Source of the DNA: Opitutaceae bacterium
Lineage (GTDB): Bacteria > Verrucomicrobiota > Verrucomicrobiia > Opitutales > Opitutaceae
DNA length: 64,000 nucleotides
NCBI GenBank assembly: GCA_030648295.1
Contig: JAUSID010000005.1
Span: forward strand, 1-64,000
Direction: 5' to 3'
The translations under genes and the position numbers were made by a program. Positions 1 to 64,000 of the stretch are shown one piece after another. The stretch's first letter is position 1. Every line of letters starts with the position of its first letter. Below the pieces are notes generated by a model. That model saw nothing but the letters and a program-made list of their open reading frames with translations. It had not been told where the DNA came from and did no database searches.

Positions 1-177
1 CACAAGGTGTTTGGACGCGCCTGATGCGAATGGGCGGGCATTCCAAATTGGATCGAAGGGTTTTCCTCTGTGAACCCTGGTCGCCTTCGGCGCCGCCATA
101 GGCGGGTAAACTCTGTGTCGGAGCTCTGTGCGCTCTGTGACTCAAAGGTTTTTTTCATTCAGCCTGTGAAATGTCCG

Positions 178-275
178 GGCTAAGGGACCAACAACCAGAG
201 ACTATAGACCAGAGACTGCGGACGAAGGGCTGGCTCGTCCCTCATTCCCTCACTCCCTCACTCCCTCCATTCACC
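178..275. repeat. Low-complexity intergenic repeats
   Basis: A degenerate direct repeat of the type ACCAGAGACT is followed by a run of CTCACTCCCT units. The first 270 bases of the window hold no gene that I can support. The CTCACTCCCT run recurs in the cysD-cysN gap near 44.85 kb, so it belongs to a class of simple intergenic repeats rather than to a coding region. Confidence 0.6.
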
Positions 276-576
276 ACCTGGCGTCATTGGGAAAGATGTT
301 GGCGAACTTCAGGCTCGAGCGGGGTTCGGCCATCATTGGTGCCACGGCATCGCGCCAGGCGGCGTAGTGCGCCGTCTCCTTGTGCGCCGCAGTGGCTGGC
401 GTGGTGCGGTAGACCTCGACGAGGACGAACCGCGTGGGATCATCCTGCTGCTGGATGACATCGAAGCGCGCGATCCCGGGTTCCTGAACGCTGGCGCGCG
501 CGTTGGCGAGCGACGCGGCTTTGAACGCGTCGACGGCTTCGGGCTTAACGTGGACGTGGACGTGAACGATGAGCAT
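271..576 (-). CDS. Putative quinol monooxygenase (ABM domain)
   Basis: A 101-residue protein of the antibiotic-biosynthesis-monooxygenase fold, a family of small dimeric alpha/beta barrels that act on quinols or signalling molecules. The N-terminal strand begins [18 protein letters not shown]. Typical family segments follow: an [12 protein letters not shown] strand, an FVLVEVYRT strand, and a helix with [15 protein letters not shown], the conserved His-Tyr region. The frame stays open upstream, but the chosen ATG gives the usual family length and starts directly on the first strand. It stands alone, convergent with nothing, and diverges from the secreted protein at 675. The substrate cannot be inferred. 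Confidence 0.75.
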
Positions 577-674
577 GGGTGGAATCGCGTGGGGGCCTTT
601 GCCGCTTGCCGCGAGAGCATAGCGCCAATAACTGAATAACCGTCCGGTATTATCATAGCGCAACCCTGATTCTC

Positions 675-1793
675 ATGAAGACACGACTCCTGGCGGTCCT
701 GCTCCTGTGCCTACCGATTTCCGGCGGGCTGCTCGCTCAATCCTCGGGTGGAAAATCCGGAGACAAGAAATCCGGCGACAAAAAAGCCGCGCCGGCGAAG
801 AGCCCTGCCGACGCCGCACTGGATGCGTTCAACAAGGCTCGCGGCGAACAGGGCGGAAAGTTCGACCAGGCGCGTTTCCAAAGGATTATCAACTCCGGGT
901 TGTCGTACGTGATGCAGTACCCGACGCACAGCGGCGCGAACACGGTGATAAGGGATCTGCCCAAGTGGGCCAGCAACACGATGCGCGATAAAAACCTCGG
1001 ACCGCAGCGCATCGCCTTTCTTTCCCAGCTCAAATACGAGGTGGTGAGCGCAAAATTCAAGGAAGGGCTGAGCGCCGATGCCAAGGCGGCGATCGCCGCG
1101 CTGGATGCGAGCACGGTCGACGCGGAAACGCGGGAGATGTTCACCCGCCAGAATCTCGACTCCTTGCGGGAAAAAATCGACATGCTGGCGGCGATGCCGG
1201 GCGGGGGCCGCTATCTCACCGACCGGGAGCGCTCGTACGTCGAAATCCTCATGGCGGGCCAGGGTTCGGCGAAGGGCGAAGAACACCTCCAAAAGCTGCT
1301 CCAGCACTCCGACAAGGGCGTGGCCGGCATGGCGCGCCAGGAGTTGAATCTGGCCGAGGTGAAACGCACCCCGGTTGACCTCAAGTTCACGGCGCTCGAT
1401 GGCAAACCGGTCGATCTCGGGCAGCTGCGCGGCAAGGTGGTCGGCATCTACTTTTTCACCACGACAAACCGCGATGCCAGCAAGAGCATGGATACGTTGA
1501 AGCAGATATATTCCTCTTACCGGAAGCGCGGGCTCGAGGTCGTCGGCGTGTCGTTCGACAAGGCCGAGGATCGCGAGAAGCTGACGAAGTTCGTAAAGGA
1601 CAACCGCATCACGTTTCCCGTTCACTACGACGGCAAGGGGACGAAGATGGATTTCGCGGTGAAGATGAACGTCACCGGCACGCCGCGGCTCGCGATTTTC
1701 GACAAGGCCGGGCTGCTGCAAAGCAACAATCTCCAGCTCGGTCAGCTCGAGGGCGCGACCAAGATGCTGATCGAGCCGCCGAAGAAGAAGTAA
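675..1793 (+). CDS. Secreted TlpA/AhpC-like thioredoxin-fold protein without cysteines
   Basis: A 372-residue exported protein with a signal peptide (residues 1-21, hydrophobic core LLAVLLLCLPISGGLLA). A Lys/Ser/Gly-rich linker and an alpha-helical region follow to about residue 225. The C-terminal 140 residues have a TlpA/AhpC-TSA architecture: FTALDGKPVDLGQLRGKVV, then a strand, then a long helix, and finally the cis-Pro loop VTGTPRLAIFD. Where the family has WCxxC, this protein reads FFTTTNRDASKSM. The only Cys is inside the signal peptide, so thiol redox chemistry is not possible in the mature protein. It probably acts in the periplasm as a structural or binding module. The ATG at 675 is the only sensible start for the signal peptide. 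Confidence 0.8.
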   Translation: MKTRLLAVLLLCLPISGGLLAQSSGGKSGDKKSGDKKAAPAKSPADAALDAFNKARGEQGGKFDQARFQRIINSGLSYVMQYPTHSGANTVIRDLPKWASNTMRDKNLGPQRIAFLSQLKYEVVSAKFKEGLSADAKAAIAALDASTVDAETREMFTRQNLDSLREKIDMLAAMPGGGRYLTDRERSYVEILMAGQGSAKGEEHLQKLLQHSDKGVAGMARQELNLAEVKRTPVDLKFTALDGKPVDLGQLRGKVVGIYFFTTTNRDASKSMDTLKQIYSSYRKRGLEVVGVSFDKAEDREKLTKFVKDNRITFPVHYDGKGTKMDFAVKMNVTGTPRLAIFDKAGLLQSNNLQLGQLEGATKMLIEPPKKK

Positions 1794-2116
1794 TTCTCGC
1801 CACGGGGTGAATTGCCAAATGCGTTTCACCCGCACGAGAGGAAACATTTCCCGGAACCACTGGCCGGTGGTCCGCACTGCGAAGTTGCGGCGAGACGCCC
1901 GCGCTCCCAGGGAATACAGATCAATTGGTTCGATCGGTAGGGCGTCCGCTTGCGGACGCCGCGACTTGCGGTCGAATGCCAATTTCGGCGTCTGCAAGCA
2001 GACGCCCTGCTACGGTACTGACGTTGGAATGGGCGTTCCGCTTTGAATCGAAAGGCTCGGGCGTGCGACCAGGCCGGATGGGTTGCGCCTTACTGTTCCG
2101 GCGCCATGATTCGCGC
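1794..2116. other. Intergenic region with palindromic repeat
   Basis: No gene is supported here. Apart from the twin-hairpin element at 1938-2018 there is a fragment CGCGCTCCCAGGGAATACAG near 1900. It resembles one arm of the dispersed inverted repeat seen complete at 46847-46948. Confidence 0.6.
1938..2018. repeat. Twin-hairpin REP-like element, copy 1
   Basis: Two perfect hairpins lie about 26 bases apart: GGCGTCCGC-tt-GCGGACGCC at 1941-1960 and GGCGTCTGC-aa-GCAGACGCC at 1987-2006. The whole unit is bounded by inverted AGGGCGTC/GACGCCCT ends. A second copy with the same architecture is at 32957-33030 and a decayed fragment is near 58848. The C/T difference is balanced on the two arms of each hairpin, so base pairing has been maintained. 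Confidence 0.85.
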
Positions 2117-2926
2117 ATGAGCAGTGGGACAGTGACGGAACCGTTGTCGGCGGATTATCTCGATCGGTTTGGCGGGGTGGGGCGGCTGTTCGGCCGCGAC
2201 GCGCTCGAGCGGCTGAACGCTGCCCACGTCGCCGTTATTGGCGTTGGCGGCGTGGGCTCGTGGGCGGTCGAGGCGCTGGCCCGCAGCGGCGTCGGCGCGC
2301 TGACACTCGTAGATCTCGACGATGTGTGCGTCACCAATGTGAACCGGCAGCTGCCGGCGCTCGACGGCCAGATTGGCCGGCCCAAGGTGACGGCGCTCAC
2401 CGAACGCGTGCGCTTGATCAATCCGGCCTGCCGGATCGCTGCGGTCCATGAATTTTTCACCGCCGCCTCGGCGCCGCGGGTCTTGTCGCCGGAGTTCGAT
2501 TACGTGATCGACACGGTGGATCGCATGTCGATCAAGGCGCTGCTCATCGCCGGCTGCCGCGAGCGCGGGCGGCGCGTCGTCACGATTGGCGCCGCGGGCG
2601 GGCGGCAGGATCCGACGCGGATTCGGTCGGGCGATATCGGCGAGGCCAGCGACGAACTCCTGCGCCAGGTCCGCAAGAAACTTCGCCGGGTGCATGGCTT
2701 CGATGCCGGCGCGCATATCGGGATCTCGCGGCTGGGCGTGCCGGCGGTGTGGTCGGACGAGCAGCCGGTTTATCCCTGGGCGAACGGCACGGGCGCGACC
2801 GCGCCAGAGCCGGGCTCGAGTCTGAAGCTCGACTGCGAGAGCGGGTTCGGCACCGCGGTGTTTGTCAATTTGCGGTTCAACGGCACAGACCCACGCTGGC
2901 GCGGAGGTTCCCGGTCGCAAGCGTGA
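2117..2926 (+). CDS. tcdA: tRNA threonylcarbamoyladenosine dehydratase (TcdA, ThiF/E1-like)
   Basis: A 269-residue E1-like enzyme. The family converts t6A37 in tRNA to its cyclic form in an ATP-dependent reaction. The glycine-rich nucleotide loop is VIGVGGVGSWAVEALARSG, followed by the acidic strand LVDLDDVCVTNVNRQ, and then the Arg/Lys residues and VIDTVDRMSIKALLIAGC typical of CsdL/TcdA. The start at 2117 was chosen because homology begins just after it and it gives the normal length (about 268 residues). The open frame upstream runs through the palindromic repeat. The last 20 residues (after ESGFGTAVFV) do not look like the usual hydrophobic C-terminal helix, so a late frameshift is possible. 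Confidence 0.85.
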   Translation: MSSGTVTEPLSADYLDRFGGVGRLFGRDALERLNAAHVAVIGVGGVGSWAVEALARSGVGALTLVDLDDVCVTNVNRQLPALDGQIGRPKVTALTERVRLINPACRIAAVHEFFTAASAPRVLSPEFDYVIDTVDRMSIKALLIAGCRERGRRVVTIGAAGGRQDPTRIRSGDIGEASDELLRQVRKKLRRVHGFDAGAHIGISRLGVPAVWSDEQPVYPWANGTGATAPEPGSSLKLDCESGFGTAVFVNLRFNGTDPRWRGGSRSQA

Positions 2927-3043
2927 GAAAGTTCGGAACGAGCCGGCACCCGCGCGCCGGAGCGCCGGTCTATGGCGCCAGCAACGGCACATTCTGAGTT
3001 GCGTTGAACCCATTCACAATTACCCAAGAACCCGAGGAAGGAA

Positions 3044-3493
3044 ATGGCTGAGAACGTCCTGATTCCCCTACCAGGATTCGAGCTGCCGCCGGATTATCCG
3101 TGGCGGATCGGTTTCGTCGCCATGGTGAACGACCAGCTGAGACGGTTGCGCACCACCGGATACTTTTTGCCGCCGCGGTTTTTTGGATACTATTTCCAGG
3201 CCCGGATGCCGGTGGGTGTCGGCGGCAGTTGGACGGTGTCGCTCGATCCATCGCAACCCACGGCGGTCTTGCCGCGGATGCTCGATCGGCTGACGCAGGG
3301 GGAATATCGCATCACCAGCGAACGGCGCGATGTGCCGCCGGACTACCTGCTCGTCCACGATCGCCGCGACGGCGCCTGCTGGCTGTGGAGTTTCGCGGAC
3401 GGGCTGCGCTTCGTGGAAGCGGTCGAACCGACGTTGGGCGACGATCCCGGCGACAGCGACGACGCGGAAAAACCCAAGCTGCTCGGCCCGTGA
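3044..3493 (+). CDS. Hypothetical protein, 149 aa
   Basis: The protein is not recognised. It is soluble, with aromatic- and proline-rich segments (LPGFELPPDYPWRIGF, GYFLPPRFFGYYFQ) and an acidic tail (DDPGDSDDAEKP). There is no signal peptide or membrane segment. The start is well supported by AGGAAGG six bases ahead of the ATG, one of the clearer ribosome binding sites in the window. Codon use matches the neighbours. It is followed by a small membrane protein on the same strand. Confidence 0.6.
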   Translation: MAENVLIPLPGFELPPDYPWRIGFVAMVNDQLRRLRTTGYFLPPRFFGYYFQARMPVGVGGSWTVSLDPSQPTAVLPRMLDRLTQGEYRITSERRDVPPDYLLVHDRRDGACWLWSFADGLRFVEAVEPTLGDDPGDSDDAEKPKLLGP

Positions 3494-3607
3494 GCGGCCG
3501 CGAGCGGCATCGGCAGGGTCGCGGACGAATCGCTTTCGAACGCGGGCCCGATTCCCGCACATGCGGCGAGCTTTGACGCGGCGGGCCGGCTGCGCTTTCC
3601 TGAACCC

Positions 3608-3916
3608 ATGGAAGTCTGGTCGGCAATGTCGTGGACGTGGCGGGCGTTGCGCGGCCACAGCGTCACCTTCGCTGCGCTGTTCGCCTGTGGCATTCTCGGA
3701 CTTTCTGTCGTCGCCGAGTTCCGGCACCTGCTCACCCGCTGGCACGCGCCCTGGTACGCGTGGTTCATCATTCCGATGCTCGCGATCGGCTACCTCGCGA
3801 AAAAAGAAACGCAGTGGATGCCGGAAGTGGAGACGCGGCGCAAATGGTCGCGCCGCCTCTTCGTCGGCTCGATCGTGATCGCGCTCCTGCTGGCGAAGTT
3901 CGGGCCGTCGCGGTGA
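3608..3916 (+). CDS. Small membrane protein, 102 aa
   Basis: A hypothetical protein with three predicted membrane spans: about residues 18-38 (FAALFACGILGLSVVAEF), 50-66 (WYAWFIIPMLAIGYLA) and 84-98 (LFVGSIVIALLLAKFG). A basic loop (ETRRKWSRR) precedes the last span. The family is not recognised. Hydrophobic periodicity and the position after the 149-aa gene make it likely to be real. It converges on the glycosyltransferase gene ending at 3997. Confidence 0.5.
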   Translation: MEVWSAMSWTWRALRGHSVTFAALFACGILGLSVVAEFRHLLTRWHAPWYAWFIIPMLAIGYLAKKETQWMPEVETRRKWSRRLFVGSIVIALLLAKFGPSR

Positions 3917-3996
3917 GTCGCGTCGGTTGTCGTTCGTCGCGATGCATGTCAACGCGTTCGCGCTCCCGGGTGAAGCCGGGCACGCGAAACGCACCG

Positions 3997-5286
3997 TCAC
4001 ACGCCCTCGCCGTACAGGTTCGCCAGGCGGGCGCCGAGTTTTCGCCGGGCGACCGCGAAAGAGAAATGTTTGATGCCGAGGGCAAAATTGGTTTCGGCCC
4101 AGTCCGCCCGGAGCGACGGGTTGCGCAAGGCCTCGCGCGTCTGCTCCACGACGCGGTTGGTGACGAGCTGCGTCATCTCAATCGTCTTGAATCCGAGGGG
4201 ATCGATGTCGCGGGCGTAGACGGCATACGTGTTCACGACGACCGGCTTTCGGAAGTAAATCGCCTCGAGGAACGCGTTGCCGAATCCCTCGTAATGACTC
4301 GGGTAGGTGACGAGGTCGGCGTGCGGGTAGACGTCGGCGAGCGTGTACACCTTCTGGCCGGCGGCGTTGGTGCCGCGCGTTTCACCGACCCGATCGGCAA
4401 TGAACAGCACGGTGATGCCCGCATCGTCAATGCGTTCGTGCAGCATTTGCATGTAGTCGTTCCCCTCGTCGCCGGCCGGATGGGAAATCACCAGCTTCAC
4501 GCGCGGATCGTCCAAACGCCGCACGAGCTCGATGGCGTGCTCGATGCCCTTGCGCGCGACGACGCGCGTCGGCTGGAGCACGAAGATGTCGTCGTCGCGC
4601 AATCCGATTTCACGCCGCAGGTCGGCGTTGAAATCGTCGATTCCGGGTGGTGGGGTCTCGAAATCCAGCACGTTGGGAATGATTTGGGACGGGATCCCCA
4701 GCCGGCGGGCCAGTTCCTTTTGGGCCATCGAGTTGATGACGACGTGCTCCATGCCGTACAGCAGCGGTGGAAACGCCGCCTGCAGATAATCGTTCACGGC
4801 GTTGAGTGTGAAGCGCTCCCGCTCCCAGGCGAAGTCGTGATGGTGGGCGATGACCGGCAGGGTCGCCTCGGCAATCACCTCCGTCATGGCAACGCCGAGC
4901 GGCACGTGCATCGGGATGGCCAGGATGTTTTCCGGGATCAACACCTCGATCTGGAATCTTTCGATGAACCGGTAAATCTCGTCCTTCAGCTCCTCGATGA
5001 CGGCGTTGATCCGCGTCGTGATCGCGCGCGACCGATGCGTCACGCCGAAGAGCTTTTCCTGCACGGCGAGCACCTCGGGATGGTTGAAGTACGCCAGCGG
5101 CGCGGGATGGCTGACTTCCGGCGGCGCGTCGAGCAGCCCTGCCATCCAGTAGCACGAGTGTCCCATTTCCTCGAGGATGTGGGCCCATTTTCGCGCCTCG
5201 AGCGTCACGCCATCGGTCCCTTGGAATCGGGTGGAAATGAATCCGATGCGACGCGGCGTGCCAATGGTCAGAAGGCTGCGGTCCAT
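3997..5286 (-). CDS. Glycosyltransferase family 4, possible mannosylglucosylglycerate synthase
   Basis: A GT-B fold glycosyltransferase of about 429 residues. The N-terminal domain starts RIGFISTRFQGTDGVTLE, a signature I associate with bacterial GT4 enzymes acting on glucosylglycerate-type acceptors. The C-terminal domain contains VLQPTRVVARKGIEHAIEL and the E-x7-E donor motif in SHYEGFGNAFLEAIYF. The ATG at 5286 puts the first strand near the N-terminus. An earlier ATG at 5349 would add 21 residues without homology. The gene lies downstream of a HAD hydrolase and a second glycosyltransferase on the same strand, with a GT81-like gene diverging. That context suggests sugar-glycerate compatible-solute synthesis, but the acceptor is an inference. 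Confidence 0.75.
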   Translation of the reverse strand: MDRSLLTIGTPRRIGFISTRFQGTDGVTLEARKWAHILEEMGHSCYWMAGLLDAPPEVSHPAPLAYFNHPEVLAVQEKLFGVTHRSRAITTRINAVIEELKDEIYRFIERFQIEVLIPENILAIPMHVPLGVAMTEVIAEATLPVIAHHHDFAWERERFTLNAVNDYLQAAFPPLLYGMEHVVINSMAQKELARRLGIPSQIIPNVLDFETPPPGIDDFNADLRREIGLRDDDIFVLQPTRVVARKGIEHAIELVRRLDDPRVKLVISHPAGDEGNDYMQMLHERIDDAGITVLFIADRVGETRGTNAAGQKVYTLADVYPHADLVTYPSHYEGFGNAFLEAIYFRKPVVVNTYAVYARDIDPLGFKTIEMTQLVTNRVVEQTREALRNPSLRADWAETNFALGIKHFSFAVARRKLGARLANLYGEGV

Positions 5287-5377
5287 GGCCGGCAGCAAAT
5301 CCGCGTCCGGGCGGTTGGCAATGCGCCGGTGGCGTTGGAAGTCCAGCATTTGAACACTTCAGGTGTCCGGTGGGGCA

Positions 5378-5398
5378 TTATTGACCTGTCCCTTTCCA
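5378..5398. repeat. TTGACCTGTCCCTTT element
   Basis: The 15-base core TTGACCTGTCCCTTT occurs here and twice at 43139-43190. Next to it, at 5410-5440, is a degenerate CGCGAATG-type repeat that also appears inverted at 15017-15052. Both look like dispersed non-coding repeats in the gap between two glycosyltransferase-cluster genes. Confidence 0.6.
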
Positions 5399-5486
5399 AG
5401 CCAACGACGCCGTTCAACCGCGAATGGGCGCGAATGAAAACCTTTTGCGCGATTCGCGCGCCTTCCCCGACGGGCTTCCCAACTGA

Positions 5487-6227
5487 TCAGGTTTCCGAGC
5501 CCGCCAGGAATTCGGCCAGCGCCGTCCAGTCTCCACCGTCTTCCGTCCGCGTTCGCACCGCCAACTGCCATGTGCGCCATCCCTGTGCCCGCGCCGGCGC
5601 GATGTCGTTGTCGATGCGATCGCCGACCATCAGGATCTCGTCCGGTGCGACCTGACGGGCACGCAATCGCGCGGTGAGCAGCCGGAACACGTGCGGGTTC
5701 GGTTTGCTGAAGCCGTGCGCGAATGACCAGAAGCAGAGTTCCGGGACAAATAGGTCGAATGACAGGCCAGCGGCCGAAAGCGCCTCCGCTAGCTCGCGCA
5801 GCGTGTAAGACTGCGCGTTCGACGCAATGCCGAGCAACATGCCGCGTTCGCGCAGGCGTCGCAGTGTGTCCGCCGCGCCGGCCGGCAGCCGCACCGTGTG
5901 CGACAGTGAGGCGTGTTGAAACAGGAAGTCTTCGCGGGCCGGCGGCGCACAGGCGGCGAGCTCCGGCAAGACCTCGAGCGCGATGTCCGGCCAGAATATC
6001 TCGGGGAACAGAATCCCCGCGGCGCGGGCGGCGGCGTGTTCAAGCGCGATGGCGTGATCACACGCGGCGGCAAACTCCGGCAGGCTCAGGCGCGCCGGCC
6101 CGGAAAACATACGCTGGCAGAGTCGCATCCATCGCGCCTCGGCGTCGGCCGGAGGCGGCTCGACTTCGAGCAGCGTGGCATACACGTCGAAGATGACGGC
6201 ACGTAGCTTCAGGGTTCGGGAGTCCAA
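5487..6227 (-). CDS. HAD-family hydrolase (haloacid dehalogenase-like)
   Basis: A HAD subfamily I hydrolase of about 246 residues. Motif I is FDVYATL, with Tyr in place of the second Asp of DxD, as in dehalogenase-like HADs. Motif II is LGIASNAQSY, motif III includes the Lys of FSKPNPHVF, and motif IV is MVGDRIDNDI. There is no ATG near the expected start. A TTG at 6227 gives a normal N-terminus (DSRTLKLRAVIFDVY) and overlaps the end of the upstream glycosyltransferase by 19 bases, so the two genes are probably translationally coupled. In context it may be a glycosyl-phosphoglycerate phosphatase, but the missing second Asp (usually the general acid in phosphatases) argues for caution. Confidence 0.8.
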   Translation of the reverse strand: MDSRTLKLRAVIFDVYATLLEVEPPPADAEARWMRLCQRMFSGPARLSLPEFAAACDHAIALEHAAARAAGILFPEIFWPDIALEVLPELAACAPPAREDFLFQHASLSHTVRLPAGAADTLRRLRERGMLLGIASNAQSYTLRELAEALSAAGLSFDLFVPELCFWSFAHGFSKPNPHVFRLLTARLRARQVAPDEILMVGDRIDNDIAPARAQGWRTWQLAVRTRTEDGGDWTALAEFLAGSET

Positions 6228-7786
6228 AGGAGCGGATATTGATTTCCGGTCGCCAGCTTGGCGCGAATGAATTCGCCCGCCGCGCGAACGCTCGCGCCCG
6301 CGTCGAGGCCTGGGGCGGGCGTTGCTCGCACCAGGTGCTGCAATGCCCGCGCGTACGCTGAGCCGCTCAACCAGCGCGCACAGCCGCGTGGCCAGCGTGA
6401 AACGGCGAGCGTGCGACGCGCAGCCTGCTCGCGCCAGGCCGCAAGAAAGGGGTTCAACGCCGCGCAGGCGGCCCATGATTCCGCTGGCGGACGGGCCAGG
6501 ACCTCGAGCTGGGCCACCACGGTCAACCGGCTGAAGGGCACGCATCGTGGTGACGGCCCCGCCGCCAGGAACGGAGGTTGGGCGGCGAGCGCGCGGCAGG
6601 AGCGGGGAAGTTGCTGCCGCCACGCGCGCCAGCGGTTGCGCTGCCGCCGCCGTTCCGCGCCCGCGTCGAACAGCGAAAGGTCGACGTACAACTCGGAATA
6701 GGCATGAGGAAAACGGAAACCGAAACGCGCCAGATCCGGCACGATGTTCGGCAGCGTTCGGGCGAGCAGCGGTCGCTGTGCGGCCGCGGCCTCGAGATAC
6801 GGCAGCCCAAATCCCTCCTGCATCGATGTGAGCAGGACCGCTTCACTCGCGGCCACGAGGGACACGAGCGGGGGCTTCGACCACTCATCGCCTGCCAGCA
6901 TGCCCAGTCGCAGCCGCCAGCCATGATGTTGCGCCGCCGCCGCGAGGGCATCGGCATACGGCTGCTCGTCCGCGGACGTCACACCGCCGGTGGTGACGAG
7001 CCACGCTTCCGGTCGCAGCCAGCGCGCCAGCAGCAGCGCCTCCGCAATGTTTTTCCGGCGGAGCAGCCGGCATGGCATCAGCCACACGGGCGCGCCGTCA
7101 TCGAGTTGTTCGCTCAGCCAGCGGCGGGCGCGGCACACGTGTGCGGTGGCGGGAGTCGATCCGGCGTCCGCCAGATTCGGCACCCATGCCGCCTGCCGGC
7201 CGAGATGCCGCTCGAGTATCCGCGCGTCCGCCCGGTTGATCGCGGCGTGCCGTATGTTTGCTCCCATCGGGAGTACGGCGCGTGCCGCGGCGGCGAGGGT
7301 GCGGACGCCGGCCCGGCGCATTTCCGGCCATCGCGCCCAGCGGTTATCGAACCACCAGTCGTGGTGATGAAACACGAGCGTCACGCCCTGCGCGACACAC
7401 ACGCGGGCGAGCGCCCGGCTCACCAACACGTTTCGGCCGAGCCCCTGGTTGTGGGCCCACACCACACAATCGTCCACGGTTGAGCCCCGCAGGATTCGGG
7501 AAAGGTGCGCGGCGATGCGCCGCTCCACGTTGGCCGGGGCCCGATCGCGTTGCTCAGAAAAGTAGCCCAGCGCGGGATCGATGGCGCAGGCGACCCGCCG
7601 GCCGGGCACACCCTGCCGGAAATGGCGAAGCCAGGCCGCGTCGGGCGCCTCCCCGCCCACGAGCAGAATCTCGCCGAGGCGCGGACGCCAGGTGGCGGCG
7701 AGATGCGGCGTGGCGAGCTCGATCACGCGACGGACCCCGCCGGGGCGGAAATGGCTGTGGACGATGACGAGCTTCAAGCCTGGCAC
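6209..7786 (-). CDS. Glycosyltransferase, GT-B fold
   Basis: A protein of about 525 residues. It begins KLVIVHSHFRPGGVRRVIEL, a typical GT4 N-terminal strand with a GGV donor/acceptor loop, and carries the C-terminal E-x7-E motif in EGFGLPYLEAAAA. The open frame extends to 8110, but its first 108 residues are unlike the family and would overlap the divergent GT81-like gene. GTG at 7786 or TTG at 7777 is the likely start. It overlaps the HAD gene downstream and heads a leftward operon of GT, HAD and GT4. Unlike the GT4 at 3997, its donor and acceptor are not suggested by any recognised signature. Confidence 0.7.
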   Translation of the reverse strand: MPGLKLVIVHSHFRPGGVRRVIELATPHLAATWRPRLGEILLVGGEAPDAAWLRHFRQGVPGRRVACAIDPALGYFSEQRDRAPANVERRIAAHLSRILRGSTVDDCVVWAHNQGLGRNVLVSRALARVCVAQGVTLVFHHHDWWFDNRWARWPEMRRAGVRTLAAAARAVLPMGANIRHAAINRADARILERHLGRQAAWVPNLADAGSTPATAHVCRARRWLSEQLDDGAPVWLMPCRLLRRKNIAEALLLARWLRPEAWLVTTGGVTSADEQPYADALAAAAQHHGWRLRLGMLAGDEWSKPPLVSLVAASEAVLLTSMQEGFGLPYLEAAAAQRPLLARTLPNIVPDLARFGFRFPHAYSELYVDLSLFDAGAERRRQRNRWRAWRQQLPRSCRALAAQPPFLAAGPSPRCVPFSRLTVVAQLEVLARPPAESWAACAALNPFLAAWREQAARRTLAVSRWPRGCARWLSGSAYARALQHLVRATPAPGLDAGASVRAAGEFIRAKLATGNQYPLLWTPEP

Positions 7787-8075
7787 GGTGGCGCAAGGCA
7801 CGAGATCGCGCGAATCGATTTCGACGGTACCCGCGGTGCAGGGGGAGCCTGCGACGAACGCGATGATCCGCGTTCGCGTCCCGGCCGCAATCGTAGGCCC
7901 GGTGGGAATGCGGCTTGTCACTTCGACCGAGCCCGTGCTGCATGGGCGCGGTATCAGGCCAGTGAAGGCTGGCCCCCGGTACCAAGGGTCCGGCGCCAGG
8001 CGGCGCTGGAGGCAACACGAATGGCCGGGCCGCCATTCGACCACCAATGCGGCGTTTTTCCCGCTCCCTCCGCTC

Positions 8076-9287
8076 ATGTCTGACTTCTTCCAAACCGGCG
8101 CCATCGCCACGCTTCACCGGCTGGGTCACACCGACCTGGCCCGGCTCGAAAAGGATATTGCGGAATTCGTGCGGGAGACGCCGATCGCGCTCGTGCTGCC
8201 CTGCCACATCCGGGAAGTGGGGACGAAGGCGCTGCGGCTCATCGCGCGCGAATTGAAGAGCGTTTCGTATCTGAAGCAGATCGTCGTTGGCATCGACGGC
8301 GCCAACCTGCGCGGGTGGAAAAAGGCCCGCCGGTTCTTCAGCCAGCTGCCGCAAAAGCCCACGCTGCTGTGGAACGACGGCCCGCGCATGCAGCAGCTGT
8401 TCAAGAAGCTCGAGGCCACCGAACTCGGTGCCGGCGTGCCGGGCAAAGGTCGCAACGTGTGGGCCTGCTTCGGATACGTGCTCGCGAGCGAGCAGGTGCG
8501 GATGATCGCCGTGCACGATTGCGACATCACGACGTACAACCGCGAGTTGCTGGCGCGACTCTGCTACCCCGTGGCCCACCCGGCGCTGGGCTTCGATTTC
8601 TGCAAGGGTTACTACGCCCGCGTCACCGAGCGGCTCAACGGCCGGGTGATGCGCCTCCTCATCACGCCGTTGCTCCGCGCCTTCAAGAGCATCGTCGGCC
8701 AGCACTCATATCTGGTTTACATCGACACGTTCCGCTATCCGCTCGCGGGCGAGTTCGCGCTCGATCTCGATCTCGTCCGCCGGTTGCGCATCCCGTCCGA
8801 CTGGGCGCTGGAGGTGGGGCTGCTTTCCGAGGTGTATCGCAACTGCGCCCCGCGGGCCATCTGCCAGTCGGAGCTGTGCGACAACTATGACCACAAGCAC
8901 CAGGATTTGTCCGCCCGGGATCCGTCGCGCGGGTTGAACAAGATGGCCGCGGACATCACGGAGTCGTTCTTCCACCGCATGGCGGCCGAAGGCATCAAGC
9001 TCGATACCGGCGTTTTCGACACGCTGATGAGCGCCTACATGCGCCAGGCGGAGGATACGCTGCGCTTCTACGCCGCCGATGCCGCGCTCAACGGGCTGCG
9101 CTATCCGCGCCACGAGGAGGAAACCGCGGTCGCCACGTTCGTCCGCAGCATCCGGACGGCGACCAAGTCCTTCCTGGACGATCCGCTCGGCACCCCGCTG
9201 ATCTCGAACTGGAACCGGGTGGAGTCGGCGCTGCCGTCATTCCTGGACGAAATGCGGGAAGCGGTCCGGCTGGACAACGAGGTGTAG
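8076..9287 (+). CDS. Glucosyl-3-phosphoglycerate synthase-like glycosyltransferase (GT81-type)
   Basis: A GT-A fold enzyme of 403 residues. The donor-binding acidic motif is HDCDITTYNRE. Other segments are ALVLPCHIREVGTKALRLI at the first strand, PGKGRNVWACFGY, YPLAGEFALDLDLV and DWALEVGLLSEVYR, resembling bacterial glucosyl- or mannosyl-3-phosphoglycerate synthases. The known family reaction transfers a sugar from a nucleotide donor to 3-phosphoglycerate. ATG 8076 was chosen because homology starts at once and the longer frame runs through intergenic sequence. It diverges from a GT/HAD/GT4 operon with a 290-base gap that must hold both promoters. Together these suggest a compatible-solute pathway. 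Confidence 0.75.
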   Translation: MSDFFQTGAIATLHRLGHTDLARLEKDIAEFVRETPIALVLPCHIREVGTKALRLIARELKSVSYLKQIVVGIDGANLRGWKKARRFFSQLPQKPTLLWNDGPRMQQLFKKLEATELGAGVPGKGRNVWACFGYVLASEQVRMIAVHDCDITTYNRELLARLCYPVAHPALGFDFCKGYYARVTERLNGRVMRLLITPLLRAFKSIVGQHSYLVYIDTFRYPLAGEFALDLDLVRRLRIPSDWALEVGLLSEVYRNCAPRAICQSELCDNYDHKHQDLSARDPSRGLNKMAADITESFFHRMAAEGIKLDTGVFDTLMSAYMRQAEDTLRFYAADAALNGLRYPRHEEETAVATFVRSIRTATKSFLDDPLGTPLISNWNRVESALPSFLDEMREAVRLDNEV

Positions 9288-9344
9288 CGGGCGCGGCGTG
9301 GGCCCAGCGTGACGATTGCCGCCCTGTATGCTCCAGCCGAGCGA

Positions 9345-10061
9345 AATTCCGAAGCGGTGGCGCATTTTCTCGCCGATGCTCGCTTCCGGCGATGGCGCCT
9401 CCGGCTCGGGTTGTTTTTCCAAATCGGCCACGCTGCGGTGATGGCTCGTCTTCTCCATCGCCGCATAGACGGTGGTGCCCGTCGACTCGCCGGCCGGGGT
9501 CTGTTCGATTTTTTGCACCGCCGCTTCGCTATAGAAGCCACTGTCGGTGAGCACTGCGGCCACCGGGCCGGCCTCTGGCGCAATGGCGGCGACGCTGGGC
9601 ACCAGCTCCTGCTTGTCGTTGGGCGCCTGGCTGACGCGTTCGCCCACGATTAGACGGCTTTCCACCTCGACCGCGGCCTGCGTTCTGCTGGCCAGCAGAA
9701 TGTCGTGATCCGGGTGCGTGTCGGCGGTGAGCAGGCGCACCGCCACGTTGTCGAAGGTCGATTGCTCGATGCGCCGGGAACCGAAAACTCCGGTGGCGTA
9801 GCTGGAGACCAGCAGCGCCAGCAGCATCGCCGGCGCTCTGCTGGCCAGCAGAGTGCGCATCGCCCGTGCCGCGGGTGTTCACTTTGATTTGGCGCAGGTC
9901 GAGCTTCTCCACCGCGTCGATTAGAAAATGCACCAGGTGGTTGGCCGGCACCCAATCGCGCAGGTCCGGCGGCAGCCCCTCGGCTGGTGCTCGGGGCCCT
10001 GAGCTTGCCGAACGGGCAACAGAGCGGTGTCACGGTCGAGGTCGACAAAGCGGGTGGCCAT
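9345..10061 (-). pseudogene. Degraded IS1182-family transposase
   Basis: Several frames together encode pieces of a DUF772/DDE transposase of the IS1182 family. In order: MATRFVDLDRDTALL at the start (10061), WVPANHLVHFLIDAVEKLDL, LLALLVSSYATGVFGSRRIE, LLTADTHPDHD, then after a large deletion AAVEVESRLIVGERVSQAP, NDKQELVPSVAAI, VLTDSGFYSEAAV and EKMRHRF. The catalytic centre (about 150 residues expected) and the C-terminus are gone. Three short palindromes sit at the breaks: 9996-10017, 9836-9853 and 9683-9700. The first two break the frame, and the third marks the deletion joint. The product cannot be functional. Confidence 0.85.
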
Positions 10062-10129
10062 GCCGGTCAACAAGCAGTTCGTCCGCCAATCATGGATGTA
10101 TCTGCGAAAATGGCGCAGCCATTTTCATT

Positions 10130-10204
10130 TAGCAGCCTGTCGGTTCCGCCGGCCTCGCATTCGCTCGCCCAAAAATCGAATTTCCTAAGTCCGACAGGCT
10201 GCTA
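10130..10204. repeat. 75-bp hairpin element / IS terminal repeats
   Basis: A 14-base perfect inverted repeat, TAGCAGCCTGTCGG at 10130-10143 and CCGACAGGCTGCTA at 10191-10204, encloses 47 bases. It lies just upstream of the dead IS1182 transposase. The sequence CTAAGTCCGACAGGCTGCT is typical of IS1182-type ends. It may be the left end of the IS, or two IS ends joined by an internal deletion. Confidence 0.65.
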
Positions 10205-10215
10205 GTCCTTCCGCC

Positions 10216-12858
10216 TCAGTTATAAAACATCGCCTCGTTCGACTGGAAGAGCGCGTGGGCGAGCTTCGTCCAGGCATCGAGCGGGGTGCGATTCTCGTAG
10301 ACTCCGCCCACCTGGGTGTTGAACCGGCCCTGCTGTTTTGGCGCCATTTTCTTGGCCATGACGCGGCCGGTGATTTTCGGTGGTGGCGCATCCGTCGGAA
10401 GCGCGACATCCGTACCCGTGGGATTCGATTTCACGTACCGCAATCCCAGCTCGACTTCGCGTTTCGTCGGCCAGCGCTGGTAGATGGCGAGGTAAAGCAA
10501 CGTGACGCGTTCCTCGTCGTTCTTCAGCTCCGCGAACGCGGGCCGGTCGACGAGTTTCCGCGCGGTCTCGATCACCATGGGACTGTTCATCAGGAACAGC
10601 GCCTGCTGCGGCACGATGGTTTCGTAGCGGCGGCCCGACGCGACGTCGGGGCTGGGGAAGTCGAACTGCGTGAGAATCTCCGGCGGGTTAAGCCGATCGA
10701 TCAGGGTGTAAATGGCGCGGCGCTTCGCGAACTGCTCGCTGCTGATCGCGACGGGGCGGCCGCCGCGGCTGCGGTCGAGCTCGCCCGTGACGGCGAGCAG
10801 CGAATCGTGCAGTGCTTCGAAATCCATCCGGCGAAGATTGAACCGCCAGAGCAGCTTGTTGTTCGGGTCCTTCTCCGCATACGCCGGGTTGTTCAGGCTG
10901 CTCTGCTGGTACGCGTTGCTGAGCACAATCAGACGGTGGAGCGATTTGATTGACCACCTGTTTTCGACAAAGGTCGCCGCGAGCCAGTCGAGCAAGTCGG
11001 GGTGCGTGGGCGCCGACGACATGTTGCCGAGATCGTCGGGGGTTTCGACGAAGCCCACGCCCCAGTGCTGCTGCCACATCCGGTTTACGAATACACGGGC
11101 GGTGAGCGGATTCTTCGGATCGGCAATCGCGAGCGCGAGCTGCCAGCGGCCGCTGCCCTCATGCCACTCGGGCCGCTTCTTCGGATCCGGCGAAAGGATT
11201 TCCAGGAACCGCCGCGGCACCATTTCGCCCCGATTACCGACCTCGCCACGCAGGAGAACGGGATAATCGCGCGAACGCGCATTGGCGGTGACGCGATGCA
11301 CGTCGAGCACCGCGTTGGCGCGGGCCGGTGCGCCGGGGTGTTTGGTCTCGAGGTCGTTAATTTCGCGGTGAAGCGTGCGGTTGAGCGCTTGGATTTGCTG
11401 CGGGATCGGACGGGGTGAGTCGGGATTGAGCTTGAGCGCCGCCATCAGTGCCTCCTTGGACATGCCGCGCTCCACGGCCTTGCCTTTGCCGGCTTTCCCG
11501 CGGCGGAAGGACTGCTCAGCCTGCTTCACGAGCTGTTCGCGCTTGGCGAGCTCGGCGGATTTCGCGAGGTAGTCGAGCAGCTCCGAAGTCTGCGGCACCT
11601 TGATCTGGAGCGTCGGCAGCTCGGTCGGCTGTACGCTGTTCGCGAATACGCCGTACAACGAGTAGTAGTCCTTGGTCGGAATTGGATCGAATTTGTGATC
11701 GTGGCACCGCGCGCACGCGACCGTCAGCCCGAGGAACGCCTTGGTCGTGACATCGATTTGGTCGCCGATGATGTCGTCGCGCCGGCCGTTGAACTGGTTG
11801 CCGAGCGTGAGGAAGCCCTGCGCCGCCATCATCGTGCGGGTTTCCGGGCCCGTCTGCTTCTTGCCCTTCGCCTGCTTCTCGATGATTTGCTGCAGGTAGT
11901 CGCCCGCCAGCTGCGCGAGGATGAACTTGTCGTAAGGCAGATCGGCGTTGAACGCGTCGATGACCCAGTCGCGATACGTCCAGGCATGCGGCAGGCGGAG
12001 ATCCTCCTGGCCCTTCGCGTCGCCCTTCGTGTCGGAGTAGCGCGCCACGTCGAGCCAGTAACGGGCCCAGTGTTCGCCGTATTGCGGCGACGCGAGCAGC
12101 TTGTCGACGATCCGCGCCAGCGCGTCGGGCGAGTCGTCCTTCACGAAATTGATCACCTCGGACGGATGCGGCGGCAGCCCGATGAGATCGAAATACACGC
12201 GGCGGATCAGCGTCGCCTTGTCCGCCGGCTTGTTCGGCGCCATGCCGTTGGCCTCGAGCCGCGCGAGAACGAAGTTGTCGATCGGATTCTTGACCCAGCC
12301 CGGGTTCTGCACCGACGGGAGGGCCGGCTTCTTCACCGGCTGAAACGCCCAGTGGTTCTTGCCGACACCACCATAGCTCTTGCCCGAAGTTCCGGCCACC
12401 GCGGCGGTGCGGGGATCGGGCGCGCCGCGGCGCACCCACTCGGTGAGGATTGCGACTTGCTCATCCGAGAGCTTCTCGCCCTTCGGCGGCATCTGAAGAT
12501 CCTCGTCCTTGTAGCGGATGGCCTGAATGAGCAGCGATTCGTCGGGCTTGCCCAGCACGATCGCCGGGCCGGTGTTGCCGCCCTCGATCAGTGCTTCACG
12601 CGTATCGAGCATCAGCCCGCCCTTGACCTTGTCCGCCTCCTTGCTGTGGCACTTGTAGCAGTTCTGGGCGAGGAGCGGACGGACCTTCGATTCGAAAAAC
12701 TGGAGATCGGCCGGTGACATCGCGGGCTTCAACGCCGGCGCGGCGGCGTGGAGCAGACCCGCGGCAGCAAACGCCAGGACGCAGGAGGCTCCTTGCACGC
12801 GATTCGTCGCGCGCCAGCGCGCTCCTGGAGGCAGGTGAGAGCAATCGGTGTTCGTCAT
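10216..12858 (-). CDS. PSCyt1-DUF1549-DUF1553 secreted protein
   Basis: An 880-residue exported protein of the Planctomycete/Verrucomicrobium cytochrome-linked family. A signal peptide (CVLAFAAAGLLHAAAPA, about residues 29-45) precedes a PSCyt1 c-type cytochrome domain with the heme motif CYKCH near residue 67. The DUF1549 region (NPIDNFVLARLEANGMAP) contains a second CxxCH (CARCHDHKFDPI). The C-terminal DUF1553 region includes LTARVFVNRMWQQHWGVGFV and RRMDFEALHDSLLAVTGELD. ATG 12858 is chosen, five bases after the stop of the upstream DUF1501 gene, so the two are one transcription unit. Its function is undefined. The pairing suggests a secreted redox/hydrolytic complex for polymer breakdown. 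Confidence 0.9.
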   Translation of the reverse strand: MTNTDCSHLPPGARWRATNRVQGASCVLAFAAAGLLHAAAPALKPAMSPADLQFFESKVRPLLAQNCYKCHSKEADKVKGGLMLDTREALIEGGNTGPAIVLGKPDESLLIQAIRYKDEDLQMPPKGEKLSDEQVAILTEWVRRGAPDPRTAAVAGTSGKSYGGVGKNHWAFQPVKKPALPSVQNPGWVKNPIDNFVLARLEANGMAPNKPADKATLIRRVYFDLIGLPPHPSEVINFVKDDSPDALARIVDKLLASPQYGEHWARYWLDVARYSDTKGDAKGQEDLRLPHAWTYRDWVIDAFNADLPYDKFILAQLAGDYLQQIIEKQAKGKKQTGPETRTMMAAQGFLTLGNQFNGRRDDIIGDQIDVTTKAFLGLTVACARCHDHKFDPIPTKDYYSLYGVFANSVQPTELPTLQIKVPQTSELLDYLAKSAELAKREQLVKQAEQSFRRGKAGKGKAVERGMSKEALMAALKLNPDSPRPIPQQIQALNRTLHREINDLETKHPGAPARANAVLDVHRVTANARSRDYPVLLRGEVGNRGEMVPRRFLEILSPDPKKRPEWHEGSGRWQLALAIADPKNPLTARVFVNRMWQQHWGVGFVETPDDLGNMSSAPTHPDLLDWLAATFVENRWSIKSLHRLIVLSNAYQQSSLNNPAYAEKDPNNKLLWRFNLRRMDFEALHDSLLAVTGELDRSRGGRPVAISSEQFAKRRAIYTLIDRLNPPEILTQFDFPSPDVASGRRYETIVPQQALFLMNSPMVIETARKLVDRPAFAELKNDEERVTLLYLAIYQRWPTKREVELGLRYVKSNPTGTDVALPTDAPPPKITGRVMAKKMAPKQQGRFNTQVGGVYENRTPLDAWTKLAHALFQSNEAMFYN

Positions 12859-12863
12859 GGCGT

Positions 12864-14324
12864 TCACGCCAGAATCGGTTTCACCACGTTGCCCGCGACG
12901 TCGGTCAATCGGAAGTCGCGGCCGTTGAATCGATACGTGAGCTTCGTGTGATCGAGGCCCATGCAGTGCAGGATGGTCGCGTGCAGGTCGTGCGGGTGTA
13001 CCTTGTCGTTGATTGAGGCGGCACCGAATTCGTCGGTCGTGCCGTGAACCACGCCGCCCTTCACGCCGCCGCCAGCCATCACGATTGAGAACGCCTTCGC
13101 GTTGTGATCGCGGCCGGGATCGTCGCTGGCGTTGCGATCGCGCGTCGGCTTGCGGCCGAACTCGCCGCCCCAAATCACGAGGGTGGAGTCGAGCAGCCCG
13201 CGCTGTTTGAGGTCGTGAATCAGCGCCGCGAGCGGCTGATCGATTTCCCGCGCCTTTTGCGTGATCCGGGTCTGCAACTGCTGATGGTGATCCCAGCCGT
13301 TGTGCCAGACCTGGACGACCCGCACGCCGCGCTCCACCAGGCGTCGCGCGATCAGGAGCTGCTTGCCGGGTTCACTGGTGCCATAGGCGGCGCGCGTGTC
13401 GGCGCTTTCCTTGTTGATGTCGAACGCGTCGAGCGCCTCCGTCTGCATCCGGAATGCGATCTCGTAGCTCTCGAGCCGCGTCTCGAGGGCGGCGTCGCGC
13501 TGGAGATTTTTCGCGTGCAGCTCATTCAGCTGGTGAACGAAATCCATCTGCCGGCGCTGCTCGGTCTTCGAGACATAGGTGTTCCGGATGTTCTGGATCA
13601 TCAGCGGCACCGAAGGAGCCTGGGTGTTGATGCTCGTGCCCTGGTAAACCCCAGGCAGGAACGCCGCCTGGTAGTTCGTCGCGCCGCCCGGGGGCAGGCC
13701 GCCGCCGCGCAGCGCGATGAAACCGGGAAGATTCTGGTTTTCCGTGCCGAGCCCGTACACGAGCCACGAGCCGAGGCTGGGTTTCGCGATCCGCAGCGAG
13801 CCGGTGTTCATGAACACGGTGGCGACTTCGTGGGCGGGAATGTCCGTCCACATCGAGCGGATCACCGCGAGGTCATCGGCGTGCTGCGCCGTCTTGGCGA
13901 ACAACTCGCTGACCTCGAGGCCCGACTGGCCGTATTTGGAAAATGAGAACGGCGACCCGAGCGCGATTTCCCCGCCCGGTATGGTCTTCCCGTTCATCCG
14001 GCTCAAGGTCGGCTTGGGATCCCACGTGTCGAGGTGCGAGGGCGCGCCCTGGGCGAAGATGTGGATTACCGCCTTGGCCTTGCCCGGGAAGTGGGACGGC
14101 CGGGGGGACAGCGGGCCGACCGCCACTTTTTTCGATTTGGCCTGCGCCGCGACGAGGTCCGTGGGGTCCAGCAGGTTCGCCAGCGCGAGCCCCCCGAGGC
14201 CCATGCCCATCCGGTTCAGGAACTGCCGCCGCGTGAGGAAATAATCCTCGAGGTTCGTCGAGACGCCGCAACAGGGATGTTGGTGCGCATGATGATGATC
14301 ATGCGACTCGGGATGAGTGGCCAT
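12864..14324 (-). CDS. DUF1501 secreted protein (sulfatase-like fold)
   Basis: A 486-residue protein. A His-rich N-terminus (HPESHDHHHAHQHPCCG) precedes a Tat-type signal with the twin Arg TRRQFLNRMGMGLGGLA. The body has the DUF1501 landmarks FAQGAPSHLDTWDPKP, VIRSMWTDIPAHE, VWHNGWDHHQQ, LVIWGGEFGRKP, DHNAKAFSIVMAGGGVKGG and DLHATILHCMGLDHTKLTY. DUF1501 belongs to the alkaline phosphatase/sulfatase superfamily. It is first in a two-gene operon with the PSCyt1-DUF1549-DUF1553 gene. The His-rich leader before the twin-Arg motif could bind metal before export. Confidence 0.9.
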   Translation of the reverse strand: MATHPESHDHHHAHQHPCCGVSTNLEDYFLTRRQFLNRMGMGLGGLALANLLDPTDLVAAQAKSKKVAVGPLSPRPSHFPGKAKAVIHIFAQGAPSHLDTWDPKPTLSRMNGKTIPGGEIALGSPFSFSKYGQSGLEVSELFAKTAQHADDLAVIRSMWTDIPAHEVATVFMNTGSLRIAKPSLGSWLVYGLGTENQNLPGFIALRGGGLPPGGATNYQAAFLPGVYQGTSINTQAPSVPLMIQNIRNTYVSKTEQRRQMDFVHQLNELHAKNLQRDAALETRLESYEIAFRMQTEALDAFDINKESADTRAAYGTSEPGKQLLIARRLVERGVRVVQVWHNGWDHHQQLQTRITQKAREIDQPLAALIHDLKQRGLLDSTLVIWGGEFGRKPTRDRNASDDPGRDHNAKAFSIVMAGGGVKGGVVHGTTDEFGAASINDKVHPHDLHATILHCMGLDHTKLTYRFNGRDFRLTDVAGNVVKPILA

Positions 14325-14550
14325 GGGATGGTGGGAATTTACCGCGGGTGGGCGCGGGTGGGAATTATCTGCCAACAAGACGGCAGTCGGTTCGGCCGGT
14401 TTCAGCCAAACGTCATGCGAGTCCCGGGGTTGACGGGAGTTTAACGAAACCCGCGTGAACGCAAGACGATCGGAAGATACATATCCCCGCTGACCTGCCG
14501 CACATTCGGGCTGCGCAGGGCAATGCTGAGGCCAGCAGTTCCTGCTTCGG

Positions 14551-14703
14551 CTATCCGCCTTTTTCCTGGAGCGCACGGCGAATCCACTTCGGGTCTCTCC
14601 GGCAATCGAGCACTCGATGGACAACCGCCTCGCTCTGCCGGTCATAAAACTCTCGTCCGATCGCTAAGTCTTCGAGCGCCGGGCGAAGGATCCGAACTTT
14701 CAT
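14551..14703 (-). pseudogene. RelE/ParE-type toxin with internal deletion
   Basis: A 50-codon frame beginning MKVRILRPALEDLAIGREF, then YDRQSE, and ending RVLDCRRDPKWIRRALQ. These are the N- and C-terminal segments of a roughly 95-residue ParE/RelE family toxin. The central 45 or so residues, which carry most of the fold, are missing and the join is in frame. Its ATG overlaps the antitoxin stop (ATGA), as in an intact module. The product is probably inactive. Confidence 0.75.
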
Positions 14704-14915
14704 TCAAAACGCTTCCGGAGTTCCTTCTTCGCGTCCTCCCAATCCAAGACTTCAACTCGACCTGCAGCGAGGTCGGCTTCGGTCTTTCGCAGTTCCTCCG
14801 CGTGCCACGCTGGGCTCTCAAACGACTCTTCATCGCCGGCGAGATCGCTCCAAAGGGTCTCGATGATCTTCAGCTTCTCGTCACGGGAAAGCTTGCGGAG
14901 TTCAGCGATACTCAT
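14700..14915 (-). CDS. Putative addiction module antitoxin (CHP02574-type)
   Basis: A 71-residue protein starting MSIAELRKLSRDEKLKIIE, then TLWSDLAGDEESFESPAWH and EELRKTEADLAAGRVEVLDW, ending in a basic tail (EDAKKELRKRFE). This is the layout of the small antitoxins annotated as putative addiction module component. The start was chosen on this family pattern. The longer frame reaches 14993 without homology. It overlaps a toxin gene that carries a large internal deletion. Confidence 0.8.
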   Translation of the reverse strand: MSIAELRKLSRDEKLKIIETLWSDLAGDEESFESPAWHAEELRKTEADLAAGRVEVLDWEDAKKELRKRFE

Positions 14916-15276
14916 GGCGGAACGGTAACCGGCACGGTGGCGGTCGCAAGGGCTCTTTTTGGTCGCTAACCGTGTTACCTCAGCGAAGCGCACGTGCAGT
15001 TTCCCACTCTCTGTAATTCGCGTTCATTTGCGTCCGTTCGCGGTTGAACCGCACTGATTACATATAAAGTCAGCCGGGACGCGATATTTCAGCACGATTC
15101 CGGTTACACCATCGAGTTCAGCCACCCGTTGACTTTGAGTTCTCGAGATTACGGCGTTCCCCCGCCCCGGAGAATTTTCGAAGGTTTGGGTGGACAGCGG
15201 CCGGCGGTTTTCCGAATGAAAGGGCGCGCAGTCCCACCCCCCTGCCGCCTCCCACGGCGGTTTTTCCGTCCCCACC
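14916..15276. other. Intergenic region with relic repeat
   Basis: No gene is supported. At 15017-15052 there is GCGTTCATTTGCGTCCGTTC followed by GCGGTTGAACC, an inverted relative of the CGCGAATG-type repeat near 5410. The rest must contain the promoter of the NHL-repeat gene, but no clear -35/-10 pair stands out. Confidence 0.4.
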
Positions 15277-16335
15277 ATGCACTCCCGTATCGCTGTACTC
15301 CTGTCGCTTTCGTGTGCCGTCGCGTTCGCGCACACCGATTTCGCCCTGTCGCTGGCGCAGGTCAGCGCCACGCCGTTGCCCGCCGGCCCGCTCGGCTCCG
15401 GCAACTTTCGTTTCAACATCGAACCGGGCTGGGCAAAACTGCCGGCCGGCGTATCGCTCGGGCCGACTCATGGCGGCGTCGGCGTGGACAAGGCGGGCAA
15501 TGTCTACGTGAGCTCGGACGGGCCAAACGGGATCCTCGTGTTCGACCGGAGCGGCCAGTATCTGCGCGGACTCGCGCCGGAGCTGAGCGGCATCCACGGG
15601 TTCATCATCCGCAACGAGGGCGGCAAGGAATTCATCTACGCCGCGCATGTGAAGGGCAACCAGGCGGTGAAGCTCGGGCTCGACGGAAACGTGGAATGGA
15701 AGCTCGGCGTCCCGAAGGAGAGCGGGTTCTACGATCAGCCGGCCGACGCGAAGAAAAAACCGACCCTATATCGGCCGACCGCGATCGCGATTGGACCTGA
15801 CAACCGCATCTACGTGGCCGACGGTTACGGCGCCAGCGTCATTCATGTCTACACCCCGGAGCGGAAATATTTGAAGACGATTGGCACGCGGGGTGAAGGC
15901 GACGGACAGTTCAAGACCTGCCACGGGCTGGCGCTCGATACGCGCTTCGAGCGACCGCTGCTGCTCGTGGCAGATCGCGAAAATCGCCGTCTCGTCCATC
16001 ACGATCTCGAGGGAAACTTTGTCCGTGTGGTTGCGACCGGCCTGCGGCGTCCGTGCTCGATTTCAATCCAGGGTGATTACGCGGCGGTGGCGGAGCTGGA
16101 AGGGCGCGTGGCGATCATCGACAAGCAGGGGCAGATCGCCGCCACGCTGGGCGACAACCCCGACCAGAAACAGTGGGCCGCGTTCAAGCTCGAGCCCGAA
16201 CACTGGCGCGATGGAATCTTCATCGCACCGCATGGGGTATCCTTCGACAAGGAGGGGAATCTGTTCGTGCAGGATTGGAATTTCGCCGGCCGGTTCACGA
16301 AACTGAAGAAGGTGGTCGGGAAAAAGAAGACCTGA
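15277..16335 (+). CDS. Secreted NHL-repeat / six-bladed beta-propeller protein
   Basis: A 352-residue exported protein with a signal peptide (SRIAVLLSLSCAVAFA). It is followed by propeller blades containing NHL-type strands: GGVGVDKAGNVYVSS, GILVFDRSGQYLRGL, AIAIGPDNRIYVADGYG, VIHVYTPERKYLKTIG, LLLVADRENRRLVHHDLEGN and GVSFDKEGNLFVQDWN. It resembles peptidylglycine-lyase-like and 6-bladed propeller proteins common near sulfatases and DUF1549 genes in this phylum. There is no catalytic His/Asp set I can assign, so it may only bind ligand. It is followed by a sulfatase on the same strand. Confidence 0.8.
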   Translation: MHSRIAVLLSLSCAVAFAHTDFALSLAQVSATPLPAGPLGSGNFRFNIEPGWAKLPAGVSLGPTHGGVGVDKAGNVYVSSDGPNGILVFDRSGQYLRGLAPELSGIHGFIIRNEGGKEFIYAAHVKGNQAVKLGLDGNVEWKLGVPKESGFYDQPADAKKKPTLYRPTAIAIGPDNRIYVADGYGASVIHVYTPERKYLKTIGTRGEGDGQFKTCHGLALDTRFERPLLLVADRENRRLVHHDLEGNFVRVVATGLRRPCSISIQGDYAAVAELEGRVAIIDKQGQIAATLGDNPDQKQWAAFKLEPEHWRDGIFIAPHGVSFDKEGNLFVQDWNFAGRFTKLKKVVGKKKT

Positions 16336-16533
16336 GCCGCGGGCACAGTGCTGCATTTGCTGCAGCGCGGTGCATCAGCCCGCGCTGCTAAAATAAAGCG
16401 TTTCAAGCACGGGCCAGGGCACCGCGGTGCATCGAACCAGACGGCACCGGCGGCGAATGCGCTGCCCCGATGAGAGACGGCTTCCCTTGTGCGCCCCAAG
16501 CGCTCAAGACTCACCGCGGCTGATTACCCGCCC

Positions 16534-18108
16534 ATGAAACCTGCATTTCGTTTTTTCGCCGCGTTGATCCTGGCCGCCGCAAGTTGCTTCGCCGCCGACC
16601 CGCGCGGCTCGCGTCCCAACATCATCTTTCTGCTCGCCGATGATCTGGGCTACGGCGACATCGGCCCGTTTGGGCAGAAGATAATTCGCACGCCCAATCT
16701 CGACCAGCTCGCGCGGGACGGGATGAAGTTCACGCAGCATTACTCGGGTCACAACGTGTGCGCGCCATCGCGCTGCGTGCTGATGACGAGCCTGCACCCG
16801 GGCCACGCCTACATTCGCAACAACCGCGGCGGGGTCGGGCAGGGAAGCGGCGGCGGCGGTGAAGGACAGGAGCCGGTACCGCCGGGTGAATTGAAGCTGC
16901 CGTTGACGCTGAAAAAACTCGGCTACACGACGGGCGCGTTCGGCAAATGGGGACTGGGCGCGGTGGGCAGCACGGGCGATCCGAACAAGCAGGGCATCGA
17001 CCGGTTCTTCGGCTACAACGACCAGGCGGTGGCGCACAACTTCTACCCGACGTATTTGTGGGACAACTACCGGCGCGTGACGCTGAAAAACCCGGCGTTT
17101 TCCGCGCACCAGAAATTACCCGAAGGCGCCGATCCGAACGATCCCAAGAGCTATGCGACGTTCACCGGCAACGAATACGCGCCGGATTTGATCAATGAGC
17201 AGGCGCGGCGGTTTCTGCGCGAGAACAAGGACCGGCCATTCTTCCTTTATTATCCCACGACCGTCCCGCACCTGGCGCTGCAAGTGCCGGTGGATTCGCT
17301 CGCCGAATACGAGGGCAAGCTCCCCGACGAGCCTTACCCCGGCGGAAAGGGTTACCTTCCACACCGGACGCCGCACGCCGCCTATGCGGCAATGATCACG
17401 CGGCTGGATCGCGAGATCGGCCGGCTGCTGGCCATGGTGGATGAATTCGGACTGCGCGAAAAAACGATCGTCGTGTTCACCAGCGACAACGGTCCGCTTT
17501 GGGAGCGGTTCGGAGGCACGGACTCGGCGTTCTTCAACAGCACCGGCGGATTGCGCGGTCAGAAGGGCGGCTATTACGAGGCGGGGGTGCGCGTGCCGTG
17601 CATCGTCCGCTGGACGGGAAGAGTCCGGGCGGGCTCGGTCAACGATCGCGTGACGGGATTCGAGGACTGGCTGCCGACCTTCCTCGAGTTGATCGGCGCG
17701 AAAGACGTCACGCCGAAGGGCATTGATGGGATCAGCTTTGCGCCCACGCTGCTCGGACAGAAGCAGCCGGAGCGGCCGTTCCTGTATCGGGAGTCGCAGG
17801 CGTATGGTGGCCAGCAATACCTGCGCGTTGGAAACTGGAAGGCGTTTCGAACCAACCTGAATCCGCCGGGTGCGCGCGGCAAAAGTGTGCCGGTGCCGCC
17901 GATAGAGCTGTACGATCTCGCGAGCGATCCGAAAGAAGCGCGGAACGTCGCAGCGGAGCATCCCGACATCGTCGCGAAGATGGAACGAATCATGAAGGAG
18001 CAGCACCTGCCCTCGAAGCTTTGGGTGATTCCCGCGCTCGATGGCCCGGTGGCGGAGCAGGGCGTCGCGGTGCCAAATGCCACGAAGAAAAAGCAGAAGG
18101 GCGAGTGA
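16534..18108 (+). CDS. Sulfatase (arylsulfatase A-like)
   Basis: A 524-residue secreted type I sulfatase that hydrolyses sulfate esters, probably on polysaccharide. It has a signal peptide (AFRFFAALILAAASCFAAD). The metal-binding start is NIIFLLADDLGYGDIG. The modified Cys is Cys76 in CAPSRCVLMTS, a perfect CxPxR formylglycine motif. Further sites are TTGAFGKWGLG and VVFTSDNGP. ATG 16534 gives the signal peptide, while the open frame upstream adds 15 residues without one. It requires a formylglycine-generating or anSME enzyme, not seen in the window. It lies just upstream of a PSCyt1-DUF1549 and DUF1501 pair. Confidence 0.93.
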   Translation: MKPAFRFFAALILAAASCFAADPRGSRPNIIFLLADDLGYGDIGPFGQKIIRTPNLDQLARDGMKFTQHYSGHNVCAPSRCVLMTSLHPGHAYIRNNRGGVGQGSGGGGEGQEPVPPGELKLPLTLKKLGYTTGAFGKWGLGAVGSTGDPNKQGIDRFFGYNDQAVAHNFYPTYLWDNYRRVTLKNPAFSAHQKLPEGADPNDPKSYATFTGNEYAPDLINEQARRFLRENKDRPFFLYYPTTVPHLALQVPVDSLAEYEGKLPDEPYPGGKGYLPHRTPHAAYAAMITRLDREIGRLLAMVDEFGLREKTIVVFTSDNGPLWERFGGTDSAFFNSTGGLRGQKGGYYEAGVRVPCIVRWTGRVRAGSVNDRVTGFEDWLPTFLELIGAKDVTPKGIDGISFAPTLLGQKQPERPFLYRESQAYGGQQYLRVGNWKAFRTNLNPPGARGKSVPVPPIELYDLASDPKEARNVAAEHPDIVAKMERIMKEQHLPSKLWVIPALDGPVAEQGVAVPNATKKKQKGE

Positions 18109-18136
18109 GCCGAACTCGCGTTGCAGCCGAGGTAAC

Positions 18137-18273
18137 AGACGGTGTGAAATTCATCAATACCTCCCCTGCGTGTCATTCTGAGCGCAGCGAAGAATCCAAG
18201 AGAGCGATGGCACACGCATATCCTGCTGGATTCTTCGCTGGCGCTCAGAATGACAGCGTTTTCACACCGCCTC
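18137..18273. mobile_element. MITE-like palindromic element with 5-bp target duplication
   Basis: A 137-bp element has 13-base imperfect terminal inverted repeats (AGACGGTGTGAAA and, on the other strand, AGGCGGTGTGAAA). An internal near-perfect inverted repeat has arms at 18171-18197 and 18228-18255, containing CATTCTGAGCGCAGCGAAGA. It is flanked by GTAAC at 18132-18136 and 18274-18278. Removing it restores GCAGCCGAGGTAACGAGGCT, nearly identical to the uninterrupted repeat at 52371-52393. It encodes nothing. Confidence 0.75.
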
Positions 18274-18316
18274 GTAACGAGGCTGGATAAGTTGGTTCAC
18301 CATTCGTCCTATTCGA

Positions 18317-18341
18317 TCTGCGGCAAGGATGCCGCAGCCAC
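18317..18341. repeat. CTGCGGCA-GGATGCCGCAGCCAC half element
   Basis: A short palindromic segment matches the right half of the larger elements at 23641-23740 and 52470-52546. It sits in the 340-base gap between the sulfatase and the next PSCyt1 gene, a gap otherwise filled by the MITE-like element. Confidence 0.6.
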
Positions 18342-18450
18342 TTCGGAACGCCCTCTTGGCCCATCATAATCGTGCGGGTGCGAAAGGGACGCTTGCCGCG
18401 CGCACGTTCGCTCCTACCTTTCGAGCGTGCGTCGAACCCACGACCCCTTG

Positions 18451-21400
18451 ATGCGCTCCGGCCTGCTCGCGTCCATCGCGCTGGTGGCAAGCGCCGCATG
18501 CATTTCGCTCGAGACTGGTTGCGCGAAGAACGACTCCGCCGCGGCAAAGCGCGGCGCCGAAAAAACCGCCTCGGTCGCATCCACCACGGCTGCCGCGCTC
18601 CCGGCAACATCCGCACCCGCTCTCGCGAAGCTTTCCTTCAACGAACATATCCAGCCGATCCTCTCGGATAATTGCTACGCCTGCCACGGGCTGGACAAGA
18701 ACTCGCGGAAGGGCGAACTGCGGCTGGACCGGGGCGAGTTTGCGTTCGCCAAGCGAAAAGACAGCGGTCCGGCGATCATTCCCGGGAAGCCCGATGAAAG
18801 TCCGCTGGTTCAACGGATCGAGTCGAAGGACGAAAAGAAAACGATGCCGCCGCCGGAGGCGCACAAAACGCTCACGGCCGAACAAGTCACACTGCTGCGC
18901 CGCTGGATCGCCGAAGGCGCCGAGTATCAGGAGCACTGGGCGTTCCTGACGCCGACGCGGCCGCCGCTGCCGAACGTGTCCGGGCCGGCGAAGTGGCGAC
19001 AGAATCCGATCGATCGATTCGTACTCGCGCGGATGCAGCGCGAAAGTCTGTCGCCGTCGCCGGAGGAGGAGCGGAGGACGCTGATGCGCCGCGTGACGCT
19101 GGATCTGACGGGGTTGCCGCCAACGGCCGGGGAGGTCGACACGTTCGTCGCCGACACTTCGCCGGATGCATACGAGAAGGTCGTCGATCGGTTGCTCGCC
19201 AGTTCGCGTTACGGCGAGCACCGCGCGCGCTACTGGCTGGATTACGTGCGCTACGCCGACACGCACGGCATCCACATCGACAACTACCGCGCGATTTGGC
19301 CGTACCGCGATTATGTCATCCGCGCGTTCAATGCGAACAAGTCGTTTGATCAATTCGTGCGCGAGCAGCTCGCGGGAGATTTGCTGCCGGCGCGGACGAT
19401 CGACGAATTCGCCGCGACGGGTTTCATGCGCTGCAACCTGACGACGAACGAAGGTGGCACGGTGCCGGAGGAAGTGTTCGTCAACCAGACCCGCGATCGC
19501 GTCGAGGCGTTCGGGGCGACCTTTCTCGGACTCACCACGGGTTGCGCGGCGTGTCACGACCACAAGTTCGATCCGATCCTCCAGCGCGATTTCTACGGGC
19601 TGGCCGCGTTTTTGAGCAACACGGTGGAGAAGCCGTGGGATTCGAACATCGCGGAACCGGCGCCGGTGTTGCGCGTGCCGAAGGACATCAACCGCGCCGC
19701 GGCCGAGGCGGTGCTCGGCCGGCGGGCGGAATTGCAGGCGCGGCTCGATGCGCGGCGGGCTCAGGCGCGCGAGCTCATCGCGAACTGGATCGCTTCCGGC
19801 AAGACGCCGCGGCCGGTCGAGACGGACGCACTCGAACTCCGGCTCAAGCTCGACGAAGCCGCCGGTGACGTGGTCAAGAACAGCGCGCCAAGCGCGCGAA
19901 TCAAGACCTTCAAGGCCGATACGAACCCGCTGATTTGGGGCGAGAACAGCTGGCTGTGGTCCTCGATGCGGATGGATATTTTCACCCGGCTGAATCTTGG
20001 CGGCACGGGCGACGTGGAAGCGGGAGAAAAATTTTCGGCCGGTGGCTGGATCATGTTACGGGCAAAACCCGGCGGCGGCGTTCGCACCGGCACGGGCAGC
20101 GGATCATTGCTCGCGCGGATGGGCGACGAGAAGCGGCACGCCGGCGCCGGCTGGGATCTCTACCACGAAAATCTCCAATTAACCGTCACACTCGCCGCCC
20201 GCTCCGATAAGATGGGCGAAATGACTGCCGCGCCCGCAATCGCCGCGGTGGTCGGCGAGGTGGCGTCCGCGGCGGCAAAACCGCCAGCCAAGAAAGCGGC
20301 CGCCCGGGCTCCGATGGCGAAATCGGCTGCGCCCGCCGTCGCGGCGAAGCGCGCGATTCAGGTCACGACAAAGGCGCCGACGCCGAACCTGATTCGCGAC
20401 GAGTGGGTGCACATGTTCTTCACGTACGATGGTTCGCGCAAGGCCGCGGGCGTGAAGCTGTATGTCAACGGCAGGCCGGTGGAGACCGAGGTGAAGCTCG
20501 ATTCGCTCGGGCCGAAGGATTCGATCCGGACGGAGGCGGCGATGCACCTCGGCCGGCGCGACGACTACCTGCCGATGCGCGAAACGCGTTTCCAGGACGT
20601 GCGATTTTACCGGCGGATGCTGCCGCCCGACGAAGTGGTGCGGCTGCCGTTCGAGGACGTGGCGGCCGAGATTGTCGCGCGCGAGCCGGATCCGAAGCGA
20701 TGGACAACGGACGAGGCATTCGTGGCGGCGGAACGTTTTTACCTTGGCGAGATCGATGCCGAGGCGAACGAACTGATGTCCGCGCTCGCGGCGCATGACG
20801 CCGCCTTCGACGCGTTGACGAAGGACGGGCCGGCGACGCTGGTAGCGGTGGAGAAGTCGACGCCGGCGTACTCCGACGTCCTGAAGCGCGGCGACTACTA
20901 TTCGCGCACGCAACGCGTTGAACCAGGCACGCCGCACTTTCTGCCACCGCTTCCCGATGGCGCGCCGCGGAATCGGCGCGGCCTGGCGGAATGGCTGGTT
21001 TCGCCTGAACACCCGCTGCTCGCACGCGTCACCGTCAATCGCGCATGGCAGGAGTTGTTCGGTCGTGGCATGGTGGACACGTCGGGAGATTTCGGAGTCA
21101 TGGGAACGCGGCCGTCGCATCCCGAGCTGCTCGACTGGCTCGCGGTCGAGTTCCGCGAAAACGGGTGGGATGTGAAGAAGCTTTACCGGTCAATCGTGAC
21201 GTCGGCGACATACCGGCAATCGGCCGTCGTCACGCCCGACCGGCTGGCGAAGGATCCGGCAAATCGCTATCTCTGGCGCGGTCCGCGGTTCCGGATGGAC
21301 GCGGAGATGCTGCGTGACAGCGCGCTCGCCGTCTCCGGGCTGCTGGTTGAAAAAATCGGCGGCCCATCGGTCAAACCCTATCAGCCGCCCGGGCTGTGGG

Positions 21401-21921
21401 AGGAGGTTGCGATGCCGGAGTCGAATACGAAGACGTACGTGCCGGATAAGGGCGATAATTTGTATCGCCGTAGTGTTTACACTTTCTGGAAACGCAGTTC
21501 GCCGCCGCCGGGAATGGAGACGTTCGACGCTCCCTCGCGTGAGGGCGTGTGCCCGCGTCGCGCCCGTACGAATACACCGTTGCAGGCATTCGTGACGATG
21601 AACGATCCGCAGTGGATCGAGGCAGCGCGGAAACTGGCGGAGCGGACGCTGCGCGCGGAACCCGACGACGCGGGCCGGAGCGAATTCATGGCGCGCGTGA
21701 CGCTCGGCCGGCCGCTGAACGAACGGGAAGCCGCGGCGATCGCGGCGTCGGCGAAAATCTTCCGCGAACACTTCACCCAGGCAGAGCACGCCGACGACGT
21801 GAAGGCTCTGCTCGCGATCGGGGAGTCGAAGTGCGACGAGCAGCTCGACGCGGCGGAACTCGCGCCATGGATGCTCGTCGCGAGCCAGTTCCTCAACCTG
21901 GACGAGTTCCTGACCAAATGA
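18451..21921 (+). CDS. PSCyt1-DUF1549-LamG-DUF1553 secreted protein
   Basis: A protein of about 1156 residues. It has a signal peptide or lipoprotein-like leader (LLASIALVASAACISLETGC), a PSCyt1 heme motif CYACHG, a DUF1549 domain (NPIDRFVLARMQRESLSPSP, CAACHDHKFDPI), a concanavalin/LamG-like domain (WVHMFFTYDGSRK, VKLYVNGRPVETEVKLD, LGRRDDYLPMRETRFQDVRF) and a C-terminal DUF1553 domain (LLARVTVNRAWQELFGRGMV, RFRMDAEMLRDSALAVSGL). An Ala/Lys-rich insert of about 55 residues (20221-20385) interrupts the LamG-like part. GTG 18427 is an alternative start. The DUF1501 gene follows after 73 bases, the reverse gene order to the set at 10-14 kb. Confidence 0.9.
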   Translation: MRSGLLASIALVASAACISLETGCAKNDSAAAKRGAEKTASVASTTAAALPATSAPALAKLSFNEHIQPILSDNCYACHGLDKNSRKGELRLDRGEFAFAKRKDSGPAIIPGKPDESPLVQRIESKDEKKTMPPPEAHKTLTAEQVTLLRRWIAEGAEYQEHWAFLTPTRPPLPNVSGPAKWRQNPIDRFVLARMQRESLSPSPEEERRTLMRRVTLDLTGLPPTAGEVDTFVADTSPDAYEKVVDRLLASSRYGEHRARYWLDYVRYADTHGIHIDNYRAIWPYRDYVIRAFNANKSFDQFVREQLAGDLLPARTIDEFAATGFMRCNLTTNEGGTVPEEVFVNQTRDRVEAFGATFLGLTTGCAACHDHKFDPILQRDFYGLAAFLSNTVEKPWDSNIAEPAPVLRVPKDINRAAAEAVLGRRAELQARLDARRAQARELIANWIASGKTPRPVETDALELRLKLDEAAGDVVKNSAPSARIKTFKADTNPLIWGENSWLWSSMRMDIFTRLNLGGTGDVEAGEKFSAGGWIMLRAKPGGGVRTGTGSGSLLARMGDEKRHAGAGWDLYHENLQLTVTLAARSDKMGEMTAAPAIAAVVGEVASAAAKPPAKKAAARAPMAKSAAPAVAAKRAIQVTTKAPTPNLIRDEWVHMFFTYDGSRKAAGVKLYVNGRPVETEVKLDSLGPKDSIRTEAAMHLGRRDDYLPMRETRFQDVRFYRRMLPPDEVVRLPFEDVAAEIVAREPDPKRWTTDEAFVAAERFYLGEIDAEANELMSALAAHDAAFDALTKDGPATLVAVEKSTPAYSDVLKRGDYYSRTQRVEPGTPHFLPPLPDGAPRNRRGLAEWLVSPEHPLLARVTVNRAWQELFGRGMVDTSGDFGVMGTRPSHPELLDWLAVEFRENGWDVKKLYRSIVTSATYRQSAVVTPDRLAKDPANRYLWRGPRFRMDAEMLRDSALAVSGLLVEKIGGPSVKPYQPPGLWEEVAMPESNTKTYVPDKGDNLYRRSVYTFWKRSSPPPGMETFDAPSREGVCPRRARTNTPLQAFVTMNDPQWIEAARKLAERTLRAEPDDAGRSEFMARVTLGRPLNEREAAAIAASAKIFREHFTQAEHADDVKALLAIGESKCDEQLDAAELAPWMLVASQFLNLDEFLTK

Positions 21922-21994
21922 ATCCTATTTCGTTTCAAGCATCCGTAAGCTGGAGCCGCGGCGCCCTCGCCGCGGCCAGCACTCCGAAACGGCC

Positions 21995-23554
21995 ATGAAC
22001 AACTTTCCGGCCGACCAGCACGACCCGCACGCGCACCTCTGCTCCGACCACGCGGGCGAGCATCCAACGGTGTGGGATTTGCCCGTTCCCGAATCGCTGC
22101 GGCGCGAATGGCTCGAGCTGGAAACGCGCCGGCATTTCCTCGGGCGCGGCGCGAAGGCGCTCGCGTGGGCGGGACTGGCGACGATTCTCGGGCGGACGGC
22201 GCCGCAGTTGCTGGCGGGCAAGCCGGGTCTTCCGGGCGCGGAGATCCGGCCGCATTTCCCGCCGAAGGCGAAGCGCGCGATCTATCTGTTCATGGCCGGC
22301 GCGCCCTCGCAGCTCGAGACGTGGGACTACAAGCCGGGACTCACGGATCTGTTCGACAAGGACCTGCCGGAGTCGGTGCGCGGCGGCCAGGTGCTTACCG
22401 GCATGACGGCGAGCCAGGCGCGGCTGCCGATTGCGCCGAGCATTTTCAAGTTTCAACAGCACGGCCAGAGCGGCCGCTGGGCGTCGGAGCTGTTCCCGTG
22501 GACGGCGAAGATCGTGGACGAGATTGCCGTGATGCGGTCGCTGTATACCGAGGCGATCAACCACGAGCCGGCGATTCTCCAGATCACCACGGGCAACATG
22601 TTTCCCGGCCGGCCGTCGATTGGCTCATGGCTGTCGTATGGCCTCGGCGCGATGAACGACGAACTGCCGACGTTCGTGGTGATGACATCGAAGATGCCGG
22701 TGACGCGGAACGTGCAGGCGCTGTCGAACCGGCTGTGGTCCTCGGGTTTTCTTTCGCCGGAACATGCCGCGACCGCGTTACGCGCCGGCAACGACCCGGT
22801 GCTGTACATCAACGATCCGAAGGGAATTTCGCGCGACGTGCGGCGCGCGATGGTCGACGGGGTGAACGCGCTGAACCAGGAGTTGTACCAGCGCGTCGGC
22901 GACCCGGAGACGCACGCGCGGATTGCGCAATACGAGATGGCGTTCCGGATGCAGACGTCGGTGCCGGAGTTGGTGGATTTCTCGGATGAGCCGCAGTCGA
23001 CCTGGGATCTCTATGGGCCGAAGGCGAAGGAGCCGGGAACCTACGCCTACAATTGCCTGATGGCGCGGCGGCTCGCGGAGCGCGGTGTACGCTTCACCCA
23101 GGTGTTCCTGCGCAGCTGGGACACGCACGGTGACGTGCCCGGCCGGCTGCGTGTCCTCTGCGAGGATTCGGATCGGCCGACATACGCGCTCGTCACCGAC
23201 CTGAAGCGGCGCGGGATGCTGGACGACACGCTGGTGCTCTGGGGCGGCGAGTTTGGCCGCACGGTGTATTCACAAGGTGGATTGACAGCGGACAACTACG
23301 GCCGCGACCACCATCCACGCTGCTTCAGCATGTGGATGGCGGGCGGCGGCGTGAAGCCGGGCATCGCGTTTGGCGAGACGGACGATTTCTCGTACAACAT
23401 CGTCAAGGATCCCGTGCACATCCGGGACCTGCACGCGACGATCCTCCATCTGTTCGGGCTGGAGCACAACCGGCTGACCTTCAAGTTCCAGGGCCTCGAC
23501 CAGCGGCTCACGGGGGTTTTGCCGGCGAAGGTAATCGACGGGATTCTGGCGTGA
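21995..23554 (+). CDS. DUF1501 secreted protein
   Basis: A 519-residue protein of the sulfatase-like DUF1501 family. A Tat-type leader lies unusually far in (TRRHFLGRGAKALAWAGLA, about residues 44-62), after a hydrophilic stretch. Family landmarks are IYLFMAGAPSQLETWDYKPG, IAVMRSLYTEAINHEPA, FLRSWDTHGDVPG, LVLWGGEFGRTVYS, DHHPRCFSMWMAGGGVKPG and DLHATILHLFGLEHNRLTF. It is downstream partner of the PSCyt1-DUF1549-LamG-DUF1553 gene. The ATG at 21995 lies close to the DUF1553 stop at 21921, consistent with one operon. Confidence 0.9.
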   Translation: MNNFPADQHDPHAHLCSDHAGEHPTVWDLPVPESLRREWLELETRRHFLGRGAKALAWAGLATILGRTAPQLLAGKPGLPGAEIRPHFPPKAKRAIYLFMAGAPSQLETWDYKPGLTDLFDKDLPESVRGGQVLTGMTASQARLPIAPSIFKFQQHGQSGRWASELFPWTAKIVDEIAVMRSLYTEAINHEPAILQITTGNMFPGRPSIGSWLSYGLGAMNDELPTFVVMTSKMPVTRNVQALSNRLWSSGFLSPEHAATALRAGNDPVLYINDPKGISRDVRRAMVDGVNALNQELYQRVGDPETHARIAQYEMAFRMQTSVPELVDFSDEPQSTWDLYGPKAKEPGTYAYNCLMARRLAERGVRFTQVFLRSWDTHGDVPGRLRVLCEDSDRPTYALVTDLKRRGMLDDTLVLWGGEFGRTVYSQGGLTADNYGRDHHPRCFSMWMAGGGVKPGIAFGETDDFSYNIVKDPVHIRDLHATILHLFGLEHNRLTFKFQGLDQRLTGVLPAKVIDGILA

Positions 23555-23604
23555 ACGCAGTGCAGCCATCGCGACACAGTCCCGCGCGCTTGTCCGTTGG
23601 TGCG

Positions 23605-23745
23605 GCACACCTGGGAGCGCGGGCCTCTGGCCCGCATCGGGAGTGGCTGCGGCTTCCAGCCGCAGATGTTCTCGATGCGCATTCGATCCCATCTGCGGCA
23701 GAGCCTGCCCTGAGCTTGTCGAAGGGATGCCGCAGCCACTGCCGA
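23605..23745. repeat. Compound palindromic repeats, one inserted in another
   Basis: Half of the CTGGGAGCGCGGGC-GCCCGC repeat is followed by the GTGGCTGCGGC...GCCGCAGCCAC element (23642-23740). The latter is split by a 24-base insertion at 23701-23724 that contains CCCTGAGCTTGTCGAAG. The uninterrupted form is at 52470-52546. Confidence 0.75.
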
Positions 23746-23766
23746 GCTGTCCGATCCTGCGTCGGA

Positions 23767-24669
23767 GTGAACCGCCGATCGTTGGAACGGGTTTTCATTG
23801 CGGTGGCGATCATTTGCGTAGCGGCAATTCCCGTCGTGCACGCCGAGCCATCGTTTTTCCAGGCGCGCGTTGCGCCGATTTTCGATCGGCATTGCGTGGG
23901 CTGCCATGGGCCGGAAAAGCACAAGGCGGGGTTATGGCTCGATTCATTCGAGCACGTCCTGCGCGGCGCCGAATCGGGCGAAGTGATCAAGCCGGGCGAG
24001 GTGAAGGCCAGCGAGCTGTTCCGGCGAATCACGTTGCCGGATACGGACGAGGAGGCGATGCCAGGCGACGGCAAACCGCGACTGTCCGCCGACGAGATCA
24101 AAATCCTGGAACTGTGGATCGCGACTGGCGCCTCGGCGACCAAGCCGCTATCGGAATATCCCACCGCCCCCGTGCCGCCGCGTCCGAAGGCGCCGGCCGT
24201 GCCGCTGGTGGCCGACTGGCGTCCGCGCGCCGCTGAAATCGCAACGCTCGAGAAAACGCTCGGCATCCGGCTGGCGCCACGCTCACAGGTCCCAACTGAT
24301 GGATTGATCCTGCGCACCGCGAGCGCGCCTGCGCGGTGCGATGACGCGGCGCTCGTGGCGCTCGCGCCGGTCGCGTCGTTCATCGTCGAGGCGGAACTGG
24401 CGCGGAGCCGGGTGACGGACGAGGGACTCTCCGCGCTGGGGAAATTCGAGAACCTGCGCGTCCTCGATCTCACCCACACCAAGGTGAGTTCGGCCGGGCT
24501 GGCCGCGTTGGCATCGCTGAAACGGCTCGAGGTACTGAATCTCACCGGCACGCAGGTCGACGACGCCGGCGCGGCGCAGCTCAAGTCGCTGCCCGCGCTC
24601 CGCCGCGTCTGGCTTTTCGAGTCGAAAGTCACCGCCGCGCCCGTCGCGCCGACGGCGGGGTCCGACTGA
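23767..24669 (+). CDS. PSCyt1 cytochrome with leucine-rich repeats
   Basis: A 300-residue secreted protein. It has a signal peptide (RVFIAVAIICVAAIPVVHA) and a PSCyt1 domain with heme motif CVGCHG, followed by KHKAGLWLDSFEHVLRG and a distal Met-containing segment. A linker leads to three LRR units (VTDEGLSALGKFENLRVLDL, VSSAGLAALASLKRLEVLNL, VDDAGAAQLKSLPALRRVWL). No ATG fits. GTG at 23767 gives a correct signal peptide and lies just past the repeat cluster. It probably belongs with the preceding DUF1549/DUF1501 pair as a third secreted heme protein. Confidence 0.8.
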   Translation: MNRRSLERVFIAVAIICVAAIPVVHAEPSFFQARVAPIFDRHCVGCHGPEKHKAGLWLDSFEHVLRGAESGEVIKPGEVKASELFRRITLPDTDEEAMPGDGKPRLSADEIKILELWIATGASATKPLSEYPTAPVPPRPKAPAVPLVADWRPRAAEIATLEKTLGIRLAPRSQVPTDGLILRTASAPARCDDAALVALAPVASFIVEAELARSRVTDEGLSALGKFENLRVLDLTHTKVSSAGLAALASLKRLEVLNLTGTQVDDAGAAQLKSLPALRRVWLFESKVTAAPVAPTAGSD

Positions 24670-24805
24670 AATCGAACCCCAGTCCGGCTGAAACCGCCGG
24701 GTCGGGTGTCCAGGCGGGAAATGCCGGCGGCCCCTGCGGCGAAGCATGCCGCCGCGTGCGCGACTCCCGCCCGCGGCCTTTCCCAAGACGAAATGTCACG
24801 TATTA

Positions 24806-24880
24806 CGTGACATGTTTGATCCCGTGCGGGCCGAGGAGAACGTCACGCATTACGTGACATGTTGGTGGTGCGAATGCGGG
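24806..24880 (+). repeat. 75-bp direct repeat, left copy
   Basis: This copy matches 30159-30233 at 71 of 75 positions. It contains two ACGTGACATGTT half-sites about 45 bases apart. The left one is part of a 21-base palindrome, ATGTCACGTA-T-TACGTGACAT at 24793-24813. The pair brackets 5.3 kb holding the large surface protein, an integrase remnant and an antitoxin gene. Confidence 0.85.
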
Positions 24881-24985
24881 GGCCCCGATGGTTCGAACCA
24901 TCACATGGTAAATCGCGCCGGGAAATTCGAGTCGCAGTTTGCGCGCCATGCCCGTCGACCACACGCCGCACTTGCCCTCAGGCCA

Positions 24986-25020
24986 AGTGAAAGATTAGCA
25001 ACCTGACCCCGTCGTTTGCC
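24986..25020 (+). repeat. 35-bp perfect inverted repeat, left arm
   Basis: This is an exact reverse complement of 29720-29754 and contains GATTAGCAACCTGACCCCG. The arms enclose 4.7 kb with the surface-protein gene and an integrase C-terminal remnant. The AACCTGACCCC motif is of a kind I associate with transposon-derived ends, but the family is not assigned. Confidence 0.9.
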
Positions 25021-25727
25021 TCTTTCACGGCGGGTATCCCTTCACCGCGGAGAACGACGAACTCGCGCCGGTTGGAGACGTGCCTGTCGCAAAAAAAATA
25101 GGCGCGAAGTTCCTTCGTTTCAGCCATCCGGAGGCACATCTTGCCCATCGGCGATTCCCCGAACAACGCGGCCCAGGTGCCGGACGGGCTGCCGATTCTG
25201 GTCATGAGCGATGGGCGCCGCTCACGGAGCCCAGTAGTGGTGCAAAGTGCAAAGTTTGACCCCTTCGTCCTCCCCCGGACAGGGCGAATTGTTCGGCGAC
25301 GACTGTTCCCAGCCTGATGCGGCTGACCTCGAGCCGGTCTTCTGGACCGATGTGGCCGGCCAGTCGACGCCGGACGACGACTTCGTTCAAGCCGACGCGG
25401 CGGAATCAGTTTGAAGACTCGCGCCTTGACCGCGAGCGAGGCGGAGCCTTGGCTGCGTGCGTCGTGGAGTTCGCGAGCAAACCGCTCCTGGCGCCCGTTG
25501 CGCCCAGCGTCCCAGCCCATTTCCGCCGGGCGCATCTCGTCGCTCCGCACGTACCTGCCGCAACCCGCCGCGGAGGGCCTGTTTCTCGCCGCCGGGGGAC
25601 TAAGGGGGCTGCCTTGGTTTGGCCTCCGCCCCTCCCCCCAACCCCCTCCCGGCCCGCACCCCTCAAGATCCAGTTTCCTACCAGCAATGCAGTCGCGTTG
25701 CGGTGCCACTTCCGATAATTTTCCTCG
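25021..25727. other. Non-coding stretch with unassigned relic sequence
   Basis: No intact gene. On the minus strand, 25010-25240 reads TRIGSPSGTWAALFGESPMG and on to FFCDRHVSNRREFVVLRGEG, which looks like a fossil coding segment. I do not recognise it. A GTGCAAA direct repeat and AAGTTTGACCCC occur at 25241-25265. The promoter of the surface-protein gene must lie in the last few hundred bases. Confidence 0.4.
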
Positions 25728-28700
25728 ATGCGAGCTAATGCAGTTTTCCTCTCCGGGCCGAGCGGCTCCTCCCTGCGCCCGATTTCCAGCTTCTACGGCC
25801 GCGTAATCACCACTTTCGGCCTGCTCATGGGCAGCTTCGGCGGCAGCGCCCAAGCCGCCACTGAGTTCACCTACGCAAAGGTCTTCGATCTTCCGCAGAA
25901 GGGCTGGGGACCCCTCGTGGCTCTCGTGCAGAGCAGCAATGGTGATTTCTATGGCGTCGGGTCGGGCGATACGTTTACCAGCCAGGGCCTCGGCGTAATC
26001 TATCGCATCTCGCGCGACGGTTCCCGGTACACCGAACTCCGGAAATTCACCGGCGAAAACGGCGACGGCGCCCTGCCCCGGAGCGGACTAACGCTTGGCA
26101 GCGACGGCGTGCTCTACGGTGTGACCTCGCACGGTGGCGACACGAGCGACCCCAGTTTTGCCAACGGGTTGGGCAAGGGCGTCGTGTATCGCATCAACCC
26201 CGATGGTTCCGGCTACTCAGTGCTGCGGGCTTTTCGGGGACCTCCCACCGATGGCGCGCAACCCGTCGGCGGCATCATCCAAGGCAGCGATGGTGTGCTC
26301 TACGGCACGACGTCCTACGGCGGCCCGCCCGGAAGTTACGGTACCATTTTCCGCCTCAACCGCGACGGTTCGGACTACCGGACCATAAAGGCGCTCACCT
26401 TGTATCCCGACAGTTCTGGCGCACAGCCTTGGAGCGCGATGATCCAAGGCAGCGATGGAGCGCTTTACGGCACGATGGCAAGCGGTGGGACAAGCTCTGG
26501 CGGCACAATCTTCCGCATCAACCGGGATGGCACCGGATTCACGGTGCTGAAGAGCCTCTCAGATCAAACTGGCAGCCGACCCCAAGGCCGGCTCCTCGAG
26601 GGTCGCGACGGCGCCCTCTACGGTACCACGAGTTCGGGCGGGCCCAGCGGATTCTCCCAAGGCACGGTGGTCATGGGCGGCGGGACCATTTTCAAGATCA
26701 ACCGCGACGGCAGCGGGTTCACTCTCTTGAAAACCTTTGGACGTAACGCGGAGATGGGTCCGACCACCGGGCTTGTCCAGCATCGCGACGGCACGCTCTT
26801 GGGAACGGTGCGCAATGGCGGCGGCGATCGGAGCGGAGGCGCCATCTACAAGATCAACCCCGACGGCACAGGATACGCAGCCATCAAGGCGTTTTCCACG
26901 AGCGTCCCAGACAATACGCCCACCACCGAACTGCTGCTAGCCGACTACGGACTCTACTATGGCGCGCTAGGGTCCGGTTCGATCTTCTCCCTCACCCCAC
27001 TGCCGGCGGGCCGCCTCGCCAATCTGTCCGTCCGTTCCCTCGCCGGTACCGACAGCGATACGCTTGTCGTCGGCTTTGTGCTCTCACCCACTCCCGGCAA
27101 ACGCCTGCTCATCCGCGGCATTGGCCCGACCCTCGCAGCGTTTGGGGTGCCAGGGGTACTCGCCGATCCGGTACTCTCGCTCTTCTCCGGTTCGACCCTC
27201 CACTCCACGAACGACGACTGGAGCCAGGCAGCCAATGCCGCGCAGATCGTCACGGTTTCGCGGGACCTGTCCGCCTTCACCCTCTCCAATGGCAGCCGCG
27301 ATGCGGTGCTCCTGCCTGCTCTGACCGGCGGTCTCTACACCGTGCAGGTCGCCGGCAAGGGCGACAGCACCGGCGTGGCGTTGATCGAGATCTACGACGC
27401 CGATCCCGCTGTCGGCGGAAGGCTGGTCAATGTCTCGGCCCGCGCTCGGGTCGGCACCGGCGACGACATCCTCATCGCCGGTTTCATCATCTCGGGCACA
27501 GAGCCGATGCGCGTGCTCGTCCGCGGAGTCGGGCCGACGCTCGCCGGCTTCGGTGTGACCGGCGTTCTCGCCGATCCACAACTCGCACTCTATGGCGGCA
27601 GCACCCTCATTCGCCAAAACGACAATTGGAACAACGCCAGCGATATCGCCGCGGCGGCGGCGGCCGCGGGCGCCTTCGCCCTGCCCGCCAATTCCAAGGA
27701 TGCCGCGCTCGTTGCCACCCTGAATCCCGGCGCCTACACCGCGCATATCTCCGGCGTGAACAACACGACCGGTGTCGCCCTTGTTGAAGTGTACGAGTTG
27801 GAGAACCAATCCGTGCTCCCAGGCAGCTATACGCTCGTTACCGCCACCGCCGGCACCGGCCAGGGCACCATCACCCGCAATCCCGCCGGCCTGACCTACG
27901 CTGCCGGCACCGTCGTCACGCTTACCGCCGCGGCGGCTTCGGGGTCCACCTTCGCCGGCTGGTCCGGCGATGGCACGGGAACAACCACCCGCACCATCAC
28001 CATGGACGGCGACAAGTCGGTCATCGCGACGTTCAATCTCCCGATCGTGCCAGCTTCCTATACCTTGACCACCGCAACCGCCGGCAACGGCCAGGGTACC
28101 GTCACCGCCAGCCCCGCCGGGCCGACGTACGACGCCGGCACCGTCGTCACGCTTACTGCCACCGCCGCTTCGGGTTCCACCTTCGCCGGCTGGTCCGGCG
28201 ATGGGACTGGAACGACCACCCGCCAAGTCACCATGGACAGCAACAAGTCGGTCACTGCGACGTTCAATCTCCCCATCGTGCCAACCACCTATACCCTGAC
28301 CACCGCGACCGCCGGTAACGGCCAGGGTACCGTCGCCGCCAACCCCGCCGGACCGACCTACGCGGCCGGCACCGTCGTCACGCTCACTGCCACCGCCGCT
28401 TCGGGCTCCACCTTCGCCGGCTGGTCCGGCGATGGGACCGGAACAACCGCGCGCACCATCACCATGGACGGCGACAAGTCGGTCACTGCGACGTTCAATC
28501 TCCCCATCGTGCCAACCACCTATACCCTGACCACCGCGACCGCCGGTAACGGCCAGGGTACCGTCGCCGCCAGCCCCGCCGGGCCGACGTACGCCGCCGG
28601 AACCGTCGTCACTCTCACTGCCACCGTCGGCTCCGGATCCCTTTTTGTGGGTTGGTCGGGCGATGCATCCGCCACGTCGCTCACTACCCAAGTGACGATG

Positions 28701-29393
28701 ACCTCCAACAAGTCGGTCACCGCCACATTTGCGCAAATCTCGGTCGGCCCTTCCTCCTCCCTGCGGGTCCTCTTCGGCCAAACTCTCACGGGTAGCTATG
28801 ACCCATACCGGCGAAACAGCGTGGTGAATGGCGGCACGCTGCTCGCCGATGGCGGCGCACCGTTCGGTGGGTACACATGGAGTGTATCGAGCGGCTCCGC
28901 CCTGCCCGCTGGAGTCAGTCTCTCCGCCGACGGCATCATCACCCACAGCGGCGGCACCGTGGTGCCAGGCAATTACGCTTCCAGCGTCACGGTCTCGGAC
29001 GGCACACGCACCGCCTCAGGTAGCATCACGTTCCGCATCACCACCGAGGATACGACGCCCGTGGGCGGAATCCCAGGCGTGCAGGGCATGGCCGTCTTCG
29101 CGCAGCTTCCCCTCAACTTCACCCTCGTGATCGGACGCACCAGTCTGGATTACGGCGCGAGCCTGTACGCCATCTTTGGCACGGGCACGGTGGCGACCTC
29201 CCAAGTACCGCTGACGTGGACGCTCGGCGTCGGCAGCAGACTGCCTCCCGGCCTCACCCTCGATCAGGCAAAGGGTGTCATCTGGGGAACCCCGACCACC
29301 ACTGGCACCTACCAGTTCTCAGTGGTGGTGCGCGGTCGTAGTGGGGAAACCGCCTTGGGTTCTCCGATCTACACGATTCGAGTCGATCCCTGA
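25728..29393 (+). CDS. Large secreted surface protein with GloVer, InlB-B and putative Ig repeats
   Basis: A 1221-residue exported protein. It has a signal peptide (about residues 25-43, ending GGSAQA). From 45 to about 420 it carries tandem Gloeo/Verruco-type beta-propeller units, recognised by LYGTTSYGG and GTIFRLNRDGS motifs. From about 425 to 690 there are two copies of a module with RLLIRGIGPTLAAFGVPG / RVLVRGVGPTLAGFGVTG, frequent in Opitutaceae. From about 700 to 1008 come four near-identical 77-residue InlB-B/Listeria-Bacteroides-type repeats (GSTFAGWSGDGTGTT, KSVTATFNLP). Two putative Ig domains close the protein (ALPAGVSLSADG, LPPGLTLDQAKGVIWGTP). There is no membrane anchor or sorting tail. 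It lies inside nested repeats and is probably an adhesin or polysaccharide-binding protein. Confidence 0.88.
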   Translation: MRANAVFLSGPSGSSLRPISSFYGRVITTFGLLMGSFGGSAQAATEFTYAKVFDLPQKGWGPLVALVQSSNGDFYGVGSGDTFTSQGLGVIYRISRDGSRYTELRKFTGENGDGALPRSGLTLGSDGVLYGVTSHGGDTSDPSFANGLGKGVVYRINPDGSGYSVLRAFRGPPTDGAQPVGGIIQGSDGVLYGTTSYGGPPGSYGTIFRLNRDGSDYRTIKALTLYPDSSGAQPWSAMIQGSDGALYGTMASGGTSSGGTIFRINRDGTGFTVLKSLSDQTGSRPQGRLLEGRDGALYGTTSSGGPSGFSQGTVVMGGGTIFKINRDGSGFTLLKTFGRNAEMGPTTGLVQHRDGTLLGTVRNGGGDRSGGAIYKINPDGTGYAAIKAFSTSVPDNTPTTELLLADYGLYYGALGSGSIFSLTPLPAGRLANLSVRSLAGTDSDTLVVGFVLSPTPGKRLLIRGIGPTLAAFGVPGVLADPVLSLFSGSTLHSTNDDWSQAANAAQIVTVSRDLSAFTLSNGSRDAVLLPALTGGLYTVQVAGKGDSTGVALIEIYDADPAVGGRLVNVSARARVGTGDDILIAGFIISGTEPMRVLVRGVGPTLAGFGVTGVLADPQLALYGGSTLIRQNDNWNNASDIAAAAAAAGAFALPANSKDAALVATLNPGAYTAHISGVNNTTGVALVEVYELENQSVLPGSYTLVTATAGTGQGTITRNPAGLTYAAGTVVTLTAAAASGSTFAGWSGDGTGTTTRTITMDGDKSVIATFNLPIVPASYTLTTATAGNGQGTVTASPAGPTYDAGTVVTLTATAASGSTFAGWSGDGTGTTTRQVTMDSNKSVTATFNLPIVPTTYTLTTATAGNGQGTVAANPAGPTYAAGTVVTLTATAASGSTFAGWSGDGTGTTARTITMDGDKSVTATFNLPIVPTTYTLTTATAGNGQGTVAASPAGPTYAAGTVVTLTATVGSGSLFVGWSGDASATSLTTQVTMTSNKSVTATFAQISVGPSSSLRVLFGQTLTGSYDPYRRNSVVNGGTLLADGGAPFGGYTWSVSSGSALPAGVSLSADGIITHSGGTVVPGNYASSVTVSDGTRTASGSITFRITTEDTTPVGGIPGVQGMAVFAQLPLNFTLVIGRTSLDYGASLYAIFGTGTVATSQVPLTWTLGVGSRLPPGLTLDQAKGVIWGTPTTTGTYQFSVVVRGRSGETALGSPIYTIRVDP
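27828..28751 (+). repeat. Four 231-bp tandem repeats within the surface-protein gene
   Basis: In-frame units begin at 27828, 28059, 28290 and 28521, each 231 bases (77 codons). The second, third and most of the fourth are almost identical at DNA level, including third codon positions. This indicates recent duplication or gene conversion and possible copy-number variation. Confidence 0.9.
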
Positions 29394-29434
29394 GGGGATG
29401 TATTCCGCGGCCCGCTCCCGTAAGGTCAAAAAAC

Positions 29435-29590
29435 TCATGCGGCCTCGCGGTGATAGAATTTGAGGAGGCCGCCGAGGCGTTCGCGGGTTTGGACCTTGCC
29501 GGAAGAACTGCCGATCCGGTCTGCCACTGCCGGGAACAGAATCACGTTGTCCATGCCTTGGAGGTTCCTCTCCTCGTGGTAATCGGTGGC
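29435..29590 (-). pseudogene. C-terminal remnant of an rve-type integrase/transposase
   Basis: The minus strand reads DYHEERNLQGMDNVILFPA, then ADRIGSSSGKVQTRERLGG and LLKFYHREAA before a stop. This is the C-terminal end of a DDE/rve-type transposase common in Planctomycetes and Verrucomicrobia. The catalytic domain is absent. Upstream on this strand the sequence runs into the 35-bp inverted repeat arm. Confidence 0.75.
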
Positions 29591-29719
29591 GTCGCTCTGG
29601 TGTCATGGCTGTCGCGGGCAGCTGCCACAATATGGTGACGGTCAGTGGCGAACGAGGTGATGCACGAACATCTGGTCGCGCTTCGCGCCCAAAATCGCCC
29701 CGCTGATTGCCGCGGGCGT

Positions 29720-29754
29720 GGCAAACGACGGGGTCAGGTTGCTAATCTTTCACT
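29720..29754 (-). repeat. 35-bp perfect inverted repeat, right arm
   Basis: Exact reverse complement of 24986-25020. It sits between the integrase remnant and the promoter region of the antitoxin gene. Confidence 0.9.
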
Positions 29755-29917
29755 CATTCTGTTTAAAAATCTCAGCTGCCGGCGAGGTTGGCTGCCGCGC
29801 GACGGCACCGACAACCTGGCTCACGCGGGTGCCGCCACGGCGACTTTCCACGCCGCACCAAGGCGCGCCGGCAATGCATGCTTGCTTGCGGAGAAACCCT
29901 GACATTACTTCGCCCCT

Positions 29918-30133
29918 ATGAGCACTCTTGCAGAAGTGGAAGCCGTCGTGCCCCAGTTTTCTCTGCGGGAACTGGTGGAATTGGAGCAGTTCGTCCGGCA
30001 GATGCGGCTGTTGAGAATGAAGAGCAACGGCCAGAGTGCTCTTGATCTGCCGCCGCTCGACTTGGGGCAAATGCTCGCGCCCCTCGGGACTCGTGAACAG
30101 TGGCACGACGAAATGCTGGAGGGGCGGGTGTGA
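29918..30133 (+). CDS. Antitoxin-like protein of a VapBC-type module
   Basis: A 71-residue protein, MSTLAEVEAVVPQFSLREL with an ELEQFVRQMRLLRMKSNGQS helix and an acidic tail (REQWHDEMLEGRV). The pattern is that of small antitoxins that precede PIN-domain toxins and bind them through the C-terminal part. The stop codon overlaps a GTG that begins the first eight codons of a PIN toxin, which confirms the module type. With the toxin gone it has no visible partner. Confidence 0.7.
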   Translation: MSTLAEVEAVVPQFSLRELVELEQFVRQMRLLRMKSNGQSALDLPPLDLGQMLAPLGTREQWHDEMLEGRV

Positions 30134-30156
30134 TCCACGGGCTGGACACCGGCTAA
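30130..30156 (+). pseudogene. Truncated PIN-domain toxin (8 codons)
   Basis: GTG overlaps the antitoxin TGA. The frame reads VIHGLDTG and then TAA. This is the beginning of a VapC-like PIN domain, including its first metal-binding Asp. The gene stops where the right copy of the 75-bp direct repeat begins, so the rest was lost at that junction. Confidence 0.65.
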
Positions 30157-30158
30157 TG

Positions 30159-30233
30159 CGTGACATGTTTGATCGCGTGCGGGCCGAGGAGAACGTCACG
30201 TAATACGTGACATGTTGGTGGCGCGAATGCGGG
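30159..30233 (+). repeat. 75-bp direct repeat, right copy
   Basis: Matches 24806-24880 at 71 of 75 positions. Its first palindrome is cut at the centre, next to the truncated PIN toxin, whereas the left copy has both halves. Confidence 0.85.
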
Positions 30234-30327
30234 CGGGCTCCGATGCGCGGGGGCGGAGGGTGGATTCACGGTGGTGGATTCACGGTTGAGCTTCGAGACG
30301 GCAGTCGTTTCTTCAACGCCGATGCCG

Positions 30328-30987
30328 ATGTCTCGATCAATCCGGGTGGCGGGCCTCCTGGTTCTCGCCGCCGGTTTCGGGGGATGCGCGACGACGCATG
30401 AGCCGCCGAATCTCGATCCGCACAAGCAGCAGATCCGGCGCTACGTCGACTCCGGCGAGTATCAGCGTGACATCGCCGTGGTGACGGGCCGGGCGCAGGC
30501 ATGGATTGCGCGACGCGCCGCCCAACGGAAGCCGGGCGAGCGGCTGGCGGTGGTGCTCGATCTCGACGAGACGTTGTTTCTCAACTGGCCGCACCTGCGG
30601 CGAAACGATCTCGGGTATGTGGAGTCGGTCTGGCTGGCCTGGGTCGAATCGGCCCAGGCGCCGGCGATCGAACCCGTGCGCGAATTGTATCGTTCCGCCC
30701 GGCGGCTCGGCGTCGCGACCCTGCTGGTGACGGGCCGGCCGGAAACCCAGCGCGCGGCGACGGAACGGAATCTCCGCGCGATCGATTGTACCGATTACGC
30801 CGCCCTGGTCTGCCGCCCGGCCGGGCAGCAGGGTAGTAGCGCCGGTTTCAAAACCGCGGCGCGCCAGCGGCTCGAACGCGACGGCTGGACCCTCATTGCT
30901 AATATCGGCGATCAGGAAAGTGATTTGGTTGGCGGACACGCGGAGCGGACCTTCAAGCTCCCGGCCCCTTTTTATCTTACTGAATGA
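30328..30987 (+). CDS. HAD-superfamily acid phosphatase, lipoprotein e(P4)/class B-like
   Basis: A lipoprotein of about 219 residues. The leader RVAGLLVLAAGFGGC ends in a likely lipidated Cys. Motif I is VVLDLDETLFLN (DxDET), motif II lies in LLVTGRPETQRAA, and the metal-binding motif is NIGDQESDLVGG. The family hydrolyses phosphomonoesters such as nucleotides in the periplasm. ATG 30328 gives the shortest proper lipoprotein leader, and another ATG is at 30322. The stop overlaps the start of the TonB-dependent receptor (ATGA), so the two are translationally coupled. A shared role in uptake of a phosphorylated compound or its product is plausible. Confidence 0.85.
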   Translation: MSRSIRVAGLLVLAAGFGGCATTHEPPNLDPHKQQIRRYVDSGEYQRDIAVVTGRAQAWIARRAAQRKPGERLAVVLDLDETLFLNWPHLRRNDLGYVESVWLAWVESAQAPAIEPVRELYRSARRLGVATLLVTGRPETQRAATERNLRAIDCTDYAALVCRPAGQQGSSAGFKTAARQRLERDGWTLIANIGDQESDLVGGHAERTFKLPAPFYLTE

Positions 30988-32930
30988 AGGTTCCCACTCT
31001 GTCGTGCCTCTGTGTCCTCGCGGCGTTTTCCGCGCCCACGTTGCGTGCGGCCAGCGCCGCCGCGCCGACGACGCAGGTGCTGCCCGCGGTCGACGTGGTC
31101 GCGACACCCATCGTCGCGGATACAACGGTTAATCCCTTCGGGTTTCAGACCACGATCATTGGCCGCGAGCAGATCGAAGCGCTGAATGCGGCGGATGTAG
31201 CCGCGGCCTTGCGTCGGACGCCGGGCGTCACGATCGCGCGCTACAATCCCGTCGGTTCGTTCGGTGGCGGCGAGGGCGGGGCGGTGTTTCTGCGCGGACT
31301 CGGTTCGAGCCGGCCGGGCGGCGAAATCAAGACGACGATCGACGGGGTGCCGATTGGCAACGGCGTCTTCAATCACCCGCTGCTCGATTTACTGCCGCTC
31401 GATCTTGCGTCCGGCGTGGAGGTGTCGCGCCGGGCCGAACCCGTGCTGGCCGGAAACATGTTTGCGTCCGTGAACATGCTCGTACCGCGCGCGCCCGAGT
31501 CCGGGCAATTCATCCGCGGCACCACCAGCGCGGGCAGCTTCGGCGCCTTCAGCGAAAAACTGGAAGCGGGTGGGCGCTGGGGACCGGCGGAGATTTACGC
31601 GGGGCAAAGTTATCGTCGCGCCGATGGCCACCGGCCGGACGCCGACGGCCGGCTGGCGAACGGGTTGGCGCGTATCGGCTGGCACGTGACGCCCCGGCTC
31701 GAGCTGAGTTATCTCGCGCACCGCACGGATAATCGCGCGACGGATCCGGGGCCCGAGCCGGGCGCCGGCATTCCGCCGACCCGCGGCGATGTTTACACAA
31801 CGGCCGCGTGGCTGCACCTGGCCGGCGCGAACTGGGCGCGCGCGGAAGGCGCGGGCGGACTGAAGGCCTACGTCAGTGACGGCGAGGCCAACTGGTATCG
31901 CCGCGGCACGTCAGCGAACGCCGACAGTCTGAACGACTACCGGTTGACCGGGGTGCGCTGGCGCGAATCGCAACATGTGTGGGAGGGCGGAGAAATCGTC
32001 GGAGGCGTCGATCTCGACTGGACGCGCGGTGAAACCGTGTCGGTGCCACCTGGCGTGGCGCGACCGCTGTCGTTTGGTCCGGAGAGCTTCCGGCTCGCCT
32101 CGGCCTACGTCGGTGCGAATCACACCTGGCGCGCGGCGGATGGTACGCAGGTGACTCCGTCAATTGGCGGGCGCGAATACTGGCACGAGGAGTTTGGTCG
32201 CGCGTGGGCGCCGCAGGCGGGGCTCGCGCTCCGCCGCGGTCCCTTGCAGTTGCATGCGGGATTCAGCCGGGCGGTTAATTTTCCCGGGCTCGAAGTGGCG
32301 GCATTCTCGACCGTGGCGATTCCGGCGCTGGGACAAACCTGGCGGACGTTGCGCCCCGAGCGGCTCGAGCAGACGGAAGCGGGGATTCGCTATGATCTCG
32401 GCGCCGCGACCGCGATCGAATTGACGGTATTTCGCAATCAGGGCCGCGATCGATTCGTGTTCGTGCCGCCGCCCCCCCCGCCGTTTCGATTCATCAATGT
32501 GGAGACTTTCCGGACGCAGGGCGCCGAGCTCACGTTTATGACGCGTCCAATCAAGACGCTCTCGCTCTTCGCCGGCGCATCGAAGCTGCAGGCAACGCCG
32601 GCGGATTTGCCTTACGCGCCGCGCTGGTCGCTCGTCGGGGGGTTGACCTGGCGGATAATGCCGTCGCTGACGCTGAACGTGGACAGCTCATATGTGTCCG
32701 CGCAACGCGCCGGATCCCAGGCGCGGGCGGGTGGCGCGCTCAACACCGAGCGGATCCCGTCGTTCGCGCTCCTGAATGCACGAATTGGATACGCGTTCCA
32801 ATGGGACGCGGCGCACAGGACGGAGGTTTTCGTGGCGGTCGAGAACGCATTGGATCGGGAGTACCGCTATAGGCCCGGTTACCCCATGCCGGGGATCGGA
32901 TACACCTTTGGGTTGAGCGCGGGTTGGTGA
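30984..32930 (+). CDS. TonB-dependent outer-membrane receptor
   Basis: A 648-residue receptor with a signal peptide (LSCLCVLAAFSAPTLRAASA), a TonB-box-like start (VLPAVDVVATP), a plug domain (AADVAAALRRTPGVTIARYN, GAVFLRGLGSSRPGGEIK, TTIDGVPIGNGVFNHPLLD) and a beta-barrel ending in an aromatic residue (TFGLSAGW). Near the C-terminus VENALDREYRYRPGYPMPG is typical of the family. It is coupled to the phosphatase lipoprotein by an ATGA overlap. The substrate cannot be deduced. There is no STN signalling domain. Confidence 0.92.
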   Translation: MKVPTLSCLCVLAAFSAPTLRAASAAAPTTQVLPAVDVVATPIVADTTVNPFGFQTTIIGREQIEALNAADVAAALRRTPGVTIARYNPVGSFGGGEGGAVFLRGLGSSRPGGEIKTTIDGVPIGNGVFNHPLLDLLPLDLASGVEVSRRAEPVLAGNMFASVNMLVPRAPESGQFIRGTTSAGSFGAFSEKLEAGGRWGPAEIYAGQSYRRADGHRPDADGRLANGLARIGWHVTPRLELSYLAHRTDNRATDPGPEPGAGIPPTRGDVYTTAAWLHLAGANWARAEGAGGLKAYVSDGEANWYRRGTSANADSLNDYRLTGVRWRESQHVWEGGEIVGGVDLDWTRGETVSVPPGVARPLSFGPESFRLASAYVGANHTWRAADGTQVTPSIGGREYWHEEFGRAWAPQAGLALRRGPLQLHAGFSRAVNFPGLEVAAFSTVAIPALGQTWRTLRPERLEQTEAGIRYDLGAATAIELTVFRNQGRDRFVFVPPPPPPFRFINVETFRTQGAELTFMTRPIKTLSLFAGASKLQATPADLPYAPRWSLVGGLTWRIMPSLTLNVDSSYVSAQRAGSQARAGGALNTERIPSFALLNARIGYAFQWDAAHRTEVFVAVENALDREYRYRPGYPMPGIGYTFGLSAGW

Positions 32931-32956
32931 GCGGTTGGCCGATACGGCATGCACAC

Positions 32957-33030
32957 AGCAGGGCGTCTGCTCGCAGACGCCGTTGTGCATTCCGGAACGG
33001 TCATCGCGGCGTCCGCAAGCGGACGCCCTG
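32957..33030. repeat. Twin-hairpin REP-like element, copy 2
   Basis: Hairpins GGCGTCTGC-tc-GCAGACGCC (32962-32981) and GGCGTCCGC-aa-GCGGACGCC (33008-33027) lie 26 bases apart. The architecture is the same as 1938-2018. It sits in the convergent gap between the receptor and the GH2-like gene, a common site for REP elements and possibly a terminator. Confidence 0.85.
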
Positions 33031-33094
33031 CAGTGCGAGGAACATTGCGAGCCGAAAACAATGACCATTTGGCAGGGACCGTTTGCCTCCTACG

Positions 33095-36000
33095 CTACCA
33101 CCGAAAGAACCGATAGGGATCATCCCACTCTTCGGGCGCGTCGAGGTACAGTCCGGTGGACCAACGCTGCGCGTGCGGCGCGGCCGCTACGGGAGCGCCA
33201 AACCGTTCCAACACGGGCGACGGACCTGACACGCCGGCATTCGCGAGCACGCGGGCGAGGGCGTACGCGGCACGACGAAACGTACGTTTGAGATTGCTTT
33301 GCTTTCGGTAGTCAAAATGCCACGGCACCAACTGGCAGAATATCACCTGACCGTCTTCGGTGGCGGCGAGCACGCCACTGCCAGTGGGAACAGCGCCGCG
33401 GGTGACGAGCGGCAGCATGCGAGGATCGCGATTCATCAGGTCACCGGGCGCGACACCGGCAAACGGGGATTGTAGCGATGGCGGTTCGAAAAACGTCACC
33501 AGATGCTCACCAATCGTGATCCGCAGAGCGCGCGGCAACCGGGCATCGGCGCCCGTCTGATCGAGGCCAATTGCCACGATCCGTCCTCCGGCGGCGAGCC
33601 AACGCGCGAGCTCGGGTTTTGTCGGCGGACTTTCGGGCGGCCCTCCTGGGCCAAGCACAAGGACGGCGTCACTTGGCGCCGACGCATCGGGCCATGTTTT
33701 CACCTGAAGCCCGGCGGCCTCGAGGTGCAATTTCCCCGCGGGTTCGCCGGCATAGAACAACGGTCGCGAAGCTTGCGGCTTCCACGTCGTGACGTAGTCG
33801 AGCAGCCGGGCGGCGATCGTATCGCCCATCGACTCCGGCTCCGTGCGGCCACTCACGTCGAGCTGGCAAAACACAACCAGCCCGCGACCCTCGTGGCACT
33901 CCAACAGCGCGCTGTATTGCAGCGCAAAGCCGCCATCGACAATCGAGCGGAAATCCCCGCGCGGCGGTTTCTCGATCAGCACGGAGGCGACGTTGCCGCG
34001 ATTGCCGCAACGCCACAGCCGCGTCACGGGCAAATCACACCACGTGACCGTAGGGCCGTAACGGGGGCGGGTTTCGTAGGACAATCGCGGCGGCAGCAGT
34101 GTCGCTTCACCGCGCCAGTCGCGTAGTTGATCCGTGGTGACGCCCGCGAGGGCCGGGTGGTCCGGCAGCCGCGCAAACGCCCGGCGAAGTCCATATTCGG
34201 CCACGCGGAACCCGAAGCGCTGCTCCAGCACGGCAGCGGTTTGTTCGAACAGCACGACCTTCAGCCCGTCGCGGACCCGGGTGATGTCGGGCGCGTCTCC
34301 CTGTGGCGACAGTGCCTGTTTGCCCACCAGCAGAGCATCGTAGCGGGAGAGATCGGCCTTCGCATCCACCACGTCGACCGAGTCCGCACCGACACCGAGC
34401 CGGCGGAGCAGGGCGGTGGTTTCGCCCTTCGGATCGAAGAGCGCGATCTTCGAGGCGATTCGCGGCGCCGGCGCGCGCGCGGCCACGTGCACCACGAACG
34501 TATCGGTTTGCGTTTCGCCCTGGCCGAACCGAACCCCCGCCTCGAGCCGGTATTCGCCCGCTGGCAAATCGCGCGGCAACGCGAAACGCAGCGGAATCCG
34601 TCGCTGCTCGCCGGGCGGGATTGCCAATTGCGCCCGGCCGCTGATCGTATCCGGCGTCCGCAGCCACCAGGTTGCTTCGCCGCGCACCGGCTCCCGCGAG
34701 TTATTGATCACGATGAGCTGCTTTTCGAATGATTCGCCGGCCGTGAACAGGTGGTCCTTGCTCGTGAAGGCACCGGGCTTGCCGGCGAGCCACGCGAGCA
34801 ACGGCTGGTTGTAGCGGAGCAGGGCCTGCGCCGCCGCCGTCGGCATCCAGTCATCGCGATCGAACGCGAGGTCCATTCGCTCGTAACGGTCGCCGATAAA
34901 GTCGGCGCTGAACCCGGGCCGTTGCAGGTTTGCCCAGTCGACGGGAAGTTGCTGCCGCCGCTTGTCGACGCCGGGGCGCAGCTTCCAGTAGTGGCCGAAT
35001 TCCCAGGGCGACGTGGCCGAAACGCCCCACGTGCGATACGCCGGCCAGTTATCCGCCAGGTAAAGTGCAAAAACCGGATATCGCTCATCGAAGTCACGCG
35101 AGCCGACCTCGTGCGGGTAATCCCACCGATGCCAGACCTTGCCGGCTTGGAATTGCTTCGCTTCCCAACGGAGATTCGCCGCCTCGCGCGGGCTGATTTG
35201 AAACGCGCGGTCGCCGAGAAACTGCGCGTTCCATTCCGCGAGCGAAAACTGCCATGGGACCGCTGCACTGCCAAAGGCTCGTTCGCCCTGATACCAGCCG
35301 CGGTACAGCGTCCAATCCCAGGAGAACGGCGCGCCGTATTCGCACAGAAAGAGCGGCTTCACGCCCGCCGTGGCCCAGTGTTCGAACCAGTCCGACAGCT
35401 CCTGCGGTGGGACGAAGTTCGGGTAGAAATTGATCGTGTGCATGGACCCGAGATTTCCCGAGGAGTGATGGTAAATGACACGGCTCGGATCCAGCCGCCG
35501 CACGATCGCCTCGGCGCGCAACGCGTGTTTTGCGCTGACTTGGGCGCGGGCGTCGCGTGGATCGTGAGTTCCGTCGATTAGATCCGGATTCATGTCCTCC
35601 ATGTAGCCGGTGGCATTGTGATTCATCGCGTAGGCGACGACCGAAGGATGGTTCCGGGCGGCGCGCACGTAGAACGCGGCGTGCCGCGCGTAGCCGTTGG
35701 CCTCATCGGCGTCGACGGCCTTCCACTCGTAGTGTGAAAAGTGCGGCTGCGACAGCGCCACCAGCATGCCGACGTCGTCGGCCGCACGGAGGATCTCCTC
35801 GAAGCCGAGATGCGAGCCCGGCTCGCAGCCGTAGTTGTGCGTATAGACGAAATTGATACCGATGTTCTTCAGCCGCAGGAATGATTCGCGGGCGCGCTCG
35901 TAACCGGCGAGTGCCGCGCTCACCTGCGCGTTGTCGAGGGGGACGGCGGACAAGGCGATGCGGCTGCCGTTGAGGATGAAGTCCCGCCCTTCGATCCAGA

Positions 36001-37078
36001 ACTCGCGAAATCCGAAGCGAACATCGGCTGCCGTGTCGCACCGCTGTCCCGTGCTTTCGACGAGCGAGCAGCGCACAACATGCGTCCGCTGCGGGGTGTG
36101 CACATCCCACCCGGCGCCGGGGCGCCACGCTTGGGAGAACCGAAACCGGCCGCCGGCGAGATCAGACGCGCTGAACGACAGACTGGAGAACATCGCGATC
36201 GCGGCGCCGTTCTCCAGCACTTGCGCCTCGATCGTGTACCGGCGATCAGAGCGCAGCGCGTCGACGCCACAGTCAAAGTTCAGCTCGCCGCGGCGAAAGG
36301 AGGGGTCAACTTTGACGTCGCCCAGCCGCGCGCCCAACGGCGTGCTCACCAGAAAGACATCGCCGCACAACCCGCGACGTGCCACGCGGCCTTTCACCTC
36401 GCGCGCGGTGTTGGTGTCGGCATGGCTGAGCATCACGTCCTTGAGCGGCAGCGCCAGCACGAGGATGCTCAGCGCGTGCGTCGCGCCGGGCCGGCACCCA
36501 TCGGTGAGGTCGAGCTCGCCACCAGGAAAACGGATCTCGCCCCGCATTTGGCCGTCGATGAAAACAATCGCCGCGGAATTGACGTAGTCGGCGGCGAGCG
36601 CGATCCGGCGGCCGGTCCAGTTTTGCGGAATGGAGATTTCACGCTGGTACCACGCGGCCGTGACGGCGGCGAGTCGTTCGCCCTGCCAGTCGGGATGCGC
36701 AAACACCGTCTGGCAGTCCTTCTGCATGTAATCGGTGATCCCGGGCCACGGCCCCGGCACTTTGAAATAGCCCCAACGGGACACCGGCACGTCGCGAGCG
36801 TTGGCCGCGGCCGGCTGCCAGCGCCACAGTCCATTGATGCAGATTCGTTCCCGCGTCGGGGTTGTTTCGTGATACGCGCTGCCGAGGTCCCAAGTCGCGC
36901 GCACACCGGAGGGCAGGGCGACCGCGCCGTCGGCTTGGGCGCGCGCCGCTCGAACACCCGCACTGAACGAGAAGATTGCAACGGCGGCGAGGCACACCCC
37001 GCGCCAGCGGCGCGCTGGTCGCGTCCGGGTCGGCGGGAAGGGGTCTCGCAAGTGAGCGCCGGCGGGAGCGGTTGGCAT
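33095..37078 (-). CDS. Glycoside hydrolase family 2-like protein, acid/base Glu absent
   Basis: A 1327-residue secreted protein with a signal peptide around residues 25-48 (RGVCLAAVAIFSFSAG). The N-terminal GH2 sugar-binding domain includes INGLWRWQPA and AAWYQREISIPQNWTGRRI. An Ig-like domain and a TIM barrel follow (NFVYTHNYGCEPGSHLGFEE, RAARNHPSVVAYAMNHNATG). A long C-terminal part has a Rossmann-like glutamine-amidotransferase feel (VVLFEQTAAVLEQRFGF). GH2 enzymes normally have NE after NHPSVV, and here the position reads NHN. The candidate nucleophile Glu in LFLCEYGAP is present. It stands alone. Activity on a beta-galactoside or beta-mannoside is uncertain. Confidence 0.8.
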   Translation of the reverse strand: MPTAPAGAHLRDPFPPTRTRPARRWRGVCLAAVAIFSFSAGVRAARAQADGAVALPSGVRATWDLGSAYHETTPTRERICINGLWRWQPAAANARDVPVSRWGYFKVPGPWPGITDYMQKDCQTVFAHPDWQGERLAAVTAAWYQREISIPQNWTGRRIALAADYVNSAAIVFIDGQMRGEIRFPGGELDLTDGCRPGATHALSILVLALPLKDVMLSHADTNTAREVKGRVARRGLCGDVFLVSTPLGARLGDVKVDPSFRRGELNFDCGVDALRSDRRYTIEAQVLENGAAIAMFSSLSFSASDLAGGRFRFSQAWRPGAGWDVHTPQRTHVVRCSLVESTGQRCDTAADVRFGFREFWIEGRDFILNGSRIALSAVPLDNAQVSAALAGYERARESFLRLKNIGINFVYTHNYGCEPGSHLGFEEILRAADDVGMLVALSQPHFSHYEWKAVDADEANGYARHAAFYVRAARNHPSVVAYAMNHNATGYMEDMNPDLIDGTHDPRDARAQVSAKHALRAEAIVRRLDPSRVIYHHSSGNLGSMHTINFYPNFVPPQELSDWFEHWATAGVKPLFLCEYGAPFSWDWTLYRGWYQGERAFGSAAVPWQFSLAEWNAQFLGDRAFQISPREAANLRWEAKQFQAGKVWHRWDYPHEVGSRDFDERYPVFALYLADNWPAYRTWGVSATSPWEFGHYWKLRPGVDKRRQQLPVDWANLQRPGFSADFIGDRYERMDLAFDRDDWMPTAAAQALLRYNQPLLAWLAGKPGAFTSKDHLFTAGESFEKQLIVINNSREPVRGEATWWLRTPDTISGRAQLAIPPGEQRRIPLRFALPRDLPAGEYRLEAGVRFGQGETQTDTFVVHVAARAPAPRIASKIALFDPKGETTALLRRLGVGADSVDVVDAKADLSRYDALLVGKQALSPQGDAPDITRVRDGLKVVLFEQTAAVLEQRFGFRVAEYGLRRAFARLPDHPALAGVTTDQLRDWRGEATLLPPRLSYETRPRYGPTVTWCDLPVTRLWRCGNRGNVASVLIEKPPRGDFRSIVDGGFALQYSALLECHEGRGLVVFCQLDVSGRTEPESMGDTIAARLLDYVTTWKPQASRPLFYAGEPAGKLHLEAAGLQVKTWPDASAPSDAVLVLGPGGPPESPPTKPELARWLAAGGRIVAIGLDQTGADARLPRALRITIGEHLVTFFEPPSLQSPFAGVAPGDLMNRDPRMLPLVTRGAVPTGSGVLAATEDGQVIFCQLVPWHFDYRKQSNLKRTFRRAAYALARVLANAGVSGPSPVLERFGAPVAAAPHAQRWSTGLYLDAPEEWDDPYRFFRW

Positions 37079-37232
37079 GGCGGTTCCCGTTCAGTGAGCC
37101 GGGGGCGGCCTGCCTTCGCAAGCCGCGGCTGTTCACGCGTCGCGTCGCCCCGACGTCGTCCCGCTCTCGCCCCATCCAGCCGGCCGACCGGCGAGGTTGC
37201 TCGACCGGCCACCGGGCCGCGCGGATGTTGGA

Positions 37233-37589
37233 CTACCTCGACTTCACCGCCGCGGCAGGATCCAGATACACGCCCTTCAACGGATGCCGATCGAGCAGAT
37301 TGCCGTGCCAGCCCTTCACTTCCGGCCGCACGAGATTGTTGCGCGTGTAGAAATATACCGGCGCGATCGGGCTTTCCTCCGCGATGATCTCCTCGAGCCG
37401 CTGGTAAATCTCATATCGCCGCGCGTTGTCCGGCGTGCGGTTTGCTTCGGCGAACAGTCGATCATACTCCGCGTTGCGCCAGCGGGTCATGTTGTTGCCG
37501 CTGTCGCCGGTCATCAGCTCGAGAAACGTACTCGGGTCGAGGTAATCGCCGACCCACGCGAAGCGCGCGATCTGGAAGTCGCGAGTTAC
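37233..37589 (-). pseudogene. C-terminal fragment of an oligopeptide-binding protein (OppA-like)
   Basis: About 118 codons corresponding to the last part of an ABC transporter family 5 substrate-binding protein: DFQIARFAWVGDYLDPSTFL, MTRWRNAEYDRLFAEANRTP, YEIYQRLEEIIAEESPIAPV, then YFYTRNNLVRPEVKGW. The first 400 or so residues are missing. The frame enters directly from the stop codon of the coiled-coil protein upstream, so the N-terminal part was probably removed by a deletion at this junction. Confidence 0.8.
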
Positions 37590-38497
37590 TTCCTCGGGTC
37601 GGCCGGAGCTTCGGGCTCGAGTCGCATCGGACGCGAATCCGCCACGGCGGCCTGCGGGGCCTGGCCGTGCAGTTCGGTGAGGCGGCGCTCGATGTCCGTC
37701 ATCTTCGTCACCAGCTGCTCCTCGATCTTCTTGCGGTCGCTGCTGTTGACGATGCTCATGCTCGTCGCGTCCTTGATCACGTTGGCCGGAAGCGTGAGCA
37801 AACGCGTGATGAGCCCCTGATCCTTGAAGGAACTCAGGTAGAGTGCGGTGATTTCGTGGGACAGTTTGAGCGCGTCCTGCGCGACCGCCTGGGTCTGCTG
37901 GAGGTTGTTGTTCAGCTGCTGGTTTTTCGCCAGTTCCGCGGTCAGGACGGTGCCGACTTGATCGGAGATCCGCTGGCTATACTGCGCCAGCGACTCGCGG
38001 GTGAGGTTTTGATCGCGCGCCATCTCCGCCAGGATCGGCTGGATCCGCTCGGTCATGCGGCTGGACACCTTGTCGACCTGCTCGTTCTGCATCTTTTCCG
38101 CCTCTGCGGGGGACTTGGGCAGCGGGTTGTAGGGCTGGAGCTTTTTGGCAATTGCGGACGCGAGCGCATCCATGCGTTCGGTGTTCAGCCGCTCCACTTC
38201 CTCGTCGGTGCGGAAGAGATCCGACTCCCTTTTCGTAATCGCATCCTTCAACAACTTGTTGGTGGCTTCGATTTGCCGGCGGTTGTCCTCGGACATCTCC
38301 TTCAGCCGATCATTCTGTTCGCGCAGCGGAATCAATTCCGTCTGCTGTTTGACGCCCATCTCGCTGACGGTCTGCTGGTGCAGCCAGAAAGCTCCGCCGA
38401 TGACGAGCAATGCGGTCAGGATGACAGCAGGAATTTGTTCTGTGAATTTTTGCCACATAGACGTGGAGGTTTCGTTGGGTGGAGGCAGGTTATCCAT
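37586..38497 (-). CDS. Membrane-anchored coiled-coil protein, 303 aa
   Basis: One N-terminal membrane span (residues 22-40, IPAVILTALLVIGGAFWL) is followed by a long coiled coil (residues 45-220) rich in Glu, Lys and Gln, and a helical C-terminus (KKIEEQLVTKMTDIERRLTE). It is probably anchored in the inner membrane with the coiled coil in the periplasm. The family is not recognised. It diverges from the small gene at 38577, and the OppA fragment abuts its stop codon. Confidence 0.65.
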   Translation of the reverse strand: MDNLPPPNETSTSMWQKFTEQIPAVILTALLVIGGAFWLHQQTVSEMGVKQQTELIPLREQNDRLKEMSEDNRRQIEATNKLLKDAITKRESDLFRTDEEVERLNTERMDALASAIAKKLQPYNPLPKSPAEAEKMQNEQVDKVSSRMTERIQPILAEMARDQNLTRESLAQYSQRISDQVGTVLTAELAKNQQLNNNLQQTQAVAQDALKLSHEITALYLSSFKDQGLITRLLTLPANVIKDATSMSIVNSSDRKKIEEQLVTKMTDIERRLTELHGQAPQAAVADSRPMRLEPEAPADPRK

Positions 38498-38576
38498 GGA
38501 AGACAGGGAATTGCAACGTCGCGCTGGCGGCGGGTTTTGCAGTTGTTTTTCCGAACCCGCGCCGCACGTTGGCCCG

Positions 38577-38888
38577 ATGAGTTTGAACCGGAGCGAGCAG
38601 CGGATTTTTGACTATTTGCAGGGGCACCCTGACGAGCGACATTACTGGATAAACAAAGTTCAAACTGTTTGTGGCCGGGCTGAAAATGATTCCGCCGCGG
38701 TGGGCCGGTTGGAGTCGGAACTATGGCGGTATTATGAAGAACGGAGTGCGGTAGCCAATCCGTTCAAAGAGGCGGCCCGGGTGGAGGGACTGAAGCGGAC
38801 GAGCATGAAAAACCTGGCCGAGTTGCTGGTGCGACTTTGGGTCGAGCCAAAGCCCCGGAAAAAGGAGCCGACCAGAGAAAGCGGCTGA
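38577..38888 (+). CDS. Conserved hypothetical protein, 103 aa
   Basis: A small soluble protein, MSLNRSEQRIFDYLQGHPD then ERHYWINKVQTVCGR, ending in a basic stretch (WVEPKPRKKEPTRESG). The N-terminal part has a winged-helix-like pattern, but I cannot assign it. The start was chosen because upstream codons overlap the divergent coiled-coil gene antisense. A strong hairpin at 39077-39108 may terminate its transcript. Confidence 0.6.
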   Translation: MSLNRSEQRIFDYLQGHPDERHYWINKVQTVCGRAENDSAAVGRLESELWRYYEERSAVANPFKEAARVEGLKRTSMKNLAELLVRLWVEPKPRKKEPTRESG

Positions 38889-39076
38889 AAGACGGTGAAT
38901 TTGGAGAACGAATACACCACAAAAACGCGCTCCACGAACCACAAGCGCGGCCGGGGATTTTTCAGAGCGAAAAAGTGCAAACTGCACTGGAACCGGAAGC
39001 CCTTCTGGGTGACTTTAACTGCGTCGATTTTCTCCTCCGCTTAGCGGTGGAGAATTGGGGTAAGTAAGAAAGCAAT

Positions 39077-39108
39077 GGGCGGGCCGCTTAGGGGTAGGCG
39101 GCCCGCCC
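39077..39108. terminator. Bidirectional intrinsic terminator
   Basis: An 11-base perfect stem GGGCGGGCCGC/GCGGCCCGCCC has a 10-base loop. It is followed by TCTTTCTT on the plus strand and TTGCTTTCTTAC on the minus strand. It lies 36 bases downstream of the sulfite reductase stop codon (minus strand) and after the 103-aa gene (plus strand). Confidence 0.8.
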
Positions 39109-39143
39109 TCTTTCTTAAACGCGTTGCAACGCGTGACGCGCGC

Positions 39144-40901
39144 TCAAATCTGCTCGCCCTTGGCAGCGTTGCGCTGTTCGTGAAAATCGTGCGGCGTGAA
39201 CGTCGGCGTGACATAACCCGCACGAATGACGAAATCACCGAACCGCTCGCCGTTCAGCCGCTCCTGCGCGTAGCGCCGGATGATCGGACCAAGCATCGGC
39301 ACCAGTTCGGCCGTCGCCACCGACGCCTTGTAGAGGACGTTGAAACGCGAACCGTTGAACGCGGCGCCGAGATACACGTTGTATTTGCCCGGGGCCCTGC
39401 CCACCAGGCCGATCTCGGCGAGCGACGGCCGGCCGCATCCGTTCGGGCAGCCGGTGATCCGGAGCGAAATCGCGTCGTTCCGCAAACCGGCCGCTTCGAC
39501 TTCGGTCTCGAGGAGCCGGACCAGTTCGGGCAGGTAACGCTCGCTTTCCGCCAGCGCGAGCCCGCAGGTGGGCAGCGCGACGCAGGACATGGAATTCAGC
39601 TTCAGGCCCGTGGCGTTGTTCGCCGTATCCAGCTTGTACTGACGCAGCAACGCCTCGATCCGCGGCCGCTCCGCGGGCGTGATGTTGGCGATGATCAGAT
39701 TCTGGTTCGGGGTCAGCCGCAGGTCGCCCTGGTGCACGCGCGCGATTTCGCGCAACCCCGACTTCAGTTTGTAGTCGGCGGTGTCCTTCACGCGGCCGCT
39801 CTGGATGAAGAGGGTGAAATGCGCGTTGCCATTGTCGCCCTGCGTCCAGCCATAACGGTCGCCCGTGTGCGTGAACTCGAATCGCCGGGGCGTTTGGAGT
39901 TTGTAGCCGAGCCGCCGCTCCACCTCGCCGCGGAACCAGCTGAGCCCGCGATTCTCAATCGTGTACTTGAGCCGCGCGAACTTCCGGTCGACGCGATCGC
40001 CGTAGTCGCGCTGCACCGTGACGACCTTTTCCGCGACGTCGATCACCTGGTCGACGGTGCAGAAGCCCATGACGTCGGCCAGCCGCGGAAACGTCTCGAG
40101 CTGGTTGTGCGACATGCCGAGCCCGCCGCCAACGGTGACGTTGCAGCCGACGAGTTTCTTCCCGCTCTCGTCCGCGATCGCGATGAATCCGAGATCGTGG
40201 GCATAGATGTCGACGTCGTTGCTGGGCGGCACCGCAAACACGATCTTGAATTTCCGGGGCAGGTAACTGCGGCCGTAGATTGGTTCGTCCTCGGGTTCAC
40301 CCCCGTCGACGAGTTCATCGGCGACCCAGAGTTCGTGATACGCGCGGGTCCGCGGCAGCAGGTGATCGCTGACGGCCTTCATGATTGGCCAGACCTGCTG
40401 GTGCAGCGTGGACTCCTCGGGATTCGGGTTGCACATCACGCCGCGGTTGATGTCGCCGCAGGCGCCGCGGGTGTTGAAGTGCGCGGCGAGGTTGATCTGT
40501 TGGACGAGCGGCCGGAGATTGCTCTTCAGAATGCCGTGCAATTGGAACGACTGCCGCGTGGTGATCTTCAGCGTGCCGTTCGCATGCGAGTCGGCCAGCT
40601 GGTCGAGCGCCAGCCACTGCGCGGGCTGGCAGACGCCGCCGGGCACCCGCACGCGGGCCATGAAGATGAAGGCTTTTTCCTTCCCCTCCTTGCGCCGCTG
40701 GTTGCGCACGTCGCGGTCGTCCTGCTGGTAAACGCCGTGGAACTTCATCAGCTGGTTGCTATCGTCCGACACGGCGCCGGTGCTGGAATCGGCGAGTTCG
40801 CGCCGAATATTTCCGCGGAGCCAGTTGCTCTCCACTTTTAGCTGCTCGTTTTTGTGCAGCGGCTTTTCAGGAATCGGGGATTTGTCGACGGGAAGGCTCA
40901 T
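39144..40901 (-). CDS. cysI: Sulfite reductase hemoprotein subunit (CysI/Sir-like)
   Basis: A 585-residue enzyme for the six-electron reduction of sulfite to sulfide using siroheme and a 4Fe-4S cluster. Siroheme-binding Arg/Lys segments are KITTRQSFQLHGILK and FNTRGACGDINRGVMCNPNP. The cluster Cys are in CVALPTCGLALAESE (C-x5-C) and CPNGCGRPSLAEIGLVG (C-x3-C). Duplicated ferrite-reductase-like halves are complete. No CysJ flavoprotein is nearby, so electrons may come from ferredoxin or a distant partner. The ATG overlaps the stop of the CbiX-like gene (ATGA), and the two follow SUMT in one operon that couples siroheme supply to its user. Confidence 0.93.
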   Translation of the reverse strand: MSLPVDKSPIPEKPLHKNEQLKVESNWLRGNIRRELADSSTGAVSDDSNQLMKFHGVYQQDDRDVRNQRRKEGKEKAFIFMARVRVPGGVCQPAQWLALDQLADSHANGTLKITTRQSFQLHGILKSNLRPLVQQINLAAHFNTRGACGDINRGVMCNPNPEESTLHQQVWPIMKAVSDHLLPRTRAYHELWVADELVDGGEPEDEPIYGRSYLPRKFKIVFAVPPSNDVDIYAHDLGFIAIADESGKKLVGCNVTVGGGLGMSHNQLETFPRLADVMGFCTVDQVIDVAEKVVTVQRDYGDRVDRKFARLKYTIENRGLSWFRGEVERRLGYKLQTPRRFEFTHTGDRYGWTQGDNGNAHFTLFIQSGRVKDTADYKLKSGLREIARVHQGDLRLTPNQNLIIANITPAERPRIEALLRQYKLDTANNATGLKLNSMSCVALPTCGLALAESERYLPELVRLLETEVEAAGLRNDAISLRITGCPNGCGRPSLAEIGLVGRAPGKYNVYLGAAFNGSRFNVLYKASVATAELVPMLGPIIRRYAQERLNGERFGDFVIRAGYVTPTFTPHDFHEQRNAAKGEQI

Positions 40902-41854
40902 GCGGAAAACGGCGAAGGTTGGAAGCCCGGGCTGAAGCCCGGAGGGATGGAAGAAAGGGAAGTTTCGGACGTGAAACTCGACGTGGAATCAGAACGCGAC
41001 GAAACGTTCAATCGCGCATCGCGGAGCGCGGTGGCGAGGGTGTCCACCACGAATGGGTGAGTGCCGACCAATTCGGTAAAGTGGCACCGGAGCGGCGGCG
41101 ACGCCAGCCGGTCTTCCGCGGCACGCGCGACTTGCGCGAGATCGCCGCGCGGTCCGGCGTGGCGCCCGGGGGCGAGGAACAGCGGCGCGACGACGATTTC
41201 GCCGCGATCGAAACCGCGGACGCCGAGTTGGTCGGCGAGCAGCGGCTGGTTGTGGGCATACTCGGTGCCTTCAAGCGAGGCGGCGGCGAGCGGCCCGATT
41301 TCGGGGCCAAGTTCGCGCCGCACTGCCGCGGCAATTTCGCTGCGCAGGGTGGCAGAGGCGGGCGAGGGGCCGCCGTGATCGACAACGATGACGGGCGGCG
41401 CGTGCAGTCCGCGTGCCCCGATGACGTCGCGAATGCGTGACGCCACGACGCGCACGAGCGTTTCGTCACCGGCGATTCCCCCGGTGAACGAAAAGTCGAA
41501 TCCGCCGATCTTACGCTGGAGATTCTCCAGATCCTCGCGCAACGCCGAGCCAATCGCGCCCTGCGCACTGACGAAGAAAGGCACGAACAGGAATTCACGT
41601 TCGCCGGCCGCGATCATCGCGCGCACCCATGGAGCCAGCGTCCATGCGCGACCATCCGGTTGGAGGGGCACCTCCGCGACGCTCCCGGGAGACGCGCTGC
41701 CGGCAAACGCGAGCGACCGGATGCGATTGCTGTGTTTCCAGGAGACCGCATGCACGACGGCGCCAGTTCGCTCTGCGAGCGCGGCGGCGACAGCGCGGAC
41801 GTTGCGATGGGCGGCGGGTTCCAGGGAACCGTTATCGACGAGGGCGACAATCAT
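40898..41854 (-). CDS. CbiX/SirB-type chelatase-like protein
   Basis: A protein of about 318 residues with two chelatase-like halves: IVALVDNGSLEPAAHRNVRA at the N-terminus and VIVVDHGGPSPASATLRSEI in the middle. Other strands are FLFVPFFVSAQGAIGSAL and IVVAPLFLAPGRHAGPRGDL. CbiX/SirB enzymes insert cobalt or iron into sirohydrochlorin. Between SUMT and the siroheme enzyme, an iron-chelatase role for siroheme is the best inference. The first half has Asn where the second has the metal-site His, so only one half may be active. ATG 41854 shares a base with the SUMT stop. The C-terminal Ser-rich tail is not part of the fold. Confidence 0.8.
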   Translation of the reverse strand: MIVALVDNGSLEPAAHRNVRAVAAALAERTGAVVHAVSWKHSNRIRSLAFAGSASPGSVAEVPLQPDGRAWTLAPWVRAMIAAGEREFLFVPFFVSAQGAIGSALREDLENLQRKIGGFDFSFTGGIAGDETLVRVVASRIRDVIGARGLHAPPVIVVDHGGPSPASATLRSEIAAAVRRELGPEIGPLAAASLEGTEYAHNQPLLADQLGVRGFDRGEIVVAPLFLAPGRHAGPRGDLAQVARAAEDRLASPPLRCHFTELVGTHPFVVDTLATALRDARLNVSSRSDSTSSFTSETSLSSIPPGFSPGFQPSPFSA

Positions 41855-42714
41855 CAGGCAAATGAAGCGGCGGTGACTTCCACCCGGTGAGATTGGGAGT
41901 GGAGTGGTTGCGCCGCGGCGGTTTCGGCGGCGGCGAGGGGCGGAAAAACTTCGGGACGCGACCTGGCGGCGCGGGCAAACCATTCGAGTTTCCCGGACAG
42001 AGCGGCGACTTTGCCGATGACCACGATGGCCGGTGCGCCGAAGCCCGCGTGCTCCGACTCGAGCGCGATGCGGCCAACGTCGGAAATGAAATGGCGGTGA
42101 TTACCGGTCGTGGCGGATTGGATCACCGCCGCCGGCGTCGCGGGATCGAGACCGCCCGCCTGCAACCGACGCGTGATGGACTCGAGATTCTTCATGCCCA
42201 TGTACACGCACAACGTCGCCTGCAGCGATCCGTAGTCCTCCCAGCGGATCGACGTATCCGGTTTGTTGGGATCCTCATGACCGGTCAGGAACACGACGGC
42301 GGAACTGTGGGCGCGGTGGGTAAGGGGAATGCCGGCGTAGGCCGCCGCGGCCAGAGCTGAGGTGACGCCGGGTACGATTTCGAAGCGGATACCGGCAGCG
42401 GCGAGTGCCTCCGCTTCCTCACCGCCCCGACCAAAGATGAACGGATCGCCGCCTTTGAGCCGGACCACAGTTTTTCCGGCGCGCGCGAATGCGATTAACG
42501 TGCCTTCGATATCGCGCTGCGGGCAGCAGAAGCCGCCGCCCTTTTTCCCGACGAACACGCGCTCCGCGTCAGGTGAGGCCAAGGCCATGATTTCGGGTGC
42601 GACGAGATAATCGTGCACGATCGCGTCTGCTTCACGGACAAGGCGGTGCGCCTTCAGTGTCAGCAGTTCCGGATCACCGGGGCCCGCGCCGACGAGGTAA
42701 ACGGTGCCGGTCAT
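41854..42714 (-). CDS. cobA: Uroporphyrinogen-III C-methyltransferase (SUMT)
   Basis: A 286-residue SAM-dependent methyltransferase that makes precorrin-2 from uroporphyrinogen III. All landmarks are present: VYLVGAGPGDPELLTLKA, VVRLKGGDPFIFGRGGEEAE, VPGVTSALAAAAYAGIPLTH and ASLTAT-like C-terminal strands. It is first in an operon with the CbiX-like chelatase and sulfite reductase, so it serves siroheme production. The precorrin-2 dehydrogenase step is not covered by a gene in the window. It diverges from cysH with a 451-base gap. Confidence 0.93.
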   Translation of the reverse strand: MTGTVYLVGAGPGDPELLTLKAHRLVREADAIVHDYLVAPEIMALASPDAERVFVGKKGGGFCCPQRDIEGTLIAFARAGKTVVRLKGGDPFIFGRGGEEAEALAAAGIRFEIVPGVTSALAAAAYAGIPLTHRAHSSAVVFLTGHEDPNKPDTSIRWEDYGSLQATLCVYMGMKNLESITRRLQAGGLDPATPAAVIQSATTGNHRHFISDVGRIALESEHAGFGAPAIVVIGKVAALSGKLEWFARAARSRPEVFPPLAAAETAAAQPLHSQSHRVEVTAASFA

Positions 42715-43165
42715 CGGGCACCTCCGTGAAACGAAGGATGGGAGACCATCACAGCCGGTCTCAGGACGTCGTGCGCGAGACCGACGCGGCGTTTCGCGCG
42801 AGCCGAAGCGGCCATCGGAAGGTTTGTGGAAGGGGAGCTTCTCATCGCGACGGCATCAGCAAGCCAAGGGCCACGTTGACGAAACGGGTGAGTTGGCTCA
42901 ATCATGACATCTTTAGTAAATATGACGCCTTTTAAACTTTACCGGGTCTGTGAGTCGCGCAAGCATTCTCGGTGTCATGTTCGCAAATTCGCCATCGCAT
43001 CGAGCAACCGGGAGCTCCTCAAGCACATCCCTGCGATTTCTTGAGGCTGTCGCCGCTCGAGTTGGATTCGCACCCGCTCGGCGAACGGGTGCAGATCGCT
43101 GTAGTCCAAGACTAAACGAGACTTTCCCGCTGATCAATTTTTGACCTGTCCCTTTTACGACCACC
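42715..43165. promoter_or_regulatory. Divergent promoter region of the sulfur assimilation genes
   Basis: A 451-base gap between the SUMT operon (leftward) and cysH (rightward). An AT-rich patch at 42902-42940 (ATGACATCTTTAGTAAATAT) stands out from the GC-rich background and contains repeated ATGAC/TATGAC words. It is the best candidate for shared promoters or an operator for the Rrf2 regulator encoded at the end of the rightward genes. No known riboswitch fold was recognised. The last 30 bases carry the TTGACCTGTCCCTTT repeat. Confidence 0.45.
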
Positions 43166-43191
43166 ATGACCATTTTTGACCTGTCCCTTTC
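43135..43191 (+). repeat. Tandem TTTTTGACCTGTCCCTTT element at the cysH start
   Basis: Two copies of TTTTTGACCTGTCCCTTT begin at 43138 and 43173, 35 bases apart. The second lies inside the cysH reading frame and encodes IFDLSLS. A related copy is at 5378-5398. Confidence 0.75.
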
Positions 43192-43837
43192 AAACGCCGA
43201 GTTGCGTGGGAAATTACCGCTCGAAATTGTCCGCTGGGCACTAGCCCAGTCTCGTGGCCGGGCAATTGTCTCGACCAATTTCCGGCCCTACGAAGCCGCT
43301 ATCCTTCATGTCGCCATGCAGGTCCAGCCCGACATTCCGGTTCTCTGGGTCGACCATGGCTACAATCGTCCGGCCACCTACATGCACGCGGAGGAGCTTC
43401 GCGCCCGGCTGAAGCTCAACCTCAAACCTTACTTGCCTCGGATGACACCGGCCCACCGCGACGCGATTCACGGTCCCGTGCCGACCACGGACGACGAGGC
43501 CGGGCTGAAGCAGTTCAGCGCGATTATGAAGCTCGAACCGTTTCAGCGCGGCATGAAGGAGCTGGCGCCCACCGTTTGGATCACGGGCCTGCGCAAAGTT
43601 CAAAATCCGAATCGCGCCGGGCTCGACATCCTGACCCGCGACGAAAACTTCGGCGCGTTGAAGGTCAGCCCGTTCTTCTACTTCGATGACGAGCAGATCG
43701 AGGCCTACCTCGCGGAGCACCAGCTGCCGAACGAGTGGGACTATTTCGATCCGGCGAAGGCCGACGAAAAACGCGAGTGCGGGCTGCACGCCGCGTGGGG
43801 ACGCGACGCCGTCGCGGCCGAAACCGAGGCGCGCTGA
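43166..43837 (+). CDS. cysH: Phosphoadenylyl-sulfate reductase (CysH, thioredoxin-dependent type)
   Basis: A 223-residue reductase that releases sulfite from (phospho)adenylyl sulfate. The PP-loop-like start is IVSTNFRPYEAAILHVAM. The signature ECGLHAAWG carries the catalytic Cys near the C-terminus. It is the only Cys in the protein, so the CC...CxxC set that binds the Fe-S cluster of APS reductases is absent, which points to a PAPS-type enzyme. It is followed by cysD after 11 bases. The first seven residues lie in a repeated DNA element, so the true N-terminus may be later, but no better start exists. Confidence 0.88.
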   Translation: MTIFDLSLSNAELRGKLPLEIVRWALAQSRGRAIVSTNFRPYEAAILHVAMQVQPDIPVLWVDHGYNRPATYMHAEELRARLKLNLKPYLPRMTPAHRDAIHGPVPTTDDEAGLKQFSAIMKLEPFQRGMKELAPTVWITGLRKVQNPNRAGLDILTRDENFGALKVSPFFYFDDEQIEAYLAEHQLPNEWDYFDPAKADEKRECGLHAAWGRDAVAAETEAR

Positions 43838-43848
43838 TTTCCGCCAGT

Positions 43849-44751
43849 ATGACGAGCTACCATCTCGACCATCTTCAGCATCTCGAAACCGAGGCGATTC
43901 ACATCATGCGCGAGGTCGCCGGTGAATTCGAGCGGCCCGCGCTGCTCTTCTCCGGCGGCAAGGATTCGATCTGCCTGCTGCGGCTCGCCGAAAAGGCGTT
44001 TCGGCCGTCGGATATTCCAATGCCGCTGCTGAACGTGGACACCGGCCACCATTTTCCGGAGTTGAACGATTTTCGCGACCGGCGCGCGAAGCAGCTCGGC
44101 GCCCGACTGATTGTACGCACGGTCGAGGACGCGATCGCGAAGGGGATTGCGCAGCCCTCGCCTGGCGAGATCAGCCGCAACCGCTTGCAGATTCCGACGC
44201 TGCTCGCCGCGATCGAGGAGTTCCGATTCGACTGCTGCATCGGTGGCGCGCGCCGCGACGAGGAGAAGGCCCGCGCCAAGGAGCGGTTCTTCAGCTTTCG
44301 CGACTCTTTCGGCCAGTGGGACCCGAAGAATCAACGCCCGGAGATTTGGAACATCTACAACGGCCGGCTCAATCCGGGCGAAAACATGCGCGTGTTTCCG
44401 CTCAGCAACTGGACCGAGATGGACGTGTGGCAATACATCCGGCGCGAGCGGCTGGAGGTCCCGAGTATCTATTTCAGCCATACACGCAAGTGTGTCCGGC
44501 GCGGCGGCCAGTGGCTGCCGGCAAACCACCTCGTGCCGCCGAAGCCGACCGAGCAGGTCCGTGACGTGGTCGTGCGCGTACGCACGATCGGTGACATCAT
44601 CAGCACCGGCTGCGTCGAGTCTCCCGCCACCTCCATCGACGACATCATCGCCGAAATCGCGGCCGCCCGCGTCACCGAGCGCGGCTCCCGCGCCGACGAC
44701 AAAGCCTCTGAAGCTGCGATGGAAGATCGCAAGAAGGCGGGGTATTTTTGA
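43849..44751 (+). CDS. cysD: Sulfate adenylyltransferase small subunit (CysD)
   Basis: A 300-residue ATP sulfurylase catalytic subunit forming APS from sulfate and ATP. The PP-loop is LLFSGGKDSICLLRLAEKAF. Further landmarks are NVDTGHHFPELNDFRDRRAK, CCIGGARRDEEKARAKERFF, VFPLSNWTEMDVWQYIRRE and STGCVESPATSIDDII. Length matches the family (about 300). ATG 43849 follows the cysH stop closely. It partners with the GTPase subunit CysN 228 bases downstream. Confidence 0.95.
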   Translation: MTSYHLDHLQHLETEAIHIMREVAGEFERPALLFSGGKDSICLLRLAEKAFRPSDIPMPLLNVDTGHHFPELNDFRDRRAKQLGARLIVRTVEDAIAKGIAQPSPGEISRNRLQIPTLLAAIEEFRFDCCIGGARRDEEKARAKERFFSFRDSFGQWDPKNQRPEIWNIYNGRLNPGENMRVFPLSNWTEMDVWQYIRRERLEVPSIYFSHTRKCVRRGGQWLPANHLVPPKPTEQVRDVVVRVRTIGDIISTGCVESPATSIDDIIAEIAAARVTERGSRADDKASEAAMEDRKKAGYF

Positions 44752-44960
44752 AGTGAAAGGGAAGGTGAAAGTGAAGGTGGAAGGGAGTGAGGGAATCAGG
44801 GCCAAATCCATCCCACTTCGGCCCCGCACTTCGCTTGTTACCACAAACTTTTCCCTCACTCCCTCACTCCCTCACTCCCTCCGTGTTCCTGACTGACCTC
44901 CACTTTCACCTTCACCTTCACTTTCACTTTCACTCTCACTTTCACTTTTCACTCCCTCTC
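44752..44960. repeat. Inverted purine/pyrimidine hexanucleotide repeats between cysD and cysN
   Basis: The left part is a purine-rich run (GTGAAAGTGAAGGTGGAAGG-type, 44752-44800). The right part is a pyrimidine-rich run of CTCACTCCCT and TTCACTTTCAC units (44850-44957). The two are roughly complementary and could fold into a long imperfect hairpin in the mRNA between the two subunit genes. Confidence 0.7.
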
Positions 44961-44979
44961 CGTGTTTACTGAAGAAGTC

Positions 44980-46305
44980 ATGCCTCCGCCCACGCTCGTG
45001 AACGTTCCGGTCGACATTCTCCGCTTCAACACCTGCGGCAGCGTCGATGACGGCAAATCCACCCTCATCGGCCGCCTGCTCTACGATTCGAAGTCGCTGA
45101 TGGAGGATCAAATCGAGGCGCTGGAGCGCTCCGCGGACATCACCGGCGGCGGCCAGATCAATCTCGCCGACCTGACCGATGGCCTCCGCGCCGAGCGCGA
45201 GCAGGGCATCACGATTGACGTCGCGTATCGCTACTTCGCGACGCCGCGGCGCAAGTTCATCATCGCGGACACGCCGGGCCACGTTCAATACACCCGCAAC
45301 ATGGTGACGGGCGCGTCGACCGCGAACCTGTCGATCATCCTCGTCGATGCGCGCACCGGCGTGATCGAGCAGAGCCGCCGCCACACCGCGATCGCTTCGC
45401 TGCTGCGAATTCCGCATCTCGTGGTCGCGGTGAACAAGATGGACCTCGTCGGCTGGAGCGAGGAGCGGTTCTTCGAGATTCGCGCCCAGTTCGAGGAGTT
45501 CCTGCCGCGACTCGACATCAAGGACGTGAAGTTCATTCCGCTCAGCGCGCTGAACGGCGACAACGTCGTCGATCCATCGCCGCACACGCCGTGGTATTCC
45601 GGACCGACGTTGCTCGGGCACTTGGAGACGGTCCACATCGCGAGCGATTGGAATTTGCAGGGCTTCCGCCTGCCGGTGCAGTGGGTCAACCGGCCGAACA
45701 ATCCGGCGGATCCGGCGCTGCACGACTTCCGTGGCTTCAGCGGCCAGATCGCGGGTGGCATTGTCCGCGAGGGCCAGAAGGTCCTTGCGCTGCCCGCCGG
45801 CATCGTGACGACGGTGAAACAAATCTGGACCTATGACGGCATGGTCGGCGAGGCGTTCTGCCCGCAATCCGTGACGCTCGTGCTCGAACACGACATCGAT
45901 GTCAGCCGCGGCAGCATGATCATAGGGCTCGAGCAACGGCCGGGCTACAGCAGCGATTTGCAGGCGGAGGTTTGCTGGATGCACACGCGTCCGCTCCAGC
46001 CGGGACGGAAATATTTCCTGAAGCACACCACGCACACGGTGCAGGTCGTCGTATCCGAACTCGTCACCAAGCTCAACATGGCGACGCTCGAGACCGAGGC
46101 CGGCCCGGCGGAACTCGCCGTGAACGACATCGGTGAAATCCGGCTGCGCACCGCCAAGCCGCTGGTATTCGATGGCTATGGCACCAACCGGCTGACCGGT
46201 TCGTTCATCCTGATCGAGCAGGGCACCAACGCGACGGTCGCGGCCGGCATGCTGAGGCCGCCGCGCGAGATCGTGAAATCCGAAAATGGAGATTATGTGA
46301 TCTAG
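44980..46305 (+). CDS. cysN: Sulfate adenylyltransferase large subunit, GTPase (CysN)
   Basis: A 441-residue EF-Tu-like GTPase that drives APS synthesis with CysD. G1 is GSVDDGKSTLIGRLLYDS, the switch region REQGITIDVAYRYF, G3 ADTPGHVQYTRNMVTGAST and G4 VVAVNKMDLVGW, followed by the beta-barrel domains II and III. There is no C-terminal APS kinase (CysC) extension, and the protein stops at GDYVI. ATG 44980 has a GAAGAAG purine stretch ahead of it. GTG 44962 would add six residues. The stop codon is the first part of a 10-base hairpin. Confidence 0.94.
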   Translation: MPPPTLVNVPVDILRFNTCGSVDDGKSTLIGRLLYDSKSLMEDQIEALERSADITGGGQINLADLTDGLRAEREQGITIDVAYRYFATPRRKFIIADTPGHVQYTRNMVTGASTANLSIILVDARTGVIEQSRRHTAIASLLRIPHLVVAVNKMDLVGWSEERFFEIRAQFEEFLPRLDIKDVKFIPLSALNGDNVVDPSPHTPWYSGPTLLGHLETVHIASDWNLQGFRLPVQWVNRPNNPADPALHDFRGFSGQIAGGIVREGQKVLALPAGIVTTVKQIWTYDGMVGEAFCPQSVTLVLEHDIDVSRGSMIIGLEQRPGYSSDLQAEVCWMHTRPLQPGRKYFLKHTTHTVQVVVSELVTKLNMATLETEAGPAELAVNDIGEIRLRTAKPLVFDGYGTNRLTGSFILIEQGTNATVAAGMLRPPREIVKSENGDYVI

Positions 46306-46347
46306 GTTTTCGCTGCTGCGAAAACCTGGAATAAGGAATTTCCAGGT
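46304..46347 (+). promoter_or_regulatory. Two overlapping palindromes between cysN and the Rrf2 gene
   Basis: Hairpin 1, AGGTTTTCGC-TGCT-GCGAAAACCT (46304-46327), starts inside the cysN stop codon. Palindrome 2, ACCTGGAA-n8-TTCCAGGT (46324-46347), shares ACCT with it, so the two folds are mutually exclusive. Palindrome 2 is a candidate operator for the Rrf2 protein encoded 70 bases further on. Confidence 0.6.
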
Positions 46348-46416
46348 AACGCCGCTTTGTTCTCACTCGCAGCATTCAGTCAACGCTTTTTGCCCAATCC
46401 ACGCCGGGAAATTCCT

Positions 46417-46830
46417 ATGAAAATCTCCGTTCAAGTCGATTACGCCTGCCGGGTCATGGCGGAGCTGGCGCGGCTGCATGGCTCGGGCGAGCTGGCGCAA
46501 ATCGAGCACCTCGCGCAAACGGAGGCGGTGCCGGCGAATTTCCTCGCCCAGATTCTCGGCAAGCTTCGTAACCACGGACTCATTACGAGCCGCCGCGGCA
46601 ACCAGGGCGGCTATACGCTGGCGCGACATCCGGACGAGATCTCGCTGCATGACATCCTGATCGCGGTCGAAGGCCAGTGTCTCCAGCTCAGCGGCAACTT
46701 CGACGGGCGCAGTGGCCGCCGGGTCAAGCAGGTCTGGGACGAAATCAGCAAGCAGCTGGTCGAGAAAACCAAGAGTTACACCCTGAACCAGCTCTGCACG
46801 AAGACGCCGGCGGAGATGTATTATATCTAA
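46417..46830 (+). CDS. Rrf2-family regulator, CymR-like
   Basis: A 137-residue Rrf2 winged-helix regulator: MKISVQVDYACRVMAELARL, then VPANFLAQILGKLRNHGLIT and SRRGNQGGYTLARHPDEISL. After the wing, IscR has three clustered Cys. Here there is only GQCLQLSGN, so an Fe-S cluster is unlikely. This resembles CymR, the cysteine-metabolism repressor that acts with cysteine synthase. Its place right after cysHDN supports control of the sulfur genes. ATG 46417 is chosen on family alignment, since 20 codons upstream are not conserved in pattern. Confidence 0.85.
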   Translation: MKISVQVDYACRVMAELARLHGSGELAQIEHLAQTEAVPANFLAQILGKLRNHGLITSRRGNQGGYTLARHPDEISLHDILIAVEGQCLQLSGNFDGRSGRRVKQVWDEISKQLVEKTKSYTLNQLCTKTPAEMYYI

Positions 46831-46846
46831 CCGGGAGAGGAGCGCG

Positions 46847-46948
46847 TTTTCCTGGGAGCGCGGGCATCTTGCCCGCAATGGCTTCGCTGAATTGCGCGAA
46901 ATGTCAGCGGCAAATGTTGCGGGCGAGATGCCCGCGCTCCCGGGAAAA
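46847..46948. repeat. Dispersed inverted repeat, CTGGGAGCGCGGGC family, complete copy
   Basis: About 30-base arms (TCCTGGGAGCGCGGGCATCT and its complement) enclose roughly 40 bases containing a second small palindrome. Single arms occur near 1900, 23610 and 52330. It lies in the gap between the Rrf2 gene and the porin terminator; the rest of that gap (to 47175) shows no gene. Confidence 0.8.
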
Positions 46949-47102
46949 TCAGTACACGTCCCTCGCGTAACGCTTCGCCGTTTTTCTTTTCCCGGTTAGC
47001 CGGTGCCGTGCCAGCGGGCCGGGGTTTGCGTCCGCGGCCGCGGCAACGTTTTTCTCACTTCGATGAACGCAGTTCATTCGTTCGGCGCCCCCGCGCCGGG
47101 AA

Positions 47103-47131
47103 CAAAAAAGGCGCCGGGGTGTCCGGCGCCT
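47103..47131 (-). terminator. Intrinsic terminator of the porin gene
   Basis: On the minus strand, stem AGGCGCCGG/CCGGCGCCT with a 5-base loop is followed by TTTTTTG. It lies 45 bases after the porin stop codon. Confidence 0.85.
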
Positions 47132-47175
47132 CGCGTTCGCTGCCCTCGCGCGTCTTTCCGCGCGCCGGCGACGAT

Positions 47176-48402
47176 TCAATAATTGTACTCGGTCTGAAGC
47201 CAGAATCGCTTCGTGTCGAAGAACGGCGCCCTGCCGTCGTATACCGCGGCCTTCGCCAGCAGCGTCCAGGACTTGCCGATTTTGTGTGCGAGCTGCACGT
47301 TCCATTCGCTGCCGTAGTCGAGCGAGCCGAAGTCGGAGTGGAAACGATGATACACGACTTTCGCCGGGTAACTTCCGGCGATGTTCATGCCAACGGATCC
47401 GTACACGTCGCGCAGTCCGCGCGCGGGCGTGGCGGTGAAAACGTCGGCCCAGCCGTTGAACGCGTGCAGCGTCGCGAGCGGTGTGGCGAAGCCCTTGCGC
47501 CCGCCGTCGCTCCCCAGCACCTCGTAGCCGCCGCCGAAATCGAATGGCGCGACCGCGCCGCCGAGTTCCGCCAGATAATACTCCGCCCGGTAGTTGAGCG
47601 GATTCCTGCCCGCATCACGCTGCGTCGCCGCCTCCGCGCGGTAGGTGAGCTTGAACTCCTTCGTCAACGGCGTGGATCCGGTGAAGCTCGCGCCGTAGGT
47701 GTCGGACGAATTCGCCGGCGAGTTCTTGAAATCGAGCAGGTAGGCGTAACCGGTCAGCGTCCCATGGGGGATGCCGCGGTACGCGATGTTCGCCAGGTGC
47801 GAATCGGAATCGAAATCCGGCTGCGGCGCCTTGTTGCCGAACACGCGGCTGACGCGGGACACATAGCCATACAGCGCGCTCAGTTCCTTCACCGGCCTGG
47901 TGGTGAGTGTGGCCGCGTCGAAGGTCTGCGCATTCTGCCGCCAGCCGACGTCGCCCACGAAACGCGCCGTGTCGAGCACGATTCGCTGCCGGCCGGCCTT
48001 GAGCGTTGTATCCGAAAAGGAATAACCCAGCCACGCCTGGTTGATCCCGGTGGCGGTGGGATCCGCGATCGCGGTCCGACCGGCGCCACCCGGATTGGTG
48101 CCGGCGGCGTTGTAGTCGTCCGGATGCAGCGCGGCGACATTCTCGGCCTCGATCATGCCCTGCACGCCCTCGACGGGCGCGGTGGTGAAGCCGAAGCGCG
48201 TGCGCAAGGTGAGGGCATCCGACTCATGCAGATTGGCCTGATCCGCATGTTCCCAGCGGGCGCGGGCGTTCAGGCTGAATTTTCCTTTCGCGAAGGCGTC
48301 GTCGAGAGACCTGGCCACGGGTTGGTCGGCCGCGGAGGCGAGTGAGCCGCTGGCGATGAGCGCAAAGCAGGCGAGGAGATTACGGGCATGCAGGTGGTTC
48401 AT
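47176..48402 (-). CDS. Outer-membrane porin, alginate-export-like family
   Basis: A 408-residue beta-barrel protein. It has a signal peptide (LLACFALIASGSLASAAD), then FSLNARARWEHADQANLHES and ALTLRTRFGFTTAPVEGVQG, and a barrel ending with an aromatic-rich terminal strand (FWLQTEYNY). The segment QAWLGYSFSDTTLKAGRQRI is typical of the alginate-export/porin superfamily. The longer frame upstream lacks a signal peptide. Transcription probably starts from a region with a perfect FNR-type site 112 bases upstream. The substrate is unknown. Its location inside the sulfur cluster might suggest a sulfur compound, but that is only context. Confidence 0.8.
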   Translation of the reverse strand: MNHLHARNLLACFALIASGSLASAADQPVARSLDDAFAKGKFSLNARARWEHADQANLHESDALTLRTRFGFTTAPVEGVQGMIEAENVAALHPDDYNAAGTNPGGAGRTAIADPTATGINQAWLGYSFSDTTLKAGRQRIVLDTARFVGDVGWRQNAQTFDAATLTTRPVKELSALYGYVSRVSRVFGNKAPQPDFDSDSHLANIAYRGIPHGTLTGYAYLLDFKNSPANSSDTYGASFTGSTPLTKEFKLTYRAEAATQRDAGRNPLNYRAEYYLAELGGAVAPFDFGGGYEVLGSDGGRKGFATPLATLHAFNGWADVFTATPARGLRDVYGSVGMNIAGSYPAKVVYHRFHSDFGSLDYGSEWNVQLAHKIGKSWTLLAKAAVYDGRAPFFDTKRFWLQTEYNY

Positions 48403-48513
48403 GGGCAAAAAATTCGCCGTCCGACTCACCGCGGTGCGCGTGGATCTAGAGGCGAAAAATTGAAAGTGCAATCCATCAGGGTCACACGATAAGGCATGGG
48501 GCCGCGCCGCGCC

Positions 48514-48527
48514 TTGATGTGGATCAA
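48514..48527 (-). promoter_or_regulatory. FNR/CRP-type box upstream of the porin
   Basis: TTGATGTGGATCAA is a perfect TTGAT-N4-ATCAA site. On the minus strand a TTATCG hexamer lies about 20 bases downstream (48493-48488), at a spacing that fits a class II activator site at -41.5 with a -10 element. Confidence 0.6.
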
Positions 48528-48553
48528 GGTGTTCGGTGTGCATCGGCGGCGGA

Positions 48554-48570
48554 ATTGTCATCACGACAAT
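48554..48570. promoter_or_regulatory. Candidate LysR operator
   Basis: ATTGTC-ATCAC-GACAAT is a perfect dyad with T-N11-A spacing, 93 bases before the LysR start and in the shared upstream region with the porin. Confidence 0.55.
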
Positions 48571-48662
48571 GCCTCCGTTTAGCCGCTGCTGTGCCATCGC
48601 GCGCGGCTGGCGCAATTACTGCTCTGCGAACATTTCATCAAGCGAATGAGTCACGTTCATCC

Positions 48663-49598
48663 ATGAAGCCGACGCTCGACAGCCGTCAGCTCCACGCCTT
48701 TGCCGCGCTCGCGCGGCGCGGCAGCTTCACGCTCGCAGCCAAGGATTTGTTTCTCACCCAATCGGCGGTGAGCCACGCGATCAAAGCGCTGGAGGAGGAT
48801 GTGGGCTGCCGGTTGCTCGACCGCGTGGGCCGCCGGGTCCTGCTCACCCAGGCTGGTGAACAGTTCCTGCGTCACACGGAAAAAATCCTCCGCGAGATGG
48901 AATCGGCGCGGGCCGGGCTGGAAAACCTCACGAAGTGGGGCCACGGCCGGCTGCGCGTGGGCGCCAGTACCACCGCGTGCCAGCATATCCTGCCGACCGT
49001 GCTGCGCGAATTTCGCCAGAGTTATCCCAAGTGTGTCATACGGATCGAACCGGGCGACCACGGGCAGCAACTCGATCTGTTGCGGGGTGGCCACATCGAC
49101 CTGGCCATCGTGCTCGAGCCGCCGGGGCAGAACCTGGCCGAGTTCACTTTCGTGCCGCTGTTCCAGGACGAACTCCGTTTCGTCGTGGCGCCGCAGCACG
49201 CGTGGGCGAAATCCGGCCGCGTGCCGCGCGAGGCGATCGAGGCGGAGACGCTCGTGCTCTACAACAAGTCCAGCCAGACCTTCCGGCTCGTGAACGAATA
49301 TTTCCGCGAGGAAAAGATCGCGCTGAGCAACGTCATCGAACTCGGCAGCATGGAGGCGATCAAGGAACTGGTGAAGATCGGCATCGGCGCCGGCGTCCTC
49401 GCTGTCTGGATTGCGCGGAACGAATTGGAGACCGGTTCGCTGGTATCATTGCCGCTGGGACCACGAAAGCTGCGGCGGCGCTGGGGCGTCGCGCACCTGA
49501 AAGGCCGGCGGCTCGCTCTCGGCGAGGAGACCTTTGTCAGCTTGTGCGTTTCGGCCTGCGAACTTCTCGGCCTCAAGTCCCCGCATGCCGCCGCGTAG
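48663..49598 (+). CDS. LysR-family transcriptional regulator
   Basis: A 311-residue regulator. The N-terminal winged helix reads LDSRQLHAFAALARRGSFTL, then AAKDLFLTQSAVSHAIKALE and EDVGCRLLDRVGRRVLLTQA. The effector domain contains GRLRVGASTTACQHILPTVL and IDLAIVLEPPG. It diverges from the porin gene and converges with serine acetyltransferase, the two stop codons lying 12 bases apart. A CysB/Cbl-like role in sulfur control is possible from location alone. The dyad at 48554-48570 is the likely self-operator. Confidence 0.88.
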   Translation: MKPTLDSRQLHAFAALARRGSFTLAAKDLFLTQSAVSHAIKALEEDVGCRLLDRVGRRVLLTQAGEQFLRHTEKILREMESARAGLENLTKWGHGRLRVGASTTACQHILPTVLREFRQSYPKCVIRIEPGDHGQQLDLLRGGHIDLAIVLEPPGQNLAEFTFVPLFQDELRFVVAPQHAWAKSGRVPREAIEAETLVLYNKSSQTFRLVNEYFREEKIALSNVIELGSMEAIKELVKIGIGAGVLAVWIARNELETGSLVSLPLGPRKLRRRWGVAHLKGRRLALGEETFVSLCVSACELLGLKSPHAAA

Positions 49599-49609
49599 CC
49601 CGGTCCGGC

Positions 49610-50545
49610 TCAGATCTCCCAGTCGTGATCGTGCGGGGGCGCGCCGATGTTTTCCACCATCGCCTCTTTTTTCCGCCGCGAGCGCACCACGAGGTTCTCG
49701 CCCTTGAAGTACGTCACGGAGTGATCGGGAATCGATTTCATCAGCCACACGTTGGAGCCGATGATGGAGTGCGCGCCAACGCGCGTGTCGCCGCCGAGGA
49801 TCGTCGCGTGCGCGTAGATCGTGACGTGATCGCCGATGTCGGGATGCCGCTTCACGCCCTTGATTGGCACGCCGTCGTCGTCGACCTCAAACGATTTCGC
49901 GCCCAGAGTGACGCCCTGGTACAATTTGACGTGCGCGCCAACGGTCGCGGTTTCGCCGATTACCACGCCGGTGCCGTGATCGATAAAGAAATGCGCGCCA
50001 AGCTGCGCGCCGGGATGAATGTCGCAGCCGGTCCGCTCGTGCGCGTACTCGGTCAGCATGCGCGGCAGCAGCGGCACCCCCAGGTGATAGAGCACGTGCG
50101 CGAGCCGTTGCAGCGAAATGACGAGCACGCACGGATAGGCGAGGATGATTTCCTCGATGCTGCGCGCAGCGGGATCTCCTTGGTACGCGGCCGCGACGTC
50201 GGTCTTGATTAGTTTCCGCAGCTCCGGGAATTGCGCGAGCAGCGTGGTCGTCAGTTCGCGTGCACGTTCGCCCGGCGAAGGCGTCGCGCCGAAGCGCAGG
50301 CACTTCTCGATCTCCGCAGCCATCCGGCGATCGATCTTCACGAGCAACCGCTCGACGTGCGCCGGCAGGTCGCGTTCGGTCAGTCCCGATTCCTCGAAAA
50401 ATCCCGGAAACAGCAGGTGCATGCACTCGGTCGCGAGCTGGTTGACCGACGCCTGCGAGGGAAGATTGCTGCCGTCGAGGTGGTTGATGCCACCGTCGCT
50501 GCGGTAGGAGCTGAGGAGTGCCTGCTTGATGGCGGCGAGATGCAT
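49610..50545 (-). CDS. Serine O-acetyltransferase
   Basis: A 311-residue acetyltransferase making O-acetylserine, the carbon acceptor for sulfide in cysteine synthesis. The N-terminal helical domain is about 170 residues. The hexapeptide left-handed helix follows, with GCDIHPGAQLGAHFFIDHGT, GVVIGETATVGAHVKLYQGV and HPDIGDHVTIYAHATILGGD. The catalytic His is in FIDHGTG. The last residues are DHDWEI. The C-terminal Ile is the type of ending that inserts into cysteine synthase CysK, which suggests a cysteine synthase complex. ATG 50545 gives the standard N-terminus. Confidence 0.92.
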   Translation of the reverse strand: MHLAAIKQALLSSYRSDGGINHLDGSNLPSQASVNQLATECMHLLFPGFFEESGLTERDLPAHVERLLVKIDRRMAAEIEKCLRFGATPSPGERARELTTTLLAQFPELRKLIKTDVAAAYQGDPAARSIEEIILAYPCVLVISLQRLAHVLYHLGVPLLPRMLTEYAHERTGCDIHPGAQLGAHFFIDHGTGVVIGETATVGAHVKLYQGVTLGAKSFEVDDDGVPIKGVKRHPDIGDHVTIYAHATILGGDTRVGAHSIIGSNVWLMKSIPDHSVTYFKGENLVVRSRRKKEAMVENIGAPPHDHDWEI

Positions 50546-50766
50546 GGGCGGCGCAACCGAGCGGTGAACACGATTGGCCGCGGGCACGCGAGCATGAATC
50601 GCGGGTCAATCAGCGCAGCGGCACCCCCGTGCGGCCGGCACAAAAAGTTCGTGCCGGGGCGCACGGTGTTGTGCGCGACGCGGAATTTTCTTCGTCCGCT
50701 CAAGTCTGTCATCGACAAAGCGCCAACCAGTTGCTCAGTGTTTCGCCACAAGATATCCACACCCTG

Positions 50767-52308
50767 ATGGAAAACCTGCGCGGGGCCCACGCCCCAATCT
50801 CGCGGATCAAGGTTGCCGGGAAAGTTAAGACCTTCGTGCTCGACACGAATGTGCTCCTGCACGACCCGCAATCGATCTTCAAATTCGAGGAGAACAACCT
50901 CGCCATACCGGTGGAGGTCCTCGAGGAGCTTGATTCGATCAAGGGGGAGCAGTCGACCGAACGCGGCCGCAATGCGCGGCGCGTGCACCGCATCCTGCAG
51001 GAACTTCTGCCCGATGCGCGCGCGATGCACGAGGGCGTCGAACTCGACAACGGCGGTACGCTTTCGATCATCATCAATCCGTATCTCACGGACGTTAGCC
51101 GCCGCTCGCCGGCGATGGATCGGTTGCGCGCGATCCTGCCCGATCTTTCCAAGAAGGATAACCGGATTATCGCGGCCGCGTTGTTCGTGCAGGAACGTTT
51201 TCCGCCGCCGACCATTCTCGTCACCAAGGACGTGAACGTGCAGCTGAAGGCGCGCGCGATGGGGCTCGAGTCGCAGGACTATCTCAACGACAAGGTTCCG
51301 GAGGATGTCGACGAGGCGAGCTACCGCGAGATCGCGGTCAACATTTACGAGCTGCAGCGGTTTTGTTCGGAAGGTTCGTTCGAACTCGACCGCGCGGTCG
51401 CGAAGCCGCTCTACCTCAACGAATACGTCCTGCTGCGGTCGGACGAGGGCAAGACAATGCCGGCGCGTTTCTACGGCGACGGCGTGGTGCGGCGGCTGAA
51501 GATTCCGGATTACGTGAAGGCGCCGGGGGGAATCCCGATTCGCGCGCGGAATCTCGAGCAGCAGTTCTTCATGGACGCGTTGCTCGACGACACGGTCCAC
51601 ATGTTGACGTGTTTCGGCAAGGCCGGCACGGGCAAGACGCTGCTCTCCACCGCGTGCGCGTTGTATCAGACTTACGAGGACAGCTCGCGATACGACGGTG
51701 TTTCCATCTCCCGGCCGGTGATCGCGCTCGGCAAGGACATCGGCTTCCTGCCCGGCTCGCTCGAGGAGAAAATGAAGCCGTGGCTGCAGCCCTACCACGA
51801 CGCCCTCGAGGTGCTGATTCCGTCGAAGCCGCCGAAGGAACCGCAGTTTGCGTCGAAGAAAGTCTCGAAGAAGAAGCACAAGAAGCGCGACGACCAGATG
51901 TACACGTCGATGACTTCGATCCAGCCGAACCACGCCAGCCAGAACAACGGTCATGGCAACGGCGGGCTGGTGAAGCCCTACGAACGGCTGCTGAAGAGCG
52001 GGCTCGTGGAGATCGAGGCGCTCGCGTTCATTCGTGGCCGCTCGATTGCGCGACGGTTCTTCATCCTCGACGAGGCGCAGCAGCTGACGCCGCACGAGGT
52101 GAAGACGGTGATCACGCGGATCAGCGAAGGCTCGAAAATCGTGCTCATTGGCGATCCGGCGCAAATCGACAACCCCTACGTCGACTCGCGCAGCAACGGC
52201 CTCGTGTATTGTTTCAACCGGATGAAGGGCCAGGCAATCGCGGCGCACGTGAAACTCACGAAAGGCGAACGCTCACGGCTCGCCGAGCTCGCGGCGGATC
52301 TGCTGTAG
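50767..52308 (+). CDS. PhoH-like ATPase with N-terminal PIN domain
   Basis: A 513-residue protein. The PIN domain begins KTFVLDTNVLLHDPQSIFKF and includes VEVLEELDSIKGEQSTERGR and ILVTKDVNVQLKA. The PhoH NTPase has Walker A CFGKAGTGKTLLSTACALYQ and Walker B RFFILDEAQQLTPHEVKTVI, ending NGLVYCFNRMKGQ. The family couples an RNase-like PIN to an RNA helicase-type ATPase. An unusual Lys- then Asn-rich insert (51831-51970, KKVSKKKHKKRDDQ) lies between the conserved PGSLEEKMKPW and RGRSIARRF parts. It is likely a flexible nucleic-acid-binding loop. ATG 50767 precedes the first strand. Confidence 0.9.
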   Translation: MENLRGAHAPISRIKVAGKVKTFVLDTNVLLHDPQSIFKFEENNLAIPVEVLEELDSIKGEQSTERGRNARRVHRILQELLPDARAMHEGVELDNGGTLSIIINPYLTDVSRRSPAMDRLRAILPDLSKKDNRIIAAALFVQERFPPPTILVTKDVNVQLKARAMGLESQDYLNDKVPEDVDEASYREIAVNIYELQRFCSEGSFELDRAVAKPLYLNEYVLLRSDEGKTMPARFYGDGVVRRLKIPDYVKAPGGIPIRARNLEQQFFMDALLDDTVHMLTCFGKAGTGKTLLSTACALYQTYEDSSRYDGVSISRPVIALGKDIGFLPGSLEEKMKPWLQPYHDALEVLIPSKPPKEPQFASKKVSKKKHKKRDDQMYTSMTSIQPNHASQNNGHGNGGLVKPYERLLKSGLVEIEALAFIRGRSIARRFFILDEAQQLTPHEVKTVITRISEGSKIVLIGDPAQIDNPYVDSRSNGLVYCFNRMKGQAIAAHVKLTKGERSRLAELAADLL

Positions 52309-52329
52309 CAGGGGAGCAGGTCTTCGCTG

Positions 52330-52560
52330 GGAGCGCGACCGCCCCCGGTCGCCTCGGTCCCACTGTCGTAGCAGCCGAGGTGACGAGGCTGGGATTTTCT
52401 AATCCCAGAGGTGGTCAGACCTGCGTCGGCTGCCAGCCGGCTGAGCGGGCGTCCCCGTCTTCAATGCTCGAGTGGCTGCGGCTTCCCGCCGCAGATGGTA
52501 TCGAAAGTTCGCTCGAATGTCCCTGCGGCAGGATGCCGCAGCCACTCCGGACAAGTCGTT
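52330..52560. repeat. Cluster of dispersed palindromic repeats
   Basis: In order: a CTGGGAGCGCGAC half element (52330-52357), the uninterrupted GCAGCCGAGGTGACGAGGCT repeat (52371-52393) with a GGGATTTTCTAATCCC hairpin, and the GTGGCTGCGGC...GCCGCAGCCAC element (52470-52546). No gene lies in this 326-base gap. These intact copies serve as references for the interrupted copies at 18.1 and 23.7 kb. Confidence 0.8.
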
Positions 52561-52634
52561 TTATCGGCCGGATGATCCGTCGCGGCCGCGTAGTCCGATT
52601 CTTCTTTACCAGACCAGCTCAGAGCTCCCAGGAA

Positions 52635-53213
52635 TCATACTTCGATTCGCTTGCCGAGGAGACTTGCGCGACCGCTGCGGAGCGCGGCGAATTCCATCGC
52701 GCCGGCGAACAACCCGGTGAAGAGCAGATCGCTGACGAACGTGTTCCGGAAGAAGAAGAGCGTGGGCGGAAACTCCGGCCGGCCGACTGTCATCGCCTGC
52801 CACCAGCCCGCCGCCGTTTTCACGTAATAGGGATCACGAATCCATGCGTCGGTGTTCGTCGCGAGGTAGAACAACACCGCCCCACCCATCGCGCCGCCGA
52901 GCAGGCTCAGCCAGCTCTTGTGCTGCGCCACAAACCGCCCGAGCGGAATTGCCGCGGCGAAACACACGGCCCGGACTAGCACGCTCGGCCACGTCCAGCT
53001 CTCGTGGTAAACGGCCGCATAATGGTAATCGAGGTACAGGTCCGACAGGACGAGCGCGGCGAACGGCACGAGCCACATCCGTTTGTCCCGGAAATACACG
53101 GCGCCGCAAAACGTCAGCGCCATCAACGGGGCGAAATTGGCGAGCGCCGGTACGTGTACGGCGGCAACGCGCCAGCCGGCTGCGAGTACGAGGAGGGCAA
53201 GAGCGAGAGGCAT
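52635..53213 (-). CDS. DUF6580-type integral membrane protein
   Basis: A protein of about 192 residues with five or six hydrophobic spans (LALALLVLAAGWRVAAVHV, FAPLMALTFCGAVYF, LLGGAMGGAVLFYLATNTDA, FVSDLLFTGLFAGAMEFAAL). The segments ANFAPLMAL, LSDLYLDYHY and RDPYYVKTAAGWWQ fit small membrane proteins often found beside cobalamin adenosyltransferase or transport genes. ATG 53213 or 53252 could be the start. It follows the cobalamin adenosyltransferase by 50 bases on the same strand, which suggests a link to cobalamin uptake. Confidence 0.65.
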   Translation of the reverse strand: MPLALALLVLAAGWRVAAVHVPALANFAPLMALTFCGAVYFRDKRMWLVPFAALVLSDLYLDYHYAAVYHESWTWPSVLVRAVCFAAAIPLGRFVAQHKSWLSLLGGAMGGAVLFYLATNTDAWIRDPYYVKTAAGWWQAMTVGRPEFPPTLFFFRNTFVSDLLFTGLFAGAMEFAALRSGRASLLGKRIEV

Positions 53214-53262
53214 GGAGGCTACTGTGGAGGTAAAGTCGCGGGTGACAAGCATGCGCGTGGGC

Positions 53263-53805
53263 CTACTGTTCGGCTTCACGGGCGAGCAGCCAGAGCAGAT
53301 CGGAGAGCCGGTTGACGAACTGGCGCAACTCGGGCCGCACGCTTCGGCCATGCGATGGCAGCAAACTGAGCTGCCGCTCCGCGCGTCGTGCCGTGGTTCG
53401 CGCGAGGTCGAAGGCGGCGGCGCGCGCATTTGCGCCCGGCGTTGCCCAGCCGTCGAACTTCAAGCCGCGCGCTTCCAATGCCGCCACCGCATCGTCGAGC
53501 CGTTGCACATCGGCCGCGGCCATTTTCGCAAACTTCGACTTCGCGAACCGCTCGATGTCGGCCTCCGCGCATGCCAGCTCGCCCATCAGAGCGACAAGAT
53601 TCTGCTGCACGGTCGTCAGGAGCGCGTGCGTGCGCGTGCCAGGTTCGTTCCCGCCCAGCAGCGGCTTCACCGCGCCAATCGCCACGTTGAGCTCGTCGAA
53701 CGCGCCAACCGCTTCGATTTGCGGGTGAGCCTTCGGCACGCGTTGCCCGTAAAGCAGGCTCGTCGTGCCGTCGTCACCCGTGCGCGTTGCGATGGAGCGG
53801 GACAT
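53263..53805 (-). CDS. Cob(I)alamin adenosyltransferase, PduO type
   Basis: A 180-residue ATP:corrinoid adenosyltransferase. ATP-binding start SIATRTGDDGTTSLLYGQRV, then VGAFDELNVAIGAVKPLL, a trimer helix RPELRQFVNRLSDLLWLLAR with the conserved RxxxNRLSD, and FDLARTTARRAERQLSLL. ATG 53805 starts the family sequence (MSRSIATRTGDDGTTSL). The upstream 200 bases are simple GA-rich repeats, so the promoter may be further off, or translation is coupled to the preceding minus-strand gene. Confidence 0.9.
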   Translation of the reverse strand: MSRSIATRTGDDGTTSLLYGQRVPKAHPQIEAVGAFDELNVAIGAVKPLLGGNEPGTRTHALLTTVQQNLVALMGELACAEADIERFAKSKFAKMAAADVQRLDDAVAALEARGLKFDGWATPGANARAAAFDLARTTARRAERQLSLLPSHGRSVRPELRQFVNRLSDLLWLLAREAEQ

Positions 53806-53995
53806 GGGTGGAAGACGGGAAGACGGGGAAGACGCGGAAGACGGGGAGAAAACGGCAAAAAGAGGAAACAGCAAAAAGAAGAAACGGCAGAAGCGAAGAC
53901 GGGAAGAACTGGGAGACGCGGAAAACTCGGAAGAGGCGGCAAAAGCCAAACGGCAAAAAGAAGAAACGGCAGAAAGAAGAAACCCAGTCGGAAAT
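53806..53995. repeat. GA-rich low-complexity repeat
   Basis: Degenerate units of GACGGGAAGAC and GGCAAAAAGAAGAAAC continue for about 190 bases between the adenosyltransferase start and the oxidoreductase stop. Nothing coding is supported. Confidence 0.8.
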
Positions 53996-54029
53996 TGCAG
54001 GCCTTGGTCCCTTAGTCCCTTAGTCCTTT

Positions 54030-55106
54030 TCACGCGATTTTCCGGGCGGCGAGCTGGGCGCGGAGGCAGAGCTCGGCGGCTTTGAAGGCGTGGGCCTGCG
54101 TCATCGCTTTCTCGGTACGATTCAGACAATCGAGGATCAATTCGCCGAAGAAACGGAAGCCGACCTTGCCGGCGACATTCAAGTAACGCTCGCCCTTGTG
54201 ATCGACGATGTAGACGTTGTCGCCTGTCTTGTCCCTCGCCACGTCCAGATATTTTCGCAGCTCGATGTACCCGTCGGTGCCGAGGATGACGGTGCGGCCG
54301 TCGCCCCACGTCGCCAGCCCGTCCGGAGTGAACCAGTCGACGCGGATGTAATTCGAGGTGCCGTTGTCACCGAGCAGCGACGCTTCGCCGAAATCCTCGA
54401 ACTCGGGCTTGTCGGGGTTGGCGAAATTTCCCACCGCCGCCTGGGTCACCGTCGCGTCCGTCGCGCCCGTGTAGGTGAGAAACTGCTCGAACTGGTGGCT
54501 GCCGATGTCGCAGAGGATCCCGCCGAACTTCGCCTTCTCGAAAAACCACGCCGGCCGGTTGGCCTTGCCCAGCCGGTGAGGCCCGAGCCCGATCACCTGG
54601 ATGACCTTCCCGATCGCACCGGCCGCGACGAGGTCCGTCGCGTGCATCCCCGCTTCGACGTGCAGCCGCTCCGAAAAATACACCATGTACTTCCGGCCGG
54701 TCCGCGCGACCGCCGCCTTCGCCGCGTCCAGTTGCGCGAGCGTGGTGAAGGGCGTCTTGTCGGTAAAATAGTCCTTTCCGCCCTCGAGCACGCGAACGCC
54801 GATGGGCCCGCGATCGCACGGGACCGCGGCCGCCGCCACCATCTTGATCTCGGGGTCCGCGAGAATCTCGTCCAGCGAGCGAGCCACGCGCGCCTGCGGG
54901 TACTTGGCCTGAAAGGCGGAGACTTTCTTCTCGTCCGCATCGTAGACCCACTTCAGCTCGGCCCCGGCCTCGAGCAGCCCGTTGCACTGGCCGTAAATGT
55001 GGCCGTGATCGAGGTGCGCCGCGGCGAAGATGAATTCACCCGGTTTCACCACTGGCCGCGGTTTGCCCTGCGGCGCGTAATTCATCCCGTCGGATTTTTG
55101 GCTCAT
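54030..55106 (-). CDS. Gfo/Idh/MocA family oxidoreductase
   Basis: A 358-residue NAD(P)-dependent oxidoreductase. The Rossmann part starts FIFAAAHLDHGHIYGQCNGL, where the usual GxGxxG is replaced by AHLDHGHIYG. The substrate helix carries KDYFTDKTPFTTLAQLDAA with the family's EKP-type Lys in a DKTPF variant. The C-terminal beta-sheet domain contains GGILCDIGSHQFEQFLTYTG with the conserved DxGxH. Its ATG overlaps the peptide deformylase stop (ATGA). It may act on a sugar or inositol derivative. Confidence 0.88.
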   Translation of the reverse strand: MSQKSDGMNYAPQGKPRPVVKPGEFIFAAAHLDHGHIYGQCNGLLEAGAELKWVYDADEKKVSAFQAKYPQARVARSLDEILADPEIKMVAAAAVPCDRGPIGVRVLEGGKDYFTDKTPFTTLAQLDAAKAAVARTGRKYMVYFSERLHVEAGMHATDLVAAGAIGKVIQVIGLGPHRLGKANRPAWFFEKAKFGGILCDIGSHQFEQFLTYTGATDATVTQAAVGNFANPDKPEFEDFGEASLLGDNGTSNYIRVDWFTPDGLATWGDGRTVILGTDGYIELRKYLDVARDKTGDNVYIVDHKGERYLNVAGKVGFRFFGELILDCLNRTEKAMTQAHAFKAAELCLRAQLAARKIA

Positions 55107-55675
55107 GATTTTTTCGCCGCGCTCTTCGTTTCCTTTGCCAGTGCCTTCACCGCATCGTCGACCGCGGCCCGTGTCTTCTTGTCCATCCGCTCGATGAACA
55201 GGACGCCGTTCAGATGATCGACCTCGTGCTGCATGCAACGCGCGAGCAAGCCATCGCACTCGAGCACATGCGGCACCCCGCGCTCATCCTGGAACTTCAC
55301 CATGATGTCGTCGCGGCGGGCCACGTCGCCGCGAATCTTCGGAAACGAGAGGCAGCCTTCCTCGTAAATGGTCTCGGGAGTCCCGGGCTTGATCGTGACG
55401 TGCGGATTCACGATGATCATCGGCATGAACAGATCGAGCGGAGGCGTCGCGCCATCGAGCTTCCACTTGAACTCGGCCTCCGACTCGCGGAGGTCCGCGA
55501 CGCAGAGCTGCCAGGGCCGGCCAATCTGCTGCGCGGCCAGCCCGATCCCGGCCGCCGCGTGCATCGCGTCGATCATTTCGAGTGCGAGATTGGTCAACGC
55601 CGCGTCAAACGTCGTCACCTTCGACCCCTTCGCGCGCAAAACGGGATCGTTATAATGAACAATTCGCAGGGACAT
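55103..55675 (-). CDS. def: Peptide deformylase
   Basis: A 190-residue metalloenzyme that removes the formyl group from nascent proteins. All three motifs are intact: GIGLAAQQIG, EEGCLSFPKIRG and QHEVDHLNGVLF (HExxH). The start MSLRIVHYNDPVLRAKGSKV is the family N-terminus. The longer frame extends over the divergent membrane-protein gene and is rejected. It is linked by ATGA overlap to the downstream oxidoreductase, an unusual partner. The common partner fmt is not adjacent. Confidence 0.95.
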   Translation of the reverse strand: MSLRIVHYNDPVLRAKGSKVTTFDAALTNLALEMIDAMHAAAGIGLAAQQIGRPWQLCVADLRESEAEFKWKLDGATPPLDLFMPMIIVNPHVTIKPGTPETIYEEGCLSFPKIRGDVARRDDIMVKFQDERGVPHVLECDGLLARCMQHEVDHLNGVLFIERMDKKTRAAVDDAVKALAKETKSAAKKS

Positions 55676-55739
55676 CGGGTCGGAGAAACCGCCAGCGTGA
55701 ATTTGCCATTTCCCGCGGGCAAATAAATAGTTCTGCCAG

Positions 55740-57452
55740 ATGCCCGTTTCCCCCCGGAACAAGACACCTCTTGGCGCCATAGCTGCGCCCGGGCTGGTGA
55801 TCGCCGGCTTTTTGATCGGCATCGCCGCCTGGATGCTGCCGGTGAACTTGAAATCGTTGAGCCCGGCGTTGCTGCAGGCGGCAGGGTCCGGCACGCCGAC
55901 GCTGGGGGCGTATGGCCGCGACCTTGTCGACGTGGAGAAAATCGGAGCGGCGGGACTGGTCCTCGGCGCGGCGCGTTCGAGCGGCGATCCGCGCGCACCG
56001 GCGCTGCAGCAGGCGCTCGATCAATTTGCGGCCCGCCAGCCCGGCATCGTCGCGTGGGGCGGCTGGGATCCATTTCTCGATCCGCTCTTCAACCTGCGCT
56101 CGGCGGCGGGCAAGGGCGTGAGCACGCCCGTGGTCACGTTCATGATCACGGAAAAGGCGCGGACCACCCTGCGCAATTATCTCGCCAACTCCGGTTCGCA
56201 AGCCGTGCAGGCTTTTCTGCAGCTGCGCGAACTCACCGCCACCGGCCGCTTCGTGCCGGCCACCCGCCCCGGCGGCCAGTCGCTCGAGACGATGATCCTG
56301 CTGACCGGCCTGCTTTATCAGGGCGGCCACCTCTCGGCATCGCTCCAGCGTGAATTGCGCGCGCTCGCCGACACGGCGGTGAAGCAGAAGGCGCTCGGTG
56401 ATCTCGAGACATTTTTCATCGACCTCCTGTCGCTCGGACGCCGTCTCGATTGGGGCCAGCTCGCGGAACTGCTGCGGCGGACCGACAGCACGAAGACGAT
56501 GAGCGAGTACTCTCACCTCGCGCGGGTCGCGCCCGATCAGCTGCCGCTGATTTACGCGGCGGCGTTGTTTTCGGACTCGGCCGATCGCGTCGCGGTTTAC
56601 CTGATCGAATTTGGAAAACAGGGCCTCGAGGACTTGAAGCTCGCGCTGAGCCACGGCCAGGGGGCGGTGCGCCAGTTGTTGCTGCGGCAGGTGCCGGTCA
56701 ATCGTACGGCGACTCCCGTTCTCAGCACTGGTGCCGAGGTCGCGCTGACGCATCCGGAGCTGATGCTCGCGATCAAATACCTCGGCTATTTTCTCGGCGT
56801 GTTTCTCGTGCTGCGCGGACTCGATCGCTGGCTGGTCTCGCCCGCTGGGCTGGCGGCGGTGCCATCCGCGCTCGTGCACATGAAGGCGGGCGTACTCGCG
56901 CTCGTGTTTGCCATGTTGCTCATCGCGGTTACCGAGCCGTTCCTGTTGAAGGCGGCGCCACTCTCCGAGTACCGGCCGCGTGTCCACCTCGCCCTTGATA
57001 TTTCGAACTCCACTGTCGCTCCGCAGTCACAACCCGTCACCACCATGGATTCCTCGACCCTCCTTTCGATCGGTATTTTTGCCGCCCTGCAGATTGCGAT
57101 GTATTTCGCCTGCCTCTTGAAAATCCGGGAAGTGGCGCGCCAGGCGGTTTCGCCGCTCGTCAAACTGCGGCTGATGGAGAACGAGGAGAACCTTTTCGAC
57201 GGCGGGCTCTACGTCGGCATCGGCGGCACGGCGGCCGCCCTCGTGTTGCAGGTGCTCGGGGTGATCGAGCCGAACCTGCTCGCGGCCTATTCCTCCAATC
57301 TTTTCGGCATCACGTGTGTCGCGCTGGTGAAAATTCGCCACGTGCGGCCCTACAAACGCCAGTTAATCCTCGAAGGCCAGGTCGGCGCGGATCCGGTTCG
57401 CGAGGCCAATGAGCCCTCGGTTCGCTCCGCCCGCGGAGCTGCGGCGCTATGA
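55740..57452 (+). CDS. Conserved membrane protein, 570 aa
   Basis: An N-terminal membrane span (residues 12-34, GAIAAPGLVIAGFLIGIAAW) precedes a soluble helical domain of about 300 residues. Several spans follow in the C-terminal third (YLGYFLGVFLVLRGLD, AGVLALVFAMLLIAVTEPFL, LLSIGIFAALQIAMYFACLL, GLYVGIGGTAAALVLQVLGV). The family is not recognised. Its stop codon overlaps the ATG of the next gene (ATGA), so the two proteins are made together and probably interact. It diverges from peptide deformylase. Confidence 0.7.
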   Translation: MPVSPRNKTPLGAIAAPGLVIAGFLIGIAAWMLPVNLKSLSPALLQAAGSGTPTLGAYGRDLVDVEKIGAAGLVLGAARSSGDPRAPALQQALDQFAARQPGIVAWGGWDPFLDPLFNLRSAAGKGVSTPVVTFMITEKARTTLRNYLANSGSQAVQAFLQLRELTATGRFVPATRPGGQSLETMILLTGLLYQGGHLSASLQRELRALADTAVKQKALGDLETFFIDLLSLGRRLDWGQLAELLRRTDSTKTMSEYSHLARVAPDQLPLIYAAALFSDSADRVAVYLIEFGKQGLEDLKLALSHGQGAVRQLLLRQVPVNRTATPVLSTGAEVALTHPELMLAIKYLGYFLGVFLVLRGLDRWLVSPAGLAAVPSALVHMKAGVLALVFAMLLIAVTEPFLLKAAPLSEYRPRVHLALDISNSTVAPQSQPVTTMDSSTLLSIGIFAALQIAMYFACLLKIREVARQAVSPLVKLRLMENEENLFDGGLYVGIGGTAAALVLQVLGVIEPNLLAAYSSNLFGITCVALVKIRHVRPYKRQLILEGQVGADPVREANEPSVRSARGAAAL

Positions 57453-58840
57453 ACAAGACGCTGCTGCTGATCATCTGCGACTTTCTCCTTCTGAACCTGC
57501 TCGCGCTCACGCGGTGGGAGAAGGCGGAGCCGCCCCGCGCCAAGCAGCCGCCGGTCCCGGAACTGGGTGCGAACGCCGTGACGAAGGAGCAGGATCTGGT
57601 CGACACGATGCGGCTGTCGCTCGCGGATGAGCGCAGCGCGCGCGAGGAACTGGCGCAGAAACTTTCGCAAACCGATGCCGCACTTGCGACGCGCGAGCGA
57701 ACCCTCGCCCAGGTGCAGGCCGAGCGCAACGCGGTGGCCTCCAGCCTGACCGAGACGCAGCGCGCCGCCGCCGAGCTGGGTCAGAAATTCACGGCGGCGA
57801 CGCAGGAAGCCACCCTTACGAAGGAGCAACTTGCCCAGTTACAGCGCGAGCTGGCCGAGCGCCAGGCCGAGGCGGACAAGCAACGTCGCTCTCTCGCCGT
57901 GCTCGAGAAACAGCAGGTGGAAGCGCGGAGACAGATCGAGGGCTTGACCATGGCAGTCGTCGTGGCCGAGCAGGAAAAGAAGAATCTACGGGAAACGGCG
58001 GATACGTTGCGCAGCCAGGTCGAGGTCGAGCGGACGGAGAGGCAGAAAGTGCAGGAGACGACGACGCAGCTCGCGCAGGGCGTCGGCCAGCTGGCGGAAA
58101 AATCCGGCCAGCTCACGCGCGAGATTCGGGAGAATCGGCCGATCAATGCGAACGTCCTCTACAACGATTTCCTCGCCAATCGGGTGACCGCGAGTTTCAC
58201 CGCCTCGCGGAAGGGATTCCTCGGCGCGGTCAACCGGCAAAAGGATGCGAGCACGGTGCTGGTCTCGAACGGGCAGGAGGTGTTCGCGCTGCTCCACGTC
58301 GCGGATACGGTCTTTTCCCTGACGGAGAATGGCGCCAATTGGGAGTCGTTGAGCGTGCAGCTGTCACGCGGGGCCGCCGGCCGCAGCGCGGCGCGCGCCG
58401 TGCAGTTTGTTTCGCAGGATCCGCGCGTGATTGTCGTGCCGCTCGATTCGTCGCAGGCGACGGCGCTCGGGGCGAAGATTTATCCGCTCGCGGCCGATCC
58501 GTTCAAATTCCCGGAAGCCGTGCTGATTGACGGTGGCGGGCGCGGTTACGGGGAGGTCGGCTTCAAACTCGATGCCGGTGATCCTGGTTTCGTGCGCGTG
58601 GACAACCGGCTTTTCAAGCGGATGTTTGGCGACTTCGCCCCGAAGCGTGGCGATCTCGTCTTCAGCAAGACGGGCGAATTTCTTGGCATCATGGTGAACG
58701 ACGACTATTGCGCCGTGCTCAAGGAGCTGCGGCCAATCAAGACGATCACGCCCGGAAGCGACATTCGCGCGCAATCCACCGGCGAGTTCCTGGATCAAGT
58801 GATCGCCCGCGTCCGCGCGATGCCATTGAAGTTGCAGTGA
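57449..58840 (+). CDS. Membrane-anchored coiled-coil protein, 463 aa
   Basis: An N-terminal signal anchor (LLLIICDFLLLNLLAL) is followed by a long coiled coil (residues 45-225; Glu/Gln/Arg heptads). A C-terminal beta-rich domain of about 220 residues follows (FTASRKGFLGAVNRQKDAST, VIVVPLDSSQATALG, KRGDLVFSKTGEFLGIMVND). The last segments recall the beta-barrel of trypsin-like proteases, but no Ser-His-Asp set is evident. The gene overlaps its upstream neighbour by four bases, so the two likely form one envelope complex of unknown role. Confidence 0.7.
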   Translation: MNKTLLLIICDFLLLNLLALTRWEKAEPPRAKQPPVPELGANAVTKEQDLVDTMRLSLADERSAREELAQKLSQTDAALATRERTLAQVQAERNAVASSLTETQRAAAELGQKFTAATQEATLTKEQLAQLQRELAERQAEADKQRRSLAVLEKQQVEARRQIEGLTMAVVVAEQEKKNLRETADTLRSQVEVERTERQKVQETTTQLAQGVGQLAEKSGQLTREIRENRPINANVLYNDFLANRVTASFTASRKGFLGAVNRQKDASTVLVSNGQEVFALLHVADTVFSLTENGANWESLSVQLSRGAAGRSAARAVQFVSQDPRVIVVPLDSSQATALGAKIYPLAADPFKFPEAVLIDGGGRGYGEVGFKLDAGDPGFVRVDNRLFKRMFGDFAPKRGDLVFSKTGEFLGIMVNDDYCAVLKELRPIKTITPGSDIRAQSTGEFLDQVIARVRAMPLKLQ

Positions 58841-58906
58841 GCCCGGCGTTCGCGAGCGGATGCCCTGCAGTCCGTCAGGCGTTGGGCTCAGGCGATGAAC
58901 CGACCA

Positions 58907-59698
58907 TCATTCCCCGTTCCGCTGCGGTGCGTTCGCCAGCCGCATCGGATGGGTCCAGCACACGTGCTGAAAACCTTTTCGCTCCAGGATCGGCCGGCTC
59001 ATCGGCGCGGCATCCACCGCGACAAATTCATAGCCGCGCTGCCCCGCGTCGATCATGCGTCGATCCAGCAACGCCGAGAACACCCCGGTGCCCCGCGCCT
59101 GCGGTAGGACGGCCCCGCCGTGCAGTTCGGCGAATTGCGACCCGTCCGGAAAATCGATCCATCCGGTGCCGACCGCCGTCGCATCAATGTACGCGCAATA
59201 CATCGCGACCCGTTCTGGCGCCGTGCGCAGGACCGCCGCGTAGCGGTCGAACAACCAGCCGAAGTCCTGCGCAAAGAGTACCTCCTGCAGCGTGATGACG
59301 TCCCGCAGCCCGCGCTCGTCGGTTACCCGCTCGACCCGCGCCGCGGGGTCGCGGCCGGCCCGTGGGCTCCAGGCGGTCACGGGGAGCACCATGAACGCCT
59401 CGGGCTCTTCGAATTTGAAACCGCGCCTCTCGAGCAGCCCGCGCAGGTTGGCGGGGTGATCGAATTCATACACCTTCCATTCGAATCGTTGCGAGTGCGC
59501 GGCGAAGTAGTCGATTTCCACCTCGATTTGCGCGGCCTCTTCGCCGGCGTTCAACTCCGCATACACCACGAAGCCTTCCGCCCCGGCCGTGGCCGCCGTG
59601 TAACGCGAGAGATGCGGGAATCGGTCGACCGTGTAGCCATCGATGGGCTGGCAGCGCCGTTCGTCGCGATATCGCTGAAAGATTTCGAGGGCAGTCAT
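58907..59698 (-). CDS. GNAT family acetyltransferase
   Basis: A 263-residue protein. The N-terminal half (residues 1-120) resembles a divergent acyltransferase repeat (YFAAHSQRFEWKVYEFDHPA). The C-terminal GNAT domain has the acetyl-CoA motif VLPQARGTGVFSALLDRRMI, preceded by a FAELHGGAV strand and followed by PILERKGFQHVCW. The substrate is not predictable. ATG 59698 is chosen because the longer frame runs into the DUF1080 gene antisense or out of phase. Confidence 0.85.
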   Translation of the reverse strand: MTALEIFQRYRDERRCQPIDGYTVDRFPHLSRYTAATAGAEGFVVYAELNAGEEAAQIEVEIDYFAAHSQRFEWKVYEFDHPANLRGLLERRGFKFEEPEAFMVLPVTAWSPRAGRDPAARVERVTDERGLRDVITLQEVLFAQDFGWLFDRYAAVLRTAPERVAMYCAYIDATAVGTGWIDFPDGSQFAELHGGAVLPQARGTGVFSALLDRRMIDAGQRGYEFVAVDAAPMSRPILERKGFQHVCWTHPMRLANAPQRNGE

Positions 59699-59796
59699 GG
59701 GGCGGTGACTCTCCGCGCACCTGTTGTCTCTGACGTCGCCGATACCCGAAGCAACGCGAAACCGAAGGTGCCCGCCCGAGGCCCGATCGCCCGAGA

Positions 59797-61038
59797 CTAT
59801 TTCTTTTTCTTCTGCCCGCCCTTCTTGTTGGCGTTCTCCTTGCCCTTCTTGTCCTCGTCCCAGCCCTGGGCCTTTTCGATTTTCTGCAATGCCGCCAGCG
59901 GCGCAAAACCCGCCGGCACAACGTTGAATTTCGCCAGGTACGCGAACGCCCGCATCACGCCGAGAATCTCGGCCTTCCGCCCCTCGATTTGATCCCGCGA
60001 CAGCGAAGCCAGGCCGGTCGCATACCGTTCCGCCATCTGCCCGACCTCGCCATGCGCGATGGGCTCCTGCTCGTAATAAAGCGATTCGGCCAGCCGCAGC
60101 ATGCGCGCATTTGAGCCCGCCGCCATCCGGGCCGCATCCGCGCGAATGCTGGCCGCGATCTCCTTCCGCTTTGCCATCGTGGCCTCGCCGGTGAGCACGC
60201 CATCCGTCCCGCCCTCGATCGTGCGCGGCGGCAACTCGCGGTACCAGATATTCCGATACCGAACCGGATTGCCATGGTCCTGGAGCTTCAGCGGTCCCTT
60301 GTCCGGGAACGCCCGCGGCGTGGGCCGTCGCAGGTGTCCGGTCGACCCCTCGAGTGGCGTGTGGTCCTGCACCAGCACGCCGTTGCAGAAGACCGTGACG
60401 TACCCTGGATCCACCACCTGACCATCGCGGTAGATCGGACGGCGGAAAACGATGTCGATCACCTGGAACTGACCGGGCGACCGGAGCGCGTTGGCCATCG
60501 GCGGATTCACGCCATAGACCGACGCGGCGAATCCGTCCGCGTACGTGGGGTTGCTGTAGTTGTCGAGCACCTGGATCTCGCACAGCCCCATCAAGAATAT
60601 CCCACTGTTGCCGCGGCCCTGGCTGTCACCTTGCACGTTGGCGGGTGCGGCCCATTCCACGTGCAGCTGGCAGTCGCCGAATTGGGATTTCGTCCGGATG
60701 TATCCGGATTTCGGAACACATTCCATCGCTCCGTCCTTGACGATCCACGCCGTCGGGCCGGCTTCCGGTTTGTCCGCCTCCCATTGCGCGAGCGACGCCG
60801 CGGTGCCATCGAACAACACGATGGCGTCCGAGGGCGGTTTGCCGGGCTCGTCGGCCGTACTGGAGGTCCCGGGCGTGATGAGCTTGGGCTGGGGGCGGTT
60901 GCGATCGTGGACTGCCCACGGGTGATGCGCGTCGGGCGCGTCACCATAAAACGGATTGCCGGTGGACACGGCGCTGTTGCCGTTCGCGGCGAAAAGCACC
61001 AGCGGGAGAATGGTCGAGAGCGAGCGGAGTTTCATCAT
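59797..61038 (-). CDS. Secreted DUF1080 (3-keto-disaccharide hydrolase-like) protein
   Basis: A 413-residue protein with a signal peptide (LSTILPLVLFAANGNSAVS). The concanavalin-like DUF1080 domain starts AIVLFDGTAASLAQWEADK and includes SQFGDCQLHVEWAAPANVQG, GRGNSGIFLMGLCEIQVLDN and GPLKLQDHGNPVRYRNIWYR. The C-terminal 130 residues are helical and end in a Lys-rich tail (KKGGQKKKK). The family is linked to hydrolysis of 3-ketoglycosides, often with Gfo/Idh/MocA oxidoreductases, two of which are in this window. Start at 61038 or 61035. Confidence 0.9.
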   Translation of the reverse strand: MMKLRSLSTILPLVLFAANGNSAVSTGNPFYGDAPDAHHPWAVHDRNRPQPKLITPGTSSTADEPGKPPSDAIVLFDGTAASLAQWEADKPEAGPTAWIVKDGAMECVPKSGYIRTKSQFGDCQLHVEWAAPANVQGDSQGRGNSGIFLMGLCEIQVLDNYSNPTYADGFAASVYGVNPPMANALRSPGQFQVIDIVFRRPIYRDGQVVDPGYVTVFCNGVLVQDHTPLEGSTGHLRRPTPRAFPDKGPLKLQDHGNPVRYRNIWYRELPPRTIEGGTDGVLTGEATMAKRKEIAASIRADAARMAAGSNARMLRLAESLYYEQEPIAHGEVGQMAERYATGLASLSRDQIEGRKAEILGVMRAFAYLAKFNVVPAGFAPLAALQKIEKAQGWDEDKKGKENANKKGGQKKKK

Positions 61039-61095
61039 GGCGACAAAGCAGGAGACGGGGGACAGGAGGCAGGCGGCAGGAGACAGGGGACAGCG

Positions 61096-61473
61096 TTATT
61101 TTGCCGGCTTCGTTTCGGCATCGGGATCCGTGACGATCAACTTGAAGTCGACCGACGGGTTCGGCGGCTGGACGCGAACCTTGTAGTCAACAGCCTTGTT
61201 CGGCTCGATGATTGGCATTCCGTAGCGCGGCGCGCGCGACGATGTTGGTGTTGGCCGGCGAGCCGCAGCCGGACGGGCCACGAACCCGCTTCCTTTCAGC
61301 CAGTCGCCTGGCATTTCAAAACGGGGGGTAGTGCCTTTGCTTCCGGCGATGACGTCGGCCAATGAGAGCGGGGGGATGCCGATTTTCTGTTCGGCAAACG
61401 GAGCGGGCGTTGCGGGACTGCCGTGCAGCATGCCGCCGAGTGCCAGCAGCGGCAGGAAAAATCGGGAGTTCAT
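61096..61473 (-). CDS. Small secreted hypothetical protein, 125 aa
   Basis: A signal peptide (FFLPLLALGGMLHGSPA) is followed by a proline-rich region and an ending of VDYKVRVQPPNPSVDFKLIV. The family is not recognised. It precedes the DUF1080 gene on the same strand with a short low-complexity spacer (61040-61092, GGAGACAGGGG-type units). Upstream, 61474-61642 holds GGATTGGCGGAT-type direct repeats. Confidence 0.55.
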   Translation of the reverse strand: MNSRFFLPLLALGGMLHGSPATPAPFAEQKIGIPPLSLADVIAGSKGTTPRFEMPGDWLKGSGFVARPAAARRPTPTSSRAPRYGMPIIEPNKAVDYKVRVQPPNPSVDFKLIVTDPDAETKPAK

Positions 61474-61642
61474 GGTGTGCGACGCAGCGCAGGCGACGGT
61501 GGTTCGAACGAACGGGACGCCGAATGTTTCATCAAAACCAGCCCGAGTGGCAACTCTGCGGATTGGCGGATTGGCGGATGACCGGATGGTCAGATGACCA
61601 GTTGGTCAGTGGTTTTCCCTGCCACGCCGTTGCCTACTCAAT

Positions 61643-62644
61643 TCACGCCTGGGCGTTGAACAATTCCGCGATCACATCCTCCAAAGGCACATCTTCGATC
61701 GTGATATCAGCCACCGGGCCGGCGCTCAGGATTTCCTGGGAGACGGCCACCACATTCTCGCCCGCGACGGACAGCGTGAACTTGCCGTCGTCACTGCGCG
61801 TGGTGGTGCCGTAGCGTGATTGCCACGAGTCCGGAAACGCGGCGGCCCCTGCCGCGCCGGTGGCGGTGATTCCGGGCACGAACGTGATGATTTTTTTTCG
61901 CGCACCGCCGGCGGTCTCCAATCGATCCAGCGCGCCGTCGTAGATTTTTCTCCCCTTGTGAATCACGATCACGCGTTCGCAAAGCTCCTTGATGTCCGCC
62001 ATGTAGTGACTCGTCAGCAGGATCGTCACGCGACGCTTGCGGTTGTATTCCCGCAGAAACTGCCGCACCGCCTTCTGCGACACCACGTCCAGCCCGATGG
62101 TCGGCTCGTCGAGGAACAGCACCCGCGGCCGATGGAGCAGTGCCGCGATCAGTTCCATCTTCATTCGCTCGCCCAGCGAGAGTTCGCGCACCATCACGTT
62201 CAGTTTTCGTCCGATATCCAGCAGCGTGATCAGTTCGTCCAGGGTCGCTTTGAACTGCTCGGGCGGAATCGCATAGATGGCGCGGAGCAGGTTGAACGAC
62301 TCAATCGCCGGCAGATCCCACCAGAGCTGGTTTTTTTGGCCCATCACCAGCGCGAAAATGCGGCGATACGCATTCTCGCGTTTCGTCGGATCGAAGCCGG
62401 CCACCCGCGCCGTGCCGCTGGTCGGATAGATCAACCCCGAGAGCATCTTCAACGTCGTCGTCTTGCCCGCTCCATTCGGGCCGAGAAAACCGACGAACTC
62501 GCCCTCGGCGATGGAGAACGAGACGTCGTTCGCCGCCGCCGTCTCCTCGTATTCGCGCTTGAACAGCCCTTTCACGCCGCCCCAGAAGCCGGGCTGCTTC
62601 TTGTAGGTCCGGAAAATTCGCGTGAGATGTGAGACTTCGATCAT
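61643..62644 (-). CDS. ABC transporter ATP-binding protein (ABC-2/NatA-like)
   Basis: A 333-residue ATPase. Walker A GFLGPNGAGKTTTLKMLSGL, Q-loop MGQKNQLWWDLPA, signature ELSLGERMKMELIAALL, Walker B RVLFLDEPTIGLDVVSQ and the H-loop His in LLTSHYMADI are all present. The C-terminal 90 residues form an extra domain as in drug or polysaccharide exporters. In related loci two ABC-2 permeases adjoin, but none is in this window on either side. ATG 62644 starts the family sequence. A 10-base hairpin separates it from the upstream oxidoreductase. Confidence 0.92.
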   Translation of the reverse strand: MIEVSHLTRIFRTYKKQPGFWGGVKGLFKREYEETAAANDVSFSIAEGEFVGFLGPNGAGKTTTLKMLSGLIYPTSGTARVAGFDPTKRENAYRRIFALVMGQKNQLWWDLPAIESFNLLRAIYAIPPEQFKATLDELITLLDIGRKLNVMVRELSLGERMKMELIAALLHRPRVLFLDEPTIGLDVVSQKAVRQFLREYNRKRRVTILLTSHYMADIKELCERVIVIHKGRKIYDGALDRLETAGGARKKIITFVPGITATGAAGAAAFPDSWQSRYGTTTRSDDGKFTLSVAGENVVAVSQEILSAGPVADITIEDVPLEDVIAELFNAQA

Positions 62645-62645
62645 G

Positions 62646-62668
62646 AGGTTTTTGCGGTGCAAAAACCT
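62646..62668 (-). promoter_or_regulatory. Hairpin starting in the oxidoreductase stop codon
   Basis: A perfect 10-base stem AGGTTTTTGC/GCAAAAACCT with a 3-base loop. On the minus strand it begins within the TAG of the Gfo/Idh/MocA gene and ends one base before the ATG of the ABC gene. The same design (TAGGTTTTCGC...) follows cysN at 46304. Confidence 0.7.
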
Positions 62669-63788
62669 ACTGCGTGAAACCGGGCAGCTTCACAATCTTG
62701 CCGCCTGCGAGCGCCGATTCGTGCGCGCACAGACCGACGCAGGTCCAGTTCGCCGACTGCACCGCGTTCGGGAACGGGTCGCGGTCCTTGACCAGGGCCG
62801 TAAGGAACTCGTGCGCCAGATGCGGATGCGATCCGCCGTGCCCGGCACCCTGGGTAAAGCTGAGGTGCGTCTTCTTGCCCAAATCGTACACGCCTTTCGT
62901 GGTGAACTTCCGGATACCGGCCGGCAGCCGCCTGGCGAAATCCGGCACCGTGACCTTTTTTGGTATCTTCGGCTCCGGCCGCTTCGCCGTGTGCAGCACG
63001 TGCGGCTCGTGCTCGACCAGCGTCCATTCAAACGAGCGTTTCGAGCCGTAGACGTCGATGCTTTCGCGGTATTGCCGCGCGACATCGAACAGCGAACGGA
63101 TGATCCGCGCCGTGAGGTCGGAGTCCTTCAATTTGATGTGCGCCGTCTCCACCGCGAAGGGCGAGCCGTATTGCTTGACCAGCTCCCGGCGAATCGTGCC
63201 CGAGCCAAAGCAGGAAACGTATTCCGCCGCGGCATTCGTCAGCGCGAGCATCGGCCCGACGCAGTGCGTCGCGTACCACATCGGCGGCAGACCCGGCCAG
63301 TAGTTCGGCCAGCCGTCCATGTCCTGCTGATGGCTCGCCTGCAGGAACTGGATTTTGCCCAACTCGCCGTTGTCGTAGAGTTCCTTGATGTAGAGATATT
63401 CGCGGGCGTAGACGACCGTCTCCATCATCATGTACTTTAGCCCGGTCTTTTTCGTGAGCTCGACGATGCGGCGACAATCCTCGAGCGAGGTCGCCATCGG
63501 CACGGTGCACGCGACGTGCTTGCCCGCCTTCAGCGCCTTGATCGACTGGGCGGCGTGATCGGGGATCGGCGTGTTGATATGGACGGCGTCGATCTCGGGG
63601 TCGCGCAGCAGTTCATCGTAATCGGCATACCCCTTGCCGATGTTGAACGCGTTCTGGATGGTCTTGAGCTTTTCGGGATCGCGCTGGCAAACCGCGACGA
63701 GGTTCGCATCCGGGTGCGCCTGATAGATGGGGATGAACTCGGCGCCGAAGCCGAGACCGATGATAGCGATGTTGATTTTCTGGGGCAT
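62667..63788 (-). CDS. Gfo/Idh/MocA family oxidoreductase
   Basis: A 373-residue NAD(P)-dependent oxidoreductase. It begins INIAIIGLGFGAEFIPIYQA with an intact GxGxxxE/F loop, followed by DAVHINTPIPDHAAQSIKAL and AGKHVACTVPMATSLEDC, where the usual EKP is CTVP. The C-terminal domain contains WYATHCVGPMLALTNAAAEY. The GHGGSHPHLAHEFLTAL stretch is typical of the verrucomicrobial group. The missing Lys of EKP argues against a classical dehydrogenase mechanism. It is followed by the ABC ATPase after a hairpin. Confidence 0.9.
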   Translation of the reverse strand: MPQKINIAIIGLGFGAEFIPIYQAHPDANLVAVCQRDPEKLKTIQNAFNIGKGYADYDELLRDPEIDAVHINTPIPDHAAQSIKALKAGKHVACTVPMATSLEDCRRIVELTKKTGLKYMMMETVVYAREYLYIKELYDNGELGKIQFLQASHQQDMDGWPNYWPGLPPMWYATHCVGPMLALTNAAAEYVSCFGSGTIRRELVKQYGSPFAVETAHIKLKDSDLTARIIRSLFDVARQYRESIDVYGSKRSFEWTLVEHEPHVLHTAKRPEPKIPKKVTVPDFARRLPAGIRKFTTKGVYDLGKKTHLSFTQGAGHGGSHPHLAHEFLTALVKDRDPFPNAVQSANWTCVGLCAHESALAGGKIVKLPGFTQ

Positions 63789-63837
63789 GGGCGAAGCGGA
63801 GTTCGGAGTTTAGAGAGTGGGGTTTTGGGTTGAAGCA

Positions 63838-63975
63838 ATTCGAAACGCAAAACCCAAAAACCGGAGGCCAGAGGCCAGAACCCAGAAGACGGAAGCCAGA
63901 ACGCGAAACCCGAAACGCGAAACCTGAAAGCCGGAACCCAAAACCCAGAACCCAGAACCCAGAACCCAGAACCCC
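63838..63975. repeat. AGAACCC-type low-complexity repeat
   Basis: Degenerate 7-8 base units (GAACCCA, GAAACGC, AAAGCCGG) run for about 140 bases upstream of the oxidoreductase, becoming exact CAGAACC repeats at 63936-63972. No gene is supported to the end of the window. Confidence 0.8.
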
Positions 63976-64000
63976 AGGGTCCTCCTCACTTCAGCGTCTG

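Follow-up and report, generated by a model that had tools for sequence, protein, structure and literature searches.

According to PMC3733652, Opitutus terrae is rich in GTAG REPs, many of them inside genes, and Rickettsia palindromic elements (RPE) are palindromes that sit in frame within genes. REPINs, as characterized in PMC3116915, are RAYT-associated inverted REP doublets around a spacer, and small dispersed repeats of about 20 bp are described in PMC2884548 as possibly mobile. The palindrome described here bears on how REP-like repeats may spread when no transposase is obvious, and it offers eight sites at which filled and unfilled alleles can be aligned base by base. The alignments yield a rule for the edges (R...YG), a replaced segment whose ends pair, and a covarying outer pair. 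On this basis, different and testable predictions would follow for template switching, for a RAYT and for a dedicated enzyme.

The IS1182 remnant

The window, i.e., the whole 64,000-nucleotide stretch of the Opitutaceae contig that was analysed, carries the remnant of an IS1182-family transposase gene at 9354..10061 on the minus strand. It starts with an ATG at 10061, its catalytic middle is gone, and its C-terminus ends at 9354, the last homologous base. With NF033551 (IS1182 transposase, cut-off 270) the fragment gives a partial match of 54.6 bits. Two intact relatives occur in the same genome, L195 with an open frame of 456 codons and L197 with 470; L197 scores 327.3 bits, and it is by homology to this relative that the host gene belongs to IS1182. 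The 5' untranslated part and the left end of the element follow at 10062..10205 (minus strand) and include the inverted repeat TAGCAGCCTGTCGG at 10130-10143 and 10191-10204; several other copies stop at query positions 904-909, which correspond to 10203-10208 of the window.

Two 18-bp palindromes, neither assigned to a strand, lie within the gene: TTCTGCTGGCCAGCAGAA at 9683-9700, with a T/A outer pair, and CTCTGCTGGCCAGCAGAG at 9836-9853, with a C/G outer pair. Each is identical to its own reverse complement, so that both the perfect symmetry claimed in the preliminary description and its remark that the outer pair differs between the two copies while remaining complementary are borne out. At the first palindrome about 550 bp of the gene are absent relative to both L195 and L197 (552 between anchors in either case), and its right edge, CG, matches L195 but not L197. 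The second palindrome brings about a frameshift. A sister copy on contig C221 (L192) is 97% identical over the 351 bases leading up to this palindrome; at the site itself it continues with six further IS1182 bases, has no palindrome, and then departs from the IS. Aligned together, L192, L195 and L197 show an exchange of five IS1182 bases for eighteen, and none of the three has a palindrome at either place.

A third palindrome had been proposed at 9996-10017. This was ruled out, with only 4 of 11 possible pairs formed. Most of the interval falls in the last part of an inserted segment of 41 bp (9974..10014, no strand assigned), which is a clean insertion relative to L198, where it is absent. 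The insertion represents an unrelated, GC-rich dispersed repeat of about 41-50 bp with 21 other partial matches in genome G000, and it predates the 9836 palindrome because L192 has the insertion without that palindrome. Moreover, no core is found at the C-terminal breakpoint at 9354; the statement that palindromes mark each breakpoint was therefore too strong, although it holds for the five-base exchange at 9836 and the deletion of about 550 bp at 9683.

A further copy, L160 on contig C133, is 96% identical to the remnant over 527 bases and has both palindromes at the same 153-bp spacing. Its 9683-type palindrome keeps the same left flank, that of the IS1182 gene, and is followed on the right by one arm of another repeat, family A. 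Since the IS1182 gene is thus joined to a family A arm, unrelated sequences meet at the palindrome; the hybrid is taken as assembled, and its two parents share only about 20 bases at the junction.

Copy number and distribution

Both palindromes share a 16-base core, TCTGCTGGCCAGCAGA, and the full unit, N-TCTGCTGGCCAGCAGA-N', is an 18-bp perfect hairpin sequence. Within the window, the copies at 9683 and 9836 are the only matches to the core at up to two mismatches (dinucleotide-shuffle mean 0.01). Palindromes of at least 16 bp are common by chance, with a mean of 1.6 and a maximum of 5 in shuffled windows, and the non-chance feature is the repetition of one core, not palindromes per se. The genome-wide count suggested in the preliminary description reveals a strong enrichment: the 9.12-Mb genome from which the window comes holds 66 exact copies (reversed control 0) and 84 places at up to two mismatches (control 1). 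As in GTAG-REPs, these are many dispersed short hairpins, 66 copies of about 18-24 bp. The description had named two outcomes that would speak against it, intact relatives with the same palindromes in frame and a core that is not enriched. Neither was encountered, because L195, L197 and L192 lack the palindromes and the core is enriched. Overall, its reading of the features as scars of insertion or repair is largely right for two of the three, the 18-mers, and fails for the third; the two 18-mers are copies of a dispersed repeat rather than private repair products.

Beyond this genome the occurrence is patchy. The core was present in 3 of 38 genomes, the own one included (7 copies in G003 and 2 in G017), and, in a sample of 188 genomes from the class, in 3, again with the own one (7 copies in G128 and 1 in G099); all of these are Opitutaceae. 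A wider contig scan returned at least 99 stretches with the core, at least 74 from Verrucomicrobiota and at least 25 from other phyla. An assembly artefact is an unlikely source of the copies because they are present in many assemblies as well as in G128, which is a single contig. A text search for the core in several spellings matched no paper of the library searched, and the listings of literature on such repeats, taken as listings, contain no description of it.

Family A, which includes the arm in L160, holds 33 of the 66 own copies, and these may have spread together with the longer repeat. The family (e.g., L012, and L014 around 1501) is roughly 200 bp long with a central core and two side stems, and it often lies near contig ends.

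A scan of five core loci for RNA families matched only a tRNA and the nhaA-I riboswitch. The latter (RF03057, 46.9 bits, gathering threshold 37) lies at 7986-8038 of the window on the plus strand (L121:187-239), in the first part of a mechanical frame at 7581-9287. The product of this frame presumably resembles a glycosyltransferase with a later start.

The outer pair and the edge bases

The outer pair is Watson-Crick in all 66 own copies (49 TA, 11 CG, 6 GC). In other Verrucomicrobiota this is true of 71 of 75 copies, and of 29 out of 29 once look-alike flanks (60% over 20 bases) are removed. Copies from other phyla, used as a negative control with 24 usable of 25, have such a pair in 9 cases. 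The next bases outward follow a rule as well: a purine at -2 is combined with a pyrimidine at +2 in 65/66 own copies and 72/75 of those from other Verrucomicrobiota, compared with 10/24 in the other phyla. G003 and G017 follow both rules less closely, their copies having a Watson-Crick outer pair in 8 of 9 and the purine/pyrimidine combination in 6 of 9. Base pairing between -2 and +2 was considered and rejected; the types in the own copies (AT 37, AC 11, GC 10, GT 7, CC 1) look like independent choices of a purine and a pyrimidine. The edge rule is symmetric across the two strands.

Filled and unfilled alleles

At eight sites with clear unfilled homologues, a palindrome of 18-19 bp takes the place of 5-8 bases; seven of these palindromes have the core and one has a variant tip. 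The target duplication of a classical transposable element is not seen at any of the eight, and bases are lost instead.

The first site is in a TIR gene, where seven bases are swapped out in three own paralogues compared with 20 distinct unfilled copies. The alignment comprised 32 segments, of which four were themselves filled, four gave no information and four were duplicates, and these were left out of the count; the unfilled copies vary among themselves, and their common form was used. At a second TIR-gene site, a related palindrome with another tip replaces about seven bases. Fragments of TIR genes form a cluster on own contig C18 (7000-14000, L242), in which each of two related palindromes keeps a constant position while the tip of the second varies. 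The third site is tRNA-His on contig C96, where two palindrome-bearing fragments flank an intact tRNA-His and eight bases of the anticodon arm are swapped out. The 9836 palindrome of the IS1182 remnant, with five bases, is the fourth. At the fifth, a REP hairpin of G128, five bases are also replaced, as judged from one unfilled hairpin in a 160-kb sample; six of the seven G128 core copies share this one REP hairpin, which is part of a larger paired structure. The sixth site, L067 compared with L115, again involves five bases. At the seventh, a fragment of an IS1634 transposase (NF033559, below cut-off), six bases are exchanged by the 18-mer convention and all three homologues lack the core. 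The eighth, L070, has two unfilled homologues and likewise six bases swapped out. Other loci were less informative: for L120 and L092 no unfilled allele was clean, L109 found only itself among the matches listed, and a search of 29 genomes brought up no homologue that could be used for L010, L004, L166 and L186.

Each of the eight targets is already bordered, in its unfilled form, by a purine on the left and by YG on the right, a combination with a frequency of 0.094 at random junction pairs in a run that used a list of eleven typed sites, three of which have since been set aside. The first and last bases of the swapped segment are complementary in seven of the eight, for which random R...YG sites of the own genome give a frequency of 0.0006; Watson-Crick pairs in the swapped segments total 20 out of 32 (frequency 0.002 at such random sites), the IS1182 target in this test being a composite of two relatives. 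The sites were picked by the availability of homologues, eight is a small number, and the junctions were placed by visual inspection. Because its ends pair beyond what random R...YG sites do, the segment that is swapped out resembles a small hairpin's tip. The incoming outer pair mostly differs from the pair of the target; at the IS1634 site it is the same.

Two conserved genes were left out of the eight because their edges are ambiguous. In the HrpA gene (TIGR01967), the palindrome is absent from 14 of 15 aligned relatives, and the right edge of the swap is uncertain by about two bases. The exception is G017 (L221 on contig C182), which has a decayed palindrome, TCCGGCTCGCCAGCAGGA, at the orthologous site; this shared position suggests that the insertion is older than the split between the own genome and G017. 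The prolyl-tRNA synthetase gene (PF00587) has 27 unfilled homologues, and the alignment fits either a swap of 1-3 bases with a separate loss of six or a longer swap. As in RPE-bearing genes, both frames stay open, with a net gain of nine bases each, and the palindrome-derived peptides would be VLLASR in HrpA and SAGQQS in prolyl-tRNA synthetase. The palindrome is thus not a mark of gene death since it also lies in frame within open genes.

Possible modes of spread

The alignments document that the core is dispersed, that its outer pair is complementary, that the target loses bases and that the boundary bases already stand in the unfilled homologues. Taken together, these comparisons make it probable that we are dealing with a tiny repeat element, dispersed in Opitutaceae, whose copies arise by replacing hairpin-tip segments, and from them we infer spread by template switching or short gene-conversion tracts at such tips. 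The target, a segment of 5-8 bases at the eight clear sites, would be the tip of a small hairpin-capable stretch with a purine on its left and YG on its right. A strand stalled at the small hairpin could use a match of two to three bases at the edge to jump to another copy of the palindrome, would copy it and then return. If it came back far from where it had left, the deletion of about 550 bp at 9683 would result, and a strand that did not return to the same locus would leave a hybrid like that on contig C133. The IS1182 remnant may accordingly record two such events, with the 41-bp repeat inserted before the 9836 palindrome. A dedicated enzyme would, however, yield the same edges, and the comparisons as they stand do not separate copying from enzyme-driven transposition.

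The first alternative, which seems unlikely, is a REP-type element with the core as a REP loop variant, moved by a RAYT/Y1 (HUH) transposase as is thought for GTAG-REPs. The abundance of GTAG REPs in O. terrae, which PMC3733652 places within genes that include RNA helicases, fits this idea. So does G128, in which GTAG or GTGG lies within 16 bases of the core in 6 of 7 copies (shuffled mean 3.0) and one hairpin is common to six of the seven. Other Verrucomicrobiota have GTAG near the core in 14 of 75 copies (shuffled mean 6.2), or 5 of 29 non-redundant ones (2.4). This excess in G128 and some other genomes indicates that part of the copies travel inside REPs. The own genome, by contrast, lacks the GTAG-REP tag as a feature of the core: within 16 bases, GTAG occurs at 1 of 66 copies (shuffled mean 7.7) and GTAG or GTGG at 14 of 66 (16.4), with no excess in either case. 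Nor is a tag seen at the checked clear-site copies other than the G128 REP, or at HrpA and prolyl-tRNA synthetase. The own genome does have 11 Y1_Tnp matches, but the core, at up to two mismatches, is at none of these loci, with up to 1.5 kb searched per side and contig ends leaving five loci with fewer than 800 bases on one side; linkage to a RAYT flanked by the repeat was accordingly rejected within the available flanks. Furthermore, the target loses bases, and the REP hairpin of G128, in which five bases have given way to the core, is found in a core-free form as well.

Somewhat more doubtful still is a dedicated nuclease or recombinase that cuts at R...YG edges and installs the hairpin, with a small GIY-YIG gene beside the tRNA-His palindromes as the candidate. 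The strand symmetry of the edge rule would suit such an enzyme, and in four genomes (L151, L019, L074, L103) GIY-YIG genes (PF01541 match of the L151 gene, 1.2e-10) adjoin tRNA-His fragments that bear the palindrome; in L119, recorded as candidate division Kazan, a GIY-YIG gene lies 33 bases from a core. Yet only one of six own GIY-YIG genes is near a core (the other loci searched at up to three mismatches, L316 left out), another adjoins tRNA-Met with no core, and a tblastn search with the candidate protein detected no further GIY-YIG gene at the remaining core loci retrieved. With one in six, the gene was rejected as a general mobiliser.

The layout of these loci can be described separately. 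On own contig C96 (2704-4393, L151), the GIY-YIG gene adjoins an intact tRNA-His, which is flanked by two partial, palindrome-bearing tRNA-His copies, and L019, L074 and L103 have related layouts. The L119 frame (7359-7601) is 38% identical, and the core at 7634 has the outer pair and R/Y edges of the Verrucomicrobiota copies. The gene directly beside tRNA-Met is on own contig C267 near 98848 (L314), and the family is perhaps tRNA-linked.

It is very improbable that selection maintains the palindrome as a structural or protein-binding motif that is not itself mobile: its little decay (66 exact among 84 places at up to two mismatches) would agree with this, but it is found in a pseudogene, in tRNA fragments and in genes, each with unfilled homologues, and only in 3/38 and 3/188 genomes, the own one counted in both.

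The preferred reading remains a template switch, or a short conversion tract, at the tip of a hairpin. In its widest form, which is offered tentatively, the 18-bp palindrome would be among the smallest self-spreading DNA units, swapping for hairpin tips (R-N...N'-YG) in genes, tRNA copies and repeats with the help of a few edge bases and with no linked transposase, and its distant landings would delete or fuse genes. Such a unit shows a route by which short peptides can enter conserved proteins, and pseudogenes may be cut or fused at its copies.

Comparison with known systems

Among described repeats, the GTAG- and CGTC-tagged REPs, as presented in PMC3733652, resemble the core in being short hairpins with G.T stem pairs that lie within O. 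terrae genes and are in some cases nested in other palindromes. In contrast to those REPs as that text portrays them, the core shows no tag excess in its own genome, is a perfect palindrome whose 16-base centre is invariant and whose outer pair covaries, costs target bases, and was not found in the searched flanks of the Y1_Tnp loci. With REPINs it shares the form of a tiny, dispersed, non-autonomous hairpin unit, but whereas PMC3116915 defines these as doublets, the core occurs as single 18-bp hairpins, as seen in the copies at the first TIR site, the tRNA, HrpA and IS1634. The likeness to RPE lies in the in-frame palindromes within genes reported in PMC3733652. RPE are longer than the 18-bp palindrome and are not known to be related to it in sequence. 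Hairpin template-switch mutations, as presented in PMC8794818, can likewise create, in a single step, perfect stems whose pairs covary, but they copy local sequence, while the present core recurs across many loci. Small dispersed repeats resemble the core in size and, as described in PMC2884548, in possible mobility. The core is accordingly filed here as a new form of the small mobile palindromic repeats (REP/RPE/SDR).
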